DNA of 64,000 nt from Rhodohalobacter sulfatireducens (GCF_022012475.1 NZ_JAKLWS010000003.1:62001-126000), one strand, 5' to 3'. Positions 1-64,000 are shown, counted from the first letter of the stretch. Program-made: numbers and translations. Notes: generated from the letters alone by a model not told the origin.

Positions 1-58
1 CGGAATTATTCCGAAACGACTTACGATCACTAATCATGTCTTACTCAGTAATATATCT

Positions 59-2704
59 TTAAACATTTAAAGCTGCCTGAGCTGCTGCCAGCCTCGCAAC
101 AGGCACACGGAATGGTGAGCATGAAACGTAGTTCAATCCCTGTTGATAACAGAACGTTACACTGTGTGGCTCACCGCCATGTTCGCCGCAAATTCCCACT
201 TTTAAGGCAGGTTTTTGTTCCCGACCTTTTTTCGTGGCCATCTCAACCAATTGTCCGACCCCTTCCGTATCAAGCACCTGGAACGGGTCTTCCTGAAGGA
301 TGCCTTCTTTGAGATATTCTCCAAGAAATTTTCCGGCATCATCGCGGCTGTAACCGAATGTCATTTGAGTTAAGTCATTCGTACCAAAGGAGAAGAATTC
401 AGCATCCTTAGCAATCTGGCCGGCCACAAGTGCAGCCCTTGGGATTTCAATCATCGTTCCCACTTTATAATCAATGGAATCCCCGAGCTCCTCAAATACA
501 TCTTTAGCCGTACGGTCAATCACAAGTTTTTGACTCCTGAACTCTTGTGGTGTACCTACCAGGGGAATCATGATCTCGGGAAAGAGTGTGTATCCTTCAT
601 TTTTCAGTTCAATTGCAGCTTCAAGAATAGCCCGCGTTTGCATTTGGGTAATTTCCGGATAGGTAATTCCAAGCCTGCAGCCTCGGTGCCCCAACATGGG
701 ATTAAATTCCCGAAGTGAGCGAACTTTCTGAGCAAAAACACTCGGTTTTATACCCAATTCTTTCGCAACAATCTCGATATCTTCTTTTTCTTCAGGTAAA
801 AATTCATGTAACGGAGGATCAAGCAGCCGAATCGTAACTGGAAGATTATCCATGGATTTAAATATCTCCTTGAAATCGGCTTTTTGATAAGGTAAAAGTG
901 TTGCTAACGCATCTTTACGATTTTCAAAACTATCCGAAATAATCATTCTCCTGATTGCACGAATTCGGTCTTCGCCAAAAAACATATGCTCGGTTCGGCA
1001 AAGTCCAATACCCTCTGCTCCAAAATCTCTTGCTCGGCTCGCATCTTCCTTGGTATCTGCATTCGTACGAACGTTCATATCTCTAAACTGGTCTACCCAG
1101 CTCATGAAGGTCTTATAGTTTTCGTCCAATTCAGGTTTGATTACATCTTTACGCCCTTCAATAACAGTTCCGCGTGCCCCGTCAATGGAGATCCAGTCAC
1201 CTTCGTGAACCGTAATTTTGCCGTTTGTGAATGAAAGGTTTTCATAATCGATAATAATATCGCTACACCCGGCAACGCATGGTTTACCCCATCCGCGGGC
1301 AACAACGGCAGCGTGGCTGGTCATGCCGCCTCTGGAGGTCAGAATTCCCTCAGCAGCCGACATGCCACCTACATCTTCAGGGCTGGTTTCAATTCGAACT
1401 AGAATCACGGGATCGTCTTTTAAGGCAGCTTCTTCTGCTTTTTCTGAATCAAATACAACCTTTCCAACGGCCGCACCCGGTGATGCTGCAAGGCCTACCC
1501 CAATTACAGATTTCTCTTTTACGGTGTCAGCGTCAATTTGTGGGTGGAGTAATTGATCTAAGTGATTCGGCTCAACCAGGTTCTTTACAGCATGCCGTTC
1601 ATCAATTAAACCTTCAGCAACCATATCTGTTGCAATTTTAATTGCTGAATGTCCTGTACGTTTACCATTTCGAGTCTGGAGGATGTAAAGTGTACCTTTT
1701 TGAATGGTAAACTCAATGTCCTGCATATTTCCATAGTGCTTCTCCAGTTCCTTGCCCCAATCTAGTAGTTCATTGTATGCTTTGGGCATTACCTCCTTCA
1801 GTTCGGTTATATCCTTTGGAGTTCGAATACCTGCTACTACATCTTCACCCTGGGCATTCACGAGAAATTCACCATAGAGTTTATTTTCTCCGGTTGATGG
1901 ATTCCGAGTGAAGCAAACACCTGTTGCACAATCATCACCCATATTTCCATAAACCATCGCCTGCACATTAACGCCGGTTCCAAGCAGTCCGGTAATGTGA
2001 TTTATTTGTCGATACTTAATAGCACGATCACTATCCCAAGATTTAAAAACAGCGTTAATGGCCCATTCTAGTTGCTCAAATGGATCCGTTGGAAACATAT
2101 ACCCTGTGGCTTTCCGGTACACTGCTTTGTATCGATTCACTAACTCTTTCAAGTCTTGCTTGTTCAAATCGGTATCCAGTTCAGCCCCTTTTTCTGATTT
2201 GAGTGATTCCAACGCATGTTCAAATTTTTCGTGAGGAATGCCCATCACGACGTTTCCAAACATATCGATAAACCGCCGATAGCTGTCGTAAGCAAATCTT
2301 TCGTTATTCGTATGGCTGGCCAAAGCTTCTACAGAGGTATCATTCAATCCCAGGTTCAGAACAGTATCCATCATTCCGGGCATTGAAACAGCTGCACCCG
2401 ATCTCACTGAAAGCAATAACGGATGTTCTGAATCCCCTAAATTTGTTTTCATGATATCTTCAATGAAATGAACTCCTTTTTTAACCTGTTCCTTTAACCC
2501 TTTGGGCCATTCTGAGCCGTGGCTGCTGTAGTAATTACAAGCTTCCGTTGTAATCGTAAACCCAGGAGGGACTGGCAAACCGATTGAGGACATTTCTGCG
2601 AGATTAGCTCCTTTTCCTCCCAATAGCTCCTTTAAGGTCTTGTCTCCATCAGCTGAGCCAACACCAAACTTATAGACGTGTTTCTCTTTTACATCTTTCT
2701 CCAT
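59..2704 (-). CDS. ppdK: Pyruvate, phosphate dikinase
   Basis: This enzyme interconverts pyruvate + ATP + Pi with PEP + AMP + PPi in the cytoplasm. The product is about 881 residues, the usual length. The order is an N-terminal ATP-grasp domain ([10 protein letters not shown] near residue 32, [14 protein letters not shown] near 101), the swivelling phosphohistidine domain with GGMTSHAAV (catalytic His about residue 464), and a C-terminal PEP-binding TIM barrel ending in GICGEHGG and [15 protein letters not shown] codon lies 9 bases upstream in frame (2713), but it sits inside the ribosome-binding-site-like AAGGTG, so ATG 2704 is the better start. No partner gene is adjacent. Together with the PPi-type phosphofructokinase at 4512 it fits PPi-linked reversible glycolysis (inference). 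Confidence 0.97.
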
Positions 2705-2880
2705 AATTATCACCTTTTTTGTAGTTGAAGGTCTCTTGTAAATTTATTTCAATAGGTAACATAGTTCACAATTGTTATGATTTTATGAACTTTTATAGAA
2801 TTGTAATTTTTCTCCACCCATTTTACCCTACCGGAGAAAGAAATGATTTTTTTCAACGGAAAATCATAATTAAGTGAAGC

Positions 2881-3678
2881 CTATCTGATCTGTTTCAGAG
2901 AATCTAGTATGTATGTTTGTTCCTCTTCATTGAAGATCTCATAAAAAATTTTACCATTTTGATTTGTAATCGGTTGAAAGATTATTTTATGATGTTTACC
3001 GGTAGAATGGGGCGCTATTTCTGCTTGAATTTTTTTGTACTTATGAAGCATGCTTTCTTCAAAACCTGTACCTAAAAATGAACAGACATTTTGTAATACA
3101 ACATCCGTTTGCTGGCAAAGTTCTTCATACGAAACAAAATAATGAGCGGGCTGGCTTGTATAAATTTCTTCAACCTTTCTGTCACGCATACAGCGATTAA
3201 TGCAATCATCAATGGTCAGCGGCGAATTCCATTTTCCTCTCGATCTTTTATACAGTGAGGCCACAACATCAGCACTATTCCTCTGTATGTGTAGAAAAAC
3301 AGCACCTGGTAGATGGTATTTAATGGTCGGAATGACACTGAGATGTTCAGGTGTTTTTTCAATCCAAATGTTTGCACCGTAATTGTGTGCTAATTGGTCA
3401 AGTAACTGTTTAAAAAAAAGTACTGCGCTCTTTTCTCTAAAGAATAATGGGACTTTACTATTAATTTTTTCTTGATGTGAAGGCGGTTGTTTTTTAATAA
3501 ATGTTATTAATCGTTTTTGAACGTGAGGTGTAACAAAACCTGAAAATGAGTATTTATCCAAGACCGTAAAAAATTTACTTTCTGAGAAAGAGATAATTTC
3601 AGAATGTGCAGCCAATAGATTCCGAAGCAAGGTCGTTCCCGACCTTGCTGTTCCAACTATAAAAACCCGTTTTATCAT
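2881..3678 (-). CDS. Sulfotransferase family protein
   Basis: A 265-residue P-loop sulfotransferase. Members of the family move a sulfuryl group from PAPS to an acceptor. The 5'-phosphosulfate loop GTARSGTT is at residues 9-16, an EKTPEHL segment typical of the family at 107-113, and a 3'-phosphate-binding stretch with QRNSADVVAS at 132-141. There is no signal peptide, so it is probably cytoplasmic. It stands alone between ppdK and the DUF456 gene, so the acceptor cannot be inferred from context. A second, distantly related sulfotransferase lies at 39824. The family call is safe and the substrate unknown. Confidence 0.85.
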   Translation of the reverse strand: MIKRVFIVGTARSGTTLLRNLLAAHSEIISFSESKFFTVLDKYSFSGFVTPHVQKRLITFIKKQPPSHQEKINSKVPLFFREKSAVLFFKQLLDQLAHNYGANIWIEKTPEHLSVIPTIKYHLPGAVFLHIQRNSADVVASLYKRSRGKWNSPLTIDDCINRCMRDRKVEEIYTSQPAHYFVSYEELCQQTDVVLQNVCSFLGTGFEESMLHKYKKIQAEIAPHSTGKHHKIIFQPITNQNGKIFYEIFNEEEQTYILDSLKQIR

Positions 3679-3860
3679 ACTCTTAAATATTTATTCTCTT
3701 TGGGTCAGAGTAAATGCGTCAAATATTTTAAACCAATGTAACAAGATCTGATTATTGCATCATGACAAATAAAAATCAGTTTATGCTTACAGATTTCGAT
3801 ATTTTTTGTAAATAATGAATCAAACAAAAAACTGACTCGTAATTTCTTAAAAAGATTTTC

Positions 3861-4334
3861 ATGGAAATTCTCTGGATCATAGTAGGAAGCTTATTTATTG
3901 TCGCCGGATTTGCAGGCGTATTTGTTCCGGTTATTCCCGGAACACCACTCATCTATGTTTCACTATTGATCATGCAGTTGGCATTAGGGGCACCCTTTAC
4001 ATGGACATTTTTAATCTTATGGGGAATTGCTGTTGCCATTGTTGCTACATTAGACGGCCTGATTCCTGCCGAGGGGGCAAGGAGAATGGGAGGTTCTAAA
4101 TATGGTATTTACGGATGTTTAATTGGTGCGTTTATTGGATTGGTTTTTTTCCCACCATTTGGAATTATTGTAGGGCCGATAGTTGGAGCTTTTGGAGGTG
4201 AGCTGTTAGCCGGTCGAAAATCGGGATCAGCACTGAAAGCTGCAATGGGATCATTTATTGGTTTCCTTGTGGCAACGGTCCTGAAGATGAGCGTGTCAGT
4301 TATTTTGGCATATTATTTCTTTTCTAACATTTGA
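3861..4334 (+). CDS. DUF456 family integral membrane protein
   Basis: A 157-residue, very hydrophobic protein with about four to five membrane segments and glycine-rich turns (PVIPGTPLIYVSLL near residue 24, PPFGIIVGPIVGAFGGELLAG near 98). This glycine-zipper-like pattern is characteristic of DUF456, a widespread inner-membrane family of unknown function. The ATG start follows an A-rich stretch without a clear ribosome-binding site. It is monocistronic and convergent with the phosphofructokinase gene, and the two share a bidirectional terminator. Confidence 0.8.
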   Translation: MEILWIIVGSLFIVAGFAGVFVPVIPGTPLIYVSLLIMQLALGAPFTWTFLILWGIAVAIVATLDGLIPAEGARRMGGSKYGIYGCLIGAFIGLVFFPPFGIIVGPIVGAFGGELLAGRKSGSALKAAMGSFIGFLVATVLKMSVSVILAYYFFSNI

Positions 4335-4453
4335 TTATTGAGATAGGGTATGTCTAATGCTAATTATTTGGATTTAGCATTTATTAGATAAAAAGAACTG
4401 AAAGTTTGATCAGACATATCACGTCTTAGTATTCATCCGATGAATAGATCAAT

Positions 4454-4493
4454 AAAAAAAGCCGGATGGAACTGAATCCAAGCCGGCTTTTTG
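4454..4493. terminator. Bidirectional intrinsic terminator
   Basis: An inverted repeat with arms AAAAAGCCGG and CCGGCTTTTT, plus an inner TGGA/TCCA pairing, flanked by an A run on one side and a T run on the other. It lies between the convergent DUF456 and phosphofructokinase genes and can end transcription from both sides. Confidence 0.85.
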
Positions 4494-4511
4494 ATTCCTG
4501 TAAGAGGTCAA

Positions 4512-5723
4512 TTATTTGGCAATTTGGCTCGCCATAATGAAGAGCGGCTGATCCTCAAAAATATTGTAGTAAGGTCTGTAGCGATCTGTGTTGTAATACT
4601 TTTCAACATCTACAGTTTTACTTCCGCTTTCAATCACATCGATTGATCGGTCTCCATACTTACCATTATTCAGGACTACCAGGCGACCATATTCTTGTCT
4701 GAGAACCAGATCAAGCGCAATGTTACCAAATGCCATTGGAGCAATGCTGTCAATTGCATCCGGATTTCCGCAACGCGTGGTATATCCGAGTTTCTGGTTA
4801 ATGGTTCCAATGGAACGTCCGTTATTGAATTTCTTCGAAAGTGTTTTCAGCCTGTCTGAAACCATATCACCAATTCCGCCAAGTTTCTTGTGGCCGAAAG
4901 CATCGGCTTCACTATCTTCAAAAACCATCTCTTCTCCTTCAATCACGGCTCCTTCAGAGATCATCACCATCGAGTAGTTGCTCGGGTTTTTCTTGCGGTC
5001 TTCAACCAATAGCTCTGTAAGTTGTTCCACGTTGAACTTGTGTTCCGGGATGATGCACCTGTGTGCAGCACCGGCAAGTGTAGGTAGCATAGCGGTAAAT
5101 CCGGCATAACGCCCGAAAACTTCCATTACACAGAACCGTTCGTGCGAACCGGTTGGAGTTCTCAGTTCATTTGCAAGTTGAATGGTTCTGGAAATACAGG
5201 TACTGAACCCAATGCAATAATCTGTTCCGGGGACGTCGTTGTCCATTGTTTTTGGAATGGCAACCACATTAAATCCTTCCTGGTGGAGGCGTAATCCATA
5301 ACTCAGGGTATCGTCGCCACCGATGGGTATCATAATATCAATACCGAGCCAGTCGAGATTTTTCAGTACTTCTTCGGTCAGGTCATTAATGTCATCAGTA
5401 TACTTGTCTTTATACTGATTTGGCATATCTTCCTTGCTAACCTTACTTGGATTGGTTCTCGATGTATGAAGGAACGTACCGCCGGTTCTTGCAGCTTTGG
5501 TTACTACTTCTTCAGTTAGTTCGAAAAAGTTTTCGCTGTTATCAGCATTTTCATCACGAACAATGTCAATTAATCCGCCCCAGCCACGACGAATACCAAT
5601 CACTTTATAGCCTTCGCGAATGGCCCTTATCGTTACACCTCTGATTGCAGGGTTTAAACCCGGTACATCGCCACCACCGGTTAGAATTCCAATAACTCCT
5701 TTTGTTTTGTTTATGTTGGCCAT
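4512..5723 (-). CDS. pfkA: 6-phosphofructokinase with PPi-type active site
   Basis: Phosphorylates fructose 6-phosphate to the 1,6-bisphosphate. At 403 residues it is longer than the roughly 320-residue E. coli-type enzyme. The nucleotide/phosphate loop reads GILTGGGDVPGLNP (residues 12-25), followed by PIGGDDT (133-139) and PKTMDND (157-163). In this superfamily Asp at the position after GGD (Gly in ATP-dependent E. coli PfkA) and Lys before T-x-DND (Gly in PfkA) are the established signatures of pyrophosphate-dependent enzymes; both are present. So PPi is the probable phosphoryl donor, making the step reversible. ATP use cannot be excluded from sequence alone. The start is ATG and the gene ends at the shared terminator at 4454-4493. 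Confidence 0.92.
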   Translation of the reverse strand: MANINKTKGVIGILTGGGDVPGLNPAIRGVTIRAIREGYKVIGIRRGWGGLIDIVRDENADNSENFFELTEEVVTKAARTGGTFLHTSRTNPSKVSKEDMPNQYKDKYTDDINDLTEEVLKNLDWLGIDIMIPIGGDDTLSYGLRLHQEGFNVVAIPKTMDNDVPGTDYCIGFSTCISRTIQLANELRTPTGSHERFCVMEVFGRYAGFTAMLPTLAGAAHRCIIPEHKFNVEQLTELLVEDRKKNPSNYSMVMISEGAVIEGEEMVFEDSEADAFGHKKLGGIGDMVSDRLKTLSKKFNNGRSIGTINQKLGYTTRCGNPDAIDSIAPMAFGNIALDLVLRQEYGRLVVLNNGKYGDRSIDVIESGSKTVDVEKYYNTDRYRPYYNIFEDQPLFIMASQIAK

Positions 5724-5910
5724 AATGTGGATAAAATCTATTTGATTACGATTATATTTCTTTCAGTAAGCATGTAATATAAAACTATATAGGGAATGAT
5801 TAGTAATACGAGCGTAAAATTAACAGCCTGATAATGAAAGCGGTTTCATTCCCGTTATTTTATAAATATATCTGATATCACAAAAAAACCGAATTTTGCT
5901 ATTTAGTTCA

Positions 5911-7425
5911 ATGAAAAAATCACGGGTATCTGTAAAATTATCATCCCTTTACGAAGATTTACATGAAAGTTTGAGAAAACTCAAGAGTGATCCATCACAA
6001 GTAGTGGATTCGAGAGAGATTGTGGAAAGTGCATTGAACGATGGTGAGGCTTATTATGGAATTAACACCGGTTTTGGAATTTTAGCGAATAAAAAAGTGT
6101 CGGAAGAACAACTTTCCCAACTACAGAGAAATCTGATTCTTTCTCATTCAGTAGGTGTTGGAGATTTGGTTCCAAAAGAGATTTGCAGGCTTATCATCCA
6201 GTTAAAGATTCATGCACTTGGAATTGGGTACTCGGGTATCTCGTTGGCGACTTTCAATCGACTTATCAAATTCCTGGAAAATGATTTAATTCCGGCCATT
6301 CCTGAAAAAGGGTCTGTAGGTGCATCGGGGGATTTGGCACCGCTCGCTCATATGTCTCTGCCTCTTCTGGGATATGGATATTTTTGGAATGATGCGGGAT
6401 CGGATATTATCGAAGCATCAGTAGCTCTGAACCGGATGGAGATAGAACCTATCGAATTGCAACCCAAAGATGGATTGTCTCTTATTAATGGCACTCAACT
6501 AATGTGCGCCTATGGAGCTTACGTTCTTGAAAAGACATTGCACCTGCTTCAAGTGGCAGATGTCGCCTCAGCGATGAGTTTGGAGGCTCTGCAGGGAAGT
6601 ATTGTTCCTTTTGATGAGCGAATTCATGAAATAAGACCACATAAGGGACAGAGAGAGGTCTCGGCGAATATTCGCTATCTGCTTCAGAACAGTGAGATCC
6701 TGGAATCGCACAGGCATTGTGGAAAGGTTCAGGATCCATACTGCCTGCGATGCGTTCCGCAGGTTCATGGTGCAAGCCGCGACGCTATTCACCATTCTAT
6801 TCAAACAGTGGAAACTGAAATGAATTCAGTGACAGATAATCCACTTGTATTTGAGAATGGGGATATTTTAAGCGGGGGCAATTTTCACGGTCAACCATTG
6901 GCGCTCGCACTTGATTATGCGAAAATAGCACTCGCAGAATTGGCAAGTATTGCTGAACGAAGAACCTACCTTCTGCTTGAAGGACACGACGGGCTTCCAG
7001 AATTACTGATGGAGAAAACAGGCATTAATTCCGGGTTTATGATTCCGCAGTATACTTCGGCGGCATTAGTATCAGAAAACAAGGTATTGTGTCATCCCTC
7101 ATCGGTTGATTCCATTCCAACCAGCATGGGTCAGGAAGACCACGTAAGTATGGGAAGTATCAGCGCGCTTAATCTTTTGAAGGTGTATGAGAATGTAGAA
7201 ACCGTTATGGCTATTGAGTTATTTACTGCCGCCCAGGCGCTGGATTTCAGAAAGCCTCTGAAACCCGGTGATGGTGTAGAAAAAGCACACCAGGTTATTC
7301 GAGAGGCTATTCCGCATGCAACGGAGGATCACTATTTTAAAGATGATATCAGCAAAGCGGTGGATCTGATTCGTCAACGAAAGCTAATAGAGAACCTGAT
7401 GGAATCAGACGATGATTTACTTTAA
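5911..7425 (+). CDS. hutH: Histidine ammonia-lyase
   Basis: Deaminates L-histidine to urocanate, the first step of histidine degradation. The product is 504 residues, normal for the family. It contains the ASG triad that cyclises to the MIO cofactor (about residues 138-140, within GSVGASGDLAPLAH), LSHSVGVG with the His typical of histidine-specific lyases, LVSENK, SIPTSMGQEDHVSMG and GNFHGQPLA. An in-frame TTG lies 15 bases upstream (5896), but ATG 5911 starts exactly where homologues do. Other hut genes (hutU, hutI, hutG/F) are absent from the neighbourhood; the next gene, miaA, follows after 57 bases. A phenylalanine or tyrosine lyase is less likely because of the SH and SENK residues. Confidence 0.93.
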   Translation: MKKSRVSVKLSSLYEDLHESLRKLKSDPSQVVDSREIVESALNDGEAYYGINTGFGILANKKVSEEQLSQLQRNLILSHSVGVGDLVPKEICRLIIQLKIHALGIGYSGISLATFNRLIKFLENDLIPAIPEKGSVGASGDLAPLAHMSLPLLGYGYFWNDAGSDIIEASVALNRMEIEPIELQPKDGLSLINGTQLMCAYGAYVLEKTLHLLQVADVASAMSLEALQGSIVPFDERIHEIRPHKGQREVSANIRYLLQNSEILESHRHCGKVQDPYCLRCVPQVHGASRDAIHHSIQTVETEMNSVTDNPLVFENGDILSGGNFHGQPLALALDYAKIALAELASIAERRTYLLLEGHDGLPELLMEKTGINSGFMIPQYTSAALVSENKVLCHPSSVDSIPTSMGQEDHVSMGSISALNLLKVYENVETVMAIELFTAAQALDFRKPLKPGDGVEKAHQVIREAIPHATEDHYFKDDISKAVDLIRQRKLIENLMESDDDLL

Positions 7426-7482
7426 GCTATAAAACGGCGATGTTTTCAGTTCAGCAGATCAGAAATTATAGAATAGCCACTT

Positions 7483-8421
7483 TTGCAAAATAATAAAGAA
7501 GATAATCCAAGAATTATGATTGCCGGGCCTACGGCATCAGGTAAAAGTTCACTGGCAGTTTCGCTGGCTCAACAGATTGATGGAGAAATCATTTCAGTGG
7601 ATTCGCGCCAGTGTTTTAAACGGATTGATATTGGCACAGCTAAGCCATCGCAAGCGGATCTCAAAGAAATACCTCATTATAATATTTCCGTTCTCGATTT
7701 AACGGAAGAAGACAGCGTAGCTGATTTTAAGAAAAGAAGCGATCAATACTCGGCTGAGATTGAATCAAAAGGGAAAACGGTGATCTACTGCGGGGGGAGT
7801 ACTCTACATCTGAAATCACTCATACAACCCCTGGATGACATCCCGAAGGCCGACCCTGAAAATATTAAAATGCTTTCTCAAGAAGCCGGGGAAAAGGGAC
7901 TGGAGTACCTGTATCAAAAACTAGAAGAAGTTGATCCTGAATACGCTGAAAAGATGGATGGCCTGAATCGCCAGCGAATCATTCGGGCGCTGGATGTTTG
8001 GCATCAAACCGGGAAACCGTTCAGTAGTTTCCACAGCGACGATCCTGTTACCCTGCCCGAGAGATTCCACTTTTTTGCACTTCATCGTCCCCGAAAGATT
8101 CTTCATGAGCGAATTTCAAAACGTGCTGATCAAATGTTTGAAGCGGGTTTAATTAATGAAACCAAACAATTGTTGGAGGAAGGGTACAGCAGGAATTTGC
8201 AAGCATTCAATACGGTAGGTTATAAGCAAGTTATTCAATTTTTAGATGGCGAAATCACCAAAGAACAGATGATTAAAGATGTGAAAACGGCAACCCGCAG
8301 GTATGCAAAACGGCAGATTACCTGGCTGAGGAGATGGCCATTTGTGGAGTGGATCAACATGCATGAGAAGACGAACGAGGAAGCCGTAAGCCAAATACGT
8401 GACGCTCTGAAAATAGATTGA
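7483..8421 (+). CDS. miaA: tRNA dimethylallyltransferase
   Basis: Transfers the dimethylallyl group to A37 of tRNAs that read UNN codons. The product is about 312 residues, standard for MiaA. The P-loop GPTASGKS is at residues 15-22, followed by the DSRQ signature (ISVDSRQCFKRIDIGTAKPS) and HYNISVLDLTEEDSVADF. The C-terminus has AFNTVGYKQV and RRYAKRQITWLRRW, both typical. The start taken is TTG 7483. The next ATG (7516) would begin only three residues before the P-loop, which truncates the first strand, so TTG is preferred although neither has a convincing ribosome-binding site. Confidence 0.95.
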   Translation: MQNNKEDNPRIMIAGPTASGKSSLAVSLAQQIDGEIISVDSRQCFKRIDIGTAKPSQADLKEIPHYNISVLDLTEEDSVADFKKRSDQYSAEIESKGKTVIYCGGSTLHLKSLIQPLDDIPKADPENIKMLSQEAGEKGLEYLYQKLEEVDPEYAEKMDGLNRQRIIRALDVWHQTGKPFSSFHSDDPVTLPERFHFFALHRPRKILHERISKRADQMFEAGLINETKQLLEEGYSRNLQAFNTVGYKQVIQFLDGEITKEQMIKDVKTATRRYAKRQITWLRRWPFVEWINMHEKTNEEAVSQIRDALKID

Positions 8422-8510
8422 ATTGAAAGTGTACTCTTCTCAGGGAACTATCATTATCTATTTTGATTAAACAATCCAAGACGTATATTCATTTTAAATA
8501 CAAACGGATT

Positions 8511-8987
8511 ATGAGAACATTATTAAAACTTTCCACGCTTTTTTTGGCGCTACTGATTTTAAATCCACAGCAATCAGAGGCACAGATAAAAGCAGGTTTG
8601 GGTGCAGCTTTTGCCAGTGATATTGAACAAGTAGGAGTTCAGGGAGACCTGCACTACCGGATTGCAGATCTGCCTGTACAGATTGGTGGTAGTTTAGTCT
8701 ATTATATTCCAAAGGATAATCGCGATTTTTTGGAAGCGAACCTCAATGGGTCCTTTATTTTTTATGAGGAATCTATGTTTAAATCATACCTGTATGCCGG
8801 TTTATATCTCGCTCGATCAGAAATAAATAATCAGAACAGTTCGGTTCTCAACAGGGCAATTGGAATGAACGTGGGTGTGGGAGCCGAGTACGATTTTGGT
8901 CCCCTTCTTGGGTTTGGAGATTTGAAATACGTTACAGGCGAATTTAATCAACCCAACTTTGCTATTGGTTTAAGACTTCCATTCTAA
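8511..8987 (+). CDS. Small outer-membrane beta-barrel protein
   Basis: About 158 residues with a cleavable signal peptide (MRTLLKLSTLFLALLI, predicted cut after QSEA) followed by alternating strand pattern and a C-terminal phenylalanine (GLRLPF), which is typical for barrel insertion by Bam. The mature sequence starts IKAGLGAAFASD and resembles generic outer-membrane protein beta-barrel domains. The in-frame upstream region from TTG 8463 lacks a start signal, and the signal peptide fixes the start at ATG 8511. Role unknown; it may be a small porin or structural protein. Confidence 0.75.
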   Translation: MRTLLKLSTLFLALLILNPQQSEAQIKAGLGAAFASDIEQVGVQGDLHYRIADLPVQIGGSLVYYIPKDNRDFLEANLNGSFIFYEESMFKSYLYAGLYLARSEINNQNSSVLNRAIGMNVGVGAEYDFGPLLGFGDLKYVTGEFNQPNFAIGLRLPF

Positions 8988-9100
8988 ATAGAGCGGTTTA
9001 CCCGGGTAATTTAGCCCTGCCTTCTTTTCCGGATCATCGGTAGCGGCTGACGCATAGAAAACGTAACTTTAGCCCGTAATCAAAAAATGCGATAATATCT

Positions 9101-9346
9101 ATGTATAAAGCTAAAGTTAATATCACGCTCAGAAAATCTATTTTGGACCCGAAAGGGAAAGCTGCTCATCATGCATTACAAAATTTGGGATTGAAAAACG
9201 TGAAGGATGTGCGGATCGGAAAATTTATCGAGATGAACATCGATGCCGATTCTCAGAATGAAGCTCGTGAACTTGCAGAAACGGCTTGCACACAGCTGCT
9301 TGCCAATGAAGTGATGGAGGATTTTCAAGTGGAGATTGAGGAGTAA
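9101..9346 (+). CDS. purS: Phosphoribosylformylglycinamidine synthase subunit PurS
   Basis: 81 residues, the usual PurS size. It begins MYKAKVNITLRKSILDPKGKAAHHALQNLG and contains VRIGKFIEMNID, both diagnostic. PurS bridges PurQ and PurL in the FGAM synthase complex of de novo purine synthesis. It is the first gene of a run purS-clpS-purQ-lptB with gaps of 17, 6 and 27 bases. PurL is not in the window. Confidence 0.95.
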   Translation: MYKAKVNITLRKSILDPKGKAAHHALQNLGLKNVKDVRIGKFIEMNIDADSQNEARELAETACTQLLANEVMEDFQVEIEE

Positions 9347-9363
9347 ATATCGTCCAGAGTTTT

Positions 9364-9705
9364 ATGCGAACAGGTGCAATAAATAAATTTTTAGAGGTGC
9401 GAAGCGAGGTAAAACCGGAGAAGGAGCCGGATACCGAAGTTCTTGAAAAAGAGAAGGAACAAGAAGATGAAGCACTGGATAAGCCCTGGCGATTAATTTT
9501 GTACGATGATGATATTCACACATTTGATGAGGTCATCAATCAATTGGTAAAGGCTTTGGGATGCAGCAAAGCTAAAGCCGAAGAGCTTACATTTAAAGTT
9601 CATAATGAAGGTAAAGCAACGGTTTTCGAGGGTACTTTCGAAGAGTGTTTAAAAAGAAATTCCGTACTGCAGGAAATACAACTGGTTACTGAAATTAAAG
9701 GATAA
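9364..9705 (+). CDS. clpS: ClpS-like adaptor protein
   Basis: 113 residues: a charged, probably flexible N-terminal tail of about 40 residues, then the ClpS core from KPWRLILYDDDIHTFDEVI to the end. ClpS hands proteins with destabilising N-terminal residues to ClpAP. The conserved VHNEGKA helix, including the His that contacts the N-degron amino group, is present. The canonical Asn of the NDD segment is Asp here (DDD). The gene sits between purS and purQ with very short gaps, so it is almost certainly co-transcribed with purine genes. The window also encodes Aat (32122), which creates N-degrons. The family call is strong; preserved N-degron specificity is likely but not certain. Confidence 0.88.
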   Translation: MRTGAINKFLEVRSEVKPEKEPDTEVLEKEKEQEDEALDKPWRLILYDDDIHTFDEVINQLVKALGCSKAKAEELTFKVHNEGKATVFEGTFEECLKRNSVLQEIQLVTEIKG

Positions 9706-9711
9706 AATATC

Positions 9712-10413
9712 GTGTCAAAAAAAATAGGAGTCATCGTTTTTCCGGGGTCTAATTGCGATCATGATGCATACCACGCCATGAAGCATGTGATGAATGCAGA
9801 TACCACATTCCTTTGGCATAAGGACAAAGAGATAGGTGACCTGGACCTGGTGATTGTTCCCGGCGGGTTTTCCTATGGTGATTATTTGCGTTCGGGAGCA
9901 ATTGCCCGTTTTTCACCCATCATGGAAGCTGTTCAGGATTATGTGAAAAAGGGATTCCCTGTCTTAGGGATTTGTAATGGTTTTCAAATTTTACTTGAGG
10001 CCGGGCTGTTACCCGGAGCAATGCTTCATAACGAAAAACTGCGGTTTGTATGTAAGAATGTGAATATTCGGGTTGAGAATAATCGGTCCCTGTTTACTTC
10101 CGGTATGAAAGAAGGAACTGTTTTAAACGTTCCTGTATCTCACGGAGAGGGGAACTATTTTATTGATGATGAAGGACTCAGTGATTTGAAAGAACATGAG
10201 CAGATCGCATTCCGATATTGTGATGCGAATGGAAATGTCACCCAAGAAGCCAATTTTAACGGTTCGGTGGATTCCATTGCCGGTATCATCAATAAGCAGG
10301 GAAATGTATTGGGAATGATGCCCCATCCCGAGCGAGCGATGGAGCCGCTGCTGGGATCTTCAGACGGAATACCATTTTTCGAATCGATATTTAATTCTCT
10401 ACAGTTGGCATAG
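9712..10413 (+). CDS. purQ: Phosphoribosylformylglycinamidine synthase subunit PurQ
   Basis: The glutaminase subunit of FGAM synthase, 233 residues. It is a class I glutamine amidotransferase: catalytic Cys88 in [20 protein letters not shown], with the His and Glu of the triad at about 205 and 207 in [10 protein letters not shown]. It releases ammonia from glutamine for PurL. The start is GTG, 6 bases after clpS. Confidence 0.96.
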
Positions 10414-10440
10414 CGCTAAACTCAACCAGAAACTGCTTTA

Positions 10441-11199
10441 GTGAAAACTCACGAAGATAAATCCTTAAAATTATACAGCAAAGAGCTGGTCAAAAAATAC
10501 CGAAAGAGAGTTGTTGTAGATCATGTATCGATTAATGTAAACCAGGGAGAGATTGTAGGGTTGCTGGGTCCCAACGGCGCTGGAAAAACAACTACATTTT
10601 ACATGTTTACCGGGATCATCCGGCCAAATTCCGGCCAGGTTTTTTTGAATGACGAGAACATCACAAGTATGCCGATGTACAAGCGTGCTCGCAAAGGTAT
10701 CGGTTATCTCTCTCAGGAGGCGAGTGTGTTCCGAAACCTGACGGTTCGTCAAAATCTGGAATCTATTCTTGAATTTTTATCCATTTCCAAAAAAGAAGTT
10801 AAACGAAGGGCAGATCAATTAATAGAAGAGTTTGGTTTGGAAAGGGTGGTGGATAGCAAGGGTTATAGCCTTTCAGGCGGGGAGAGAAGACGAACAGAAA
10901 TTGCTCGAGCACTTGTTACAAATCCAAAATTTATCCTCCTGGATGAACCTTTTGCCGGAATCGATCCTATTGCCGTTGAAGATATCCAGGAGATCGTAGC
11001 TGACCTGAAAAACCGGAATATTGGTATTTTCATTACAGACCATAACGTGCACGAAACGCTCGCCATTACCGATCGTGCTTACCTGATGTTTGAGGGCAAA
11101 ATTCTTCGGGAAGGAACAGCAGAAGTTCTCGCTGAAGATGAGGAGGCGAAGAAATTATACCTGGGGCGCCAGTTTAAGCTGGATCGTTACCAGTCCTGA
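10441..11199 (+). CDS. lptB: LPS export ABC transporter ATP-binding protein
   Basis: 252 residues. Walker A GPNGAGKT (43-50), Q-loop [18 protein letters not shown], signature LSGGERRR (from 144), Walker [14 protein letters not shown] and switch His in ITDHNVHE. The [10 protein letters not shown] segment is particularly typical of LptB, the ATPase that with LptF and LptG drives lipopolysaccharide from the inner membrane along the Lpt bridge. The start is GTG. lptA/lptC are not adjacent. It is the last gene of the purS run, 27 bases after purQ. Confidence 0.93.
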
Positions 11200-11334
11200 T
11201 TGAATTTGTGAATCTCTCTTTTTAAAAGCAGAAAGGGGTTTAAAAGTTTTAAAAAGGGATAAAAACGCACTTATAAGCTTTTCAAGAATTGAGTTGAAGT
11301 CGACCAAAAAAACGGGCCCTACCCATCGTGAACA

Positions 11335-11370
11335 CGAGCGAGACCCCGACATTACGGGGCAGGCTGCTCG
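11335..11370. repeat. Nested intergenic hairpin (REP-like)
   Basis: An inner stem CCCCG/CGGGG (11344-11348 with 11355-11359) is nested in an outer CGAGC/GCTCG pairing. It lies between the convergent lptB and rho genes. There is no T tract, so it is not a classical terminator. The ACGAGCGAGA wording resembles the hairpin region at 29717-29770, which suggests a dispersed repeat family. Confidence 0.5.
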
Positions 11371-11412
11371 CCGTCTATTCAATACTAATTTCTCTCTCCA
11401 GAAAAGTGTTCG

Positions 11413-12618
11413 CTAAGTTGTTGCCGCAATTTGTGCGAAAAGCTCTTCGTTGCTGTCGGTTCTGCGGATCACTTGGAGTAGCATGGAAAGGGATTCCTTG
11501 GGATTCTTCTTGAGCAGGAAACGGCGAACCATGTTTCTTTCTTCCAGCGAATCGGTTATGAATTTATCTTCATTCCGGGTGCCTGAAGCAGCTATGTTAA
11601 TAGCCGGGTAGATACGGTCGTTTGCAATATCACGGTCTAAAACAAGTTCCATATTTCCGGTTCCCTTGAACTCTTCGAAAATCAGGTCGTCCATTCGGGA
11701 GTTTGTTTCAATCAGGCAGGTTGCAATAATTGTAAGCGATCCACCACCTTCTATCTTACGGGCTGAGCCAAAAATTTTCTTTGGTATTTCGAGTGCACGA
11801 ATATCCAAACCGCCTGAAAGTGTACGTCCGCTGTTTGCCTGTGCTGCGTTGTAAGCGCGTCCGAGCCTTGTGAGCGAATCAATCAATAAAACAGCATGTC
11901 CGCCATACTCTGCCTTCCGCTTTACGTATCCAAGGGCCATTTCAGAAATTCTAATATGGCTTTCTGTGGGTTTGTCGTTCGAGGAAGCAAATACTTCGGC
12001 ATTGGTAGATCGCAGAAAGTCGGTGACCTCTTCAGGGCGCTCATCAACCAAAAGAATGCCGGTGCTTATTTCAGGATAATTCTCGGTTAGGCTCCTCGCA
12101 ATTTTTTTCAGAAGAACGGTCTTACCGGTTCTGGGTGGAGCTACAATAAGTGCACGCTGGCCTCGTCCAATCGGTGCAATCAGGTCAATCACCCGAAGCT
12201 CTGTGTCATCAGCATTATGCCCCATCTTGATATATTCATTGGGCATAATAGGTGTCTGGAGTTCAAAGCGGTTAATTTTTTGCCATTCTTCAGCCGATTT
12301 TCCGTTAATTCTTTCAATGGAATGAATGTGGCGGTTGCCACTTTGATCCTGCTCAAACTCTCCTTCAATAACCAGTCCCGATCGCAGATCGTGTAGTTTT
12401 ACTTCGTCTGGTTTTAGGAATGGATCTTTGGGATCGTAACTGAATTCAAAATCAATGCGACGTACGAATCCATAGCCTTTTTCATTGATTTCAAGAATCC
12501 CATTGTACCGGCCACCAATTTTTGTTTGTTGATTGTGATGGAATTGCGGCACAAAAATGTTCTTTTTCCCTTTTTTTCTGTTAGATTTTCGCCCCTTATT
12601 TTTTCGCGAACGAGCCAT
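11413..12618 (-). CDS. rho: Transcription termination factor Rho
   Basis: The hexameric RNA helicase that ends transcription; 401 residues. An RNA-binding cold-shock-like domain with GYGFVRR (residues 48-54) precedes the RecA-like ATPase with Walker A PPRTGKT (161-167), LLVDERPEEVTD, and the Q/R-loop region GGLDIRALEIPKKIFGSARKIEGGGS. The N-terminal helical Rho_N bundle of E. coli is missing; instead there is a Lys/Arg-rich tail of about 20 residues. The start is ATG and the context monocistronic. Confidence 0.97.
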   Translation of the reverse strand: MARSRKNKGRKSNRKKGKKNIFVPQFHHNQQTKIGGRYNGILEINEKGYGFVRRIDFEFSYDPKDPFLKPDEVKLHDLRSGLVIEGEFEQDQSGNRHIHSIERINGKSAEEWQKINRFELQTPIMPNEYIKMGHNADDTELRVIDLIAPIGRGQRALIVAPPRTGKTVLLKKIARSLTENYPEISTGILLVDERPEEVTDFLRSTNAEVFASSNDKPTESHIRISEMALGYVKRKAEYGGHAVLLIDSLTRLGRAYNAAQANSGRTLSGGLDIRALEIPKKIFGSARKIEGGGSLTIIATCLIETNSRMDDLIFEEFKGTGNMELVLDRDIANDRIYPAINIAASGTRNEDKFITDSLEERNMVRRFLLKKNPKESLSMLLQVIRRTDSNEELFAQIAATT

Positions 12619-12726
12619 GCATTTAGTATTTATTTATAGATTTTTTGAAAATTTCTGCTCCAATTGAGAGAATCGGAAGGAAGAGTAATCTTTGATATCA
12701 AAGATGAGTAGAGTTGAGTAGTGGAC

Positions 12727-12753
12727 TGAGTGATGCTTTTATTGCATCACTCA
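12727..12753 (-). terminator. Hairpin downstream of the TPR gene
   Basis: A perfect 10-bp stem (TGAGTGATGC/GCATCACTCA, 7-base loop) between the stop of the TPR gene and the start of rho on the minus strand. The U tract after the stem is poor, so it may be a weak terminator or an mRNA-stabilising hairpin. Confidence 0.45.
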
Positions 12754-12794
12754 ATCGTTTACTAAGATAAGGAAGGAATGATTAGATTAAAAAA

Positions 12795-14111
12795 TTATCG
12801 TACAGTTGTTGTTTCATCGATCCAACCGTAGCATTCTCTGAGACTTGAATCAATCTCAAAAGTATCACCTGATTCCCAGCCTGCAAAGAATTTATCCTCT
12901 GAGGTAGGCATCACAGGTTCATATGTACTGTATAGACGATTCACTGTCGATGCGGTTGATGAATCAACAGATCGTGCACGATCCAAATAATCTAATACCA
13001 ACCAGTAAACGGGTCTGTCTTCTCGTTCTATCTGTCTTCCCGATGTACAGCTTGAAACGGCTGCTGCATAAATTTGAGCCATACGGACATAGGGTTGTCC
13101 CCAGTCGTTGTCCAGGCTGATTGCTTCTCTTGCAGATCGGCGTGCAGCACGGAGATTATCGTTATTCTGATAAATCTCGGCAATTTCAAGTTTAATATTC
13201 TTTTTAGCATCTGTATCGTCGGTCAATTCAAACGCTTCATTCAAGTAATTTATCGCATCCTGGCTGCGTCCATCGGCAACTGCAAAGTCTGCAAGACGTC
13301 TGGCACTTGAAAAGGATTGCTCCATTTCATAGAGTTCCCGGGCCAGTTCAATAGCTTGATCCCGACGGCCGGTATCTTCATAAAGATCAACCAATTCGGC
13401 CATTACTTCGGTATCTTCAGGGTTATCTTCAAGCCTTGATTCAAGGAACCCAACTCTTTCTTCAGGATCAGAAAACAGATCGTTTTGCACCTGGTTCATA
13501 TTTTGGGTTAAAGCTGGGCTGGCATATGGTTTAACGGTTTCAATCATCTCGAGAGCTTTGTCTCTTTCTTCATTATTTACGTAGCTGCTCAGCAGAACCT
13601 GTATGTAATAGCCATCAGCAGCCTGTGAAAGTTTTTCAGGATTAAGTTCATAAGCTCTTTCATAATCTTCATACGCTTTGCTTAATCCATTTTCAATCGA
13701 TTCTTGGTTTTCCTGGTAGAAACGTCCGCGGTTCAAATGCCATTGATAGTAGTCAATCTCTTCTTCCGAAAAGGTTTCAAAAGCATCCGCATAGATAGTC
13801 AGTGCCGTATCTATATAAGCGGAGCTGATGGATGGGTCGGTGGCTTGTTTTGAAAGCTCTGTATAAACCGTAATCATCCGTTCAAATTGTCTGGATAGAT
13901 TAAATTGTGGGTTACCTTCGATGGAGCGTGGTTTGTTTTCAATAATCCATCTTCCATACTGACGGGCCATATCGTAGCTACCCGTTCTGAAATTCTCATA
14001 GAAGATTGAGTAAGCCTGTAGTTCATTCATTCCATAAGGAGGCTCAGTCTGAGCGAAGGCTTGTGACGATAATGTAAAAAGGAGCGCTAATGCAACAATG
14101 TACTTTTTCAT
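12795..14111 (-). CDS. Secreted tetratricopeptide-repeat protein
   Basis: 438 residues with a signal peptide (MKKYIVALALLFTLSS, cut after AFA) followed by many helix-turn-helix TPR-like units, for example NPEDTEVMAELVDLYEDTG, SQDAINYLNEAFELTDD and NNDNLRAARRSAREAIS. It is predicted periplasmic or surface-associated and to scaffold protein interactions. It is the last gene of the minus-strand run beginning with the ComA-like gene, 50 bases after the beta-barrel gene. No enzymatic motif is visible. Exact role unknown. Confidence 0.8.
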   Translation of the reverse strand: MKKYIVALALLFTLSSQAFAQTEPPYGMNELQAYSIFYENFRTGSYDMARQYGRWIIENKPRSIEGNPQFNLSRQFERMITVYTELSKQATDPSISSAYIDTALTIYADAFETFSEEEIDYYQWHLNRGRFYQENQESIENGLSKAYEDYERAYELNPEKLSQAADGYYIQVLLSSYVNNEERDKALEMIETVKPYASPALTQNMNQVQNDLFSDPEERVGFLESRLEDNPEDTEVMAELVDLYEDTGRRDQAIELARELYEMEQSFSSARRLADFAVADGRSQDAINYLNEAFELTDDTDAKKNIKLEIAEIYQNNDNLRAARRSAREAISLDNDWGQPYVRMAQIYAAAVSSCTSGRQIEREDRPVYWLVLDYLDRARSVDSSTASTVNRLYSTYEPVMPTSEDKFFAGWESGDTFEIDSSLRECYGWIDETTTVR

Positions 14112-14161
14112 AATTCTGCGTTTGTTTCTATAGTAGTATAACTAAAGTGACTGGATACTTA

Positions 14162-15484
14162 TTATTGGAATCTCTGCTGGATAAACATAAGCTCAGCTAA
14201 ATTAAGCGATAATTTAAAGCCCCATATGTTCTCTTTAACCAAATTAGAGGATTCTGTTCCCCGAATTCCATAATGAAAACTTAAATCTATGGATGATCTT
14301 GACGTTCTTGACACTAAACCTAGCCCTGCATGAAATAAAACTGTTTCAATATCTTGGTCCTCTATAGAAAGGTGGCCATTATCATAAGTTGTACCAAGAC
14401 TATACTTGAAATTTGAGAAAAAACCACCTCTCTGACTTGCTCTGTACGGATGAAATTGTGCACCCAACCCCATTCTCATCCTATTTTTGAAATACTCTTG
14501 CTGATTAGTATTGAAACTAAACTCAGCGTTGCTCCATTGTTGCAGTTGAAGCTCAGCCACAACATTTGTAAAGCGACTTAAATTATACGTAAGTCCAGTA
14601 TTAAATTCCAATGGTAACGTAACGTTTCCATTACGATCCGCATTATTTTCATTGAATTCGATAAGTTGCCGTTGCTGATTAATGGATCTGAAGGCCGAAA
14701 GAGATCTCTCAGCCTCAATAGTAACAGGCAGTGTTACAGCAGTTCCGAAGGATAATTGATCGCCCTGGCGCAGTAAATTTGCTTTGTAAGCAAAAAATCC
14801 AAAGCGGTGACCAAATTCGTAACCTTCAATTCCAATTTCGTATGGAGTTGAAGAATACTGGGGATTTGAAAAGAGGGGAGTAACATCGTTGTTTATTGAT
14901 AACAAATTTGCCGAAAATCCATACCCAAAAGAAATATTTTCAAACGGTTGGTATCCAAAACCTAATTCAAATCGATTCACCCCTCCAGTGCCCTGTGTAG
15001 TTATTACATATTGAACGTTGTCTTGATTGAGGCCCGGCAGAGAATTGAAAAACCCATTTTCTCTTCGTTTAAAATCAGCGCGGACTATTGGTGTAAAAGA
15101 AAGTGATACACCTAATTTATTTCTTAAAAGAGGCAGAGCAAATTGGAAACCGTCTATATTCACTATTGTATTCCTTGCAGAGGTAGAGTTATCGACAGAT
15201 TCGAAAGTGTTCAACCCGATGGCAATGTTGCCCTGTGTGAAATTGATCAATCCCCAGTGAGCCGGATTGGCAATATTAGGAGAGAAACCATTATATGTTG
15301 AAACTCCGGGAAGACCTATTCCCATTGTTGCTGCGGAGTGTACATCAGCCGGAACTCCAAAACCAATTGAGGAATAGAATGAACCGGACTTTGCAGTGGT
15401 ATCATCATCTTGCGCGTACAACCAATTGGTGGTTGATGCAATTAGAAATAAAACGAAAACAAGAGATATGGAACGCTTAAACAT
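14162..15484 (-). CDS. Outer-membrane beta-barrel protein, FadL/OmpP1-like
   Basis: About 440 residues with a signal peptide (MFKRSISLVFVLFLIASTTNW, cut after LYA) and dense amphipathic strands; the final residue is Phe after a Q-R context, compatible with a barrel. The early motif SSIGFGVPADVHSAATMGIG and NIANPAHWGL resembles FadL/PorV-type barrels, where small transmembrane barrels carry hydrophobic cargo or tether secreted proteins. ATG 15484 immediately follows the stop of the upstream DUF4270 gene and fits the signal peptide better than the in-frame ATG at 15499. The family placement is moderate. Confidence 0.7.
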   Translation of the reverse strand: MFKRSISLVFVLFLIASTTNWLYAQDDDTTAKSGSFYSSIGFGVPADVHSAATMGIGLPGVSTYNGFSPNIANPAHWGLINFTQGNIAIGLNTFESVDNSTSARNTIVNIDGFQFALPLLRNKLGVSLSFTPIVRADFKRRENGFFNSLPGLNQDNVQYVITTQGTGGVNRFELGFGYQPFENISFGYGFSANLLSINNDVTPLFSNPQYSSTPYEIGIEGYEFGHRFGFFAYKANLLRQGDQLSFGTAVTLPVTIEAERSLSAFRSINQQRQLIEFNENNADRNGNVTLPLEFNTGLTYNLSRFTNVVAELQLQQWSNAEFSFNTNQQEYFKNRMRMGLGAQFHPYRASQRGGFFSNFKYSLGTTYDNGHLSIEDQDIETVLFHAGLGLVSRTSRSSIDLSFHYGIRGTESSNLVKENIWGFKLSLNLAELMFIQQRFQ

Positions 15485-15485
15485 C

Positions 15486-16853
15486 CTACTCTTCAACATA
15501 TGTGATTACAATTCTTGGTTTTCTGATATCATCTGAGTTGGGATCGTAAAGGTGTGTAGAATAAATAAGCCCATTAACAGATTGAATCGTTATATATATA
15601 CTTTGTTTATCCGCATTACCATAAAGATCATTCAGTACAAATTGAGTGACATCCATCAAAAAAGCGTCTGATGTATCATTCAAAGAAGCAGCAAAACTGG
15701 GTTGAGTAGTAAAAATTTCAGCCATCACGTCAAAAGGGTCTTCTTCAAAAACGTGCGCTCGAATAAAATTCGTATTTGGCCGGGCTACAGATGGTGTACT
15801 CTTCTGTGGATCAGTGTTTTTGCTCAGAATTAACTGGGCATTCACAATATTTTTTGATCCCAATTCTTCCGGTAGATTGGGTTGAAATTTTAAAACTCTC
15901 TCGGAGTTATGCAGATAAAAGTTACCAAAATCATCAGATAATTCTTCTCTTGTAAAAGAAGCTCCCCAGTCTCTCAGGGAAATAATCTCAGGACCTGTAT
16001 TTTCCTCATCATCTTCCTGCGTATTTGATTCGAATAAGAAGCTTGTAATTAATTCTTCTCCATCTTCAGTATCTGTATCGTCTCCAATAGTCTGGGTTTT
16101 TAGAAAACGAATATTTTGATTGTTTTCTGACGGTACTATCGCCAATCCCGGAAAGTTTTGTATGTAAACAGAATCTCTCTCCGCGGATGATAGATCAGGA
16201 TCTGAATTATAAAAGCCTGCATATTTATCAATCCAGGCTTGATCTAATTCTACAACAACGGTGTCTTGGGAAGCGGGTACCTGGAAATCAGCTACTTTGC
16301 CTGCCATATCCACCGGAATTTCATCATTGATGCGCAACGATGCACCTCGCCAGATTTTCCCCGCTTCATAAATTTCATAAGAAGATGAAGCCAGGCTATC
16401 TCCGTAGATTGTTCCGTTGAAAATGAGTCGAAGCGATATTGAGTCGTCTTCTCTTATAGTATCTACATCAGAGATAGAAATAGAAGGCTTCAAGAGTGCA
16501 ACGGAGTTCATTGCGCCATAGACAGGATCATCGTGGGATCCCACAGCTGTGTACGTTAGCCTTCCGGAAAAAGAATTTTCCTGGATAATGTTGTAATCAT
16601 TCAGATAAATCGTTTCTGAGGCAACATCTTCTTCGTCTTCAACGATGTCGTCACCTACAGATCCTGGTGTTTCACATGCTGTTGAAAGAAAAGCTGTAAT
16701 CAGAAGAAGAAAGGCAGCGATTGAAAATCGTCTGCCTTTGTTTGCGTAAAATTGTGTTCCTTCAGAAAAAATGGAATTGTTTTGAGAACAATTAAATCTA
16801 TTCGTCTTCGCCGGAAATCTCCCGGTAGTAATTGGCAAATTTTTTCGATACAT
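15486..16853 (-). CDS. DUF4270-type lipoprotein
   Basis: A lipoprotein with lipobox LSTAC (Cys60 counted from ATG 16853), then an acidic linker and beta-rich body containing SGRLTYTAVGSHDDPVYG and a C-terminal RKPRIVITYVEE strand, the pattern of Bacteroidota DUF4270 proteins, whose function is unknown. The start is problematic: the only ATG in frame (16853) lies 56 bases inside the preceding GT5 gene and puts 38 residues before the signal peptide. There is no ATG, GTG or TTG closer; an ATT at 16772 would give a normal signal peptide and no overlap. It is coupled to the GT5 gene upstream and the barrel gene downstream. Confidence 0.72.
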   Translation of the reverse strand: MYRKNLPITTGRFPAKTNRFNCSQNNSIFSEGTQFYANKGRRFSIAAFLLLITAFLSTACETPGSVGDDIVEDEEDVASETIYLNDYNIIQENSFSGRLTYTAVGSHDDPVYGAMNSVALLKPSISISDVDTIREDDSISLRLIFNGTIYGDSLASSSYEIYEAGKIWRGASLRINDEIPVDMAGKVADFQVPASQDTVVVELDQAWIDKYAGFYNSDPDLSSAERDSVYIQNFPGLAIVPSENNQNIRFLKTQTIGDDTDTEDGEELITSFLFESNTQEDDEENTGPEIISLRDWGASFTREELSDDFGNFYLHNSERVLKFQPNLPEELGSKNIVNAQLILSKNTDPQKSTPSVARPNTNFIRAHVFEEDPFDVMAEIFTTQPSFAASLNDTSDAFLMDVTQFVLNDLYGNADKQSIYITIQSVNGLIYSTHLYDPNSDDIRKPRIVITYVEE

Positions 16854-17604
16854 CTTCGGGCGAACCCTGAATTTTGGTTGGTTTAATTTTCAATTGCTCA
16901 AACAGATCATCAAATTGATCTTTCAAATGGTTTCCGGTCACTACATGATCACTGTACTGTAAACCTAACTTGAGCATATCAACAGCACCATCATCAGTAA
17001 GAGAATCAATATCTACATCTTCCGGTAAACCAAGCAGTTTTAAAACACTATCGTTATCAAAATGACCTTTATTTTCCGGATGGTGCAGATTGTAAACGAT
17101 CTGAGTATTCTTAAAAATGCTTTCATCTTTATACTTCGTGCGTACAAGAAGTGGAATCAAACCGGCAGGCCAGTCGTGGCAGTGAATAATATCCGGCTCC
17201 CATCCAAGGCTTATAACAGTTTCAAGTACTCCTTTATTGTAGAAGGTCAGGCGTTCGTCGTTATCATCGTAAAACTCTTCGGTTTTAGGATTATCGAACA
17301 TCGCCTTTCTCTTGAAGTATTTATCGTTATCAAGAAAATACACCTGCAACTTGGCATTGGGGATGCTAGCAACTTTGATCTTCATGCTTTCTACATTCTC
17401 TCCTACCTCAACTTCAATACCGGAAAGCCGGATTACTTCATGCAGACGGTTCCTGCGATCATTAATAGTTCCATATTTGGGAAGTAAAATTCTTATTTCA
17501 AACCCCTGGTCCTGAAGTGATGCCGGTAAGAACCGAAGAAGATCGGCTGTGTAGGTCATTCGGGCAAAAGGGGCGATTTCGGCGGCAGCATATAGTATTT
17601 TCAT
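16798..17604 (-). CDS. Half-length GT5 glycogen/starch synthase-like protein
   Basis: 268 residues matching only the N-terminal Rossmann half of GlgA (MKILYAAAEIAPFA..., ILLPKYGTINDRRNRLHEV, DIIHCHDWPAGLIPLL). Full GlgA is about 480 residues, and the C-terminal half that binds ADP-glucose is absent. The KTGGL loop needed for ADP-glucose binding in GlgA is RMTYT here. Such half-proteins beside DUF4270 genes are a known Bacteroidota arrangement but without assigned function. The gene starts 18 bases after the ComA-like gene. It is probably not a glycogen synthase by itself; a binding or regulatory role is possible (inference). Confidence 0.8.
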   Translation of the reverse strand: MKILYAAAEIAPFARMTYTADLLRFLPASLQDQGFEIRILLPKYGTINDRRNRLHEVIRLSGIEVEVGENVESMKIKVASIPNAKLQVYFLDNDKYFKRKAMFDNPKTEEFYDDNDERLTFYNKGVLETVISLGWEPDIIHCHDWPAGLIPLLVRTKYKDESIFKNTQIVYNLHHPENKGHFDNDSVLKLLGLPEDVDIDSLTDDGAVDMLKLGLQYSDHVVTGNHLKDQFDDLFEQLKIKPTKIQGSPEDVSKKFANYYREISGEDE

Positions 17605-17622
17605 AGTTGTTAATCGGTTCTT

Positions 17623-18450
17623 TTAGGAAGATGATTCTTGTGAAAGGTCTGACTTATTATCTGAATATAGATCCCGAATTTCTTTGTCATCGATAGAGTA
17701 AAAGTCAAAAAGTGTGTCACTTCGAAGGCCCAGTCGCAGAGTTTCAACAGAAATGACTTCGGCAGGTTGAATATTACCGAGGTTAACATTGCTCCCGAAC
17801 TTTCGGATGAACCATACTTGTTGATCTTTGTTTGGCGCCTCAAAAAGCAGGTGTTCTATAGAGATCTGGTCGGCAATTTCATCAATCAGCCCGGAACGAA
17901 TTTCACCGTTAGGACGGAAAACGCCCACAGTTCCGGATTCACGAGCCTCACATATTACTTTCCAAGCGCCCGCTTCAAGTTCAGACTCTATCATTTTAAC
18001 CCATTTGTAGGGAGGGATAATATCATCAGGATTTTTACTTCCTACCTCTGATAATACTGTAAAGTCCTTACTCAGGTCTTTTATAATTTCGTTTTTTCGT
18101 TTGTCTGAAAGCCAAATCGTACCGTTTGATACCTCAAGGTATTCAATGTTATGATCTTGTAATAACTGGACATATTTGTCAAGCTCATCTCTGAGTACGT
18201 ATGCCTCAAAAAGCGTACCCCCAAAATAGACGGGGATATTGTAATTTTTGTAAACGTCCAGCTTTTCCTTGAGATTCTGAGTTACAAGGGAGGTTCCCCA
18301 TCCCAATTTTACAATATCTGTGTAGTTTGATGTTGCCTCGCAGAAATCTTCGGCCTGTCTAACACTAAAACCTTTGTCTAAGGCGAGGGTGATTCCTTTG
18401 TTCCTTGGCTTTTCAGTTCGCTTAGGAAGATTACTTATTGGATGTGACAT
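17623..18450 (-). CDS. comA: ComA-like phosphosulfolactate synthase
   Basis: A 275-residue (beta/alpha)8 protein of the ComA family, which adds sulfite to PEP to form phosphosulfolactate. Family motifs are seen in order: VKLGWGTSLV, YFGGTLFEAYV, YLEVSNGTIWL, VLSEVGSKN, VICEARESGTVGVF, LLFEAPNKDQQVWFI and a terminal SVETLRLGLRSDTL. In archaea the reaction starts coenzyme M synthesis; in bacteria it can lead to sulfolactate, or via sulfopyruvate to cysteate, a sulfonolipid precursor in Bacteroidota relatives (inference for this strain). It is the first gene of a five-gene minus-strand run. No comB, comC or comDE homologue is present here. Confidence 0.87.
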   Translation of the reverse strand: MSHPISNLPKRTEKPRNKGITLALDKGFSVRQAEDFCEATSNYTDIVKLGWGTSLVTQNLKEKLDVYKNYNIPVYFGGTLFEAYVLRDELDKYVQLLQDHNIEYLEVSNGTIWLSDKRKNEIIKDLSKDFTVLSEVGSKNPDDIIPPYKWVKMIESELEAGAWKVICEARESGTVGVFRPNGEIRSGLIDEIADQISIEHLLFEAPNKDQQVWFIRKFGSNVNLGNIQPAEVISVETLRLGLRSDTLFDFYSIDDKEIRDLYSDNKSDLSQESSS

Positions 18451-18530
18451 TCATCAATTTATGTTATTGTGAAACGGCTTAAGATACAAAACGATGCTTT
18501 TATTAAAAAGAGTCAATCTGGTCTGAATGA

Positions 18531-20036
18531 TTATTGATCTGAGCCAACATTCCGATTACTTAAATTTACGAGATATAATATCCTTTGTCGATCAAGATTT
18601 TGCAGCATTTCGTGGGTATAGCGCCATTCCCAATTTCCCTGTGCTGTGCCGGGAATATTCATCCGGTGTTCGCCGCCTAAATTCATAAAATCTTGCAGTG
18701 GAAAAATTGCTTGCTCGGCTACAGAGAGCATTCCATATCGAATTAATTCCCAATTGATGTCGTTTCCGTCTGATCGTGTGTATTCCCGAACACGATGTTT
18801 ATCAGCATCGGGAGCAGAGTTGTACCAACCGATGGTGGTATCATTGTCATGAGTACCGGTATAAACCACAGAGTTTTGGTTGAAGTTGTGCGGCAGATAA
18901 CTGTTTCCGGCATCGGATCCGAAGGCAAATTGTAAAATTCTCATCCCCGGAAATTCAAAATCATCACGTAATTTTTCAACCCCGGGTGTCATCACACCGA
19001 GATCTTCTGCTATGATAGGGAGGTCGCCGAGTTCTTCTCGAATCGTTTCAAAAAGGTCGTGCGCCGGACCTGTTCTCCACTCACCATGTTCAGCTGTTTC
19101 CTCTTCGGCTGAAACTGTCCAGTATTCATCAAAGCCACGGAAATGGTCCACTCGTATCGCATCAAACAAACCAAACATTTGCTCAAAACGGTTGATCCAC
19201 CACGAGTATCCATCTCTTTTGAGAGTATCCCATTTGTAGAGAGGATTCCCCCAAAGCTGACCTGTTTTGCTGAAATAATCCGGTGGAACACCGGCAACTA
19301 ACTGACGATTTCCCTGCTTATCTACTTCAAAATATTGAGGATTCGCCCAGACATCGGCACTGTTGTGGTCCACAAAAATCGGGATATCACCTACTACCCG
19401 AACATTTCGGTCATTGGCGTAGGCCTTCAGGTCATGCCACTGGTTAAAAAACTCAAACTGCAGCCATGTTTGATAGTCAATCTCATCCTGATGGTTTTTG
19501 GCGAATTTTTTGATCGCTTTTGATTTTCTTTGTGCAAGCTCTGGTTCCCATAAATTCCAAGGATCTTGGTTGTGCTCTTTTGAACACGCCATAAACAGGC
19601 AATAATCGGGCAGCCATTCTTTGTTGGCCTTTTTAAACTCATCGAGTTTGGTCTCATCCTCAGCCGATTTTGAGCTGTAAAAGTTTTTAGAAGCTATCTC
19701 AAAAAGTCGATCCTTTTTCTTGAAAACTTTCTCGTACTCGGTATTGGTTGTTGATGGCAGTTTGGCTTTTTCCGCATCCTCGGAAGTAATCAATCCTTTC
19801 TCTACTAAAATATCCGGGCTGATGAGATAGGGGTTGCCGGCAAATGCAGAATAACTGGCATAGGGAGAATTTCCATAACCGGTGGGGCTGAGAGGCAGTA
19901 CCTGCCAAATAGTTTGACCGGTTTCCTGCAAAAAATGAATAAACTGTTTGGCATTGTCTCCTAAATCACCAATTCCATAACTGGATGGAAATGATGTGGG
20001 ATGGACAAGCGTGCCGCTGGATCTCGGAAAACGCAT
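18531..20036 (-). CDS. malQ: 4-alpha-glucanotransferase (amylomaltase)
   Basis: 501 residues, GH77. It starts MRFPRSSGTLVHPTSFPSSYGIGDLG and contains WQVLPLSPTGYGNSPYAS, then the catalytic Asp in DAIRVDHFRGFDEYW, the acid/base Glu in PIIAEDLGVMTPGVE and the third acid in YTGTHDNDTTIGWY. It disproportionates maltodextrins in the cytoplasm. It is followed on the same strand by the comA-like gene after 80 bases and preceded by glgB 126 bases upstream, so it belongs to a glucan-metabolism neighbourhood. Confidence 0.96.
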   Translation of the reverse strand: MRFPRSSGTLVHPTSFPSSYGIGDLGDNAKQFIHFLQETGQTIWQVLPLSPTGYGNSPYASYSAFAGNPYLISPDILVEKGLITSEDAEKAKLPSTTNTEYEKVFKKKDRLFEIASKNFYSSKSAEDETKLDEFKKANKEWLPDYCLFMACSKEHNQDPWNLWEPELAQRKSKAIKKFAKNHQDEIDYQTWLQFEFFNQWHDLKAYANDRNVRVVGDIPIFVDHNSADVWANPQYFEVDKQGNRQLVAGVPPDYFSKTGQLWGNPLYKWDTLKRDGYSWWINRFEQMFGLFDAIRVDHFRGFDEYWTVSAEEETAEHGEWRTGPAHDLFETIREELGDLPIIAEDLGVMTPGVEKLRDDFEFPGMRILQFAFGSDAGNSYLPHNFNQNSVVYTGTHDNDTTIGWYNSAPDADKHRVREYTRSDGNDINWELIRYGMLSVAEQAIFPLQDFMNLGGEHRMNIPGTAQGNWEWRYTHEMLQNLDRQRILYLVNLSNRNVGSDQ

Positions 20037-20162
20037 AGTCTCTTATATCGAATAAATGATAAAATTTCTTGTGAAACCTGGCTGGTAATGATGAATAAAA
20101 TACTGAATAAAGTTTCCAATCTCTTAAACCAGTCAAGTTAAAATATTTTTGAGGTGACCGGG

Positions 20163-22358
20163 TTAGGATTTCGGTTTCAAAACAACTCCGGCAAGGGGAG
20201 GAACGGCTATATTTATATGAGCAGGTTGATTGTGCCAGTTTCCCTCTTGGGCATGGACAGCAATAGGCCCTTTGTTTGTACCACCATAATAGTCAGAATC
20301 ACTGTTAAAAATCACTTCATATTCACCTGCCTTCGGTACTCCGAATTTGTACTGGTCATGGGTGTTTGGAGTAAAATTCAGAATAAAGACCAAAAAGTCA
20401 TCCGGATCATCGGATCGCCGTATGAATGAGAGGAGGCTGTTTTCTGCATCACTCATATCGATCCATTCAAATCCTTCCCATCGGGAATCGACTTTGTGGA
20501 ACGCAGGTTCTTTTTTGTAAATATTGTTCAGGTCTTTTACCAAACGCTGTACCCCCTTGTGCGTATCCCATTGCAGCAGGTGCCAGTCGATAGATTGAGA
20601 TTCTGTCCACTCGTTCCACTGTGCAAACTCGTCGCCCATAAATAGTAGCTTCTTGCCCGGGTGACCGAACATATAAGTATAAAGCAATCGGAGGTTCGCA
20701 AATTTTTGCCAGTCATCTCCCGGCATTTTTGAGAGCAGAGATTGTTTCATGTGGACCACTTCATCGTGTGAAAGCGGTAAGATAAACTGCTCAGAAAATG
20801 CATAAATCAAAGAAAATGAAAGCTGATCCTGGTGATATTTCCTGAAAATCGGATCTTTCTTGATATAGGTCAGTGTATCATTCATCCACCCCATATTCCA
20901 TTTAAAATCAAATCCGAGTCCGCCGGAAGATGTGGGTTGAGAAACGCCCTGCCATGACGTGGACTCCTCTGCAAAATTCAGAATTCCGGGATAGTATTCA
21001 TGAGTCACTTCATTGAAACGTTGTAAAAAGTGAATCGCTTCGAGATTTTCCCGCCCGCCATATTGATTCGGAATCCATTCGCCTTCTTCGCGGGAGTAAT
21101 CGAGATAGAGCATCGAGGCGACGGCATCCACCCTAAGACCGTCGATATGAAATTCCTCCAGCCAGTAAATAGCGTTGGAGATCAGGAAGTTCATTACCTC
21201 GCTCCTGCCGTAATTAAAAATATTGGTTCCCCAATCGCTGTGCTCACCCTGTCGGGGATCTTCATGCTCATAAAGTGCTGTACCGTCAAACCGGCGTAGC
21301 CCATTTTCATCTTTGGTAAAGTGGGCGGGGACCCAATCCACAATTATACCAAGCCCAGCCTGGTGACATTTATCAACGAAATATCTAAAGTCATCGGGAT
21401 TGCCAAAACGGCTCGTTGGTGCAAAATAACCGGTGATCTGGTATCCCCAGGATGGATCGTACGGATGCTCAGCAATCGGCATCAATTCAATATGGGTGAA
21501 TCCCATCTCTTTGGCGTAGGGAACCAGGTCATCCCCCATCTCACGATAGTTCAAAAATCCCGGATCGTCTCCCACTTTTCGTTTCCATGAGCCTGGGTGA
21601 ACTTCATACACAGAGATCGGCTCATTGTGATCCTGAATCTGCTGCCGATTTTCCATCCACTCCTCATCCTCCCATTCATAAGATGAGTTCCAAACTTTTG
21701 TTGCCGTTCCGGGACGCAATTCCATCAGGCGTCCATAAGGATCCGACTTTTTGAGAGGTGCTTCCGTTGCGTGAGATTTGATCTCGTACTTGTACAGATC
21801 GTTTTCAGTCACATGCGGAATAAAGGTTTCCCAAATTCCCTGGTCGTGATATTTGCGCATCCCGTGCACGCGTCCATCCCAATTGTTGAAAGAACCAATT
21901 ACACTTACACGGCTGGCACTGGGTGCGGCAACTACAAAATGAGTTCCTTCCACACCATCCACTGTTTTTGTGTGCGAACCCATAAACTTATAGGCATGAT
22001 GGTGATTTCCCTCACCCCAGAGCTGCAAATCAAAATCAGACAGCTGAGTTGCAAACCGGTAGGCATCTTCTATCGTGTAGGTATCGCCTACGTAGGGAGT
22101 GACTTTGAGTTTGTAAGAAAATCTATTCTTCCGGCGAGAAAATACGTGTTCAAAAAGCCCTTCATCTGAAATGCGTGATAATTCAACCTCTTTTCCCGAG
22201 TCCGGGATCACGATGATTGATTTAGCATCAGGACGGAAACTGCGTATAACCAATTTCTCCTTCCCTTCGATGTTTACAGTGTGTAATCCGAGCACTGAAA
22301 ACAAATCGCCATGTTCGCCGTTGGATATTGCTCGTATTTCTTCGATTTTTAAAGTCAA
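20163..22358 (-). CDS. glgB: 1,4-alpha-glucan branching enzyme
   Basis: 731 residues, GH13 subfamily 9, the usual bacterial length. There are two N-terminal beta-sandwich/CBM48 regions, then YEVHPGSWKR, the nucleophile Asp in FHIDGLRVDAVASMLYLDY, catalytic Glu in ILNFAEESTSWQGVS and the third Asp in LPLSHDEVVH. It introduces alpha-1,6 branches into glycogen. With malQ beside it and the GT5-like half-protein nearby it suggests a storage-glucan locus, although a complete glgA and glgC are not in the window. The start is ATG. Confidence 0.97.
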   Translation of the reverse strand: MTLKIEEIRAISNGEHGDLFSVLGLHTVNIEGKEKLVIRSFRPDAKSIIVIPDSGKEVELSRISDEGLFEHVFSRRKNRFSYKLKVTPYVGDTYTIEDAYRFATQLSDFDLQLWGEGNHHHAYKFMGSHTKTVDGVEGTHFVVAAPSASRVSVIGSFNNWDGRVHGMRKYHDQGIWETFIPHVTENDLYKYEIKSHATEAPLKKSDPYGRLMELRPGTATKVWNSSYEWEDEEWMENRQQIQDHNEPISVYEVHPGSWKRKVGDDPGFLNYREMGDDLVPYAKEMGFTHIELMPIAEHPYDPSWGYQITGYFAPTSRFGNPDDFRYFVDKCHQAGLGIIVDWVPAHFTKDENGLRRFDGTALYEHEDPRQGEHSDWGTNIFNYGRSEVMNFLISNAIYWLEEFHIDGLRVDAVASMLYLDYSREEGEWIPNQYGGRENLEAIHFLQRFNEVTHEYYPGILNFAEESTSWQGVSQPTSSGGLGFDFKWNMGWMNDTLTYIKKDPIFRKYHQDQLSFSLIYAFSEQFILPLSHDEVVHMKQSLLSKMPGDDWQKFANLRLLYTYMFGHPGKKLLFMGDEFAQWNEWTESQSIDWHLLQWDTHKGVQRLVKDLNNIYKKEPAFHKVDSRWEGFEWIDMSDAENSLLSFIRRSDDPDDFLVFILNFTPNTHDQYKFGVPKAGEYEVIFNSDSDYYGGTNKGPIAVHAQEGNWHNQPAHINIAVPPLAGVVLKPKS

Positions 22359-22467
22359 GATTCACCCGCGGTTTTAAAATTCCTGGTAGACAGTAAAGTT
22401 GTTATTTTCAAAAAAGTTGATTCTATCAAAAAGAACCACATGATCGGGTAAAATACAAGTTTAGAGA

Positions 22468-23694
22468 ATGAATATTATCCAGTTTATATCACGGCGGTAC
22501 CTGTTTTCAAAGAAGCACATTTCGTTGATCTCCATTTTAACGGGTATCAGTATTGGAGGAATTACGATAGGGACCGCTCTGCTCATAGTTATTTTATCCG
22601 TATTTAATGGTTTTTTTGATGTGATTCGGGGATACCTGCTCTCCTTCGATCCGGACATGCGAATTGAAAGGGTCGAGGAAACGACAATGCTTTTCGATCA
22701 GCAGATGATGGATCAGATTCTTGATCACGAAGAGGTTGTGAGTGTCTCGCCTTACGTTGAGGGGAAAGTGATGTTGGCATTTCAAAACGGACAAAATGAG
22801 GTAATTGATGTTCGTGGCGTGGATGAAGAGAATGATCCGCTTTTTCAAGAGCTTGAAGCAAGCAGGGAAAATACAGAATACGATATTTCTGTTCGTAACG
22901 GGAGTCCCGGAACTATTGTAAGTGAATCATTGGTCAACAGATACAGGTTGGAGCCCGGAGATGAGATCGCGATGCTGAGTCCGTCGGGAATGCGCCGGGC
23001 GCTGACCCAGTTTTCGTCGCCTCGGGTGAGCCGGTTTGAAGTTCGCAACAGTTACGACACTCATCAAATTGTAGCAGGTGATGTGGTTTACGTAAGCCTT
23101 GAAGCGGCACAGCGGCTGTTCAATATGCGGAATGAGATCAGCGGGTTTGATGTGCAGCTGACCGATACGGATTTGGCAGAAGAGGTGAAAGCCGACCTGC
23201 AGGGAATTATCGGGAGTGAGTACATGATTGAAACCTGGTATGACCTTCAAAAACCGCTCTATGATGTTATGTACCTCGAAAAATGGGGTTCCTATTTTAT
23301 TTTGATGATCATCGTGCTGGTGGCTGTTCTGAACATAGTGGGGTCGCTGACAATGATCGTGATCCAGAAAAAACGGGATATCGGCGTTCTGATTTCAATG
23401 GGTATGACTCCCAAAAAGATCAAGAAAATTTTCCAAAGTCAGGGATTACAAATCGGGTTGATTGGCTGTGGAATTGGCGGTGTTATTGGGATTGCACTCA
23501 CCCTGGCCCAAAAGGAATTTGGGCTTGTCAAACTCTCCTCCTCTTTTATTATTGATGCCTATCCCGTGGCCATTCAAATCTCAGACATTGTGATCGTTTT
23601 GATCGGGACGATGCTTCTTTGTCTCCTCGCAAGCTGGTATCCTGCAATGCGTGCGGCTTCCGTTGAGCCCGCTGATGCGGTAAGGGATGAGTAG
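22468..23694 (+). CDS. LolC/LolE-type ABC transporter permease
   Basis: 408 residues with one N-terminal transmembrane helix (SILTGISIGGITIGTALLIVILSVFNGFF), a large periplasmic MacB-like domain, and three C-terminal FtsX helices. The NGFFDVIRGYLLSFDPDMRI segment and the VGSLTMIVIQKKRDIGVLISMG motif are typical of lipoprotein-releasing permeases, which extract lipoproteins from the inner membrane with the ATPase LolD. No ATPase gene is adjacent. It is divergent from glgB and followed by an intergenic REP-like repeat. Confidence 0.88.
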   Translation: MNIIQFISRRYLFSKKHISLISILTGISIGGITIGTALLIVILSVFNGFFDVIRGYLLSFDPDMRIERVEETTMLFDQQMMDQILDHEEVVSVSPYVEGKVMLAFQNGQNEVIDVRGVDEENDPLFQELEASRENTEYDISVRNGSPGTIVSESLVNRYRLEPGDEIAMLSPSGMRRALTQFSSPRVSRFEVRNSYDTHQIVAGDVVYVSLEAAQRLFNMRNEISGFDVQLTDTDLAEEVKADLQGIIGSEYMIETWYDLQKPLYDVMYLEKWGSYFILMIIVLVAVLNIVGSLTMIVIQKKRDIGVLISMGMTPKKIKKIFQSQGLQIGLIGCGIGGVIGIALTLAQKEFGLVKLSSSFIIDAYPVAIQISDIVIVLIGTMLLCLLASWYPAMRAASVEPADAVRDE

Positions 23695-23854
23695 TACGCC
23701 GGAGAGCTTTTCCGGCTCTGAAAACCTAAAATTCCTCGACCGTCGGTTTGTAAGTTGATTGGCGTTTGTTCTGGCATACATTGAATTGTGATTGAATTGG
23801 TATTCCGAAGTAACGGGCAAAGCCTGTCCCGATCACTATCGGGGCTGTCCGTTG
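23695..23854. repeat. Two-hairpin intergenic repeat, copy A
   Basis: The first hairpin (23697-23716) has GCCGGA/TCCGGC arms. The second (23813-23854) is a 42-base element with CCCGAT/ATCGGG inner arms and ACGGGCA/TGTCCGT outer arms. The 42-base element recurs at 25940-25981 with a single difference, and the GCCGGA hairpin recurs at 25833-25855. It is located between the LolC/E-type gene and the DUF4249 pair. A REP/BIME-like unit is the best reading. Confidence 0.75.
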
Positions 23855-23877
23855 CACATTTATCTCCGAATGTACTC

Positions 23878-24765
23878 TTACCAAAAAGGCTCTTCCGGTT
23901 CACAGGGAATAACATCCGAACTATCTGGTGTCTGGCATGTGAAATAAGGCACCAATTTTGAATCGGTGCCGACCACATACCCCAGACCATTTTCTACATT
24001 AGATGCAGTGCCGTCGAGGAAATATTCCAGGTCGTTAATCGATGAGATGTTATCATCCCATTCTGGTCCGCCGGCAGCCACAAAAAATTGTCGATGTAAG
24101 ACGGCAATATCAGCGCCCGCATTACTCTCAGTAATAAATCGACGTTCCTCGGAATCCCGAACCAATGTAAAATATGCGCCGCCAAATGCCCCGGTATGTT
24201 TCAGTTTATTTCGGTAGTTGAATGTATAAACTCTTTTCACTCTTTCAGTCTGCGGGCTTATTAAGACGTACCACTTTGTCTGAAGATCGGCAATGTGTTC
24301 TACCGAATCATCAATATAGATCATATATCCCGAGGGATTATTATTTATCCACACAATAGGTGTTGGTAGTTCTTCAGGAATGGTTACCGTAACCACACTC
24401 GATTTCCCATCGTCACGTTCTGCTATAATACGATAGGTGTGCTCATTTTTAAGAGGTATGGTAGTCCAGTAATTCAATAAATCTCTGGAAGCAAACAGGG
24501 AATCCTGCATCACGGCGGTCTGGCCAGTTTCTACATCTTCCAAAGTAACGGTTATCCCGGCTGGATCGGGTGTTTCATTAATGTTTTCCCGGGGGACTCC
24601 TATTCTGATCCACTGCGTATCTTTTTCGGCATCAAGAGTTCCATAGATCGAAAAGTGGTATTTATTGTTTTCCTGAAGAGGTTCGAAGGTTTGATCGCAC
24701 CCGATCACTAAAAGAAAAGCAACCAGCAGTAAAATGGGATTAGAAATAGGGTGATGTTCTTTCAT
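23878..24765 (-). CDS. DUF4249-type lipoprotein (paralogue 1)
   Basis: 295 residues with a lipoprotein signal (LLLVAFLLVIGC, Cys about residue 23) followed by DQTFEPLQENNKYHFSIYGTLD and TVTLEDVETGQTAVM, the DUF4249 pattern. These are beta-rich surface or outer-membrane-facing lipoproteins of Bacteroidota whose role is not established; they often accompany TonB-dependent transporters, none of which is present here. The body is strongly similar to the next gene, from which it is separated by 69 bases, so the pair arose by tandem duplication. Confidence 0.78.
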   Translation of the reverse strand: MKEHHPISNPILLLVAFLLVIGCDQTFEPLQENNKYHFSIYGTLDAEKDTQWIRIGVPRENINETPDPAGITVTLEDVETGQTAVMQDSLFASRDLLNYWTTIPLKNEHTYRIIAERDDGKSSVVTVTIPEELPTPIVWINNNPSGYMIYIDDSVEHIADLQTKWYVLISPQTERVKRVYTFNYRNKLKHTGAFGGAYFTLVRDSEERRFITESNAGADIAVLHRQFFVAAGGPEWDDNISSINDLEYFLDGTASNVENGLGYVVGTDSKLVPYFTCQTPDSSDVIPCEPEEPFW

Positions 24766-24834
24766 ACCGAAGCCTTAAAATGAAAGGTAATTGAAATAAT
24801 GTATTAAAATTGATTTCAAAAGGAGAACACAACC

Positions 24835-25746
24835 TCACCAAAAAGGTTCTTCTTCGGGACAGGGTATAATTTTTGATTTATCAGGTGCCTCGCACGGAGT
24901 TTGCGGAAACCATTTGGCGTCGACTCCAACTACATAACCCAACCCATTCTCTACATTCGAGGCTGTTCCATCTAAAAAATACTCGAGGTTATCAATAGAA
25001 GACATATCATCCACCCATTCCGGTCCGCCCGCAGCAATAAAGACCTGTCTTTTAACAATAGAATAGTCTGTATTGCCAAGACTTTGTTCAATATGCGCCT
25101 CTTCTCTATTCCAGTTTGCAAATGCGAAATTAGACCCGGAGTAAGCAAATGTATGCTGTAAAGTATACCGTATCGGAAACCTATAAACTCTTCTTATATC
25201 TTCAGTCCCCGGGCTCAAAATTACATAATACACGGACTGCACATCGGCGATATGTTCAATCTCATCATCAATATAGATGTCTGCGCCATTTGGATTGGTA
25301 GGGTTCAATACATATGGCGAGGATAACTCCTTTGGTGTTGTAACAGTCACGCTGCTCATTTTTCCATCACGTTCAACAGTAATACGATAGGTCTGTTCAT
25401 TCTTGATATCCATCGTGGTCCAGTAGTTGAGGACATTTTTAAAGGTGAAAACCGAGTCGTTCATGATCACAGTTTCACCACTTTGTATGTCTTCAAGAGT
25501 TACCTGAATTCCTTCCGGATTTGGCGGTTCATCAATACTCTCCCGAACGGTTCCAACCCGAACCCACTGTGTATCTGCTGAAGCGTTGAGGTAACCGGAG
25601 ATCGTAAAATTATAGATATTGTTTTCCTTAAGAGGTTCGAAAGTTTGATCACAAGAGGTGAGAATCAGAATTGACGTGATAAAAAATAAACCACAAAGAA
25701 GCCCGAAATTTTTGTGTCTGATTCTATGATTTTGATTGAATTGCAC
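24835..25746 (-). CDS. DUF4249-type lipoprotein (paralogue 2)
   Basis: 303 residues with lipobox LILTSC, then DQTFEPLKENNIYNFTISGYLN, TLEDIQSGETVIMNDS and the C-terminal FLDGTASNVENGLGYVVGVDAKW and PCPEEEPFW. The beginning and the last third nearly match the downstream paralogue (FLDGTASNVENGLGYVVGTDSK there), while the middle has diverged. It is probably transcribed first, with paralogue 1 following 69 bases later. Anchored to the outer membrane (inference). Function unknown. Confidence 0.78.
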   Translation of the reverse strand: MQFNQNHRIRHKNFGLLCGLFFITSILILTSCDQTFEPLKENNIYNFTISGYLNASADTQWVRVGTVRESIDEPPNPEGIQVTLEDIQSGETVIMNDSVFTFKNVLNYWTTMDIKNEQTYRITVERDGKMSSVTVTTPKELSSPYVLNPTNPNGADIYIDDEIEHIADVQSVYYVILSPGTEDIRRVYRFPIRYTLQHTFAYSGSNFAFANWNREEAHIEQSLGNTDYSIVKRQVFIAAGGPEWVDDMSSIDNLEYFLDGTASNVENGLGYVVGVDAKWFPQTPCEAPDKSKIIPCPEEEPFW

Positions 25747-25832
25747 ACGTAGCTCCGAACAATGAATGTTTCTCTCAATCTAAGAAATCGGGGCAGAATA
25801 GCAAGTTGGGGGTTTGAAGTTGGGTAAATTTG

Positions 25833-25981
25833 TACGCCGGACAGCTTGTCCGGCCGGGAATGCCATTGTGCAAGAGGAAGAAATTTTCTTGAAATTATCC
25901 CTGAGCGCATGTCATATCCTCTCAATCCATTTTGAGAGAACGGGCAAAGCCTGTCCCGATCACTATCGGGGCTGCCCGTTG
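25833..25981. repeat. Two-hairpin intergenic repeat, copy B
   Basis: Same layout as copy A at 23695: a perfect GCCGGACA/TGTCCGGC hairpin at 25835-25853, then about 85 bases of unrelated spacer, then the 42-base element at 25940-25981 whose outer arms are a perfect ACGGGCA/TGCCCGT here. The single change from copy A swaps a G-C for a G-U pair, and the changes in the first hairpin (C-G to G-U) also keep pairing, so structure rather than sequence seems conserved. Confidence 0.75.
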
Positions 25982-26062
25982 TACTTTTTTTAAAACTATT
26001 TCCCCGCCTCGTTCGTCTTACATTTGAAACCCACAACACGAGGCTTCGAAAATTTGGAACAG

Positions 26063-26626
26063 ATGGATGATTCGGCATTGGTCGAACAGATACAACGGGG
26101 TGATCAGCAGGCATTTACGGTGCTGATGGAGCGCTGGCAAACGCGCATCCACCGGTTCGCATTCCGGTTTTTTGCGGATGTGGATGAAGCCAGCGAGATC
26201 ACACAAAAGACGTTTATTAAAGTGTATCAAAAAGTGGATACACTCGATGAGCCGGGAAAATTCTCGTCGTGGATCTATCGTGTTGCGAATAATCTATGCC
26301 TTGATGAACTGAAACGAGCCGGACGGCGAAAATCGAGTCCGCTTGAAGCGTGGGTGGAGCAGATGGAAGCCAGCCAGACTCCGGCCAAAAAACTGGAGAC
26401 CAAAGAGCTGGGCGAGGTTCTGCAGAAAGCATTGTTGACACTGCCGGATGAGCAGAGAGTGGTCATCATTTTAAAAGAGTACGAGGGAATGAAATTCAGA
26501 GAAATTGCAGAGATCCTTGAGGAGCCGGAAAACACGGTAAAGTCCCGTATGTACTACGGGCTGAAATCATTACGACGAGTTTTAAAGAAGTGGAATATCC
26601 AAAACGAATATTTGAATCATGACTGA
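26063..26626 (+). CDS. ECF-type RNA polymerase sigma factor
   Basis: 187 residues from ATG 26063 (MDDSALVEQIQRGDQQAFTVLMERW). Region 2 includes VDEASEITQKTFIKVYQKV and FSSWIYRVANNLCLDELKR; region 4 includes LTLPDEQRVVIILKEYEGMKFREIAEILEEPENTVKSR, the helix-turn-helix that reads the -35 element. There are no extra domains. The in-frame TTG at 26024 would add a poorly conserved 13-residue tail. Its stop overlaps the next gene by 8 bases, and that gene looks like its anti-sigma factor, so this is a self-contained signalling operon. Target promoters are unknown. Confidence 0.92.
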   Translation: MDDSALVEQIQRGDQQAFTVLMERWQTRIHRFAFRFFADVDEASEITQKTFIKVYQKVDTLDEPGKFSSWIYRVANNLCLDELKRAGRRKSSPLEAWVEQMEASQTPAKKLETKELGEVLQKALLTLPDEQRVVIILKEYEGMKFREIAEILEEPENTVKSRMYYGLKSLRRVLKKWNIQNEYLNHD

Positions 26627-27323
26627 CAAAGAGATCAAAAACCTGTTTATGGATTATCTCTATGATGAGATGTCTGATGAACAGAAAAAGGAATTTGAAA
26701 AAAGACTGGAAGACCTTCCTGAGCTTAAAAAAGAGCTTGAGGAACTGGAGTCTACCAAAAATTTGATTGAGGGTGTGCCAATGGAAACGCCTTCCCACAA
26801 ACTGGTGATGATGGCCCCGGATCACAATCAAAAAGAGGAAGATCAGAGATCAACCAAACCGGTTTTTCTGAAACGATATCCGGGACTGATTACCGTGTTG
26901 GCCGCGGCCGCTTGCATGCTAATTGTTCTGATGGGAGCGGCTTTTACGGATCTGAAAATGGGTCAAAATGAGCAGGGTTTTTACCTGGCGTTTGGCGAGG
27001 CTCCATCAATACAACCGGTTCAACATGGAATGAGTGAGCAGGAAGTTCGTGATATGATTGACCAGATCAGGCAGGAAAATTCCATTCTTTTGGCTTCCAT
27101 GATAGAACAAGTTCAGGAGCAACAAAACGAACAGCTGGAGGAAGCGATCAGTGTGTTAACTGATTATTACGATCAAAGGCGTCAGCAAGATCTGCGGCTT
27201 ATTTCGGAAGGACTAGCACAGCTTGAAGAAGATACTTATTACCGTTTGAGGCAAACAGACGAAACATTGGGCGATCTCATCTACGCACTGAGCTATCCAC
27301 AAACCCAATCCACACAAGAATGA
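26619..27323 (+). CDS. Probable membrane anti-sigma factor
   Basis: 234 residues: a charged cytoplasmic N-terminal helix region (MTDKEIKNLFMDYLYDEMSDEQKKEFEKRL), typical in shape of anti-sigma domains but without the HxxxCxxC zinc motif, a single transmembrane helix (ITVLAAAACMLIVLMGAA at about 91-108), and a periplasmic Gln/Glu-rich coiled coil (EQVQEQQNEQLEEA, AQLEEDTYYRLRQTD). The gene overlaps the sigma gene by 8 bases and the next gene by ATGA, so translation is probably coupled. The call rests on position and topology more than on sequence motifs. Confidence 0.75.
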   Translation: MTDKEIKNLFMDYLYDEMSDEQKKEFEKRLEDLPELKKELEELESTKNLIEGVPMETPSHKLVMMAPDHNQKEEDQRSTKPVFLKRYPGLITVLAAAACMLIVLMGAAFTDLKMGQNEQGFYLAFGEAPSIQPVQHGMSEQEVRDMIDQIRQENSILLASMIEQVQEQQNEQLEEAISVLTDYYDQRRQQDLRLISEGLAQLEEDTYYRLRQTDETLGDLIYALSYPQTQSTQE

Positions 27324-28606
27324 AAACTATGAAGAAATCGATTCTATTTTTAATTACGATACTCCTGGGCATTATCTCGGTTACGAGTGCTCAAACCAGC
27401 GAAGACCGACAGCGCGACCGCGATATTAAGATTGCCGAGGGTATTCTTACTGAAATTTTTGGAGAGGAAGGATCGGGGGATATCGTATTCCCCGGTTTCG
27501 AAAACAGGTCGGTTCGCGGAGAATATATCCCGGGATATGGGGTCCATTTTACGGTTTCACCGGGTTCAAGTGCTTTTGTGATTCATGGACTTCGATTGGG
27601 AGATGACGAGGATGTTCGCGTAGAATTTTCTGGTGACGATGACTCTTCAGAATCTTCAGGGGATGCAACTCAAGCTGCAGAGGAGAAAATCATTGAATAT
27701 ATGACCCGGTATGCTTCTTTGATCAGCGGTGTGCCTGACGATGAAACAGTACGTGTGACGTATGCCCCAAACCGAACTTCCTCCGTGAGATGGGTATTTG
27801 TTGGTGATGACAATCATACGCAAAAAACTTTATCCGGTGTATCTGTCTGGGCACAAATGGGTGATTTGAAAGCGTTTCAGGATGGTGATATTTCCGAGCA
27901 GCAACTGATGAATCGAATCGACACACACATGCTGGATGAGGAGGAGACCTATAAAGATTTCAATGTATTTGCCTCTGTTTTGGAAACGGCATTGAATAGT
28001 GTAGATACTGAATACTTACGGGTCAATCGCAAACCTCAGATGGAGTATCTGCCGGGTTTGGGAGTTCGATACCGGGTACAGGTGACCACCCGACCCAGCG
28101 TTATACTGAATGAAATCAGCATTCAGGATGGAAATTTCGAGTTCAGGATGGACAGCCTTCGGTTTAACCTTGATGAGTCACTTAAGCTGATGGAGGAATC
28201 ATTGAATCCGTTGATTTTAAAACTTGATAGTGTGATCGACTTAGAATTGACGGAAGAGGAACGAGAGGAGATGCGCAGTGAATTAAGAGAGCAACGGCGC
28301 GAGATCCGGATTCAACAGGATTCATTGCGCAGTTCAATGCCCCTCCCTGCGCCAATAAGTCCTCATGCAAGAGTGGACAGCGTTGAGTTAGAACCTGAAG
28401 CAGATGCCATTATGGATGAACTGTTGAGTGTTATCGAAACGTATGGCTCAACCCTTAGCTCCCTGGGTAATGACGAGATGTTGATGATCTCTGTAAACTG
28501 GAGCGGCCGGAGTGATGCGCTTCCCGAACGAACCGAAGTGCGAATAAAAAAGTCAGATCTACTGAACGGTCAAGAGCCAGAAATTAACGAGATAGAGCGT
28601 AGATGA
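27320..28606 (+). CDS. Exported acidic protein of the sigma operon, function unknown
   Basis: 428 residues with a signal peptide (MKKSILFLITILLGIISVTSA after a short MKT leader) and a soluble, acidic body. A charged helical segment (about 305-345, ELTEEEREEMRSELREQRREIRIQQDSL) may form a coiled coil. No family was recognised. It is translationally coupled by ATGA to the anti-sigma gene and ends 30 bases before a strong terminator, so it is the third gene of the sigma operon. A periplasmic sensor or effector acting with the anti-sigma coiled coil is plausible (inference). Confidence 0.72.
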   Translation: MKTMKKSILFLITILLGIISVTSAQTSEDRQRDRDIKIAEGILTEIFGEEGSGDIVFPGFENRSVRGEYIPGYGVHFTVSPGSSAFVIHGLRLGDDEDVRVEFSGDDDSSESSGDATQAAEEKIIEYMTRYASLISGVPDDETVRVTYAPNRTSSVRWVFVGDDNHTQKTLSGVSVWAQMGDLKAFQDGDISEQQLMNRIDTHMLDEEETYKDFNVFASVLETALNSVDTEYLRVNRKPQMEYLPGLGVRYRVQVTTRPSVILNEISIQDGNFEFRMDSLRFNLDESLKLMEESLNPLILKLDSVIDLELTEEEREEMRSELREQRREIRIQQDSLRSSMPLPAPISPHARVDSVELEPEADAIMDELLSVIETYGSTLSSLGNDEMLMISVNWSGRSDALPERTEVRIKKSDLLNGQEPEINEIERR

Positions 28607-28636
28607 CCGCATCCATTGTAGATGCCTCATAAGTTA

Positions 28637-28676
28637 AAACCTCCAGGGATTTGGAACCCCTGGAGGTTTCTTTTTT
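28637..28676 (+). terminator. Intrinsic terminator of the sigma operon
   Basis: A perfect 12-bp stem AAACCTCCAGGG/CCCTGGAGGTTT with a 9-base loop, followed by CTTTTTT. It lies 30 bases after the stop of the third gene and is one of the clearest terminators in the window. Confidence 0.93.
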
Positions 28677-28830
28677 ACCGGTTCTGCTGTATCTGCTATC
28701 GAAGTCTTGGCCTAATAGATCTCCTTCAGAACCAACGAGTTTAGCACTCCGGTTCATGCCTCATTATTCATTTGCAGGAGTCACTTCGAATTTTAAAATT
28801 GTTTCAAACAGCATTTAATCAGCCAGGACT

Positions 28831-29703
28831 ATGGAGTCGATCATCGCATTTTTTGAGGATGTGCCTACCACATTTCGAGCTGGAATACTGATCGGTGGTA
28901 TATTCATTTTTTGGGTGATTGAGGGTGTTTTTCCACTGTTTGAGTTCAAATACAAGAAAGTGCGTCATGCTGCAATTAATTTAGTATTGACCGGGTTTTT
29001 TGTTTTGATTGGCCTTGGCTTTGCCGGGTTATTATTGGGGGCATCGAACTATGTGACCGCAAATAATTTTGGTCTGTTGAATTGGATATCGATGCCCGTC
29101 TGGTTGCAATGCATCGTGGGAGTGATGCTTCTTGATTTCTTTGGTGCTTACCTGATTCACTGGATTGAACACAAAGTAAAATGGATGTGGAAATTTCATC
29201 TTGTTCACCACAGCGATACAACTGTTGATGTAACGACCGGACTTCGGCATCATCCCGGGGAAGCAATATTCAGAATGTGTTTTACCATTTTAGGTGTGAT
29301 TGTAGTCGGAGCACCCATCTGGATTGTTTTTCTCTATCAAAGTATTTCGGCGCTGTTTGCGCACATCACCCATGCCAATATCAACATGCCGAAAAAGGTG
29401 GACCGCGCGTTGTCGTATATGTTTATCACTCCGTTGATGCACAAAGTTCATCACCACTATACACAGCCGCTGACAGACACCAATTACGGTAACATTTTCG
29501 CTGTTTGGGATCGATTGTTCGGGACGTTTGCCCAGGTTGAGGATACCAGGGAACTTACCTACGGAATCGATACACACATGGATCCGGAGGAAAATGACAG
29601 GATCGGAAACCTGCTGAAAATACCATTCCAGGAATATCGTCCGCCGGTGGGATCGAAATTCAGTATAGAAAAGGTTGATGAGGAAGAGAAGGCCTCTAAA
29701 TAA
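28831..29703 (+). CDS. Sterol desaturase/fatty acid hydroxylase superfamily protein
   Basis: 290 residues, an integral membrane di-iron protein. The histidine boxes are visible: HWIEH, HLVHHSD, LRHHPGE and HKVHHHYTQP, separated by membrane helices. Members hydroxylate or desaturate lipids, carotenoids or sterol-like substrates. The start is ATG 28831; the gene is monocistronic. No lipid-biosynthesis neighbour narrows the substrate. The family assignment is firm and the substrate unknown. Confidence 0.88.
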   Translation: MESIIAFFEDVPTTFRAGILIGGIFIFWVIEGVFPLFEFKYKKVRHAAINLVLTGFFVLIGLGFAGLLLGASNYVTANNFGLLNWISMPVWLQCIVGVMLLDFFGAYLIHWIEHKVKWMWKFHLVHHSDTTVDVTTGLRHHPGEAIFRMCFTILGVIVVGAPIWIVFLYQSISALFAHITHANINMPKKVDRALSYMFITPLMHKVHHHYTQPLTDTNYGNIFAVWDRLFGTFAQVEDTRELTYGIDTHMDPEENDRIGNLLKIPFQEYRPPVGSKFSIEKVDEEEKASK

Positions 29704-30058
29704 TAAATATTGAATGGTGCGAGCGTCTCGCTCGTGCCTGACACTGAAGGCACAAGCGAGAATCTTGCTCTATTTTCTGGTTCTAAAGAATAAATTCCCT
29801 ACAACGAATACTTGATAAAGAATTCAAATCTGCTTTTCTATGCTAAGGATTGTAGAATAAAACTTTTCTAAAGAACAGAAGAGGCCAGCGGCCTCACACA
29901 ACTCAGCTTGGGACACCGTCCCAAGAATGTAGATTTAACAATATAAATGCAGACTGTAAGTCTGCGATAGAATATACCCTTTCTAATTTTTGTAAGGTAT
30001 TCATCATATCCGGTTCATAAGAGAAAGAACTGATCAATTAAAAAAACATAAAAATCTT
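29704..30058. repeat. Hairpin-rich intergenic region before the transposase remnant
   Basis: There is no coding potential across 355 bases. The features are: a GCGAGCG/CGCTCGT hairpin at 29719-29735 with a related ACAAGCGAGA echo after it; GAGGCC-AGC-GGCCTC at 29881-29895; CTTGGGA/TCCCAAG at 29907-29925; GCAGACT-GTA-AGTCTGC at 29949-29965. The last three have counterparts of the same build downstream of the transposase remnant (30525-30611), which makes them candidate REP-type substrates of the element. Confidence 0.6.
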
Positions 30059-30511
30059 ATGAGCCAATCACTCTCGAAACTTTATGTGCATCTGACTTTT
30101 TCAACCAAAGCCAGACAACCTTAGATTGACGAAGGAGTTAAAGACAATCTTCATTCTTACATGGCAGGCATCTTCAAGAATGTTGATAATCCCGCACTTT
30201 TTATCAATTCAGTTCCGGATCATGTGCATACACTGTTTAGGCTATCCAAAAATGCATCTTTAGCTAAAATTGTAGAGGAAGTAAAGAAGGGATCATCCAA
30301 ATGGATGAAAGATGAAATAGGCACTCGTTCGTTTTATTGGCAGACAGGCTATGCGGCATTTTCGGTAAGTAGTTCAAAAGTGAATTCGGTAAAACGTTAT
30401 ATCGCACGGCAAGAAGATCATCATAAACAGATGAATTGTCGGGGAGAAATAGAAAGGTTTATGAAACAGTATGATGTTGTTGAGTATAATTCGGAATATT
30501 TTTGGGAGTAA
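30059..30511 (+). pseudogene. IS200-type Y1 transposase with premature stop
   Basis: The frame from ATG 30059 reads MSQSLSKLYVHLTFSTKARQP, then an amber codon at 30122-30124, then continues in the same frame IDEGVKDNLHSYMAGIF... to the TAA at 30509-30511. The part after the stop contains the HUH motif in DHVHTLF and the helix with VKRYIARQEDHH that would carry the catalytic Tyr. Homologues read RQPLI at the stop, so a single TTG/TTA to TAG change explains it. The remainder is about 150 residues, full length for the family. It is inactive unless the stop is suppressed or a downstream ATG is used, which would lose the first strand. Hairpins flank it on both sides. Confidence 0.85.
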
Positions 30512-30524
30512 GGATTGTTCTATT

Positions 30525-30611
30525 ACAGGCTTTCAGCCTGTTGTCCGGAAAGGTTCGTCAAATAAACTTGGGGCGGTGCCCCAAGCTGGTTTGTGTAAGA
30601 CCTTTGGTCTT
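30525..30611. repeat. Three hairpins after the transposase remnant
   Basis: ACAGGCT-TTC-AGCCTGT (30525-30541), CTTGGGGC-GGT-GCCCCAAG (30567-30585) and AAGACC-TTT-GGTCTT (30597-30611). The middle one is nearly the same as the CTTGGGA hairpin at 29907. None is followed by a T tract. The mirrored set on both sides of the Y1 remnant suggests the ends of a REP/RAYT-type element. Confidence 0.6.
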
Positions 30612-30702
30612 GGTTTACTGTTTGAAATGGCGACTGAGAATCCTAAAATTATCAGAACCACATTTCCTATTATTCAGGTTATTCAGGAAAAAGTTAAAAA
30701 GT

Positions 30703-31008
30703 ATGGAAAAAGAACCCAAAGGAACCTTTTCGGATAATAAAGAAAAGAAACGTTTTGAACTCCAGGTTGGAGAGATTACTGCCTTCGTCGATTATATCAT
30801 CAACAAAAAGGGAAACATCTATTTAACGCACACCGAAGTTCCCAAAGAGGCTGAAGGGCAGGGGTACGCAAAGGAGTTGTTAGAAAATGTGTTTCGAGAA
30901 ATAGAAAAGAGGGAATTAGAGCTGGTGCCTATCTGTCCGTTTGTAAAAGCTTACCTGCATCGGAAACCGGAGTGGAAAAAGCTTTTAGCTGATTTCGCTC
31001 AATTCTGA
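30703..31008 (+). CDS. Small GNAT-like N-acetyltransferase
   Basis: 101 residues from ATG 30703 (MEKEPKGTFSDNKEKKRFEL). It matches the short YjdJ-type GCN5-related fold: a beta hairpin VGEITAFVDYIINKKGNIYLTHTEVP, the acetyl-CoA loop EAEGQGYAKELLENVF, and the closing segment ELVPICPFVKAYLHRKPEW. These small proteins are broadly distributed and their acceptors are unknown. The frame is open further upstream (30502), but that part overlaps the hairpins and is not credible coding sequence. Confidence 0.82.
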   Translation: MEKEPKGTFSDNKEKKRFELQVGEITAFVDYIINKKGNIYLTHTEVPKEAEGQGYAKELLENVFREIEKRELELVPICPFVKAYLHRKPEWKKLLADFAQF

Positions 31009-31096
31009 GCTCTTTTGGCTTGATCTGTTGCATGATAGAGTAAGAGTCCAAAAAAAGGGACTCAGACTCAACTCAGTAAACTCAACAAGATCAGCG

Positions 31097-31903
31097 ATGA
31101 CGCCCAAAAATCAGACAATCCTCCCATTCAGTTTAATATTTATAATGCTAACAGCTGTTGGTTGCAGTGATAACTCAACGAATAATCAGGTAGGTAATCT
31201 GCAATCTGAAATATGTGCAAATGTAAATGGAATCGAAGCTCTGTTCTGGGATATTATGAATGGAGTTCCAAGGGGTGATATTCCGGGCGGGGTTCCAACA
31301 ATCAATAATCCGGGCGGTACCTACAGTCACCCCGGATTTCCGCTGTTAGGTTTCCAGTATCCGGCAGGCTATACACCTCAAACGGATACAACACCCAATG
31401 CAATCGGAGTGAACGTGATTCGAAATGACGGTTTGGTAATTTGGAAACGATCTCAGCTTGCAATTCTGAATCCGGTTCGGGCTCGGGATGTACTGGCTTC
31501 TGAAATCAATTCGTTGTTGGCTTTCTTCGGTGGAAATGGTAATAATATCCAACGGATATGTATCAATGAGGGAAATCCACCGGTAAATCAACTGGCACCG
31601 GGTTTTGCCGCTGAATTTTCGAACCGGTTTATTCGGTTTGGTAATGTTTCTGCCGTAATTACTGCAAATGTAACTTTCACACCAACGGGTTTAACATCTA
31701 TCGTCATTCAAAAAATTGCCGCTCCCACCAATCAATTTGAAAATGAGATCATGAATACATTTTTGCCGATATCCTATCAATTGCTGTTTACAGGTGGCGG
31801 AGAACGAGATTCCGATGGAGATGGTGTACCTGACAACCGAGATCTTTGCCCGAATACTCCTCCCGGAACGCCAGTGAATGCCAATGGCTGTCCGGTTGGA
31901 TAA
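31097..31903 (+). CDS. Lipoprotein with a thrombospondin type 3-like calcium repeat
   Basis: 268 residues from ATG 31097 with lipobox LTAVGC (Cys about residue 23). The body (NGIEALFWDIMNGVPRGDIPGG, Pro/Gly-rich) was not recognised. The C-terminus carries one clear calcium-binding TSP3-type repeat, DSDGDGVPDNRDLCPNTPPG with a closing ANGCPVG, as in OmpA-like and adhesive surface proteins of Bacteroidota. A longer reading from TTG 31028 would put 23 residues before the signal peptide and is less likely. Probably outer-membrane anchored and surface exposed (inference). Confidence 0.72.
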   Translation: MTPKNQTILPFSLIFIMLTAVGCSDNSTNNQVGNLQSEICANVNGIEALFWDIMNGVPRGDIPGGVPTINNPGGTYSHPGFPLLGFQYPAGYTPQTDTTPNAIGVNVIRNDGLVIWKRSQLAILNPVRARDVLASEINSLLAFFGGNGNNIQRICINEGNPPVNQLAPGFAAEFSNRFIRFGNVSAVITANVTFTPTGLTSIVIQKIAAPTNQFENEIMNTFLPISYQLLFTGGGERDSDGDGVPDNRDLCPNTPPGTPVNANGCPVG

Positions 31904-31942
31904 TTAACGAAAGTTCGACATAAGAATCGTAAATATTTTGCT

Positions 31943-32080
31943 CCCCTCCTGTGTAAGGAGGGGCTGGGGGAGGTAGCTTTTCGATTTAAAACTTCCAATC
32001 TGAACAGCTTTTGGTTTTCCCATTGGGATGCCTTTGGCACAAACACCCCTAAATCTCCTCCTTCTGAAGGAGGGGATTTT
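31943..32080. repeat. Pair of inverted GGAGGGG hairpin elements
   Basis: The first hairpin, CCCCTCCT/AGGAGGGG, is at 31943-31963. The second, an AAATCTCCTCCTT arm with its complement, is at 32051-32079 and ends in a T run. The two are in opposite orientation about 90 bases apart between the TSP3 lipoprotein and aat, which converge here. The second could end transcription on either strand. The wording matches the hairpin at 38100-38145. Confidence 0.6.
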
Positions 32081-32121
32081 TCAATAACCTCGTAATTATT
32101 TTAAATAGAATTTCTTATCAC

Positions 32122-32733
32122 TTAAGTTTTTTCAAAAACAGCTTCCTTTTGAAGCGCTTGGTTCAATCGTCTTTTATACTCCTCAGCGGAGATCTCAATA
32201 CATCCAAATTGAGCAAGATGATTGGTATAGAATTGTGTATCCCAGAGTTCAAATCCGTTATTATTTAGTATTTGATGGGTATTCCAAAGGGCAATTTTAT
32301 CAGCCTCCCGGGCTTTTTTAAACATCGATTCGCCAAAGAAAGCGGCTCCGAGTGAAACTCCATACGAACCACCCACAAGATTTTCATCCTTATCAAACAT
32401 CTCTACTGAATGTGCATGACCCGCAAGATGTAACATCTCAAACGAGTTGATTATCACTTCGGAGATCCACGTGGTTTCACGGTTAGCACACTCTTCCATC
32501 ACTTCTCTGAAACAGGTATCAACCCGGCAGGTATAGCGCCCCTGGCGAATGATTCTCTGGACATTGGATGAGACCCGAAAGTTTTCAATTGGGATAATGC
32601 CTCTTCGGCGAGCAGAATACCATCCAACCGATTCATCTTCTCTTGATTCACTCATCGGGAAAATCCCGTTTTTATAGCCGTTTAACAGTACTTCTGGTGG
32701 GATGATTTTATTTTTTGAAAACGACTGCATCAA
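32122..32733 (-). CDS. aat: Leucyl/phenylalanyl-tRNA-protein transferase
   Basis: 203 residues. Adds Leu or Phe to the N-terminus of proteins beginning with Lys or Arg, creating an N-degron for ClpS/ClpAP. Diagnostic segments: LLNGYKNGIFPMSE, VGWYSARRRGIIP, HAHSVEMFDKDENLVGGSYGVSLGAAFFGESMF and a GFELWDTQFYTNHLAQFG C-terminal motif. It is transcribed after the methyltransferase gene (46-base gap), in a uvrB-methyltransferase-aat run. clpS is in the same window at 9364. Confidence 0.95.
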   Translation of the reverse strand: MMQSFSKNKIIPPEVLLNGYKNGIFPMSESREDESVGWYSARRRGIIPIENFRVSSNVQRIIRQGRYTCRVDTCFREVMEECANRETTWISEVIINSFEMLHLAGHAHSVEMFDKDENLVGGSYGVSLGAAFFGESMFKKAREADKIALWNTHQILNNNGFELWDTQFYTNHLAQFGCIEISAEEYKRRLNQALQKEAVFEKT

Positions 32734-32779
32734 TAAATTATATATGATGAAGCTCCATATTTAACTTCATCTGATTTTT

Positions 32780-33358
32780 TCAAATTACATCAACGCCGTT
32801 ACTGCCGTTGTTGTAAACCTTGTAAATGAAATATGGAGGAATGTTCAGTGGAACAAAATCTGTATCATAATTGCCAAAAACGTCCATGACCGGCTTCTTT
32901 AAATGTCCGCTTGTTTGATAGGCAAGAAACATACCGCCATCTTTCAAAATGTTTTTGGTAGCCTGGAGAACTTCACGTTTTCGATCTTTTTTAAGAAATG
33001 AAAAAGGAATCCCGGAAAGCACATAATCAATCTTTCCGACATCTTCAGAATTCAGAACTGATTCTACATTTCCGGCCAGGGCATTATGGATTTCTACTCT
33101 TGGATCATTAATAGTTTCTTTGAGATGTTCAACAAAATCTTCATTCGCCTCGATGAGAATCAATCGGGAGTTGGGCGACATTTTTTCGAGAATGTATTTT
33201 GGGAAAACCCCATCTCCCGGCCCGTATTCCACAAGGGTAAAATCTTTTGAAAAATCGATATTTGAACACACTTTTTTAACGCAGTGCTTAGACGTTGGCG
33301 TGACGGATGCCACATCTTTATCTTTGATAAAGGTCTTTAGAAAATCAATTTTACTCAT
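32780..33358 (-). CDS. SAM-dependent methyltransferase, phospholipid N-methyltransferase-like
   Basis: 192 residues with a class I Rossmann methyltransferase fold: motif I VEYGPGDGVFPKYIL, motif II LILIEANEDF, and IDYVLSGIPFSFL in motif IV position. The overall form resembles bacterial PmtA-like or KsgA-like enzymes; the SGIPFSFL segment is typical of phospholipid N-methyltransferase-like proteins. The substrate is undetermined. It starts 13 bases after uvrB on the same strand, so it is probably co-transcribed. Confidence 0.75.
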   Translation of the reverse strand: MSKIDFLKTFIKDKDVASVTPTSKHCVKKVCSNIDFSKDFTLVEYGPGDGVFPKYILEKMSPNSRLILIEANEDFVEHLKETINDPRVEIHNALAGNVESVLNSEDVGKIDYVLSGIPFSFLKKDRKREVLQATKNILKDGGMFLAYQTSGHLKKPVMDVFGNYDTDFVPLNIPPYFIYKVYNNGSNGVDVI

Positions 33359-33371
33359 GGAGTTATTTTAG

Positions 33372-35420
33372 TCATAGTTCTTCTTCCAGTTGTGCGATTT
33401 GGTCGCGAATTCTCGCTGCTTCTTCAAATTCCATGTTCTTTGCTGCCTGCAACATAGAATCGCGTAAATATTCGAGAAATTTTTCCTTGCTTTCAAATGT
33501 AACTTCTTTCATTGCCGGATTGGCCTTGTATTGAATGCCATCCTCGGCAACTTTCACAACCTCAAGATAATCTTCTTCATCCTCTTTTTTAGGATCAAGA
33601 GTGAAATCCTGGGTTGAAATTAAAGACGGATCTACAAGCGGCTTCAGTTCTTTCTTCACCGTTTGCGGAGTGATTCCATGCTTCTCATTGTATTCCTTTT
33701 GAATTTTCCGGCGCCGGTTTGTTTCATCAACCACCTTTTGAATGCTGTTAGTTATCTTATCGGCATAAAGTATCGCTTTGCCGCCTACATTTCGTGCGGC
33801 TCGTCCTACGATTTGAAATAGTGATGTTTCTGATCTCAGGAAACCTTCCTTATCCGCATCCATAATGGCTACAAGGCTCAATTCCGGAATGTCAATCCCC
33901 TCACGAAGCAGGTTGATTCCAACCAAAACATTGAAATCGCCGCGCCTGAATTTATAAAGAACTTCAACTCTTTGCATAGCGTCAAGTTCACTGTGCATGT
34001 ATGCCGCACTGATTCCAAGGTTTTTAAGATATTCACTGAGCTCTTCACTCAGACGTTTGGTCAGCGTGATACACAAAACCCGCTCATTTTTTTCAGCCCG
34101 GATCCGAATTTCTTCCAGAAGGTCATCCACCTGGTTGCCAAGTGGACGAACCTCAATTTCCGGTTCCATCAAGCCGGTTGGCCGGATAATCTGTTCGACG
34201 TACACTCCGCCGGATTGCTCCAATTCATAATCACTTGGTGTGGCACTCACGAAAATTGCCTGGTTGATCATTCCTTCCCACTCTTCAAAAGTCAGCGGTC
34301 GGTTATCGAGAGCCGATGGCAATCGAAACCCGTGTTCAACCAATTCCACTTTACGGGATCGGTCACCACCATACATCGCACCGATTTGTGGTACGGTTTG
34401 ATGGCTTTCATCCACAACAAGCAGGTAATCATCCGGGAAATAATCCATCAAACAATAAGGCCGTTCACCCGGTTTTCGGGCACTCAGATATCGCGAATAG
34501 TTCTCAATTCCGGAACAGTAACCGATCTCTTGCATCATTTCTATATCGAAAAGGGTTCTCTGTTCAAGGCGTTTAGCTTCGAGAAAACGCTGTTCATCTT
34601 GTAGAATTTCCACACGCCAGTGCATCTCTTCGCGGATCTGTTCAATAGCTTCTTCGAGTCGTCCCTGGGAGGTCACATAATGCGATGCCGGATAGATTCT
34701 GAATTCGTTCACCTGGTCTAAAACCTCACCGGAGTCTACATCAAAAACCTCAAGATTTTCAATTTCATCGCCCCAAAATGAGACCCGAAGTCCCTCTTCA
34801 GAATAAGCGGGGTAGACATCCACCACATCCCCGCGAACACGAAAAGTGCCCCGTGTGAAATCTAAATCATTTCGGTTGTAATGGAGATCCACCAGGTCAT
34901 ATAATAGAGTATTGCGAGGAATCTCAATGCCCGTTTCAAGATTAATAATCAGCTTTTCATATTCAGATGGGGAGCCGATACCATAAATACAACTTACGGA
35001 TGAGACTATAATTACATCACGCCGGCCGGAGAGAAGTGAACTGGTTGCCCGCAATCGAAGCCGCTGAATCTCTTCATTGATAGAGAGGTCTTTTTCGATG
35101 TACTTATCCTGAGTAGAAATATAAGCTTCGGGTTGATAGTAATCGTAGTAAGAGATAAAAAACTCAACTCGATTTTCCGGGTAAAAATCACTGAGCTCCC
35201 GGTATAACTGAGCCGCCAAAGTCTTATTATGGCTCATTACCAAGGTGGGTTTTTGTACGTTTTCAATTACGCCGGCTACAGTACGTGTTTTTCCGGATCC
35301 GGTAATTCCGAGAAGCGTCTGAAATTTATCGCCGTGCTGAACGCCCTCTGTTAATTCCTCAATAGCCTGGGGTTGATCTCCGGCTGGTTCCCACGGGGAG
35401 TGTAAATTAAATTCTGACAT
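33372..35420 (-). CDS. uvrB: UvrABC excision nuclease subunit B
   Basis: 682 residues, standard for UvrB, the damage-verifying helicase-like subunit of nucleotide excision repair. Walker A GITGSGKT (38-45), the beta-hairpin YYDYYQPEAYI, DESHQT in the Walker B region, late helicase motifs (LLREGIDIPELSLVAI, QIVGRAARN), and the C-terminal UVR domain MEFEEAARIRDQIAQLE that contacts UvrC or UvrA. ATG start. It begins a run with the methyltransferase and aat. Confidence 0.98.
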   Translation of the reverse strand: MSEFNLHSPWEPAGDQPQAIEELTEGVQHGDKFQTLLGITGSGKTRTVAGVIENVQKPTLVMSHNKTLAAQLYRELSDFYPENRVEFFISYYDYYQPEAYISTQDKYIEKDLSINEEIQRLRLRATSSLLSGRRDVIIVSSVSCIYGIGSPSEYEKLIINLETGIEIPRNTLLYDLVDLHYNRNDLDFTRGTFRVRGDVVDVYPAYSEEGLRVSFWGDEIENLEVFDVDSGEVLDQVNEFRIYPASHYVTSQGRLEEAIEQIREEMHWRVEILQDEQRFLEAKRLEQRTLFDIEMMQEIGYCSGIENYSRYLSARKPGERPYCLMDYFPDDYLLVVDESHQTVPQIGAMYGGDRSRKVELVEHGFRLPSALDNRPLTFEEWEGMINQAIFVSATPSDYELEQSGGVYVEQIIRPTGLMEPEIEVRPLGNQVDDLLEEIRIRAEKNERVLCITLTKRLSEELSEYLKNLGISAAYMHSELDAMQRVEVLYKFRRGDFNVLVGINLLREGIDIPELSLVAIMDADKEGFLRSETSLFQIVGRAARNVGGKAILYADKITNSIQKVVDETNRRRKIQKEYNEKHGITPQTVKKELKPLVDPSLISTQDFTLDPKKEDEEDYLEVVKVAEDGIQYKANPAMKEVTFESKEKFLEYLRDSMLQAAKNMEFEEAARIRDQIAQLEEEL

Positions 35421-35441
35421 GTATGAAGTGAATACCTCTCA

Positions 35442-35822
35442 TTAAATAAGCAAGTACAGAATATAAGGGAATAACATACAGGAATCATTTTTTGAGGGGA
35501 GGAAATTTTCAATGGTTAAATTGTGATGCGTAGGTTGATCTGATTCATCGATATTCGCCGTAATTCCAAATATGGCATGCATATGATTTGGCATGATCAC
35601 AAAAACATCCAATTTTACATTGTCACGAATATTTTCGGTTTGCAACCATTCCCTGTGGGCAATTTTCCCGAATTCGTTTAAAACCATCTCCCCATCCAGA
35701 ACCTCGCCGAACAAACAATCCCGGTTCTGCGCGCAAATTGTGATAAAATATTCTCCTGGCGATGAATAATCGTAATCCCGCAACCTGATAGATCGGCGAT
35801 TGTGTTTTTTGCGGGATGGCAT
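35442..35822 (-). pseudogene. Truncated REP-associated tyrosine transposase (RAYT)
   Basis: 126 residues against roughly 180-220 in intact relatives. The N-terminal SIRLRDYDYSSPGEYFITICAQNRDCLFG and the HUH motif in VIMPNHMHAIFG are well preserved. After about residue 112 the sequence departs into a short unrelated tail (MLFPYILYLLI), so the helix with the catalytic Tyr is lost. The deletion end abuts uvrB. Two REP-like hairpins stand immediately upstream of its start (35851-35914). It is non-functional for transposition as it stands. Confidence 0.85.
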
Positions 35823-35850
35823 GATGAATAGATTGTATAATACTTTTCGT

Positions 35851-35914
35851 CAGGGTGTATCGCTATACGCCCTGACAGGTCATGGTATGTAACGGGGCGT
35901 ATTCGATACGCCCC
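35851..35914. repeat. REP-like hairpin pair next to the RAYT remnant
   Basis: Hairpin 1 (35851-35874) has arms CAGGGTGTAT and ATACGCCCTG with one G-U pair. Hairpin 2 (35894-35914) is GGGGCGTAT-TCG-ATACGCCCC. They sit between the RAYT remnant and sucC. Paired, similarly worded hairpins beside a RAYT gene are the known BIME arrangement. The lone hairpin at 61108-61138 shares the AGGGTATCG wording. Confidence 0.75.
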
Positions 35915-35938
35915 TACATAATTCTGGCAAAATCTAAA

Positions 35939-37147
35939 TTATGCTGCCAATACCTTCGAAACCTCTTCGGCCGCCTCTTTCAACAGAACGGCAGAAATCA
36001 CATTCAGATCGCTGTTGTCGATGATCTCTTTTGCTTCTTCGGCGTTGGTTCCCTGCAATCGAACAATAATCGGTACGTTTTCAACTTTTTTGGCGATTTC
36101 CGGATCTTTTACAGCTTCAATCACGCCATTGGCAACACGATCACACCGAACTATTCCGCCAAAAATGTTAATCAGAATAGCTTTTACGTTTTGATCTTCA
36201 AGGATAATTCGGAATCCGTTTTTCACGGTCTCCACATTCGCGCCGCCACCTACATCGAGGAAGTTGGCAGGGTCACCACCGGAGAGTTTAATGATATCCA
36301 TAGTGGCCATTGCAAGACCGGCGCCGTTCACCATGCAGCCCACGTTACCGTCAAGCTTGATGTAATTGAGCCCGTATTTAGAAGCCTCAAGCTCAATCGG
36401 ATTTTCTTCGGATTCATCTCTCAACTCCTGCAGATCTTTGTGCCGGTACATTGCATTTCCGTCGAATGTTACCTTAGCATCCAGTGCTAAAACATCGCCC
36501 TCCGGGGTAAGAACCAGTGGATTGATCTCAACCATGTCCGCATCTTGTTTCACATAAAAGTTATAAAGTGCGTTGATAAACTTAACAGCTTTTTTAAACG
36601 CGTCTCCTTCAAATCCAAGAGCAAAAGCCAATCGCCGAGCTTGGTTTGGGGCTAAATCCATTCCTGGTTCAACCCATTCTTTAACAATTTTGTCGGGAGT
36701 TTCTTCGGCAACTTTTTCAATCTCAACGCCGCCTTCGGTCGAGACCATAATTACATTCTGACTTTTGGCTCGATCCAACAGAATTCCGAGATAGAACTCT
36801 TTCTGGATATCCACGCCATCGGTCACGTAAATGGTTTTAACTTCCTGTCCCTCTTCACCGGTTTGAATGGTAACGAGTGTATCACCTAAAAGTGATTCGG
36901 CCGCTTCCCGAACTTCATCGATTGAGTGACATAGAATCACACCCTTCGCATTACTCTTTTTGGTGCGGCCTTTACCACGTCCGCCGGCATGGATTTGAGC
37001 TTTTACCACAAAAAGGGATGTACCGTTTTCTTTCATCTCTTCAGCGGCTTTTACAGCTTCTTCAACCGAGGAGGTTGCTACGCCGTCAGGTACGGCGATG
37101 CCGGCTTCTTTAAATAACTCTTTGGCTTGATACTCGTGAATTTTCAT
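35939..37147 (-). CDS. sucC: Succinyl-CoA synthetase (ADP-forming) beta subunit
   Basis: 402 residues. ATP-grasp N-terminal domain starting MKIHEYQAKELFKEAGI, with VKAQIHAGGRGKGRTKKSNAKGV, KEFYLGILLDRA, ADMVEINPLVLTPEGD, and the C-terminal CoA-ligase domain with FLDVGGGAN and INIFGGIVRCDRVA. It makes ATP or GTP from succinyl-CoA in the TCA cycle with SucD, which is not adjacent here. The gene stands alone between transposase relatives. Confidence 0.97.
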   Translation of the reverse strand: MKIHEYQAKELFKEAGIAVPDGVATSSVEEAVKAAEEMKENGTSLFVVKAQIHAGGRGKGRTKKSNAKGVILCHSIDEVREAAESLLGDTLVTIQTGEEGQEVKTIYVTDGVDIQKEFYLGILLDRAKSQNVIMVSTEGGVEIEKVAEETPDKIVKEWVEPGMDLAPNQARRLAFALGFEGDAFKKAVKFINALYNFYVKQDADMVEINPLVLTPEGDVLALDAKVTFDGNAMYRHKDLQELRDESEENPIELEASKYGLNYIKLDGNVGCMVNGAGLAMATMDIIKLSGGDPANFLDVGGGANVETVKNGFRIILEDQNVKAILINIFGGIVRCDRVANGVIEAVKDPEIAKKVENVPIIVRLQGTNAEEAKEIIDNSDLNVISAVLLKEAAEEVSKVLAA

Positions 37148-37215
37148 AATGCAATGCGTTTAACTAACAATTTCAAGGGTTTGATTTTCCGGTTCAATAA
37201 TACCCAAATCACGTG

Positions 37216-37455
37216 CTAAAAAAAAGTTGGGAGATTGGGTGATCGTAATGAGATAGTGCAAGCACCTTGCTTCTGCTTCATCATAGCGTTAGTTACAAGC
37301 GATTCTACTACGCCAATAGTTTCGTCGGCCGGGGAAGATTGCGCCATGAAAGTACTTGAATTATCATAAACATCTGAGATCGCGAACCCGTCAGACCACT
37401 CTAAACGGCCAGATGGGTAAATTTTTTTGTAAGGAATCAGAAAGATTCGGCTCAT
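37216..37455 (-). CDS. Small hypothetical protein (doubtful)
   Basis: A possible 79-residue protein from the ATG at 37455 (MSRIFLIPYKKIYPSGRLEW...). It has no signal peptide, transmembrane helix or recognised motif, and no clear ribosome-binding site. It fills the space between sucC and the divergent transposase-like gene. The composition is not obviously random, but no homologue is known to me. Listed with low confidence. Confidence 0.35.
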   Translation of the reverse strand: MSRIFLIPYKKIYPSGRLEWSDGFAISDVYDNSSTFMAQSSPADETIGVVESLVTNAMMKQKQGACTISLRSPNLPTFF

Positions 37456-37484
37456 ACAATAAAGAACTAAATTTGAAATAACCG

Positions 37485-38030
37485 ATGAGAAGAAAGAGAA
37501 GAAGACGAAAGGAACTGTTTTCTGTTGAACTGAGGATTGCCGGCGCAGTACCACTTTTTATTCATCAAATTATGCGTAAAAAAATAGTGGACGGCCTGCA
37601 ATGGTGCTGCGATAAGCGAGGGCTACGAATTTATGAATATTCAGTATTGCCCGACAGAATTCTTATGATTGCCAACACAGCATGGGGCTCATTGCCTGAT
37701 GTTATCGAATCATTGAAAGGGTTTTCTTCGAAAGCTGTAATGCTAATGTTGAGAAACGGCCGATCTAATCTTTACACATCCTGGATGTTATCCGTGTTCC
37801 AGGAATTTGGTCCGCGGAATAAGCCAGAAGGAATTCACATTTGGGAAGAAGAGACACAGCTGCGTTCGGTTTATACGCAGGATCAGATTGATGAAGCGGC
37901 ACTATCAATCCTGAATCAATCTGTTAAATCGGGATTCGTTGAAAAGCCGGAACACTATTTGAATTGCAGTGCTCATCCCCAAAATCCTCTGCAGGATTGG
38001 ATTGTTGTGGCCACGGATCCCTGGAGTTGA
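37485..38030 (+). CDS. Catalytically degenerate Y1 transposase-like protein
   Basis: 181 residues, open and undisrupted. Its layout follows Bacteroidota REP-associated transposases: PLFIHQIMRKKIVDGLQW helix, RIYEYSVLPDRILMIANTA (relatives: IMPNHIHLI, the HUH motif), LPDVIESLKGFSSKAVM, WEEETQLRS (relatives: WQQ...HP.EL), and IDEAALSILNQSVKSGFVEKPEHYLNCSA (relatives: DYIHNNPVEAGFV...YSSA). So both the metal-binding histidines and the catalytic tyrosine are replaced, while the flanking scaffold is kept. The N-terminus is very basic (MRRKRRRRK). This suggests a domesticated DNA-binding protein (inference). Confidence 0.72.
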   Translation: MRRKRRRRKELFSVELRIAGAVPLFIHQIMRKKIVDGLQWCCDKRGLRIYEYSVLPDRILMIANTAWGSLPDVIESLKGFSSKAVMLMLRNGRSNLYTSWMLSVFQEFGPRNKPEGIHIWEEETQLRSVYTQDQIDEAALSILNQSVKSGFVEKPEHYLNCSAHPQNPLQDWIVVATDPWS

Positions 38031-38099
38031 TATGAGGCCCACCCTAAATCCCTCTCTATCTCGAAAAGCACGTGACAAGAAGAGACTTTAAATTAATTT

Positions 38100-38145
38100 C
38101 CCCTTCCTTGTTGGGCCGTTTTCTTGCAGTCCAATAGGGAAGGGG
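38100..38145. terminator. Large hairpin between convergent genes
   Basis: Arms CCCCTTCC and GGAAGGGG with further inner pairing (GTTGG/CCAAT), preceded by CCCTAAATCCCTC and followed by AAGGGGAAAGG. It sits between the transposase-like gene and malic enzyme, which converge. It may act as a terminator for both; the wording also fits the GGAGGGG repeat family at 31943-32080. Confidence 0.45.
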
Positions 38146-38162
38146 ATCAAGGGGAAAGGTTT

Positions 38163-39581
38163 TCAAGGCCTCGCCTTTCTTGCTACTCCTGTTCTAAAGG
38201 CGGCTTCTTTCACAGCCCGGGAAACTTTCCGCACCACTTGTTTACTGAAAACGCTGGGTACAATGTACTCTTCGCTCAAATCTTCATCAGGAATATGATC
38301 GGCAATGGCATGAGCCGCCGCCAGTTTCATCTCCTCATTGATGTCAGTTGCCCGAGCATCCAATGCTCCCCGGAAGATGCCGGGAAAAGCCAGAACGTTG
38401 TTAATTTGATTGGGGTAATCACTTCGTCCTGTGGCGATAATTCGTGCTATGTTTTGGATTTTTTCGGGTCGAATTTCTGGTACTGGGTTTGCCAATGCAA
38501 AAACAATTGGATCTTCGGCCATCTTTTCAACAGCTTCTACGGGAATAATATCAGGTCCGCTTACCCCAATCAAAAGATCTGCGCCATCGGTGGCATCCAG
38601 GATATCTCCGCCCAGGTTATCCGGATTCGTATTCTCTGCGATCCACTTCTTGCTGTCATTAAGGCCTTCCATTCGATCGCGGTTTATAATGCCCGAACTG
38701 TCGCAGCAAAGAATGTCTTCCACACCTTCATCAAGCAGAATCTGCGCAATGGCAACTCCGGCAGCACCGGCTCCAACGATTACAATTCGAATATCCTTTA
38801 AATTCTTGCCTATCACCTTTAATGCATTGATGGTAGCAGCATGCGCTACAACTGCCGTCCCGTGCTGATCATCATGAAACACCGGAATATCGAGTGATTT
38901 TTTTAAACGCTGTTCAATTTCAAAACATCTTGGGGCACTGATATCTTCAAGGTTAATTCCACCGAACCCCGGAGCGATCATCTCGACAGCCCGTACAATT
39001 TCATCCACATCTTGTGTATCCAGACAGATGGGATAACCGTCAACATCCGCAAACTCCTTGAAGAGCATCGCTTTCCCCTCCATGACCGGCATGGCAGCTT
39101 TGGGTCCGATATTTCCTAAGCCCAACACAGCTGAGCCGTCACTTACAACCGCCACCGAATTTTTTTTTATGGTAAGGGTATGAGCTTTTTCAGAATCTTT
39201 TGCAATCGATTTACATACTCGCCCAACACCCGGTGTATAAGCCATCGAAAGTGCGTCCCGTGTATCCACCGGCATTTTATTTTTAATGCTGATTTTTCCG
39301 CCCAGATGAAGCAGAAATACGCGGTCTGATACATTTCTGACTTTAATCCCCTCAATTTTTTTGATTGATTGGACGATCGCCTCCGCATGATTCTCATCTC
39401 TGGCACTTACAGTGATGTCACGGATTTTGTAATTCCCTTCAACCCTTACAACATCAACTGCGCCGGGATCTCCTTTTTCATCGGCAATCGCATTCAAAAT
39501 TTTAGCCAGTTTTCCCGGTTTATTTTCGATGTGAACTCTCATTGTGAAACTGTAGCTGACACTTGTCTGGATTTCACTCAT
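38163..39581 (-). CDS. NAD(P)-dependent malic enzyme with ACT domain
   Basis: 472 residues. An N-terminal ACT domain (about 13-85, [24 protein letters not shown]...) precedes the malic enzyme core: [66 protein letters not shown] and the dinucleotide loop [17 protein letters not shown]. It oxidatively decarboxylates malate to pyruvate. The ACT domain suggests control by a small ligand, often an amino acid. With PPDK in the same window it offers a malate-pyruvate-PEP route (inference). Confidence 0.95.
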
Positions 39582-39823
39582 ATGCAGTGGTTTATTTCTT
39601 TTTAGTTTATTTTCCGTTATAAGATAATGAAATCCGAATAAGGTGTTCAGTAATGAATCAGTAATTTATATCCTGGAAAATGCTCAAAATCATGTTCCAA
39701 TCATCCCCTATTGCCCCTTTGTTCAGACCGGGGACACTCCTTGGGTAAATCTAACAGCAAGACACGTTAATTGATTCTATTTATATTACATTTAAGCGAT
39801 TTCATTTACGACTCTTTTAATTT

Positions 39824-40531
39824 ATGATAAGCGCAGAGACAAAAAATTTAATGGCCAAAGCTTTTCCTAAGTTTCGGGAAATGAAATGGAGGATTGAAGT
39901 CCTTGGGAAGCCCAAGGTTTTTTGTATCGGGAGAAATAAAACGGGCACTACATCTGTTAAAAGGGCATTTCAAGATTTAGGGTACAGGGTGGGTAAAGAA
40001 GAAATGGCGTATAAATACCTGCATGCTTATGCAAAAAGAGATTTTAAACCGATTAAAAGGTTTTGTAAAACCGCCCAGGTTTTCGAAGATATCCCATTTA
40101 GTCTGCCTTATACCTATCAGGCAATGGATGATGCCTATCTCGGGAGTAAATTTATACTGACCATTCGGGATAGTGCAGATCAGTGGGTAAAATCATTACT
40201 CAACCACCATAAAAGAAGATTTGGAAATAATGGACAGTTACCATCCAAAGATCAGTTGAAAAAGCTTTATAAAATCCCGGGTTTGAATAGGTTGGATTTT
40301 GAGAAAATTAAGTACGATACGACTGAGAATGATCTCTATGATTCAGAATTTTTGAAAGAAACTTATCATCGTCACAATGATGAAATTCTAAATTATTTCA
40401 GGCACAGAAAGAACGATTTACTTGTAATAAATCTATCTGAACCTGACTCATATCAAAGGTTTTGCGATTTTCTTGGTGAAATCCCTTTGTATAAAGAATT
40501 TCCCCACCTTAACAGATCACAAGACCTCTAG
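39824..40531 (+). CDS. Sulfotransferase family protein
   Basis: 235 residues. The P-loop GRNKTGTTSVKRAF (about 44-57) is the 5'-phosphosulfate-binding loop of sulfotransferases; the later FILTIRDSADQWVKSLLNH holds the 3'-phosphate-binding Arg and Ser. The C-terminal LVINLSEPDSYQRFCDFLG is also typical. No signal peptide. It is distinct from the other sulfotransferase at 2881 in P-loop wording and is preceded by a 240-base intergenic stretch with nothing recognisable. Acceptor unknown. Confidence 0.85.
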   Translation: MISAETKNLMAKAFPKFREMKWRIEVLGKPKVFCIGRNKTGTTSVKRAFQDLGYRVGKEEMAYKYLHAYAKRDFKPIKRFCKTAQVFEDIPFSLPYTYQAMDDAYLGSKFILTIRDSADQWVKSLLNHHKRRFGNNGQLPSKDQLKKLYKIPGLNRLDFEKIKYDTTENDLYDSEFLKETYHRHNDEILNYFRHRKNDLLVINLSEPDSYQRFCDFLGEIPLYKEFPHLNRSQDL

Positions 40532-40606
40532 ATTTTTTGTCTTTTTTCACTCCATGGTCCCTTTGAAATGAGTCACTTCTCAACTCATTATTATCTTAGA
40601 ATCCTC

Positions 40607-41326
40607 TCAAGTGTATTTTTTATTCAATTGCTGAAAAGATTGGACCCATTGAACACAGGCATTTTTCCATGCTTCAGTATTGATAAAGAAAAGGTTTTGA
40701 TTGATTTCCAGCTCAATTCCCAAGTATAAGTTCTCATTGAAGGTTTTCCTCAAATAGGTAGTAAATCCGTCAGATGCACCTTTATAGGGTTGATTCATCC
40801 GAATTCGCAACTCCGTATCTATTTGTTCCAGGAATGATTTCCAGTTAAGGCAAAGGTTTTTCTCACGAGTTCTTTTCGGATCATACAGCAATCCAATCTC
40901 AAAATCCCGGGTTTTCTTATTGAGTACAGGTGTAAATGTGTGAATACTGATATGAATAGTGGGAACACTTCTTAATGTGTTCTCATTGATAATTTCCGTC
41001 ACCCTCTTTCGGTATGGAAGATAGAAATTGTTGATGATCTCTTGCTTTTCTTCTGTTGAAAGGCCTCTTGTGAATTCTGAGAATAGCTTTGGGTGGCCAA
41101 GTGATCGGTTTGGTTCAATTAAAAGGCGTGTATATGGATAAGAAATGAGCTTAACTTTTGTTTTCACGGCAAACAGTTCAGCCAGCTCAAATGCTCCGGG
41201 ATCCCAGCCACGATGAGATTCTAAAACTTCATTGGCATTCCCAAAAAGGTATTCATACTCTATCGGAATCTTATTGCCGGCATGCTCACATGTAAGAATC
41301 CATTCAGGGGATGTAAGGCGTTCCAT
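40607..41326 (-). CDS. N-formylglutamate amidohydrolase-like zinc hydrolase
   Basis: 239 residues. Zinc and substrate positions typical of the family are seen: ILTCEHAGNKIP near the start, LESHRGWDPGAFELAE, YPYTRLLIEPNRSLGHPKLF, and THISIHTFTPVL; late motif LGIELEINQNLF. The classical enzyme releases formate from N-formylglutamate in histidine degradation, but here the gene overlaps the GCS2-type ligase by 23 bases and is the last gene of the amidoligase operon, so it more likely hydrolyses an amide in that system (inference). The isolated hutH at 5911 is too far away to argue for the classical role. Confidence 0.85.
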   Translation of the reverse strand: MERLTSPEWILTCEHAGNKIPIEYEYLFGNANEVLESHRGWDPGAFELAELFAVKTKVKLISYPYTRLLIEPNRSLGHPKLFSEFTRGLSTEEKQEIINNFYLPYRKRVTEIINENTLRSVPTIHISIHTFTPVLNKKTRDFEIGLLYDPKRTREKNLCLNWKSFLEQIDTELRIRMNQPYKGASDGFTTYLRKTFNENLYLGIELEINQNLFFINTEAWKNACVQWVQSFQQLNKKYT

Positions 41327-42548
41327 TTCTCAAACAGTCACAGAGGTTTTCGTAAACTTCAAATAGATCTTCATGATCATAATTATTGGGTAGAGTATTC
41401 AAAATTCGTCTTGCAAGCGGGCCTTCGTTGAAGATCATTTTAAGGTGATCAATAGCACCATCGGAAAATGAGTAATCTGATTTCAGAGACTCGAAAATAT
41501 GAATACAGAGCTCATTTGCTGAAATTTTTTCATTATTCAATCCGAAAAGCGACAAATATTGAGAATTGGAAATCATAGCCTGTTCTCCATCTCTGACAAC
41601 CGCCATTAGAATATCATATAATGAGTTTTCCGACCATTTTTTTTGATCGTCAAGTGATGTCCATATTTCATCAACCATTGCCTTTGTGAGGTTTATAATC
41701 CATTCAAGAATAGCAAGGTCGGCTGCTGGATTTTCCTGGATGTCGATTACCCGAATTTCAATTGTTTCCCGATCCCAACGAGACATTGCTCCACGCGAAT
41801 TCAGCCATTCATCCTGCAGGATTCCATCGGAATCAAACGGAGAGATATCCTCGTACATCCGGTCAAAAATTTCTTTCTGATAATCTTCTTGAGTGAAGAC
41901 CGCCTCCGGAACAATCAGCCCGGTTACCGAGGGAATTCGTTTGGAGTTTGTACGATACATTTCCATTCGAAAATCCAGGAACGGTTTGATTTCGCCATCG
42001 GCAATGGGAGAGCTAGCGGCGAGAGCCGGAATTAACGGCAAAACGAGTCGAACGGCGGCATGAAGTTTTTCAAAATCTTCATCACCGTGAAACGGGAGGT
42101 TCAGATGAGTACTCTGCAAATTCGCCCATCCATGACCGCGGCAATCAAAAATGCGGTTATAGGCTTCGTAGACAGGATTAAATTCATGTGGCCAGAGTTT
42201 CACTTTGAACGGATCCATCCAGGGATGAATGGCACCCGGCATAAGCCGGGCATTAAATTCAGTCAGTATTTCTTCTATTCCGCTCACCTCTTTTTGAAAT
42301 GCATCAGAAGCTTCCTCAAGGCTTTCTGCAGGCCCGTTTGTTTTGATCTCGATGAGATGAAGCACCAGCTCATTACTCCAAGCCATGGACCCGCGATCGT
42401 ACTCACTGATAATTTCACCGGCGGCTTTTTTAAGAAGTTTATCAGAAATGGGAAGGGCACTTAACTCAGAATTACTGACAATGATATACTCCATCTCAAT
42501 TCCATAACCTTCGAAAAGATGAAGAGGACGTTTCTTTTGGATCTTCAT
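41304..42548 (-). CDS. GCS2-type carboxylate-amine ligase
   Basis: 414 residues of the glutamate-cysteine ligase family 2 fold (glutamine-synthetase-like). Acidic and basic active-site segments: LFEGYGIEMEYIIV, STHLNLPFHGDEDFEKLHAAVR, DFRMEMYRTNSKRIPSVTGL and RETIEIRVIDIQENPAADLAI. Family members make gamma-glutamyl or related amide bonds using ATP. It lies 2 bases after the ATP-grasp gene and overlaps the amidohydrolase-like gene by 23 bases, so these are tightly coupled. A role in ordinary glutathione synthesis is unlikely given the neighbours. Confidence 0.87.
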   Translation of the reverse strand: MKIQKKRPLHLFEGYGIEMEYIIVSNSELSALPISDKLLKKAAGEIISEYDRGSMAWSNELVLHLIEIKTNGPAESLEEASDAFQKEVSGIEEILTEFNARLMPGAIHPWMDPFKVKLWPHEFNPVYEAYNRIFDCRGHGWANLQSTHLNLPFHGDEDFEKLHAAVRLVLPLIPALAASSPIADGEIKPFLDFRMEMYRTNSKRIPSVTGLIVPEAVFTQEDYQKEIFDRMYEDISPFDSDGILQDEWLNSRGAMSRWDRETIEIRVIDIQENPAADLAILEWIINLTKAMVDEIWTSLDDQKKWSENSLYDILMAVVRDGEQAMISNSQYLSLFGLNNEKISANELCIHIFESLKSDYSFSDGAIDHLKMIFNEGPLARRILNTLPNNYDHEDLFEVYENLCDCLRNGTPYIP

Positions 42549-42550
42549 AA

Positions 42551-44011
42551 TCAGTTCCTTTTCTTCTTCAATTCAACCCGGCGCAGGAATTCATCCATTA
42601 TGGCTTGGTATAACTTATCTTTCAAAATTGCGTCCTCGCACCCTGAGTCGATGCTTGGGTTGTCGTTCACTTCAATTACATAAACTTTGCCGTTCACCTC
42701 TTTCACATCCACACCATATAGGCCGTTTCCAATCAAATTGGCTGCTTTGAGGGCATTTTTTACGACTTGTTCGGGCATCTCTTCAATTGCCAATGTATCC
42801 GCATTTCCGGAGTAGGTTTTTCCTCCTTCCGTACGCTCATAAATTTGCCAGTGTTTACGCGCCATATGATATCGACATCCGTAAAGAGGTTCGCCGTTCA
42901 GAATTCCAACCCGCCAGTCGAACGTTGTAGGAATAAATTTTTGGACGATCAGCAGATCTGATTTGTCGAACAGTTTTTTTGATTGCTCATCGAACTCGGC
43001 ATTGTCATTCACCTTTACCACTCCATGTGAAAACGAACTGTCGGGTTGTTTCAGAATGCATGGAAATCCCATTTTCTCAGGAACCAATTCGATGGTTTCC
43101 GGGCTGATAATGAGCGTTTGCGGTGCCGGTATTTGATGCTTTGTCAGCAGTTCAGCAAGATATACTTTATTGGTACACATCAGGATCGATTCCGGGTCGT
43201 CTATCACAACAAGGCCTTCAGCGGCGGCTTTTCGAGCCATTCGGTAAGTGTGGTGCATCACGCTGGTGGTTTCACGGATAAAGAGGGCATCAAATTCGTT
43301 GATTCGAGAATAATCATCTTTGGTGATCAGTTCAGTGCGGAAATCAATGGATTCGGCTGCACGGATGAAGCGCTGAATAGCTTTTTCATCAGACGGCGGT
43401 AGTTCTTCATTCGGGTTTACGAGAATAGCCAGGTCGTAGCGGGCGTCTTTTTTGGGAGTAACCGAGTATCTTTTCTTAAAAAACTCCTGCGCCATTTGTG
43501 TGACGAACGGTCTGTGTTCGTCGGGAACATCATTGGCGGCAATTGCCTGGATATTCTTTAGAATCCATTCCTGGTCTTTTTTAGCAAATTCGGCACGCAA
43601 AAAAGGGGCCTGAAACTGGTTAAACAGTTTTTGTGCCAGCCGATCATATCGCTTGGCCAGGTTTTTGCCGAAATAGATACTCAACGTAAACGTTTCGGCA
43701 TGAATTGGTTTTAGATTTTTTTGAATCAATTGATTCAGTTCATCCGAAACAATACGAATGATCGACTGCGACTTGATATCCTGGATAGCCAATACATTCG
43801 GGAAGGGTTTATGTCCGCGGGCGTTCGCCAAGAGTGAAACATAATAACCAATTGACTGATAGCGATAACTCCGGCAGAGATTATAGATCTTTAAATTTTT
43901 TCGGGTTGAAAATTCAGGTTCCGTGATGTACGATTTTGCGGCAATTACATCAACTCCGGGAATTTCCAGGGGCCAGTTTTTTGGGTTGTTTACAACAATA
44001 ATATGATCCAT
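42551..44011 (-). CDS. RimK-type ATP-grasp ligase with RLAN N-terminal domain
   Basis: 486 residues. The N-terminal about 190 residues fit the RLAN domain (RimK-like ATP-grasp N-terminal; DHIIVVNNPKNWPLEIPGVDVI, YYVSLLANARGHKPFPNVLAIQD). A second part with LAILVNPNEELPPSD leads into the ATP-grasp: NKVYLAELLTKHQIPAPQT, FPCILKQPDSSFSHGVVKV, DWRVGILNGEPLYGCRYHM and the metal-binding VYVIEVNDNPSIDSG. RimK enzymes join glutamate or similar amino acids to peptides. Central gene of a four-gene amidoligase operon, 12 bases after the C39-like gene and 2 before the GCS2-type gene. Confidence 0.92.
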   Translation of the reverse strand: MDHIIVVNNPKNWPLEIPGVDVIAAKSYITEPEFSTRKNLKIYNLCRSYRYQSIGYYVSLLANARGHKPFPNVLAIQDIKSQSIIRIVSDELNQLIQKNLKPIHAETFTLSIYFGKNLAKRYDRLAQKLFNQFQAPFLRAEFAKKDQEWILKNIQAIAANDVPDEHRPFVTQMAQEFFKKRYSVTPKKDARYDLAILVNPNEELPPSDEKAIQRFIRAAESIDFRTELITKDDYSRINEFDALFIRETTSVMHHTYRMARKAAAEGLVVIDDPESILMCTNKVYLAELLTKHQIPAPQTLIISPETIELVPEKMGFPCILKQPDSSFSHGVVKVNDNAEFDEQSKKLFDKSDLLIVQKFIPTTFDWRVGILNGEPLYGCRYHMARKHWQIYERTEGGKTYSGNADTLAIEEMPEQVVKNALKAANLIGNGLYGVDVKEVNGKVYVIEVNDNPSIDSGCEDAILKDKLYQAIMDEFLRRVELKKKRN

Positions 44012-44023
44012 GAGGGAGCTGTC

Positions 44024-44713
44024 TTAAGGAGTAATAATGATAAGATTCGCGTCGTATGTTACAATTCCAAGTAAAATGGCATTCATCACACGGTCAATAT
44101 TCATTTTATAGAGTTGTCCTTCCTTCAGTGGATTTTTTATGATTGGGTCAGCGATAAATACTTCTCTTGTCTTTGAATCATATCCGTGGAGAAGAACAAA
44201 ATGCCCGGAAGGTTCTCCGCGCAGATCGTCATAGTCCATATTTGGGCCAAACTCTCTTGCACTTTTGTAAAGATATGTTGCGCTGAGTCCAACCATTATG
44301 GGTTGTTCATTTTGGAGGTATTTTGTGATAACATTGGAACGTAGGTCTTTGAATTTGACCTTCCCACCCAGGTGCAGGAAATCAAGGTAAGCACTTGCAG
44401 CGGTTTGAAGTTTTGGGTCTTTTTTGAAGACCATCTGTTTTTGGAGTCTCTCGATCAAAAAGTCAGAATCTTTATCAAACCAAGTTGGATCAAATACCTG
44501 AAGATTGTAGGAATAGATTGTTGTATTGTAACCACGATTAAGTGCGTGAACGGCCAAGAGTGCGCCCAGTGTTCCTCCATCTTTAAGATGATGAACCTCA
44601 TTTATAATCGTGTTTAGTTCAATTGAGTCACCATAGAACTGGTACAGTGTATGCAAGCAGGTAGCCCCGCAGGTCGTTTCGTTCGGTTGTGGTTTTATAG
44701 GAATTGATAACAA
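44024..44713 (-). CDS. C39-like papain-fold peptidase
   Basis: 229 residues. The catalytic Cys is in NETTCGATCLHTLYQFYG (about residue 15), the His in SGHFVLLHGYDSKT and the Asp in EVFIADP, the triad order of C39-type cysteine peptidases. There is no ABC transporter domain, unlike bacteriocin exporters, and no signal peptide. The start is TTG with a reasonable GAGAGGA ribosome-binding site. It is the first gene of the amidoligase operon and probably cuts or transfers a peptide made or modified by its ligases (inference). Confidence 0.85.
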   Translation of the reverse strand: MLSIPIKPQPNETTCGATCLHTLYQFYGDSIELNTIINEVHHLKDGGTLGALLAVHALNRGYNTTIYSYNLQVFDPTWFDKDSDFLIERLQKQMVFKKDPKLQTAASAYLDFLHLGGKVKFKDLRSNVITKYLQNEQPIMVGLSATYLYKSAREFGPNMDYDDLRGEPSGHFVLLHGYDSKTREVFIADPIIKNPLKEGQLYKMNIDRVMNAILLGIVTYDANLIIITP

Positions 44714-44821
44714 TTTTTAAAGTCCTCTCTGATGTAACGGGAAAAGAGTTGAAATGAGTAACAAAAATAAGATGAAAAAACGAGATTTCATCTATATTCA
44801 GATATTATTTATTCAGATGGG

Positions 44822-46018
44822 CTATACAAACTCATTTTTACCTGCCTTCCAGCCCGACCAAAGTTTAATGAAAGCTACCAGGAAAAGGAAGAGAAGAGGA
44901 ACCGTCCAATTTTGGGTGAGGTCAAAAAAAGCACCAAACAGAACCGGGCCAACAGCTGCTATTGTATAACCAATGGACTGCGACATTCCCGAGAGTTCAT
45001 TTGCCGAATCTGAATCACGGCTTCGCAGTAAAATAAAGAATAGTGCTAGACCAAAACTTCCACCGAGGCAAAATCCGAGAATTGCCGACCAGATAGCTAC
45101 AAACAAAATAGATGACTGGAACACTAATCCAATAATACTCACCATCTCAAAAAATGCAATCCAGAAAACAAGAGTTTGTTGGTTTGTTTTTTTTGATGCC
45201 ATGGGAGGAATTGCAAACGTACCCAAAACGCCTACTCCGTGCATAATGGAAAGCATCCAGCCTGCATGCGAAGGTGTCATCCCGCGATCGATTAAAATTT
45301 CAGGTAACCAGGCAGTAAGAGTGTAAAATGTAAGAGACTGAAGGCCCACAAAAACTGCGATGTGCCATGCAAGTGCAGAGGTTCCCAAATCCCGCAGAGA
45401 GGAACGGAAAGACTTTCTCATGATGACGGGCATATTTACCTTCAATTGTGGGAGCCATGCAAAGAATGCCAGTGCAGATAATATTCCCCAGCTCGCCAAT
45501 GTCCATCGCCATCCTAAACCTGCACCTTCAGAAAGAGGTATGCTTACTCCGGATGCAATCGTAGCCCCCACGCCCAGCATGGATGAGTAAATACCCGTCA
45601 TTAAACCGGCTTTTTGAGGAAATTGTTTTTTTACGATTCCCGGCAGCAATACGTTTCCAAGTGCTATACCGATTCCCAATATCAGCGTTCCACCAAAAAG
45701 CGCCAGGTGAGCGGGGATGACTCTCAGAAAAATTCCAATTGTAAGAATAGACAACGCAAATGCCATGGTTCCCTCTGTTCCCATTTTTCGAGTGAACAGT
45801 GGTGTGAGAACTGAAAATATTCCAAAAGCCAAAACCGGCAGTGTCGTGAGTAGTCCGATCAGGCTGTTTGAGAGCCCGGTGCTCATCCTGATCTCAGTCA
45901 CCAAAGGACCAACCGCAGTTAATGAGGGCCTCAGGTTCAGAGAGATTAGAATTATTACAAGTATCAGTAAGTATTTCTTTTTTTGATCGGTAGACATTCG
46001 CCTGTATTTAATAAGCAT
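44822..46018 (-). CDS. MFS transporter, CynX/NimT-like
   Basis: 398 residues with about twelve membrane helices and the CynX/NimT-family opening ISLNLRPSLTAVGPLVTEI. Relatives move small anions or amino-acid-like compounds. It is on the same strand as, and 108 bases upstream of, the amidoligase operon, so it may export or import a product or precursor (inference). ATG 46018 is used; a second ATG at 45997 (MSTDQKKKYLL) is equally possible. Confidence 0.87.
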   Translation of the reverse strand: MLIKYRRMSTDQKKKYLLILVIILISLNLRPSLTAVGPLVTEIRMSTGLSNSLIGLLTTLPVLAFGIFSVLTPLFTRKMGTEGTMAFALSILTIGIFLRVIPAHLALFGGTLILGIGIALGNVLLPGIVKKQFPQKAGLMTGIYSSMLGVGATIASGVSIPLSEGAGLGWRWTLASWGILSALAFFAWLPQLKVNMPVIMRKSFRSSLRDLGTSALAWHIAVFVGLQSLTFYTLTAWLPEILIDRGMTPSHAGWMLSIMHGVGVLGTFAIPPMASKKTNQQTLVFWIAFFEMVSIIGLVFQSSILFVAIWSAILGFCLGGSFGLALFFILLRSRDSDSANELSGMSQSIGYTIAAVGPVLFGAFFDLTQNWTVPLLFLFLVAFIKLWSGWKAGKNEFV

Positions 46019-46148
46019 ACAAATTACAAAGAATCCACTTGCAGATAAGGAAAATCTTTATCGATGCGGAGACTTATCTTCAATTATGAAATACAGGATT
46101 TGCGACATTAATTTACGATTCAAAGCATTTTTTTAAGATCTTGAATTC

Positions 46149-46643
46149 ATGAAAGATTCAATTTTACTACCATCATTTATCTTATTCTATAGCATCTGTT
46201 TTTTGTGGATCCCAGGTTGTTCATCCACTTCAAACTCTGTTGAAAATGTGCCCCGTCAGGTATTGCTTTCAAGTTCGGAAGCTTTGATGATTGAGGGGCG
46301 TACAATTACACTCTCTGCTACTTTAACCAGGGATTATGTCCCAAACTCTGCAGAGGATGAAAGTCCGTTGATTGCAAGAATAGAAATTGTAGCATCAAAG
46401 GGTGAGGTGTTGCCTGAAGGCCTGAATACGGACGCTGTTTGGGTAATGGTTGATGAGCAGGTTTGGGGATCATCTTATTCCGGTGAACAACTTAAAGATG
46501 ACAAAACCCGAATTGTTAAAATTGCAAATGAAGGACCGAATTTTGGAATCGGAAAAAAGGCAGTGGTCATCGTTCGCATCCGTAATAATGGTTCCACATA
46601 CTTGTTAAGGGCCAACAACCAGGAGATAGAGCGGGCAAATTAA
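46149..46643 (+). CDS. Lipoprotein of unknown function
   Basis: 164 residues with a lipoprotein signal ending IPGC (Cys24) and a small beta-rich body (VPRQVLLSSSEALMIEGRTITLSATLTRDYVPNS, VRIRNNGSTYLLRANNQEIERAN). No family recognised. It is divergent from the MFS gene and followed by pyrR after about 130 bases, which contain a bulged TGGCA-GTGC/GCACTTGCCA pairing (46643-46690) of unclear role. Confidence 0.65.
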   Translation: MKDSILLPSFILFYSICFLWIPGCSSTSNSVENVPRQVLLSSSEALMIEGRTITLSATLTRDYVPNSAEDESPLIARIEIVASKGEVLPEGLNTDAVWVMVDEQVWGSSYSGEQLKDDKTRIVKIANEGPNFGIGKKAVVIVRIRNNGSTYLLRANNQEIERAN

Positions 46644-46774
46644 TGGCAGTGCGAATGGATTTTGGTAAGTAGATCATTGCACTTGCCATAGTTTATTCTT
46701 CTTTACTGTATTCCGAATTGTTTACAATACGTACAATTCCTAATTTTGAGTTTAAAGTCACCCTGAGGTAATTT

Positions 46775-47323
46775 TTGAAACAAGCCAAAATCATGTCGGA
46801 AGAGGATGTTAATCGTACCTACCTGCGGTTCGCATATCAATTCCTGGAACCTCACGATAATCCATCCGAGCCTGCAGTGATTGGAATGCAGACCAGAGGG
46901 GTTTACATCGGACGTCGAATTGTGAGCATTATTGAAGATATCAGCGGCAGCAAGCCCGATTTCGGAGTTTTGGATGTTACATTTTATCGGGATGATTTTC
47001 GATCGAAGCTTAAAATGCCGGAAGTAAAAATCACTGAAATCCCCTTTGACCTCTATAATCGGGACGTCATTTTAGTGGATGATGTTCTCTATACCGGTCG
47101 TACTGTTCGCTCCGCGATGGACGCTTTGATGGATTATGGTAGGCCCAGAAGTATAAAGTTTTGCTGTATGATCGATCGTGGACACAGAGAGTTACCAATT
47201 CGATCAGATTATGTTGGCCTCACGGTTCCAACCCATGCTGATGAAGAGGTCCAGGTGAAAGTAAAAGAGCTCGACGGAGAAGATGCAGTTTATGTTCTGA
47301 AGGGAAGGGGGACGGATGCCTGA
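46775..47323 (+). CDS. pyrR: Bifunctional pyrimidine regulator / uracil phosphoribosyltransferase PyrR
   Basis: 182 residues. The PRPP-binding loop ILVDDVLYTGRTVRSAMDALMDYGRP (from about 99) and VIGMQTRGVYIGRRI, FYRDDFRSK are diagnostic of PyrR. It binds pyr mRNA leaders in Gram-positives and has weak uracil phosphoribosyltransferase activity. Starting at TTG 46775 aligns with relatives (MKQAKIMSEEDVNRTYLRFA). No recognisable PyrR-binding loop was seen in the upstream 130 bases. It overlaps pyrB by 8 bases. Confidence 0.94.
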   Translation: MKQAKIMSEEDVNRTYLRFAYQFLEPHDNPSEPAVIGMQTRGVYIGRRIVSIIEDISGSKPDFGVLDVTFYRDDFRSKLKMPEVKITEIPFDLYNRDVILVDDVLYTGRTVRSAMDALMDYGRPRSIKFCCMIDRGHRELPIRSDYVGLTVPTHADEEVQVKVKELDGEDAVYVLKGRGTDA

Positions 47324-48263
47324 AACCACAGATTATAGCTTCAATCAAAAGCATCTTCTGGGTTTAGCCGATTATAGTAAAGAGGATATTGAATATGTTC
47401 TCGAACAAGCCAAAACATTTCGCGAAGTTTTAGACCGGCCGGTCCCCAAGGTTCCCACACTGAGGGATAAAACAATCGTGAACCTCTTTTACGAGAACAG
47501 TACACGAACCCGCTTATCTTTTGAACTTGCCCAAAAGCGTATGGGGGCCGATGTTGTAAATTTCTCCACAAGCTCCTCGAGTACTAAAAAGGGAGAATCG
47601 CTAAAAGATACGATCCGAAATATCAGTTCAATGAAAATTGATATGGTGGTTGTTCGTCACGAAAGCCCGGGCGTTCCTCATTTTTTAACAAGATGTGTGG
47701 ACGCTGCCATTTTAAATGCCGGTGACGGTGCTCATGAGCATCCAACCCAGGCCCTGCTGGATATGTTTACAATTCAACAGGAATTGGGGGCGGTTGAAGG
47801 TAAAAAGATCGCAATTATTGGTGATATAACTCATAGTCGCGTGGTTCGGTCGAATATTATTGGTATGAAAAAATTGGGAGCCGAGGTTACTATCTGCGGG
47901 CCAAAATCTCTGATGCCAAATCATGTTAATGCACTTGGAGCAAATGTATCATACAATCTTGAAGAAACACTCCAGTGGTGTGATGTGGCGATGGCACTTC
48001 GAATACAGTTGGAACGAATTGAAGGATCTACGGATCTGTTCCCCAGTCTTCGGGAGTATCACCAGCTATTCGGAATTCGAATGGATCACCTTGAAAAATA
48101 TCCTCAGTTTACTGTTATGCATCCGGGGCCCATTAACCGGGGCGTAGAGATGGAAAGTGAAGTAGCGGACAGCGACAGGGCTGTAATATTAGACCAGGTT
48201 ACGAACGGACTGGCGGTCAGAATGGCGATTCTATATTTACTCAGTGGTGGTGTAAGAATTTAA
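47316..48263 (+). CDS. pyrB: Aspartate carbamoyltransferase catalytic chain
   Basis: 315 residues, usual for PyrB. STRTR (62-66) in the carbamoyl-phosphate loop, VVRHESPGVPHFL, GDGAHEHPTQALLDMFTI, IGDITHSRVVRSNI and the C-terminal MHPGPINRGVEM, all standard. It commits pyrimidine synthesis by joining carbamoyl phosphate and aspartate. Translationally coupled to pyrR. No pyrI or pyrC follows. Confidence 0.97.
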   Translation: MPETTDYSFNQKHLLGLADYSKEDIEYVLEQAKTFREVLDRPVPKVPTLRDKTIVNLFYENSTRTRLSFELAQKRMGADVVNFSTSSSSTKKGESLKDTIRNISSMKIDMVVVRHESPGVPHFLTRCVDAAILNAGDGAHEHPTQALLDMFTIQQELGAVEGKKIAIIGDITHSRVVRSNIIGMKKLGAEVTICGPKSLMPNHVNALGANVSYNLEETLQWCDVAMALRIQLERIEGSTDLFPSLREYHQLFGIRMDHLEKYPQFTVMHPGPINRGVEMESEVADSDRAVILDQVTNGLAVRMAILYLLSGGVRI

Positions 48264-48361
48264 ATCCCTCTTCTTTCTTCTTAAACCACGAATAACAACT
48301 TAAACTTACATCAACCTTTTTTATTGGTTAACGTAGAAAAGGTCTGCAAAAGTTATTATTT

Positions 48362-48392
48362 TGACTGCCATTCAAATTTTGACCGTTAGTCA
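48362..48392. promoter_or_regulatory. Candidate TetR operator
   Basis: A palindrome TGAC-CGTTA-GTCA at 48380-48392 lies two bases before the tetR ATG, with a weaker copy of the same form (TGACT...ATTCA) at 48362-48374. TTGACT at 48361-48366 can also serve as a -35 element. The arrangement fits autorepression, in which TetR bound here blocks transcription of itself and the efflux genes. Confidence 0.6.
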
Positions 48393-48394
48393 GT

Positions 48395-49072
48395 ATGGAG
48401 AAAAAACTTACCAGGAAAGAGCGAGAACGCAACGCCCGTAAAGAGCTTATTATCGATGTAACCGAAAAGATCATTGAAGAGCGGGGTTTTGAGAATATTA
48501 CGATGGATGAAATTGCTGAGAAAGCGGAAATGGGGAAAGGTTCTCTCTATCTCTATTTCAAAAACAAGAATTCAATTTTTTTGGCCATTTGTGATCGTGG
48601 ATCCAAGGTTTTGACTCAAGCTATGAGCCAGGTTCTTGCAAAGGATATTACAGGTTTGGAAATGGTTGAGAAATTGGGGCAGACTTATTTCGAATTTATT
48701 ACCAATAACCCATTGTATTTTAATGCCTTCAATTATTATGAGGGTTTGAGGAATCGTGATGCTTTGCCTGAAGGGCCTATGGCTGAGAAATGTGAAGAAA
48801 ATGCGCGGCAGGCTATGACGTATATTGTGCGTTCTCTGCAAATAGGTATGCAGGATGGAAGTATCGATTCAACATTTGATCCAAAACAACTCGGCCTGAT
48901 TATCTGGGGTGCCTCTAAGGGAATCGTCCATATGGCGTTTATGAAACAGAAAGAGGACCACATGGCAGTTCTCGACGATATCGATTTCAGCCTCGAATCA
49001 CTGATTGCCACATTCATGCAGTTGGTTGGACAGGGGATGAGAAATTATGACTACCAGTCAGAAAATGTGTAA
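48395..49072 (+). CDS. TetR/AcrR-family transcriptional regulator
   Basis: 225 residues. The N-terminal helix-turn-helix is clear (RKELIIDVTEKIIEERGFENITMDEIAEKAEMGKGSLYLYFKNKNSIFLAI, about 16-66), followed by a C-terminal ligand-binding helical domain. It precedes a TolC-adaptor-RND operon by 62 bases on the same strand and carries a palindrome directly before its start, so it is most likely the local repressor, released by efflux substrates. Confidence 0.94.
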   Translation: MEKKLTRKERERNARKELIIDVTEKIIEERGFENITMDEIAEKAEMGKGSLYLYFKNKNSIFLAICDRGSKVLTQAMSQVLAKDITGLEMVEKLGQTYFEFITNNPLYFNAFNYYEGLRNRDALPEGPMAEKCEENARQAMTYIVRSLQIGMQDGSIDSTFDPKQLGLIIWGASKGIVHMAFMKQKEDHMAVLDDIDFSLESLIATFMQLVGQGMRNYDYQSENV

Positions 49073-49134
49073 CAATGATATGAACCGTTCGTAATAAGTA
49101 TCTGTTTAAATAAGATTTTTGAATAAATAAGGAC

Positions 49135-50610
49135 ATGCAGCTAACAAAGAATCAACTAAAAAGACTTTTCGTAACCACTCTTATTCTCTGTTTAGGGACA
49201 TTTCAGGAGGCTTTCTCGCAAGATATAAAGGTTGAATTACCTGAGAATAATGAACTAACTATAGACCAGGTAATTAAACTTTCAGTTGTAAACAATCCGG
49301 AAGTGAAGCGGGCAATATTATCCGTTGAAAATGCAGATGAACAGGTAAAACTGGCATGGAGTGAAGTATTGCCGGATGTAACAAGCTCAGCTTCATTTAC
49401 ACGGAATATTGAGATCCCGGTAAACTTTGTGCCGGCTACATTTTTTGATCCCAATGCAGACCCGGATGAATTAGTACCCCTGCAATTTGGTACTGATAAC
49501 AATTGGCAAGGTGGAATTACAGTTTCACAAAATATTTTTCGGGGTGAGGCAATTGTTGGAATAAGCAGTTCAAGTGTATTTAAATCGGTGCAGGAGGAAG
49601 CTCTGAGGTCAACTATTCAGCAGATTATCACCCAGTCCAGGAAAGGATTTCATGCGGTTTTGATTGCTGAAGAACAGTTGCGTTTGCAAGAAGCAACAAT
49701 TGAACGGATCGAAGAAAATCTTGAAGAAAACCGATCAAGATATGAGGCCGGGTTGATTGAGGAATACGACGTACTGCGCCTTGAAGTTCAACTGGCCAAC
49801 CAACAACCGCAACTGAAAGATGCTCAACTTTCAGTTGAAGAAGCCTATCGAAATCTAAAAGAGTTGATGGCTCTCCCTCTGGATTTGCCATTGGAGATTG
49901 TTGGAAGTCTGAGTGAGTATCAAATCAACAATCCCGCGGAAGGAGGCAATGAAAATGAAACGATTTACAATTTAGTAGAAGCTACCCCACTCCCGATGCT
50001 TAACGAGGGCGAGGCTTTAGATGTAATGAGGAACAAACGGGGCGATTTAAGGGTTCTGGAAGTTCAGCAGAGCCTGAAAGACCGAGAAATCAGGGCAATT
50101 AAGAGTCGTTTTTTACCAACTGTCACCGCAGATTATAATCTTCAATGGACAGCAGCCCAACCAGGCACCCCCAGGCCTTTTGAAAGTGCGGTTAGGTTTC
50201 AAACGCTAATGGTGAATGTGAGTGTTCCAATTTTTACCGGTTTTGAGAGAATGGCAAACCTGAATATCGCACAGATTGAGAAAAGAGACCTTGAGGTACA
50301 GGAATGGGCGGCTGAAAAGACCGCGCTTAATGAATATGAAACAACTTTAGAGCGTTTGAGAAATCTTGAGGAGACTGCTAACGCCAGAAGGCAGGCAGTA
50401 GATCAGGCTCAGCGCGGATACGAGATTGCCGTAAATCGATATGAAAACGGAGTGGGGTCGCAACTTGAGGTGACCGAAGCAGAACTTCAGGTACGTGAGG
50501 CTGAACTAAATTATGCACTCTCCGTAGCAGATTATCTGAATTCGAAGGCAGACTTTGATTTAGCTATCGGCATGGTACCAATGATTGACGAAACTGAATA
50601 CGAATTTTAA
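49135..50610 (+). CDS. TolC-family outer-membrane efflux protein
   Basis: 491 residues with a signal peptide (TLILCLGTFQEAFS) and two internally similar halves of long helices and strands (LAWSEVLPDVTSSASFTRN, RYEAGLIEEYDVLRLEVQLANQQ, NRYENGVGSQLEVTEAELQVREAELN), the TolC pattern. It forms the outer-membrane channel of the efflux pump encoded by the next two genes. Confidence 0.93.
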   Translation: MQLTKNQLKRLFVTTLILCLGTFQEAFSQDIKVELPENNELTIDQVIKLSVVNNPEVKRAILSVENADEQVKLAWSEVLPDVTSSASFTRNIEIPVNFVPATFFDPNADPDELVPLQFGTDNNWQGGITVSQNIFRGEAIVGISSSSVFKSVQEEALRSTIQQIITQSRKGFHAVLIAEEQLRLQEATIERIEENLEENRSRYEAGLIEEYDVLRLEVQLANQQPQLKDAQLSVEEAYRNLKELMALPLDLPLEIVGSLSEYQINNPAEGGNENETIYNLVEATPLPMLNEGEALDVMRNKRGDLRVLEVQQSLKDREIRAIKSRFLPTVTADYNLQWTAAQPGTPRPFESAVRFQTLMVNVSVPIFTGFERMANLNIAQIEKRDLEVQEWAAEKTALNEYETTLERLRNLEETANARRQAVDQAQRGYEIAVNRYENGVGSQLEVTEAELQVREAELNYALSVADYLNSKADFDLAIGMVPMIDETEYEF

Positions 50611-50631
50611 AACGGATCAAAACTACTAACA

Positions 50632-51720
50632 ATGAAAAATATTCAAACAGCAATAATAGTAATCTTTGCTTTCGGGTTTTTATATGCCTGCGAGACAGAA
50701 ACTGCCGAGGTTGAACAGGCTGTAAAAACAGTAAATGTGGAAACACAGAAAGTGGAGCCTGAAATTTTTGAGAGTTATCTGCAACAGGTGGGTATGGTAA
50801 CTACAAACCGTGATGTACGTGTCTCTTCAGAGGTAAGCGGCCGGATTGTGAACCTTAATAAAGAAGAAGGTGAGCAGGTACAAGAAGGCGAAACAGTTAT
50901 TAAAGTTGATGACCGAAAACTGCAGCAAGAACTCAATCGATTACAGGCCACAACATCTCAGTCAAAAGAAAATTATGAGCGCCTGAAGCGTTTGTACGAA
51001 GAGCAGGATATTGGCTCTGAAATAGATTACCTGAACGCTAAATATGCGTATGAGCAAAATTTGGCTGCTTTGGAATCAATACGGGTTGATCTTGAAAACA
51101 CATCGATATCTGCACCATTTACCGGTATTTTAGAAACTGTATTGACCGAAGTGGGTGAGATGGTTTCACCCGGTACACCGGTTTTCAGACTCATCAGCAG
51201 GCAAAGTAAAAAGGTAGAACTCGGTGTTCCTGCACGATTTGCCGGTTCAGTTGATTTAGGTGATATGGCAGAAGTTTGGTTCGATTATGATACCGAAACC
51301 AGGTACCAGCTTCCCGTAACCTTTATCGGAAACACAATTGATCCTATGAACCGAACATTCACCGTTGAAATTGATCTGCCAGCTGAATTGAACCAGGTAA
51401 AAATTGATATGATCGCGAATGTACGACTTCGTACAGAACGGATTGAAGATGCTATAGTGGTCGGAGAAGAGTATGTATTCCAAAAAGGCGGAAACAATGT
51501 AGTATATGTTTCTTCGCAGGATGAGCAGGGTAACCCAATTGCTGTAGAACGGGTTGTGAGCCTGGGGTCAGCTTATGGAAATAATATTGTGATACGCAAC
51601 GGCCTTGCCACAGGTGATGAGTTGGTGACTGTAGGTGCATCGTATCTGCAGGACGGCTCCAGAATTGTGAATGTTGAAGATGAGCAATCTCAGATGGTTG
51701 CCGAACAAGAAAGTGAGTAG
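50632..51720 (+). CDS. RND efflux periplasmic adaptor (lipoprotein)
   Basis: 362 residues. Lipobox LYAC near residue 20, then the lipoyl halves VSGRIVNLNKEEGEQVQEGETVIKVDD, a short coiled-coil hairpin, SAPFTGILETVLTEVGEMVSPGTPVFRL, and a beta-barrel with YGNNIVIRNGLATGDELVT. It links the TolC-like channel and RND pump. Placed 21 bases after the TolC gene and 9 before the pump gene. Confidence 0.94.
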   Translation: MKNIQTAIIVIFAFGFLYACETETAEVEQAVKTVNVETQKVEPEIFESYLQQVGMVTTNRDVRVSSEVSGRIVNLNKEEGEQVQEGETVIKVDDRKLQQELNRLQATTSQSKENYERLKRLYEEQDIGSEIDYLNAKYAYEQNLAALESIRVDLENTSISAPFTGILETVLTEVGEMVSPGTPVFRLISRQSKKVELGVPARFAGSVDLGDMAEVWFDYDTETRYQLPVTFIGNTIDPMNRTFTVEIDLPAELNQVKIDMIANVRLRTERIEDAIVVGEEYVFQKGGNNVVYVSSQDEQGNPIAVERVVSLGSAYGNNIVIRNGLATGDELVTVGASYLQDGSRIVNVEDEQSQMVAEQESE

Positions 51721-51729
51721 AATTTAGCT

Positions 51730-54700
51730 ATGAGCAAAGATCTAAACAGTAGTCCTATCAAAAAATCGATGGCCCCGGCGGAAGACCGAAAAGAGTTTGG
51801 CCTTAGTTCATTTTCCATCAACAACAGGGTAAGTGTACTCGTAATGGTGGTTTTGATTGCCATTTTGGGGGTTCAGTCGTATATGTCCATCCCAAAAGAG
51901 GCTCAGCCAGATATTACAATTCCAAATATTATTGTGATTACACTCTATCCGGGTGTGAGTCCGGTGGATATGGAAAGTTTAATTACCCGAAAGCTGGAAG
52001 AGGAGCTTGCAACAATCTCTGATATTAAGGAGATGACTTCGACCACTACCGAGGGATATTCAAGTATCAACCTGGAGTTTAATACAGATGTAAATATTGA
52101 TGAAGCGCTGCAAAAGGTTCGTGAAAAAGTAGATTTGGCAAAACCGGAACTCCCCTCTGCTGCTGAAGATCCGATTATACAGGAGATTAATGTATCTGAA
52201 TTTCCAATAATGCAGGTGAATGTTTCGGGCTCGTACGGCCTGGATGATCTGAAAATTGTTGCCGAAGATCTGCAGGATCGCATTGAAATGATCCCGCAAG
52301 TATTGGAAGTCAACCTGGCCGGTGGTATAGAGAAAGAAGTTCAGGTGGATGTAGATCTCCAGATGCTTAAATACTACGGAGTGTCGATGGGCGATATCAT
52401 CTTAGCCATTCAGAATGAGAATGTGACCATTCCTGCAGGGACAGTAGATGTGGGAAATAAGAAATTCCTGATGAGAGTTCCGGGCGAGTATGACAGCCCC
52501 GCACCAATCGAAGATATTGTAATAGATGCACCTAATGATGCACCGATCTACATCAGGGATGTGGCTGATGTTCGATTCACTCAAAAAGAGAGAGAATCGT
52601 ATGCTTATTTGAATGGCGATCCTGTAATTACACTGTCTGTAACTAAGAGAACAGGTACGAATATTATTGAAGCGGCACAAAGCGTGCGAAACATCATCGA
52701 CCAACGGCTACCCGGAATGCCACCCACTACAAATGTGAAAATTACCTCCGACATGAGTGAGGAGATCAACATGATGGTGAGCAGCCTGGAGAATAACATC
52801 ATCTCAGGCCTGTTTCTTGTAGTAGGTGTGCTGCTTTTTTTCCTGGGGGTTCGAAATGCATCCTTTGTGGGTATCTCAATTCCATTGTCGATGTTTATAT
52901 CGTTCATTGTGCTTCAGGCTTCGGGAATCACGATGAATATGATTGTCCTGTTCTCCCTGATTCTTGCACTGGGGATGTTGGTGGATAATGCGATTGTAGT
53001 CGTAGAAAATATATTCAGGTATCTCGAGGAAGGATACGATAATTTTGAAGCTGCAAAAAAAGGGACCGGTGAGGTTGCTCTGCCGATTATATCGGGAACC
53101 ATGACCACATTGGCGGCTTTTCTGCCCATTGCTTTCTGGCCCGGAATTGTAGGTGATTTCATGTCGTATCTGCCAATTACGCTGATCATCACATTAAGTA
53201 GTTCGCTGTTTGTAGGGTTGGTCATTAATCCAGTATTGTGTGCTGTATTTATGAAGCTGGAAACAGGTGAGGGTAACAGAAAGGTAACTCTAACGAAAAA
53301 AGGAAAGTGGGCATTAAGAATTATTGGAGCGGTACTTCTTGGAATGCTTCTTGTTGGAAACCCAATTTTTTGGGGAATGGCCATTATTCTCGGAGCGATC
53401 TTATTCCTCAGTTTCAAGTATTTCATGAAGCCGATAAGTTTATGGTGGCAGACAAGAGGACTGAATAAAGTTCTTAACTACTACGAATCTACACTTAAAT
53501 GGTCTCTCGGACATCGATTTACAGTACTTGGAATTTCATTCTTTGTTCTGATTTCAAGCTTTGTGGTATTTGGAGTTTTTAATCAGGGGGTTGAATTCTT
53601 TCCTGAAGATATCCCTCCCAAGCGAGTGTACGTTCAGATTGAAACTCCAGCCGGAACAAATGTAGAATTTACCCGGCAGATTGCACAAGAACTGGAATCC
53701 CGTTTGGATCAACTGGATAATTACCGGGATGTTGAGACTATCGTAAATACGCCGGGAGCTCCCGTTTCAAGCGGAATGGATATGAGCGGCGGTAATACAG
53801 CTAACAGGGGTACGATTGTCCTTAGTTTTGTAGATTATAATGAGCGAGTTGGAAGCACATTTGATTCGATTGAACAACTGCGAGAAATTCTTCCAGCAGG
53901 AATTGCGGGTGCTGAAATTACAGTAGAGAGACAACAAGATGGTCCTCCTACAGGGAAACCGATCAATCTTGAGATTGTAGGTCAGGACCTGGAACAGCTC
54001 GATTCAATCTCCCAGGAAATTCTCAGTATCCTGGAAAATGATCCTATTTATGGAAAACTGGATGGACTTGAGACTGATCTGCCTGAGCCTCGTCCTCAAA
54101 CCAGGATAACTGTAGATAGAGAAAAAGCTGCCATATACGGCGTTAACACAAGCAGTGTCGGGAATACAATCCGGCAGGCTATTAACGGTGTAGAAGCCTC
54201 TCAATACAGGGAAGGTAATGATGAGTACGATATCATTGTTCGCCTTGCTAAGAAGTACCGTGAAGACTTAAGTACGCTTAACAACCTAACGGTTATGGGC
54301 GAAGAAGGCCGCCAGATCCCACTTTCTGAAATTGCTGAATGGCATGTTGAGGAAGGGTATGGAGGTATCCGGCGGATTGATCAAGATCGTGTAGTTTCCG
54401 TTCAAGCCGATGTGCGAAGTAATTTCAACAGCAATGCAGTACTTGCCGAGGCACAGCAATTGCTGGAACCTCACTTGCAGAACCTTCCAAGTGGTGTAAC
54501 AACATCTTGGACAGGACAAAACGAGGAACAGGATGAGGCCCAGGAATTTTTGACGAACGCATTTTTAATAGCCCTGGCACTGATGGCATTCATTCTCATA
54601 TCACAATTTAATTCCGTTGCAAAACCATTTATTGTGTTGACATCGGTTATCATGTCGATATCTGGTGTTTTGTACGGGTTAATTGTTTTTCAGATGCCAT

Positions 54701-55239
54701 TTGGTATCATCATGACGGGTATCGGTGTGATTTCTTTAGCTGGTGTAGTCGTTAACAATGCCATTGTGATGATCGATTATATCGATATCCTGAGATCAAG
54801 AGATAAAATGAACCTTTACGATGCATTGGTTCAGGGTGGGCTAGTTCGTTTTCGGCCAGTAATTTTAACGGCGATAACAACAACACTGGGACTTGTTCCA
54901 CTTGCCATTGGGTTTAACCTCGATTTCATCGTGTTGGCAAATGAACCGATGCTATTCTTGAACAATATTGGTGAATATGTATACTGGGGCGGTGTCCAGG
55001 CAGCGTGGTGGAGTGGAATGGCAATAGCTGTCATTTGTGGTTTAATGTTCGCCACCTTTTTAACATTGATACTCGTTCCGGTGTTATATTACATCATTGA
55101 AGAAGCACGCAGAGGTACAAATAAATACTTCTTTGATACAGTAAACCCTGCAATTATTATCGATCACAGTGATGTGATAAAGCAAAACGGATTACCAAAA
55201 ACAAAAGAACAAGAACAAGAGAAAGAATACCATCACTAA
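51730..55239 (+). CDS. RND-family efflux transporter, inner-membrane subunit
   Basis: 1169 residues, somewhat longer than AcrB (about 1050). N-terminal helix with NRVSVLVMVVLIAILGVQSYMSIPKEAQPDI, the porter domain (VEVNLAGGIEKEVQVDVD), the transmembrane helices with proton-relay-like acidic residues (LGMLVDNAIVVVENIFRYLEEG), and a C-terminal half that repeats the fold (VISLAGVVVNNAIVMIDYIDILR). About 45 extra residues occur before the last helices (NEPMLFLNNIGEYVYWGGVQAAWW) and the C-terminal tail is charged. Exports drugs, detergents or metals; the substrate is not predictable. Ends the operon, followed by a terminator. Confidence 0.95.
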   Translation: MSKDLNSSPIKKSMAPAEDRKEFGLSSFSINNRVSVLVMVVLIAILGVQSYMSIPKEAQPDITIPNIIVITLYPGVSPVDMESLITRKLEEELATISDIKEMTSTTTEGYSSINLEFNTDVNIDEALQKVREKVDLAKPELPSAAEDPIIQEINVSEFPIMQVNVSGSYGLDDLKIVAEDLQDRIEMIPQVLEVNLAGGIEKEVQVDVDLQMLKYYGVSMGDIILAIQNENVTIPAGTVDVGNKKFLMRVPGEYDSPAPIEDIVIDAPNDAPIYIRDVADVRFTQKERESYAYLNGDPVITLSVTKRTGTNIIEAAQSVRNIIDQRLPGMPPTTNVKITSDMSEEINMMVSSLENNIISGLFLVVGVLLFFLGVRNASFVGISIPLSMFISFIVLQASGITMNMIVLFSLILALGMLVDNAIVVVENIFRYLEEGYDNFEAAKKGTGEVALPIISGTMTTLAAFLPIAFWPGIVGDFMSYLPITLIITLSSSLFVGLVINPVLCAVFMKLETGEGNRKVTLTKKGKWALRIIGAVLLGMLLVGNPIFWGMAIILGAILFLSFKYFMKPISLWWQTRGLNKVLNYYESTLKWSLGHRFTVLGISFFVLISSFVVFGVFNQGVEFFPEDIPPKRVYVQIETPAGTNVEFTRQIAQELESRLDQLDNYRDVETIVNTPGAPVSSGMDMSGGNTANRGTIVLSFVDYNERVGSTFDSIEQLREILPAGIAGAEITVERQQDGPPTGKPINLEIVGQDLEQLDSISQEILSILENDPIYGKLDGLETDLPEPRPQTRITVDREKAAIYGVNTSSVGNTIRQAINGVEASQYREGNDEYDIIVRLAKKYREDLSTLNNLTVMGEEGRQIPLSEIAEWHVEEGYGGIRRIDQDRVVSVQADVRSNFNSNAVLAEAQQLLEPHLQNLPSGVTTSWTGQNEEQDEAQEFLTNAFLIALALMAFILISQFNSVAKPFIVLTSVIMSISGVLYGLIVFQMPFGIIMTGIGVISLAGVVVNNAIVMIDYIDILRSRDKMNLYDALVQGGLVRFRPVILTAITTTLGLVPLAIGFNLDFIVLANEPMLFLNNIGEYVYWGGVQAAWWSGMAIAVICGLMFATFLTLILVPVLYYIIEEARRGTNKYFFDTVNPAIIIDHSDVIKQNGLPKTKEQEQEKEYHH

Positions 55240-55248
55240 AATTCGCAT

Positions 55249-55306
55249 TGGACTGGCAGTTGAACTCCCATTGAGAGTGGTAACTGCCAGTCCATTTCTT
55301 TATTTT
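55249..55306 (+). terminator. Intrinsic terminator of the RND operon
   Basis: A 13-bp stem TGGACTGGCAGTT/AACTGCCAGTCCA with a 20-base loop, followed by TTTCTTTATTTTT. It starts 10 bases after the pump gene stop. Confidence 0.9.
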
Positions 55307-55336
55307 TGAGTGAAAATCTAAACCAACTTTACAGAT

Positions 55337-55744
55337 TTGATCCAACGTCCACAGACTGTTTACTTGATTATTGCGGCAATTCTAAACCTCACCGTATTCT
55401 TTAATTCAATTTACAGCCAGGCAATGGCCGATCCTGCTGAATGGATTGGGTATGGACTGGCGATCTCTTTAACGCTCTCACTGTTGATAGCATTAGGATC
55501 TGTGTTTGTATACAAAAATCGGCCTGTGCAATTAAAAATCGTTAAAATTGCCACTTACATCCAGATAGTGGCATTGGGATTTGGATCGGGAGTTCTCTTT
55601 TCATTAGGCGGATTTGGTACATTTCTTTGGCAAGAAACTATCGGCATAGCATTGATTACAGTTGCTTTGGCGATGTACTGGCTTGCGGGCCGGGGCATCA
55701 AAAAAGATGAAGAGTTGGTTAAATCTATGGACCGCATACGGTAA
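55337..55744 (+). CDS. DUF4293 family membrane protein
   Basis: 135 residues with four membrane helices and the DUF4293 opening MIQRPQTVYLIIAAILNL, a small Bacteroidota inner-membrane family of unknown role. The start is TTG directly upstream of the conserved IQRPQTVYL. The EamA gene follows after 6 bases, so the two are probably co-transcribed. No function is implied by context. Confidence 0.83.
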   Translation: MIQRPQTVYLIIAAILNLTVFFNSIYSQAMADPAEWIGYGLAISLTLSLLIALGSVFVYKNRPVQLKIVKIATYIQIVALGFGSGVLFSLGGFGTFLWQETIGIALITVALAMYWLAGRGIKKDEELVKSMDRIR

Positions 55745-55750
55745 CTTCTT

Positions 55751-56668
55751 TTGAACTTCACTAAGAGATCTCGTCTTCCGAGCCTGAGAGGACTCATATT
55801 CCTGTTCTTTGGGTTAGTATCATTTGGATTTGCACCGATCCTGGTACGTTTTGGGACCGATGTAGAGCCCCTGGTTCTTGCCGCACTGCGAACTGCTTTT
55901 GCGGTTACTTTATTGATGCCATTCTGGATGTCAAAAGGCCTGTCCGTAAAAAATCTTAAAAAGAATGGAGTCCATCTTTTGTGGTTGGTTGGGGCAGGTA
56001 TCTGTCTTGGTCTGCATTTCACCCTTTGGATTGCTTCTTTACACTATACATCCGTTGCATCAGCATCTGTACTGGTCACGATTCATCCGGTGATTTTAAT
56101 TATTGCCGAGAGCTTATTGTTTAAAAGATCATTTCGGCCGCTGGTATGGATTGGAGTCTTTGTAGCATTTGGAGGATCGGCTTTTCTTGGAATTGCCGAT
56201 AAAACACTTGCTGAGCAGTTTCCAAACGCTCTGCTTGGTAACGGTCTTGCTTTTTCAGCGGCTATTATATTTGTGATTTATTTTTTAATCGGCCGAAAAA
56301 TTCGGCAGCATTCAGAATGGATTGATTATGTGTTTCACGTCTACCTTTATGCAGCATTAACCTGCGTTATTTTGTCGTTCATTTGGATTGGCGGTATACC
56401 GGTTGTAACAGCATCATCCATAGTCGTAGGTTTGGCATTAGCTGTTGGTCCCACTATCCTGGGTCATGGATCCATGAATTACGCAGTGAAATATGTTTCT
56501 CCCACACTTCTATCCACACTTATTTTATCTGAAGCAGTTTTTGCAGCAATTGCCGCCTATTTCATATTTGGCGAAATCCCCTCTCTTTTATCCATAATCG
56601 CAATGATTACAATTATTTGTGGTGTATCATTAACGTGGTCTAAGAGGCTTAAAAAGAAGAATAAATAA
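55751..56668 (+). CDS. EamA/DMT-family transporter
   Basis: 305 residues, ten predicted helices in two EamA repeats. FLFFGLVSFGFAPILVRFG and the loop WIASLHYTSVASASVLVTIHPV in the first, LSTLILSEAVFAAIAAYFIFGEIPS in the second. DMT carriers move amino acids, nucleotides or drugs; the direction and substrate are unknown. TTG start 6 bases after the DUF4293 gene. Confidence 0.88.
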   Translation: MNFTKRSRLPSLRGLIFLFFGLVSFGFAPILVRFGTDVEPLVLAALRTAFAVTLLMPFWMSKGLSVKNLKKNGVHLLWLVGAGICLGLHFTLWIASLHYTSVASASVLVTIHPVILIIAESLLFKRSFRPLVWIGVFVAFGGSAFLGIADKTLAEQFPNALLGNGLAFSAAIIFVIYFLIGRKIRQHSEWIDYVFHVYLYAALTCVILSFIWIGGIPVVTASSIVVGLALAVGPTILGHGSMNYAVKYVSPTLLSTLILSEAVFAAIAAYFIFGEIPSLLSIIAMITIICGVSLTWSKRLKKKNK

Positions 56669-56931
56669 CTATTTAAACTAACCCGGAAGGTTGAATTTTT
56701 GTTCATTCAAAACAAAACTGCTAATTTGAACGTAGAGATAGAGGTTAAAAATGGAACAAAGATTTTTTTAAAGCATTTAAGTTCTGGTTAATCAGTTGTT
56801 TCTGTCCGGCAAATGATTTGCAAAGTAACTGCGTTATATAGATTGATTTAAAATAGTTGAAGGTTGCGTTAACATATTTTTCGGATTTTATAAATAACGA
56901 CCTTCATTAAACAGGAACGAACCTGTATTTC

Positions 56932-58470
56932 ATGATTCAAAAATCCCCGTTTGTCACCAAAGAGATCAAGAGATTATTTATAATCTCGTTGCTTATCTCG
57001 TCCGTGACCCTTTCTTGCACAAAAGATTCCGATAGATCCAATAATTCTTCGGAATCTAACCCTATCACTGTTTTTGAGCCGGTAGACCGCGATTTCGATG
57101 ACATTAAAGAGAGCGGTGTACTCCGGATGATTACATTTTACAGCTCAAATACCTATTTCTTGAATCAAGGGATTGAAGTAGGGTTTGAATATGAATTACT
57201 CAAAGAGTTTGCAAGGGAGAATGATCTCGCCGTAGAGGTAATTATTGTCGGTGCCGAGGAAAATCCATTTGATCTTCTGAATAAAGGGATTGGAGATGTA
57301 ATTGCAGCGAATTACACCATAACACCGGAAAGAAGAGAGGTGGCAAAATTTACACGCCCATACAATATTGTTGATCAGATGGTCGTCTATTCTTCAGAAT
57401 TAAGGGATAGGCCACAAACTCTTGATGAACTTTCTGAATCAGGGATCCCTATCTCTGTACGTCGTAATAGTTCGTACTACTCACGATTAATGGAGTTGAA
57501 TGAAGAGGAGTACAATTTCAATATTGATCCAATATCAGATGGTATGGATACCGAGGCAGCTTTATTCCAGGTGGCCGAAGGCAATTTAGTTGCAACTGTG
57601 TCTGATGATAATATGTACAACTCCTCAAACCGATATATGGAAGGGTTATACCCCGGCCCGGTAGTTGCAGAGTCTGATACGATCGCTTGGGCTATTCGAA
57701 GTAACGCAACAGAACTGGAATCGAAAATGAACCGGTACCTGTATAAACATTTTCGATTTTCAGAGGATAAGGATGAACCACGCAGGTCAACTTTCCTGAA
57801 TGTGCTCAGAAAAAAATACTTTGAGCAAAGCAGACAGATGGCCCAATATTATAATCCGGAGTGGCAATACCAATCGATGGGGGTCATTTCTCCTTATGAT
57901 GAGATGATTCGAACAGTTGCAGATTCGATAGATATTGATTGGCTGATGCTAACGGCTATGATTGCACAGGAGTCGAGCTTCAACCCCAATAGTAAGAGTT
58001 GGGCCGGCGCAGTTGGTTTAATGCAGATCATGCCTCAATTTGTCGATTCTACTGCGTATGAGAACTACCAGGAACTATACGATCCTATGACAAATATCAG
58101 GTTGGGTGCAGGGATCATTAAAGAACATATAGAACACTACTCATACATTGACAGCACCGAACAGCAGTGGGCTTTTGCACTTGCCACCTATAATGTGGGG
58201 CCAGGGCACATGGCTGATGCACGTCGTTTGACAATCGACCAGAATAAAAATCCAAATGACTGGGATGCAGTTTCCGGGTCGTTAATTAAACTGATGCAAC
58301 GGCGTCACTATCAAAAAGCCCGGTATGGGTTTGCACGTGGTATTGAACCGGTGCAGTATGTTGAAGAGATTATGAACCGGTACCGAACGTACCAGGCAAT
58401 TCTTGCGCTTACTGAACAACAGCAGGCCGCCGGGTTTACAAATGTTTTAGGGCCTACATTTAATCGCTAA
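56932..58470 (+). CDS. MltF-like lytic transglycosylase lipoprotein
   Basis: 512 residues. Lipobox VTLSC (Cys29), then a family 3 solute-binding domain (about 60-285: VLRMITFYSSNTYFLNQGIEVGFEYELL), and a GH23 SLT domain with catalytic Glu347 in IAQESSFNPNSKSWAGAVGLMQIMP and ATYNVGPGHMADARRL. This is the MltF arrangement; it cleaves peptidoglycan glycan with 1,6-anhydro formation in the periplasm. The Glu and GLMQIMP motif are intact. Its 3' end overlaps the convergent PP2C gene by 11 bases. About 260 bases upstream show no feature. Confidence 0.93.
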   Translation: MIQKSPFVTKEIKRLFIISLLISSVTLSCTKDSDRSNNSSESNPITVFEPVDRDFDDIKESGVLRMITFYSSNTYFLNQGIEVGFEYELLKEFARENDLAVEVIIVGAEENPFDLLNKGIGDVIAANYTITPERREVAKFTRPYNIVDQMVVYSSELRDRPQTLDELSESGIPISVRRNSSYYSRLMELNEEEYNFNIDPISDGMDTEAALFQVAEGNLVATVSDDNMYNSSNRYMEGLYPGPVVAESDTIAWAIRSNATELESKMNRYLYKHFRFSEDKDEPRRSTFLNVLRKKYFEQSRQMAQYYNPEWQYQSMGVISPYDEMIRTVADSIDIDWLMLTAMIAQESSFNPNSKSWAGAVGLMQIMPQFVDSTAYENYQELYDPMTNIRLGAGIIKEHIEHYSYIDSTEQQWAFALATYNVGPGHMADARRLTIDQNKNPNDWDAVSGSLIKLMQRRHYQKARYGFARGIEPVQYVEEIMNRYRTYQAILALTEQQQAAGFTNVLGPTFNR

Positions 58471-60202
58471 GTTCTTTCGCCCTGATGATCAGGAGAGTCA
58501 GATCGTCAAATAGTTTTTGATTTGAAAAAGCAAGTACTTCTTGCACAATTGCATCTAAGATCTCCTCTGATGATTTATCCCTGTTTTTTAAAATGCATTT
58601 CTTCAGCCGCGTAGTGCCGAATTCCTCTTCTTCGTTGTTCATCGCTTCATTTACGCCATCCGTATAAGATATTAGAAGATCATTTGGGTTGAGCTGGACA
58701 TCTGCTTGCTCATAAGGTGCCATGGTTTCTATCGCTCCAAGTAACAATCCACCTACAGACAGTTCTTCAAATCTATCAGAGTTTTTCCGGAGCAGAAGAG
58801 GTGGATTGTGCCCGGCATTTACGTACCGGAGAATTTTATGTGTACTCAGATATTTTCCCCAGAAAAAAGTGATAAATTTATCAGAGGGTGTATTTTTGTA
58901 GATCAGGTTGTTGATCCGTTCAGTTGCCTCTGAAAGTGTAATATCAACCGGAAGTAAAACGTGCAACATTGATTGTAAATTCGCCATCAAAAGAGCAGCA
59001 GGGACGCCTTTCCCGGTTACGTCGGCAATTGCCAAAATTGTATTTCCATCGGGTGTCCTTGCTACATCAAAATAATCTCCTCCTACTTCTCGCGATGAGA
59101 TTGTTCGGGCAGCCAGATCAACGCCATTCACTTCTGGAATAGGATCGGGCAGTAACCCTTCCTGAATAGATTTTGCAATGGATAACTCCTCCTCCATTCT
59201 CTCTTTATCAATCCGCTCTTCAAGGAAATAGGTTTTTTGAATTGAGATAACTGCAAGGTTTGCCAACGATTTCAGGAAATTAAAATCAGTTTCAGTATAG
59301 GGTACTTTATTGGCTCGTTCACCAACCCCAATGATGGCCACTTTTTCGTTTTGGACTGAGATACTGATTAAAGCGGCGATGTTATTTTCATAAATCCAGG
59401 GATAATCATTCGCAAAACGCTCATCAACTTCTATTACATCATCTTCTGTAGTTTTAAAAATATGTTCAATTTGTGAAGGGTCCGGTTGTTTTTTGAGTCC
59501 GCTTGAAGTTAGTAAACTTATTTCATCCTGGTTTTTATAGATAAGAAAAAACGTTCGGATAAAAAGCTGCCCTAATAGCGCGAATTTAAAAATCCGTGAA
59601 ATTTTTTCACGATCCACTAACAGATTAAACTCTTTCGAAAGGTCAAACAGTGTATTTAATTCATGAATGCGCCTATCCAGATTTCGATACGTATTTGTAA
59701 GCTCGGTAAAAAGTTGAGAATTGACGAGTGCAGCCGTTGAGATGATACAAAGCCCTTCAATAAACTCAAGTTCATGTTCTTGAAAAGCTTCTTTGTTTGC
59801 TTTTCCGCCAAGAAATAAAATTCCGTGATGGTTGTTGTTTGTGCGGAGATTGAAAAATAAGCTGTTGCCTACATCGACAAGTAATTTCTTTATCGATGCA
59901 TCTGCTTTTTCTGCTATAAAATAGGCAACCTCTTTGCACTCCTCTTTACCCAGAATTTTATATTGCTTTTCTTCTTCGAGTTTGGGCAGGCCCTTCGACT
60001 TTTTTAGAGTGTAGGAATTTGTTCGAGAGTCATAGATAAAAATTGCCGCACGCGGGACGAGTAATCGTCCCATAAGAATTAGCAGAAGATTGTTGATGAT
60101 GAATTCACTATTACGTGATTCAACAAGTATTCGACTGGTTTCGAGAACTGTTTTTAGTTCAAATTTCGACTCAAGCTCACTGTTTTTGTCGGATTGATCC
60201 AC
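58460..60202 (-). CDS. SpoIIE/RsbU-type PP2C phosphatase with GAF domains
   Basis: 580 residues. The N-terminal about 330 residues hold one or two GAF-like sensory domains (TNNNHHGILFLGGKANKEAFQEHELEFIEGLCIISTAALVN; later EKVAIIGVGERANKVPYTETDFNFLKSLANLAVISIQ). A linker helix leads to the PP2C domain (from about 350) with SREVGGDYFDVARTPDG, IADVTGKGVPAALLMA, and SYTDGVNEAMN, with metal Asp residues present. It dephosphorylates STAS proteins to release a target. The start is GTG. Followed upstream by the RsbW-like and STAS genes. Confidence 0.93.
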   Translation of the reverse strand: MDQSDKNSELESKFELKTVLETSRILVESRNSEFIINNLLLILMGRLLVPRAAIFIYDSRTNSYTLKKSKGLPKLEEEKQYKILGKEECKEVAYFIAEKADASIKKLLVDVGNSLFFNLRTNNNHHGILFLGGKANKEAFQEHELEFIEGLCIISTAALVNSQLFTELTNTYRNLDRRIHELNTLFDLSKEFNLLVDREKISRIFKFALLGQLFIRTFFLIYKNQDEISLLTSSGLKKQPDPSQIEHIFKTTEDDVIEVDERFANDYPWIYENNIAALISISVQNEKVAIIGVGERANKVPYTETDFNFLKSLANLAVISIQKTYFLEERIDKERMEEELSIAKSIQEGLLPDPIPEVNGVDLAARTISSREVGGDYFDVARTPDGNTILAIADVTGKGVPAALLMANLQSMLHVLLPVDITLSEATERINNLIYKNTPSDKFITFFWGKYLSTHKILRYVNAGHNPPLLLRKNSDRFEELSVGGLLLGAIETMAPYEQADVQLNPNDLLISYTDGVNEAMNNEEEEFGTTRLKKCILKNRDKSSEEILDAIVQEVLAFSNQKLFDDLTLLIIRAKELSD

Positions 60203-60211
60203 GCTTCCCTG

Positions 60212-60634
60212 TCAATTTTTGTTCTTGCACATTCGAAGTACATTTTTGCGATTCTTTGCGTGATAGGTAACTTCGTCCATTAACTTTCGCATTAAATAGA
60301 CGCCCATTCCCCCTCCCTTTTTTCTCTCAATCTGTTTCTGGAGATTCGGCTTTTTATATTTTTCTACATCAAAACCAATACCGTGATCGGTGAGCGTTAC
60401 AATCATTTTATCATCATCAAATTCAAGATTTATGATTACAACCTGTTCTGAATCATTATTATATGCATGTTTTATGATATTCGTGTAAGCTTCATCTACA
60501 GCGAGTTGAATATCTGCAACTTTTTGCGCAGAAAAGCCCTGTTCTTTTGCATGTTCGGATACAAAGTTCCTAATTGCAGACAGATTCTGCGTAGAGGCAT
60601 TCACCCTTTTTTGATATGTGGTAGCCTTATCCAA
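60212..60634 (-). CDS. RsbW-like anti-sigma serine kinase (HATPase)
   Basis: 140 residues with a GHKL ATPase fold: N-box VDEAYTNIIKHAYN, G1 DHGIGFDVEKY and G2 GGGMGVYLMRKLMDEV. RsbW-type kinases bind a sigma factor or other target and phosphorylate the STAS partner. TTG start. It lies between the PP2C gene (9 bases) and STAS gene (8 bases), so the three form one partner-switching operon. No cognate sigma factor is in the operon; the ECF sigma at 26063 is of a different type. Confidence 0.92.
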   Translation of the reverse strand: MDKATTYQKRVNASTQNLSAIRNFVSEHAKEQGFSAQKVADIQLAVDEAYTNIIKHAYNNDSEQVVIINLEFDDDKMIVTLTDHGIGFDVEKYKKPNLQKQIERKKGGGMGVYLMRKLMDEVTYHAKNRKNVLRMCKNKN

Positions 60635-60642
60635 TTAAGATG

Positions 60643-60996
60643 CTAATTTTCATTTAAAAATTTCTCTACGGCCTCGCTTTCATTTTCAAGGATATCATAG
60701 AGAGTAGGAAAGCCGAGAAGATCGAACACATTGTAAACTTTATCATTCATGTTAGTGAGCTTTATATCTCCGCCAATACCTCGTACGTCTTCTATATATG
60801 CCATAAAAACCCCGAGCCCGGCACTGGCTATATAATCCAACTCACTAAAGTTTACGATAATATTACATTTTTGGTTATTGATAAGACGTTTTAGTGAATC
60901 TTCGAGCTGGGATGCAGTATGAGCGTCTAACTCTCCATAAAGATCTAATACCTCAAGGCCGCTTTTTGTACGGTGGTCAATTTTAAAATTTTTCAT
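60643..60996 (-). CDS. STAS-domain anti-sigma factor antagonist
   Basis: 117 residues, a single STAS domain (TKSGLEVLDLYGELDAHTASQLEDSLKRL). The phosphoacceptor region is LDYIASAGLGVFMAYIED, with Ser in the conserved place. It is the first gene of the STAS-kinase-phosphatase operon and has an ATG start. Dephosphorylated protein would bind the RsbW-like kinase and free its target. Confidence 0.93.
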   Translation of the reverse strand: MKNFKIDHRTKSGLEVLDLYGELDAHTASQLEDSLKRLINNQKCNIIVNFSELDYIASAGLGVFMAYIEDVRGIGGDIKLTNMNDKVYNVFDLLGFPTLYDILENESEAVEKFLNEN

Positions 60997-61107
60997 TTAC
61001 TCAATGGGCTTAAATTGAAGTGATGGAATATATCTAAAATAGGATTAAGAGGAATAGACCGAAAATAAGAATACGAATTGAAGATAGGGAGGTTGCAGCA
61101 AAAAAAT

Positions 61108-61138
61108 AGGGTATCGTACGTATCCGGTACGATACCCT
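61108..61138. repeat. Perfect 12-bp hairpin (REP-like)
   Basis: AGGGTATCGTAC (61108-61119) and GTACGATACCCT (61127-61138) with a 7-base loop; there is no T tract on either side. The AGGGT-ATCG wording echoes the hairpin beside the RAYT remnant at 35851. Candidate solitary REP copy. Confidence 0.6.
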
Positions 61139-61341
61139 GACTATTCATCAAGAGAGACGCTACTTGAGCGCAATCCATATTACCAAAAAAGATGCACAAA
61201 CCACAATCTTTAATTGAAACAATAGGTTGAATCATTGAAAACCGGTCTTTTCTCCTACTACTTTTTACCTACTTAATATCTTAAAAATAACTTCACTTGG
61301 TGTTTCTTCAAAGGTTCTTCGCACCAAACTTTGTTGAAATT

Positions 61342-61380
61342 AAAAAAGCCATCACATTTTAAGTGTGATGGCTTTTAAAA
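61342..61380 (-). terminator. Intrinsic terminator of the DUF1080 gene
   Basis: The arms AAAAGCCATCACA (61344-61356) and TGTGATGGCTTTT (61364-61376) form a 13-bp stem, flanked by A/T runs on both sides. On the minus strand it ends in a U tract 26 bases after the DUF1080 stop. Confidence 0.9.
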
Positions 61381-61401
61381 AATAAGTAGTTGAACGAATT
61401 G

Positions 61402-62235
61402 TTAATCCATTCTTCGAAGTTTGATACTTCTGAACCAAACATCATCACCATGATCCTGGAGGCCGATGTAACCTTCTTCAGCTACATCTACCCAGTTCTC
61501 ATTTAGTTCAGGGAATTTACTGTCGGCTACATCTTCTTCCCACTTTGGAGTCCAGAGGTGATATTCTACAACTGCTTCACCGTTTTGTCTGTGAACTACG
61601 GTTCCGTCGTATACTATAATTTCACTTGTATTCCATTCGCCCGCAGGATTTGCGTTCTGTGGTTCTGCAGGATAGATGTCGTAAAGGGAAGCAGACTGTC
61701 TGTTTCCGTTTTCACCGAGCATGGCATCCGGGTGTCGCTCATTATCCAAAATCTGGAATTCGGGTGCAGTCATCCAGATGTAGTCAAATTCATCTGTTTC
61801 CTGTCCGAGATAGAAGACTCCGGAGTTGCCGCCTTCAGAAACTTTCCATTCAAACTTCAAGTGGAAATTACTGAAAACTTCGTCATAAAGGATGTCTCCG
61901 CCATCTTCAGCACCGGCTTCACCGCGACCGGATCCTTGAATATGGAGTGCTCCGTCAGCAATTTCCCAGGCACCGGGAAACTCTTCAGTTTGGTATCCAC
62001 GCCAGCCTTCGGATGTTTCTCCATCAAACAATAGCATAAAACCTTGCTCCTCCTCTTCAGGAGTTAATGTATTTGGCGCAACTTCAGCGGTTTCCATTTC
62101 AGTGTCCATTGATTCGTCTGAGGCGTCGGACTGCTGATTCTCTGTATCAGAAGAGCAAGCGGTAAAAAGTCCTACTACCAAAATAGCCAATGTCAGTTTG
62201 AAGAAACCGAGCTTTTCAATTGATTTAATCTTCAT
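61402..62235 (-). CDS. DUF1080 / 3-keto-disaccharide hydrolase family lipoprotein
   Basis: 277 residues from ATG 62235. Lipoprotein signal with LFTAC (Cys about residue 27) and an acidic linker, then a concanavalin-like DUF1080 domain: EEQGFMLLFDGETSEGWRGYQ, WEIADGALHIQGSG, FHLKFEWKVSEGGNSGVFYLGQE, and YIGLQDHGDDVWFRSIKLRR. The family is linked to 3-keto-glucoside hydrolysis. It follows the Gfo/Idh/MocA gene by 34 bases, a common pairing in Bacteroidota for oxidation-hydrolysis of sugars or glycosides. Confidence 0.9.
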   Translation of the reverse strand: MKIKSIEKLGFFKLTLAILVVGLFTACSSDTENQQSDASDESMDTEMETAEVAPNTLTPEEEEQGFMLLFDGETSEGWRGYQTEEFPGAWEIADGALHIQGSGRGEAGAEDGGDILYDEVFSNFHLKFEWKVSEGGNSGVFYLGQETDEFDYIWMTAPEFQILDNERHPDAMLGENGNRQSASLYDIYPAEPQNANPAGEWNTSEIIVYDGTVVHRQNGEAVVEYHLWTPKWEEDVADSKFPELNENWVDVAEEGYIGLQDHGDDVWFRSIKLRRMD

Positions 62236-62269
62236 AGTATAAGATTTATGGTTTGTTGTAATTTTAAAT

Positions 62270-63784
62270 TTATGCAGGCATGTCTGGCAGATCCCAGCCA
62301 TCTCTGTACTCTTTTTGAATCAATCCATTAGCGAACTGCTGAGCATTGATTTGATCTGTGTACTCACGGCTGAATGTAGGATTACCGTCCTCAATATTAA
62401 ATCCATCTTCTTTAATAATTCGAAGATATTCATTAGGATTGATATTTGTGAACTCCATGCTTTCACCATCCCACTCGAGCTCTTTATCGAGTTCCTGAAG
62501 ACGCACGGCAAGAACACCCATAACGACCATTTCATTAAATGGTCCGGATTTATCGAATGAAGATTTGGCTTCCGTTCTGTTTCCGGCGTTCTCTTTACAG
62601 GCTCGTACCCAGTCCATTTGATGGGCTGCTTCACCTTCAAGATCGCCAACTTTTACACGTCGAACTGTTTGCTCGACATTTGGCTTATTGCCGGACAGTA
62701 ACCATGGATCAGAACCGTAGCAACCATGTACAAGTGTGTCTTTTGTTCCGTGCATCAACACGCCGCCGCCACGATGGTTCATGTCTCTGCCTTCTGGCCA
62801 TCCTTCCGGTTTGAGAGGCTGCAGTCCACCGTCGTACCAGTGTACCTCCACCTCAGGAAGTGTACCCATGCTGGTTTCTCTTTCAGGATATGTCAACCGA
62901 ACTCGCTCTGCTGTTGGGGCTGATTCCTGGAGAAGCAGAGTTGAGCTTCCTTGTACCTTTGTAGGATAACCAAGTTCGAGAGATTTAAATGGCGCGTGCA
63001 GAATGTGGCATGCCATATCACCGAGGGCACCTGTTCCAAAATCCCACCATCCACGGAAGTTCCATGGTGTATAAATTTCGTTGTAGGGTCTCATTTCAGC
63101 AGGGCCAATAAATAGGTCCCAGTTCATTGTGTCGGGAACTTGCTGTTCTTCTTTAGGTACATTTAAACCCTGTGGCCATATAGGTCGGTCGGTAAAAGCT
63201 TCAATTTTTGTTACTTCACCAATTACATCATTTTGAACCCACTCGGTTACAAGATTAATGCCTTCGCCGGATGCACCCTGGTCGCCCATTTGAGTAGCAA
63301 CACCATATTCAGCGGCTAACTTCGTAAGCAATCGTGATTCATATACAGTGTGTGTCAATGGCTTTTCAACATACACGTGCTTGCCCATTGTCATGGCATG
63401 AGCGGCAATTGTAGCATGTGTATGGTCTGATGTGGCGACAACAACTGCATCAATATCGTCCCCCATTTCATCAAACATGACTCTCCAGTCCCAGTATTTT
63501 GCTGCGTCCGGGTATTCGTCAAATGTTCCTTGAGAGTATCTCCAGTCTACATCACATAGAGCAACAATGTTTTCTGTATCTTTCATCGCTCTTAGGACTG
63601 CAGCGCCACGGCCACCAACACCTACACCGGCAATATTTAATTTATCGCTGGGTGCACGGTGTCCTAAGCCACTTACTACTTTACTGGGCAGAACAGAAAA
63701 TCCTGCAGCAAAAGCAGCTGATTTGCCCAAGAAATCTCTGCGGGAAATACCGCTTTTTGAATCTTTTTTATCGAATTTTTTCAT
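62270..63784 (-). CDS. Gfo/Idh/MocA family oxidoreductase, Tat-exported
   Basis: 504 residues. Tat signal with SRRDFLGKS (twin Arg 15-16) and an AAFAAGFS stretch, then a Rossmann NAD(P)-binding domain (LNIAGVGVGGRGAAVLRAM, VALCDVDWRYS, VVVATSDHTHATIAAHAMTMGKHVYVEKPLTHTV) and a C-terminal Gfo/Idh catalytic domain. EKPL is the family signature. Oxidises a sugar or cyclitol in the periplasm. First gene of the pair with DUF1080, which suggests 3-keto-glycoside chemistry (inference). Confidence 0.94.
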   Translation of the reverse strand: MKKFDKKDSKSGISRRDFLGKSAAFAAGFSVLPSKVVSGLGHRAPSDKLNIAGVGVGGRGAAVLRAMKDTENIVALCDVDWRYSQGTFDEYPDAAKYWDWRVMFDEMGDDIDAVVVATSDHTHATIAAHAMTMGKHVYVEKPLTHTVYESRLLTKLAAEYGVATQMGDQGASGEGINLVTEWVQNDVIGEVTKIEAFTDRPIWPQGLNVPKEEQQVPDTMNWDLFIGPAEMRPYNEIYTPWNFRGWWDFGTGALGDMACHILHAPFKSLELGYPTKVQGSSTLLLQESAPTAERVRLTYPERETSMGTLPEVEVHWYDGGLQPLKPEGWPEGRDMNHRGGGVLMHGTKDTLVHGCYGSDPWLLSGNKPNVEQTVRRVKVGDLEGEAAHQMDWVRACKENAGNRTEAKSSFDKSGPFNEMVVMGVLAVRLQELDKELEWDGESMEFTNINPNEYLRIIKEDGFNIEDGNPTFSREYTDQINAQQFANGLIQKEYRDGWDLPDMPA

Positions 63785-63929
63785 GATATGGGTTTTTTAA
63801 TTAATGAATTCTATGAGTGAAAAGATGATGGAAAGACCTTGCAGGATTTGAAACACATGAAGCATTATTGAATTTTTTGCTATACCAGTTTCTTTGTTCT
63901 TCTTTCCAGTCTACTTTGCACATGCTTAT

Positions 63930-63958
63930 ATATTAATCTTTTTTTGATGTTACTTCAA
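63930..63958 (-). promoter_or_regulatory. Candidate sigma-70-like promoter of the Gfo/Idh gene
   Basis: On the minus strand, TTGAAG (63953-63958), a 17-base spacer and TAATAT (63930-63935). It lies about 146 bases before the Gfo/Idh/MocA ATG. The rest of 63785-64000 shows no gene. Confidence 0.35.
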
Positions 63959-64000
63959 TTTAAAACATGAATGATTTGATACAACTGATATAACATGAAT

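Follow-up and report, generated by a model that had tools for sequence, protein, structure and literature searches.

A Four-Gene Locus in Rhodohalobacter sulfatireducens

What is made, or modified, by a gene cluster that combines two predicted amide-bond-forming ligases with two predicted hydrolases? This question was raised by four adjacent genes found in a 64,000-nucleotide stretch of the R. sulfatireducens genome, referred to as the window. The initial annotation of the locus was reproduced with respect to gene borders, order, strand, gaps, overlap, flanks and domain calls. In window coordinates, and in the direction of transcription, the genes are as follows:

44713..44024, minus strand: C39 gene, 229 aa, TTG start
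44011..42551, minus strand: RLAN-ATPgrasp gene, 486 aa
42548..41304, minus strand: GCS2 gene, 414 aa
41326..40607, minus strand: FGA gene, 239 aa

The C39 and RLAN-ATPgrasp genes are separated by 12 nt and the RLAN-ATPgrasp and GCS2 genes by 2 nt, while GCS2 and FGA overlap by 23 nt. As had been claimed, the active-site motifs are intact: the residues are present in the window and are invariant or nearly so across 33–39 homologues from many phyla. Since a hydrophobic N-terminal signal was absent from all four proteins, a cytoplasmic location is expected. NCBIfam provided an equivalog-level name for none of the four, and the C39 and FGA proteins had no NCBIfam match of any kind.

The cassette is flanked by 108 nt upstream and by 75 nt downstream of FGA. 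Two features were noted on its upstream side:

44714..44821, minus strand: upstream gap of 108 nt with an AT-rich hairpin-like stretch and a TAnnTTTG-like hexamer, both putative
44822..46018, minus strand: CynX/NimT-type MFS transporter gene, upstream of the cassette on the same strand and outside the conserved core

The transporter was rejected as a pathway member because it adjoins the cassette in close relatives only. In part of the genus (L071, L072, L085 and L088; loci and genomes are designated L and G), a HAD/PNK3P-type phosphatase gene lies between this transporter gene and the cassette on the same strand. Directly after FGA (window 40532-40606), an inverted repeat AATGAGT...ACTCATT without a T-run may represent a terminator or an operator. 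It is followed by a Sulfotransfer_4 gene on the plus strand (39824-40531), which is convergent with the cassette and whose adjacency is not conserved. Further away, at 37485-38030 on the plus strand, lies a REP-associated tyrosine transposase-like gene (NF047646, 8.6e-8, below the cut-off), which is found near the same position in four genus relatives (L069, L071, L072, L085).

Conservation of the Cassette across Phyla

RLAN genes were scanned for with one genome per species, which yielded at least 586 relatives. The best 80 of these at least 586 RLAN loci and 40 loci from relatives were then searched with profiles built for this analysis; one ORF (L051) was left out of the alignment. In the 68 loci with sufficient context, all four genes were present in 41 and C39-RLAN-GCS2 in 57; FGA was the sole missing gene in 16 loci and one or more of the others were missing in 11, fractions that overstate the operon form among RLAN genes, as the best 80 loci were selected by an alignment made largely of operon-type proteins. 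Gene order and strand were identical throughout the 68 loci, with median hit-to-hit gaps of 35, 39 and 24 nt, and the flanks were unrelated.

Four-gene loci occurred in at least 11 named phyla, including Pseudomonadota, Planctomycetota, Bacteroidota, Verrucomicrobiota, Balneolota, Spirochaetota, Thermodesulfobacteriota, Nitrospirota, Myxococcota, Ignavibacteriota and Acidobacteriota, the labels being taken from record titles, mostly of MAGs. Thus, the cassette is not a speciality of Balneolota and Bacteroidota, the groups named in the initial annotation. Beyond close relatives, no other neighbor gene was conserved beside the cassette in the 68 loci, and neither a carrier nor a transporter nor a precursor peptide gene was found conserved there. 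The earlier remark that the flanks hold no precursor peptide gene was borne out more widely, since no small ORF recurred across phyla in about 500–600 nt of flanking DNA. Mirror-tree distance correlations among the four families ranged from 0.45 to 0.82, which is consistent with inheritance as a block and equally expected from shared descent.

Co-Occurrence of the Core Genes in Relatives

Of 99 genomes of relatives that were searched, 65 are at least 90% complete. Non-fused RLAN, GCS2 and C39 occurred together in 28 of these 65 and were all three absent from the remaining 37, with no discordant genome; the relatives share ancestry, so that the 28 co-occurrences are not independent events. All genomes with discordant patterns were 62–86% complete. 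Within the window's own genus, some members carry the whole set and others lack it, which indicates that it was gained or lost as a block. Both the recurrence of one gene order in different phyla and the matching presence and absence of RLAN, GCS2 and C39 among relatives show that the arrangement is not due to chance. The initial annotation had made its case depend on the four genes being conserved together, and this was what was found, with the same order and strand across phyla and exact co-occurrence of the core in near-complete relatives.

Looser arrangements were also observed. GCS2 was not adjacent to RLAN but encoded elsewhere in the genome for L095, L097, L132 and L124, and the same was true of C39 for L124 and L141. 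At four further loci (L110, L114, L143, L166), RLAN was found in genomes from which GCS2 and C39 were absent; thus, the ligase can act with other partners, which counts against the pathway proposed below. On Pseudomonas and Azospirillum plasmid records RLAN stands alone, at least locally, and one record of Legionella adelaidensis has an RLAN-GCS2-FGA operon at its edge.

The RLAN-ATPgrasp Ligase

The ligase belongs to the RLAN-ATP-grasp proteins, with a Pfam match to PF14401 RLAN at 1e-50 (171.7 bits against a cut-off of 25) and RimK/ATP-grasp_3 matches above the cut-off. Two parts were distinguished:

43427..44011, minus strand: RLAN domain, aa 1 to about 195
42554..43444, minus strand: C-terminal ATP-grasp half with conserved ILKQP, DWRxG, HWQI and VIEVNDNP motifs

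The C-terminal half was nearest to RimK and LysX and also matched ArgX. The protein scored far below the NCBIfam cut-offs for RimK, LysX and MptN; for the RimK family of alpha-L-glutamate ligases (TIGR00768), it reached 78.5 bits against 143.4. The N...GG segment visible in RimK and LysX was not seen at the aligned place of the ATP-grasp half; therefore, neither the RimK/LysX substrate class nor glutamate specificity can be transferred to it.

The strongest-conserved motif of the family, NLCRSYxYQSxGYYVSLLAxARGH, lies in the RLAN domain and probably marks a binding site. When modeled alone (pLDDT 89.3), the RLAN domain aligned end to end with ArgX as the best match (Z 11.4, 171 of 196 residues, 3.9 Å), and all structural matches listed, including ArgX, RimK and LysX, belonged to the ATP-grasp superfamily (rmsd 3.9–5.4 Å). 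Going by the model, the RLAN domain likely resembles a shortened ATP-grasp enzyme, and the ligase would probably consist of two ATP-grasp copies, one degenerate and one active. Profile–profile comparison of the two halves gave only a short overlap of the two alignments and no similarity at the sequence level; going by the fold, the two halves may have arisen by internal duplication. The RLAN protein of Pseudomonas aeruginosa is presumably PA1345. In PMC12802237, PA1345 appears just as a hypothetical ATP-binding protein that has a CpxR-type site.

The GCS2 Ligase

The second ligase is a member of PF04107 (5e-21, 75.7 bits against a cut-off of 21 in Pfam). Its profile retrieved nothing from the PDB sequences at 1e-3. 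The structural model (pLDDT 94.2) showed the GCS/GS-like fold, with YbdK (1r8g) at Z 39.1 over 349 residues and 2.5 Å, and plant glutamate-cysteine ligase (2gwc) at Z 33.8; Dop and PafA followed at Z about 20, so the protein is nearer to YbdK. The motifs of YbdK aligned with those of the GCS2 protein. In spite of this common fold and the aligned motifs, identity to YbdK and the plant enzyme is only 14–15%, and the GCS2 protein has conserved motifs of its own, WSNELVLH and RGHGWxNLQSxHLN. It falls outside the YbdK family TIGR02050 (49.2 against 176.4) and outside the glutamate-cysteine ligase equivalog gshA_cyano (23.2 against 249). Only the modeled fold of GCS2 points to gamma-glutamyl chemistry in a first step.

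The C39-Type Hydrolase and the Accessory FGA Hydrolase

From its sequence, the product of 44024..44713 is predicted to be a C39-type papain-like cysteine hydrolase. It matched PF13529 Peptidase_C39_2 at 9e-13 (49.4 bits against a cut-off of 24 in Pfam), and the active-site positions Gln9, Cys15, His171 and Asp189 correspond to Gln, Cys, His and Asp residues that were invariant in 34 sequences. Among solved structures, weak profile matches to the peptidase domains of ComA and PCAT1 were obtained. The protein does not have the features of a C39 leader peptidase of ABC exporters, being a stand-alone protein of 229 aa with no conserved transporter or small ORF nearby. In one family-level relative (G041, L075:8280-8792), the C39 frame is kept; the first approximately 54 residues, including the catalytic Cys, and an internal stretch bearing the His are missing, and RLAN, GCS2 and FGA are intact. 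This truncated C39 may be a dead scaffold, or else the assembly is at fault.

FGA is a member of PF05013 FGase (8e-24, 85.5 bits against a cut-off of 28.9 in Pfam) with conserved motif residues. The nearest solved structure was 2ODF, the hypothetical protein Atu2144 (3e-39), with which the CEH, SHxxWDPG, HSFTP and NxPYxG motifs and the final acidic motif align. The HutG-like 2Q7S matched only at 3e-5, and since FGA is much closer to Atu2144, the name ‘N-formylglutamate amidohydrolase’ is to be read as a clan label. At least two near-complete genomes (G061 and G124) keep C39, RLAN and GCS2 and lack an FGA of the cassette type, and the similarly organized loci L112 and L120 differ by the presence of FGA. 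Thus, FGA is accessory. The four genes had initially been taken for a self-contained unit of two ligases and two hydrolases; the functional unit was upheld, but the second hydrolase is not an obligatory part of it.

GNAT Fusions and Other Architectures

A single GNAT-RLAN-ATPgrasp fusion protein was found at L066-L068, L082, L083, L089, L090, L063 and L064, as called from protein lengths at all of these loci and from domains at L063, L067 and L068. GCS2 and C39 of the cassette type were absent from all GNAT-fusion genomes searched, so the fused and the operon architectures are apparently mutually exclusive. This distribution, drawn from few lineages, suggests that GCS2 and GNAT supply equivalent acyl-capping steps. 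A third arrangement of the same parts was seen at L065:6068-8689, with split RLAN and ATP-grasp genes and a GNAT-DUF3335 protein, DUF3335 being itself C39-like. RLAN-ATPgrasp is the part common to all architectures; GCS2, C39 and FGA belong to one of them, which a GNAT-fused form replaces in other lineages. As a possible model for the GNAT variant, NAGGN synthetase, itself a GNAT-ATP-grasp fusion, was also weighed; its family was not among the NCBIfam matches of the window's ligase protein.

Proposed Pathway and Alternative Explanations

The four neighboring genes very probably form one pathway, which most likely makes and recycles a small glutamyl peptide. Spelled out in full, the cassette is tentatively read, with somewhat less than even confidence, as encoding a pathway located in the cytoplasm by which a small peptide, capped and probably gamma-glutamyl, is built and recycled. 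At the expense of ATP, the GCS2/YbdK-type enzyme would couple an amine or amino acid to glutamate, or to a related dicarboxylate, through the gamma-carboxylate, thereby setting the cap. RLAN-ATPgrasp would then activate the free carboxylate of the capped product and add a second amine or amino acid, with the RLAN domain, apparently a degenerate ATP-grasp copy, holding the substrate. The C39-type cysteine hydrolase may cleave or transfer that peptide bond in the cell, for trimming or turnover, and FGA, if present, may serve in salvage by hydrolyzing a by-product, either an N-acyl compound or an omega-amide. In the GNAT-RLAN-ATPgrasp lineages, acetylation would take the place of the gamma-glutamyl cap. 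Chemically, the simplest scheme would be to form two amide bonds in succession on a small substrate, the hydrolases serving to trim it or turn it over. As to the glutamyl product that had been proposed initially, the YbdK and plant glutamate-cysteine ligase fold of GCS2 speaks for it, while the low scores of the RimK-like ligase against RimK, LysX and MptN do not.

A broader reading, possible rather than probable, is that of a metabolite pathway spread over at least 11 phyla, in which a ligase made of two ATP-grasp copies in tandem, the first of them degenerate, is combined with interchangeable capping by GCS2 or GNAT, leading to an undescribed but widespread capped peptide. Such a peptide might be a stress metabolite, an osmolyte or a cofactor-like compound.

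Among the alternatives, modification of a protein is unlikely, but it draws on several observations. RLAN-ATPgrasp would add glutamate or a similar residue to a conserved cellular protein, with GCS2 as the chain initiator and C39 and FGA as erasers. RimK, the closest characterized relative of the catalytic half, acts on ribosomal protein S6, and the fold matches of the RLAN domain include RimK in complex with RpsF. RLAN is also strongly conserved across phyla, with a median identity of 55%, as would fit a conserved protein substrate. A precedent exists in P. fluorescens, where RimK and RimB form a writer/eraser pair (PMC12239564). However, RimK is not known to depend on a GCS2-type partner when it modifies S6, the ligase lies far below the RimK-family cut-off, and a target or carrier gene conserved with the cassette was not found. 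The protein tag put forward initially gained no positive support: among the genes next to the cassette, none for a carrier, a Pup-like protein or a precursor was seen to be conserved. A circularly permuted ATP-grasp tagging system was considered separately and rejected, since PF14403 is absent from the organism's own genome.

Scavenging of amines or amino acids, in which GCS2 would gamma-glutamylate an amine in the manner of the gamma-glutamyl amine pathways, RLAN-ATPgrasp would form a second amide and the hydrolases would release usable products, matches the inventory of two ligases and two hydrolases, but two ATP-consuming ligases are costly for catabolism and the cassette has no conserved companion gene for an oxidoreductase, an aminotransferase or uptake; this explanation appears quite improbable. 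In its favor, one spirochaete carries a Peptidase_C26 gene of the gamma-glutamyl hydrolase family (L132:3359-4165) upstream of its C39-RLAN genes and on their strand, which might hint at gamma-glutamyl chemistry. A glutathione-like thiol pathway, in which GCS2 would be the counterpart of gshA and the ATP-grasp protein that of gshB, while C39 would act as a transpeptidase of the phytochelatin-synthase type, is very improbable. The fold pair is that of glutathione synthesis, with GCS2 closest to YbdK and the plant enzyme, but scores for gshA and gshB were far below the cut-offs, placing the proteins outside glutathione biosynthesis, and the solved relatives of C39 by profile are C39 peptidases. 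Moreover, a thiol role is unlikely because BshC of bacillithiol synthesis, encoded in the genome (2.6e-106), already accounts for a thiol. To our knowledge, GCS2 enzymes are not usual in RiPP clusters, which counts against a graspetide-like RiPP with C39 as the leader peptidase, as do the stand-alone nature of C39, the absence of an ABC exporter and the lack of a small ORF conserved across phyla in the flanks that could be a graspetide precursor. ATP-grasp ligases and C39 peptidases do occur in RiPP clusters (graspetides are reviewed in PMC8939145), yet for this locus a RiPP is extremely improbable. Building and recycling of a small capped peptide is retained as the preferred explanation.

Comparison with Known Systems

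The cassette is a variant of the RimK-like amidoligase operons. Iyer et al. in 2009 are said to have named the RLAN-domain RimK-like ligases and to have catalogued RLAN and its operons, predicting by comparative genomics peptide ligases with papain-like peptidases and GNATs; the cassette family is probably among those already catalogued. In the open literature searched, no mention of RLAN, PF14401 or the gene combination and no experimental work on the cassette were found.

The RLAN-domain RimK-like ligases (PF14401) have the same domain pair as the cassette ligase. With RimK/RimABK, the alpha-L-glutamate ligase system of S6, the cassette shares the ATP-grasp catalytic half and the pairing of a ligase with a protease; it differs by the additional RLAN half and by GCS2, C39 and FGA in place of the retropepsin-like RimB of RimABK. 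RloABC of P. aeruginosa likewise combines an ATP-grasp protein and a protease in an operon, but its protease is of the secreted aspartic type and is joined by an inactive transglutaminase 7TM protein, and the cassette lacks both (PMC12239564). LysX and ArgX, which act with the LysW carrier, resemble the C-terminal ligase half and, going by the model, probably also the RLAN half in fold, whereas a conserved adjacent gene for a LysW-like carrier is missing from the cassette.

To these systems, the present analysis adds the exact co-occurrence of RLAN, GCS2 and C39, their co-inheritance as a block, the apparently exclusive variant with GNAT and the fold of RLAN, which is probably ATP-grasp-like. 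A fixed order over many phyla, block inheritance and enzymes of amide-bond chemistry point to a metabolite or modification that is common in bacteria and has apparently never been identified. Owing to the exchange of GCS2 and GNAT and to the exact pattern of presence and absence of the cassette in a single genus, this question can be put to a direct test between near neighbors.
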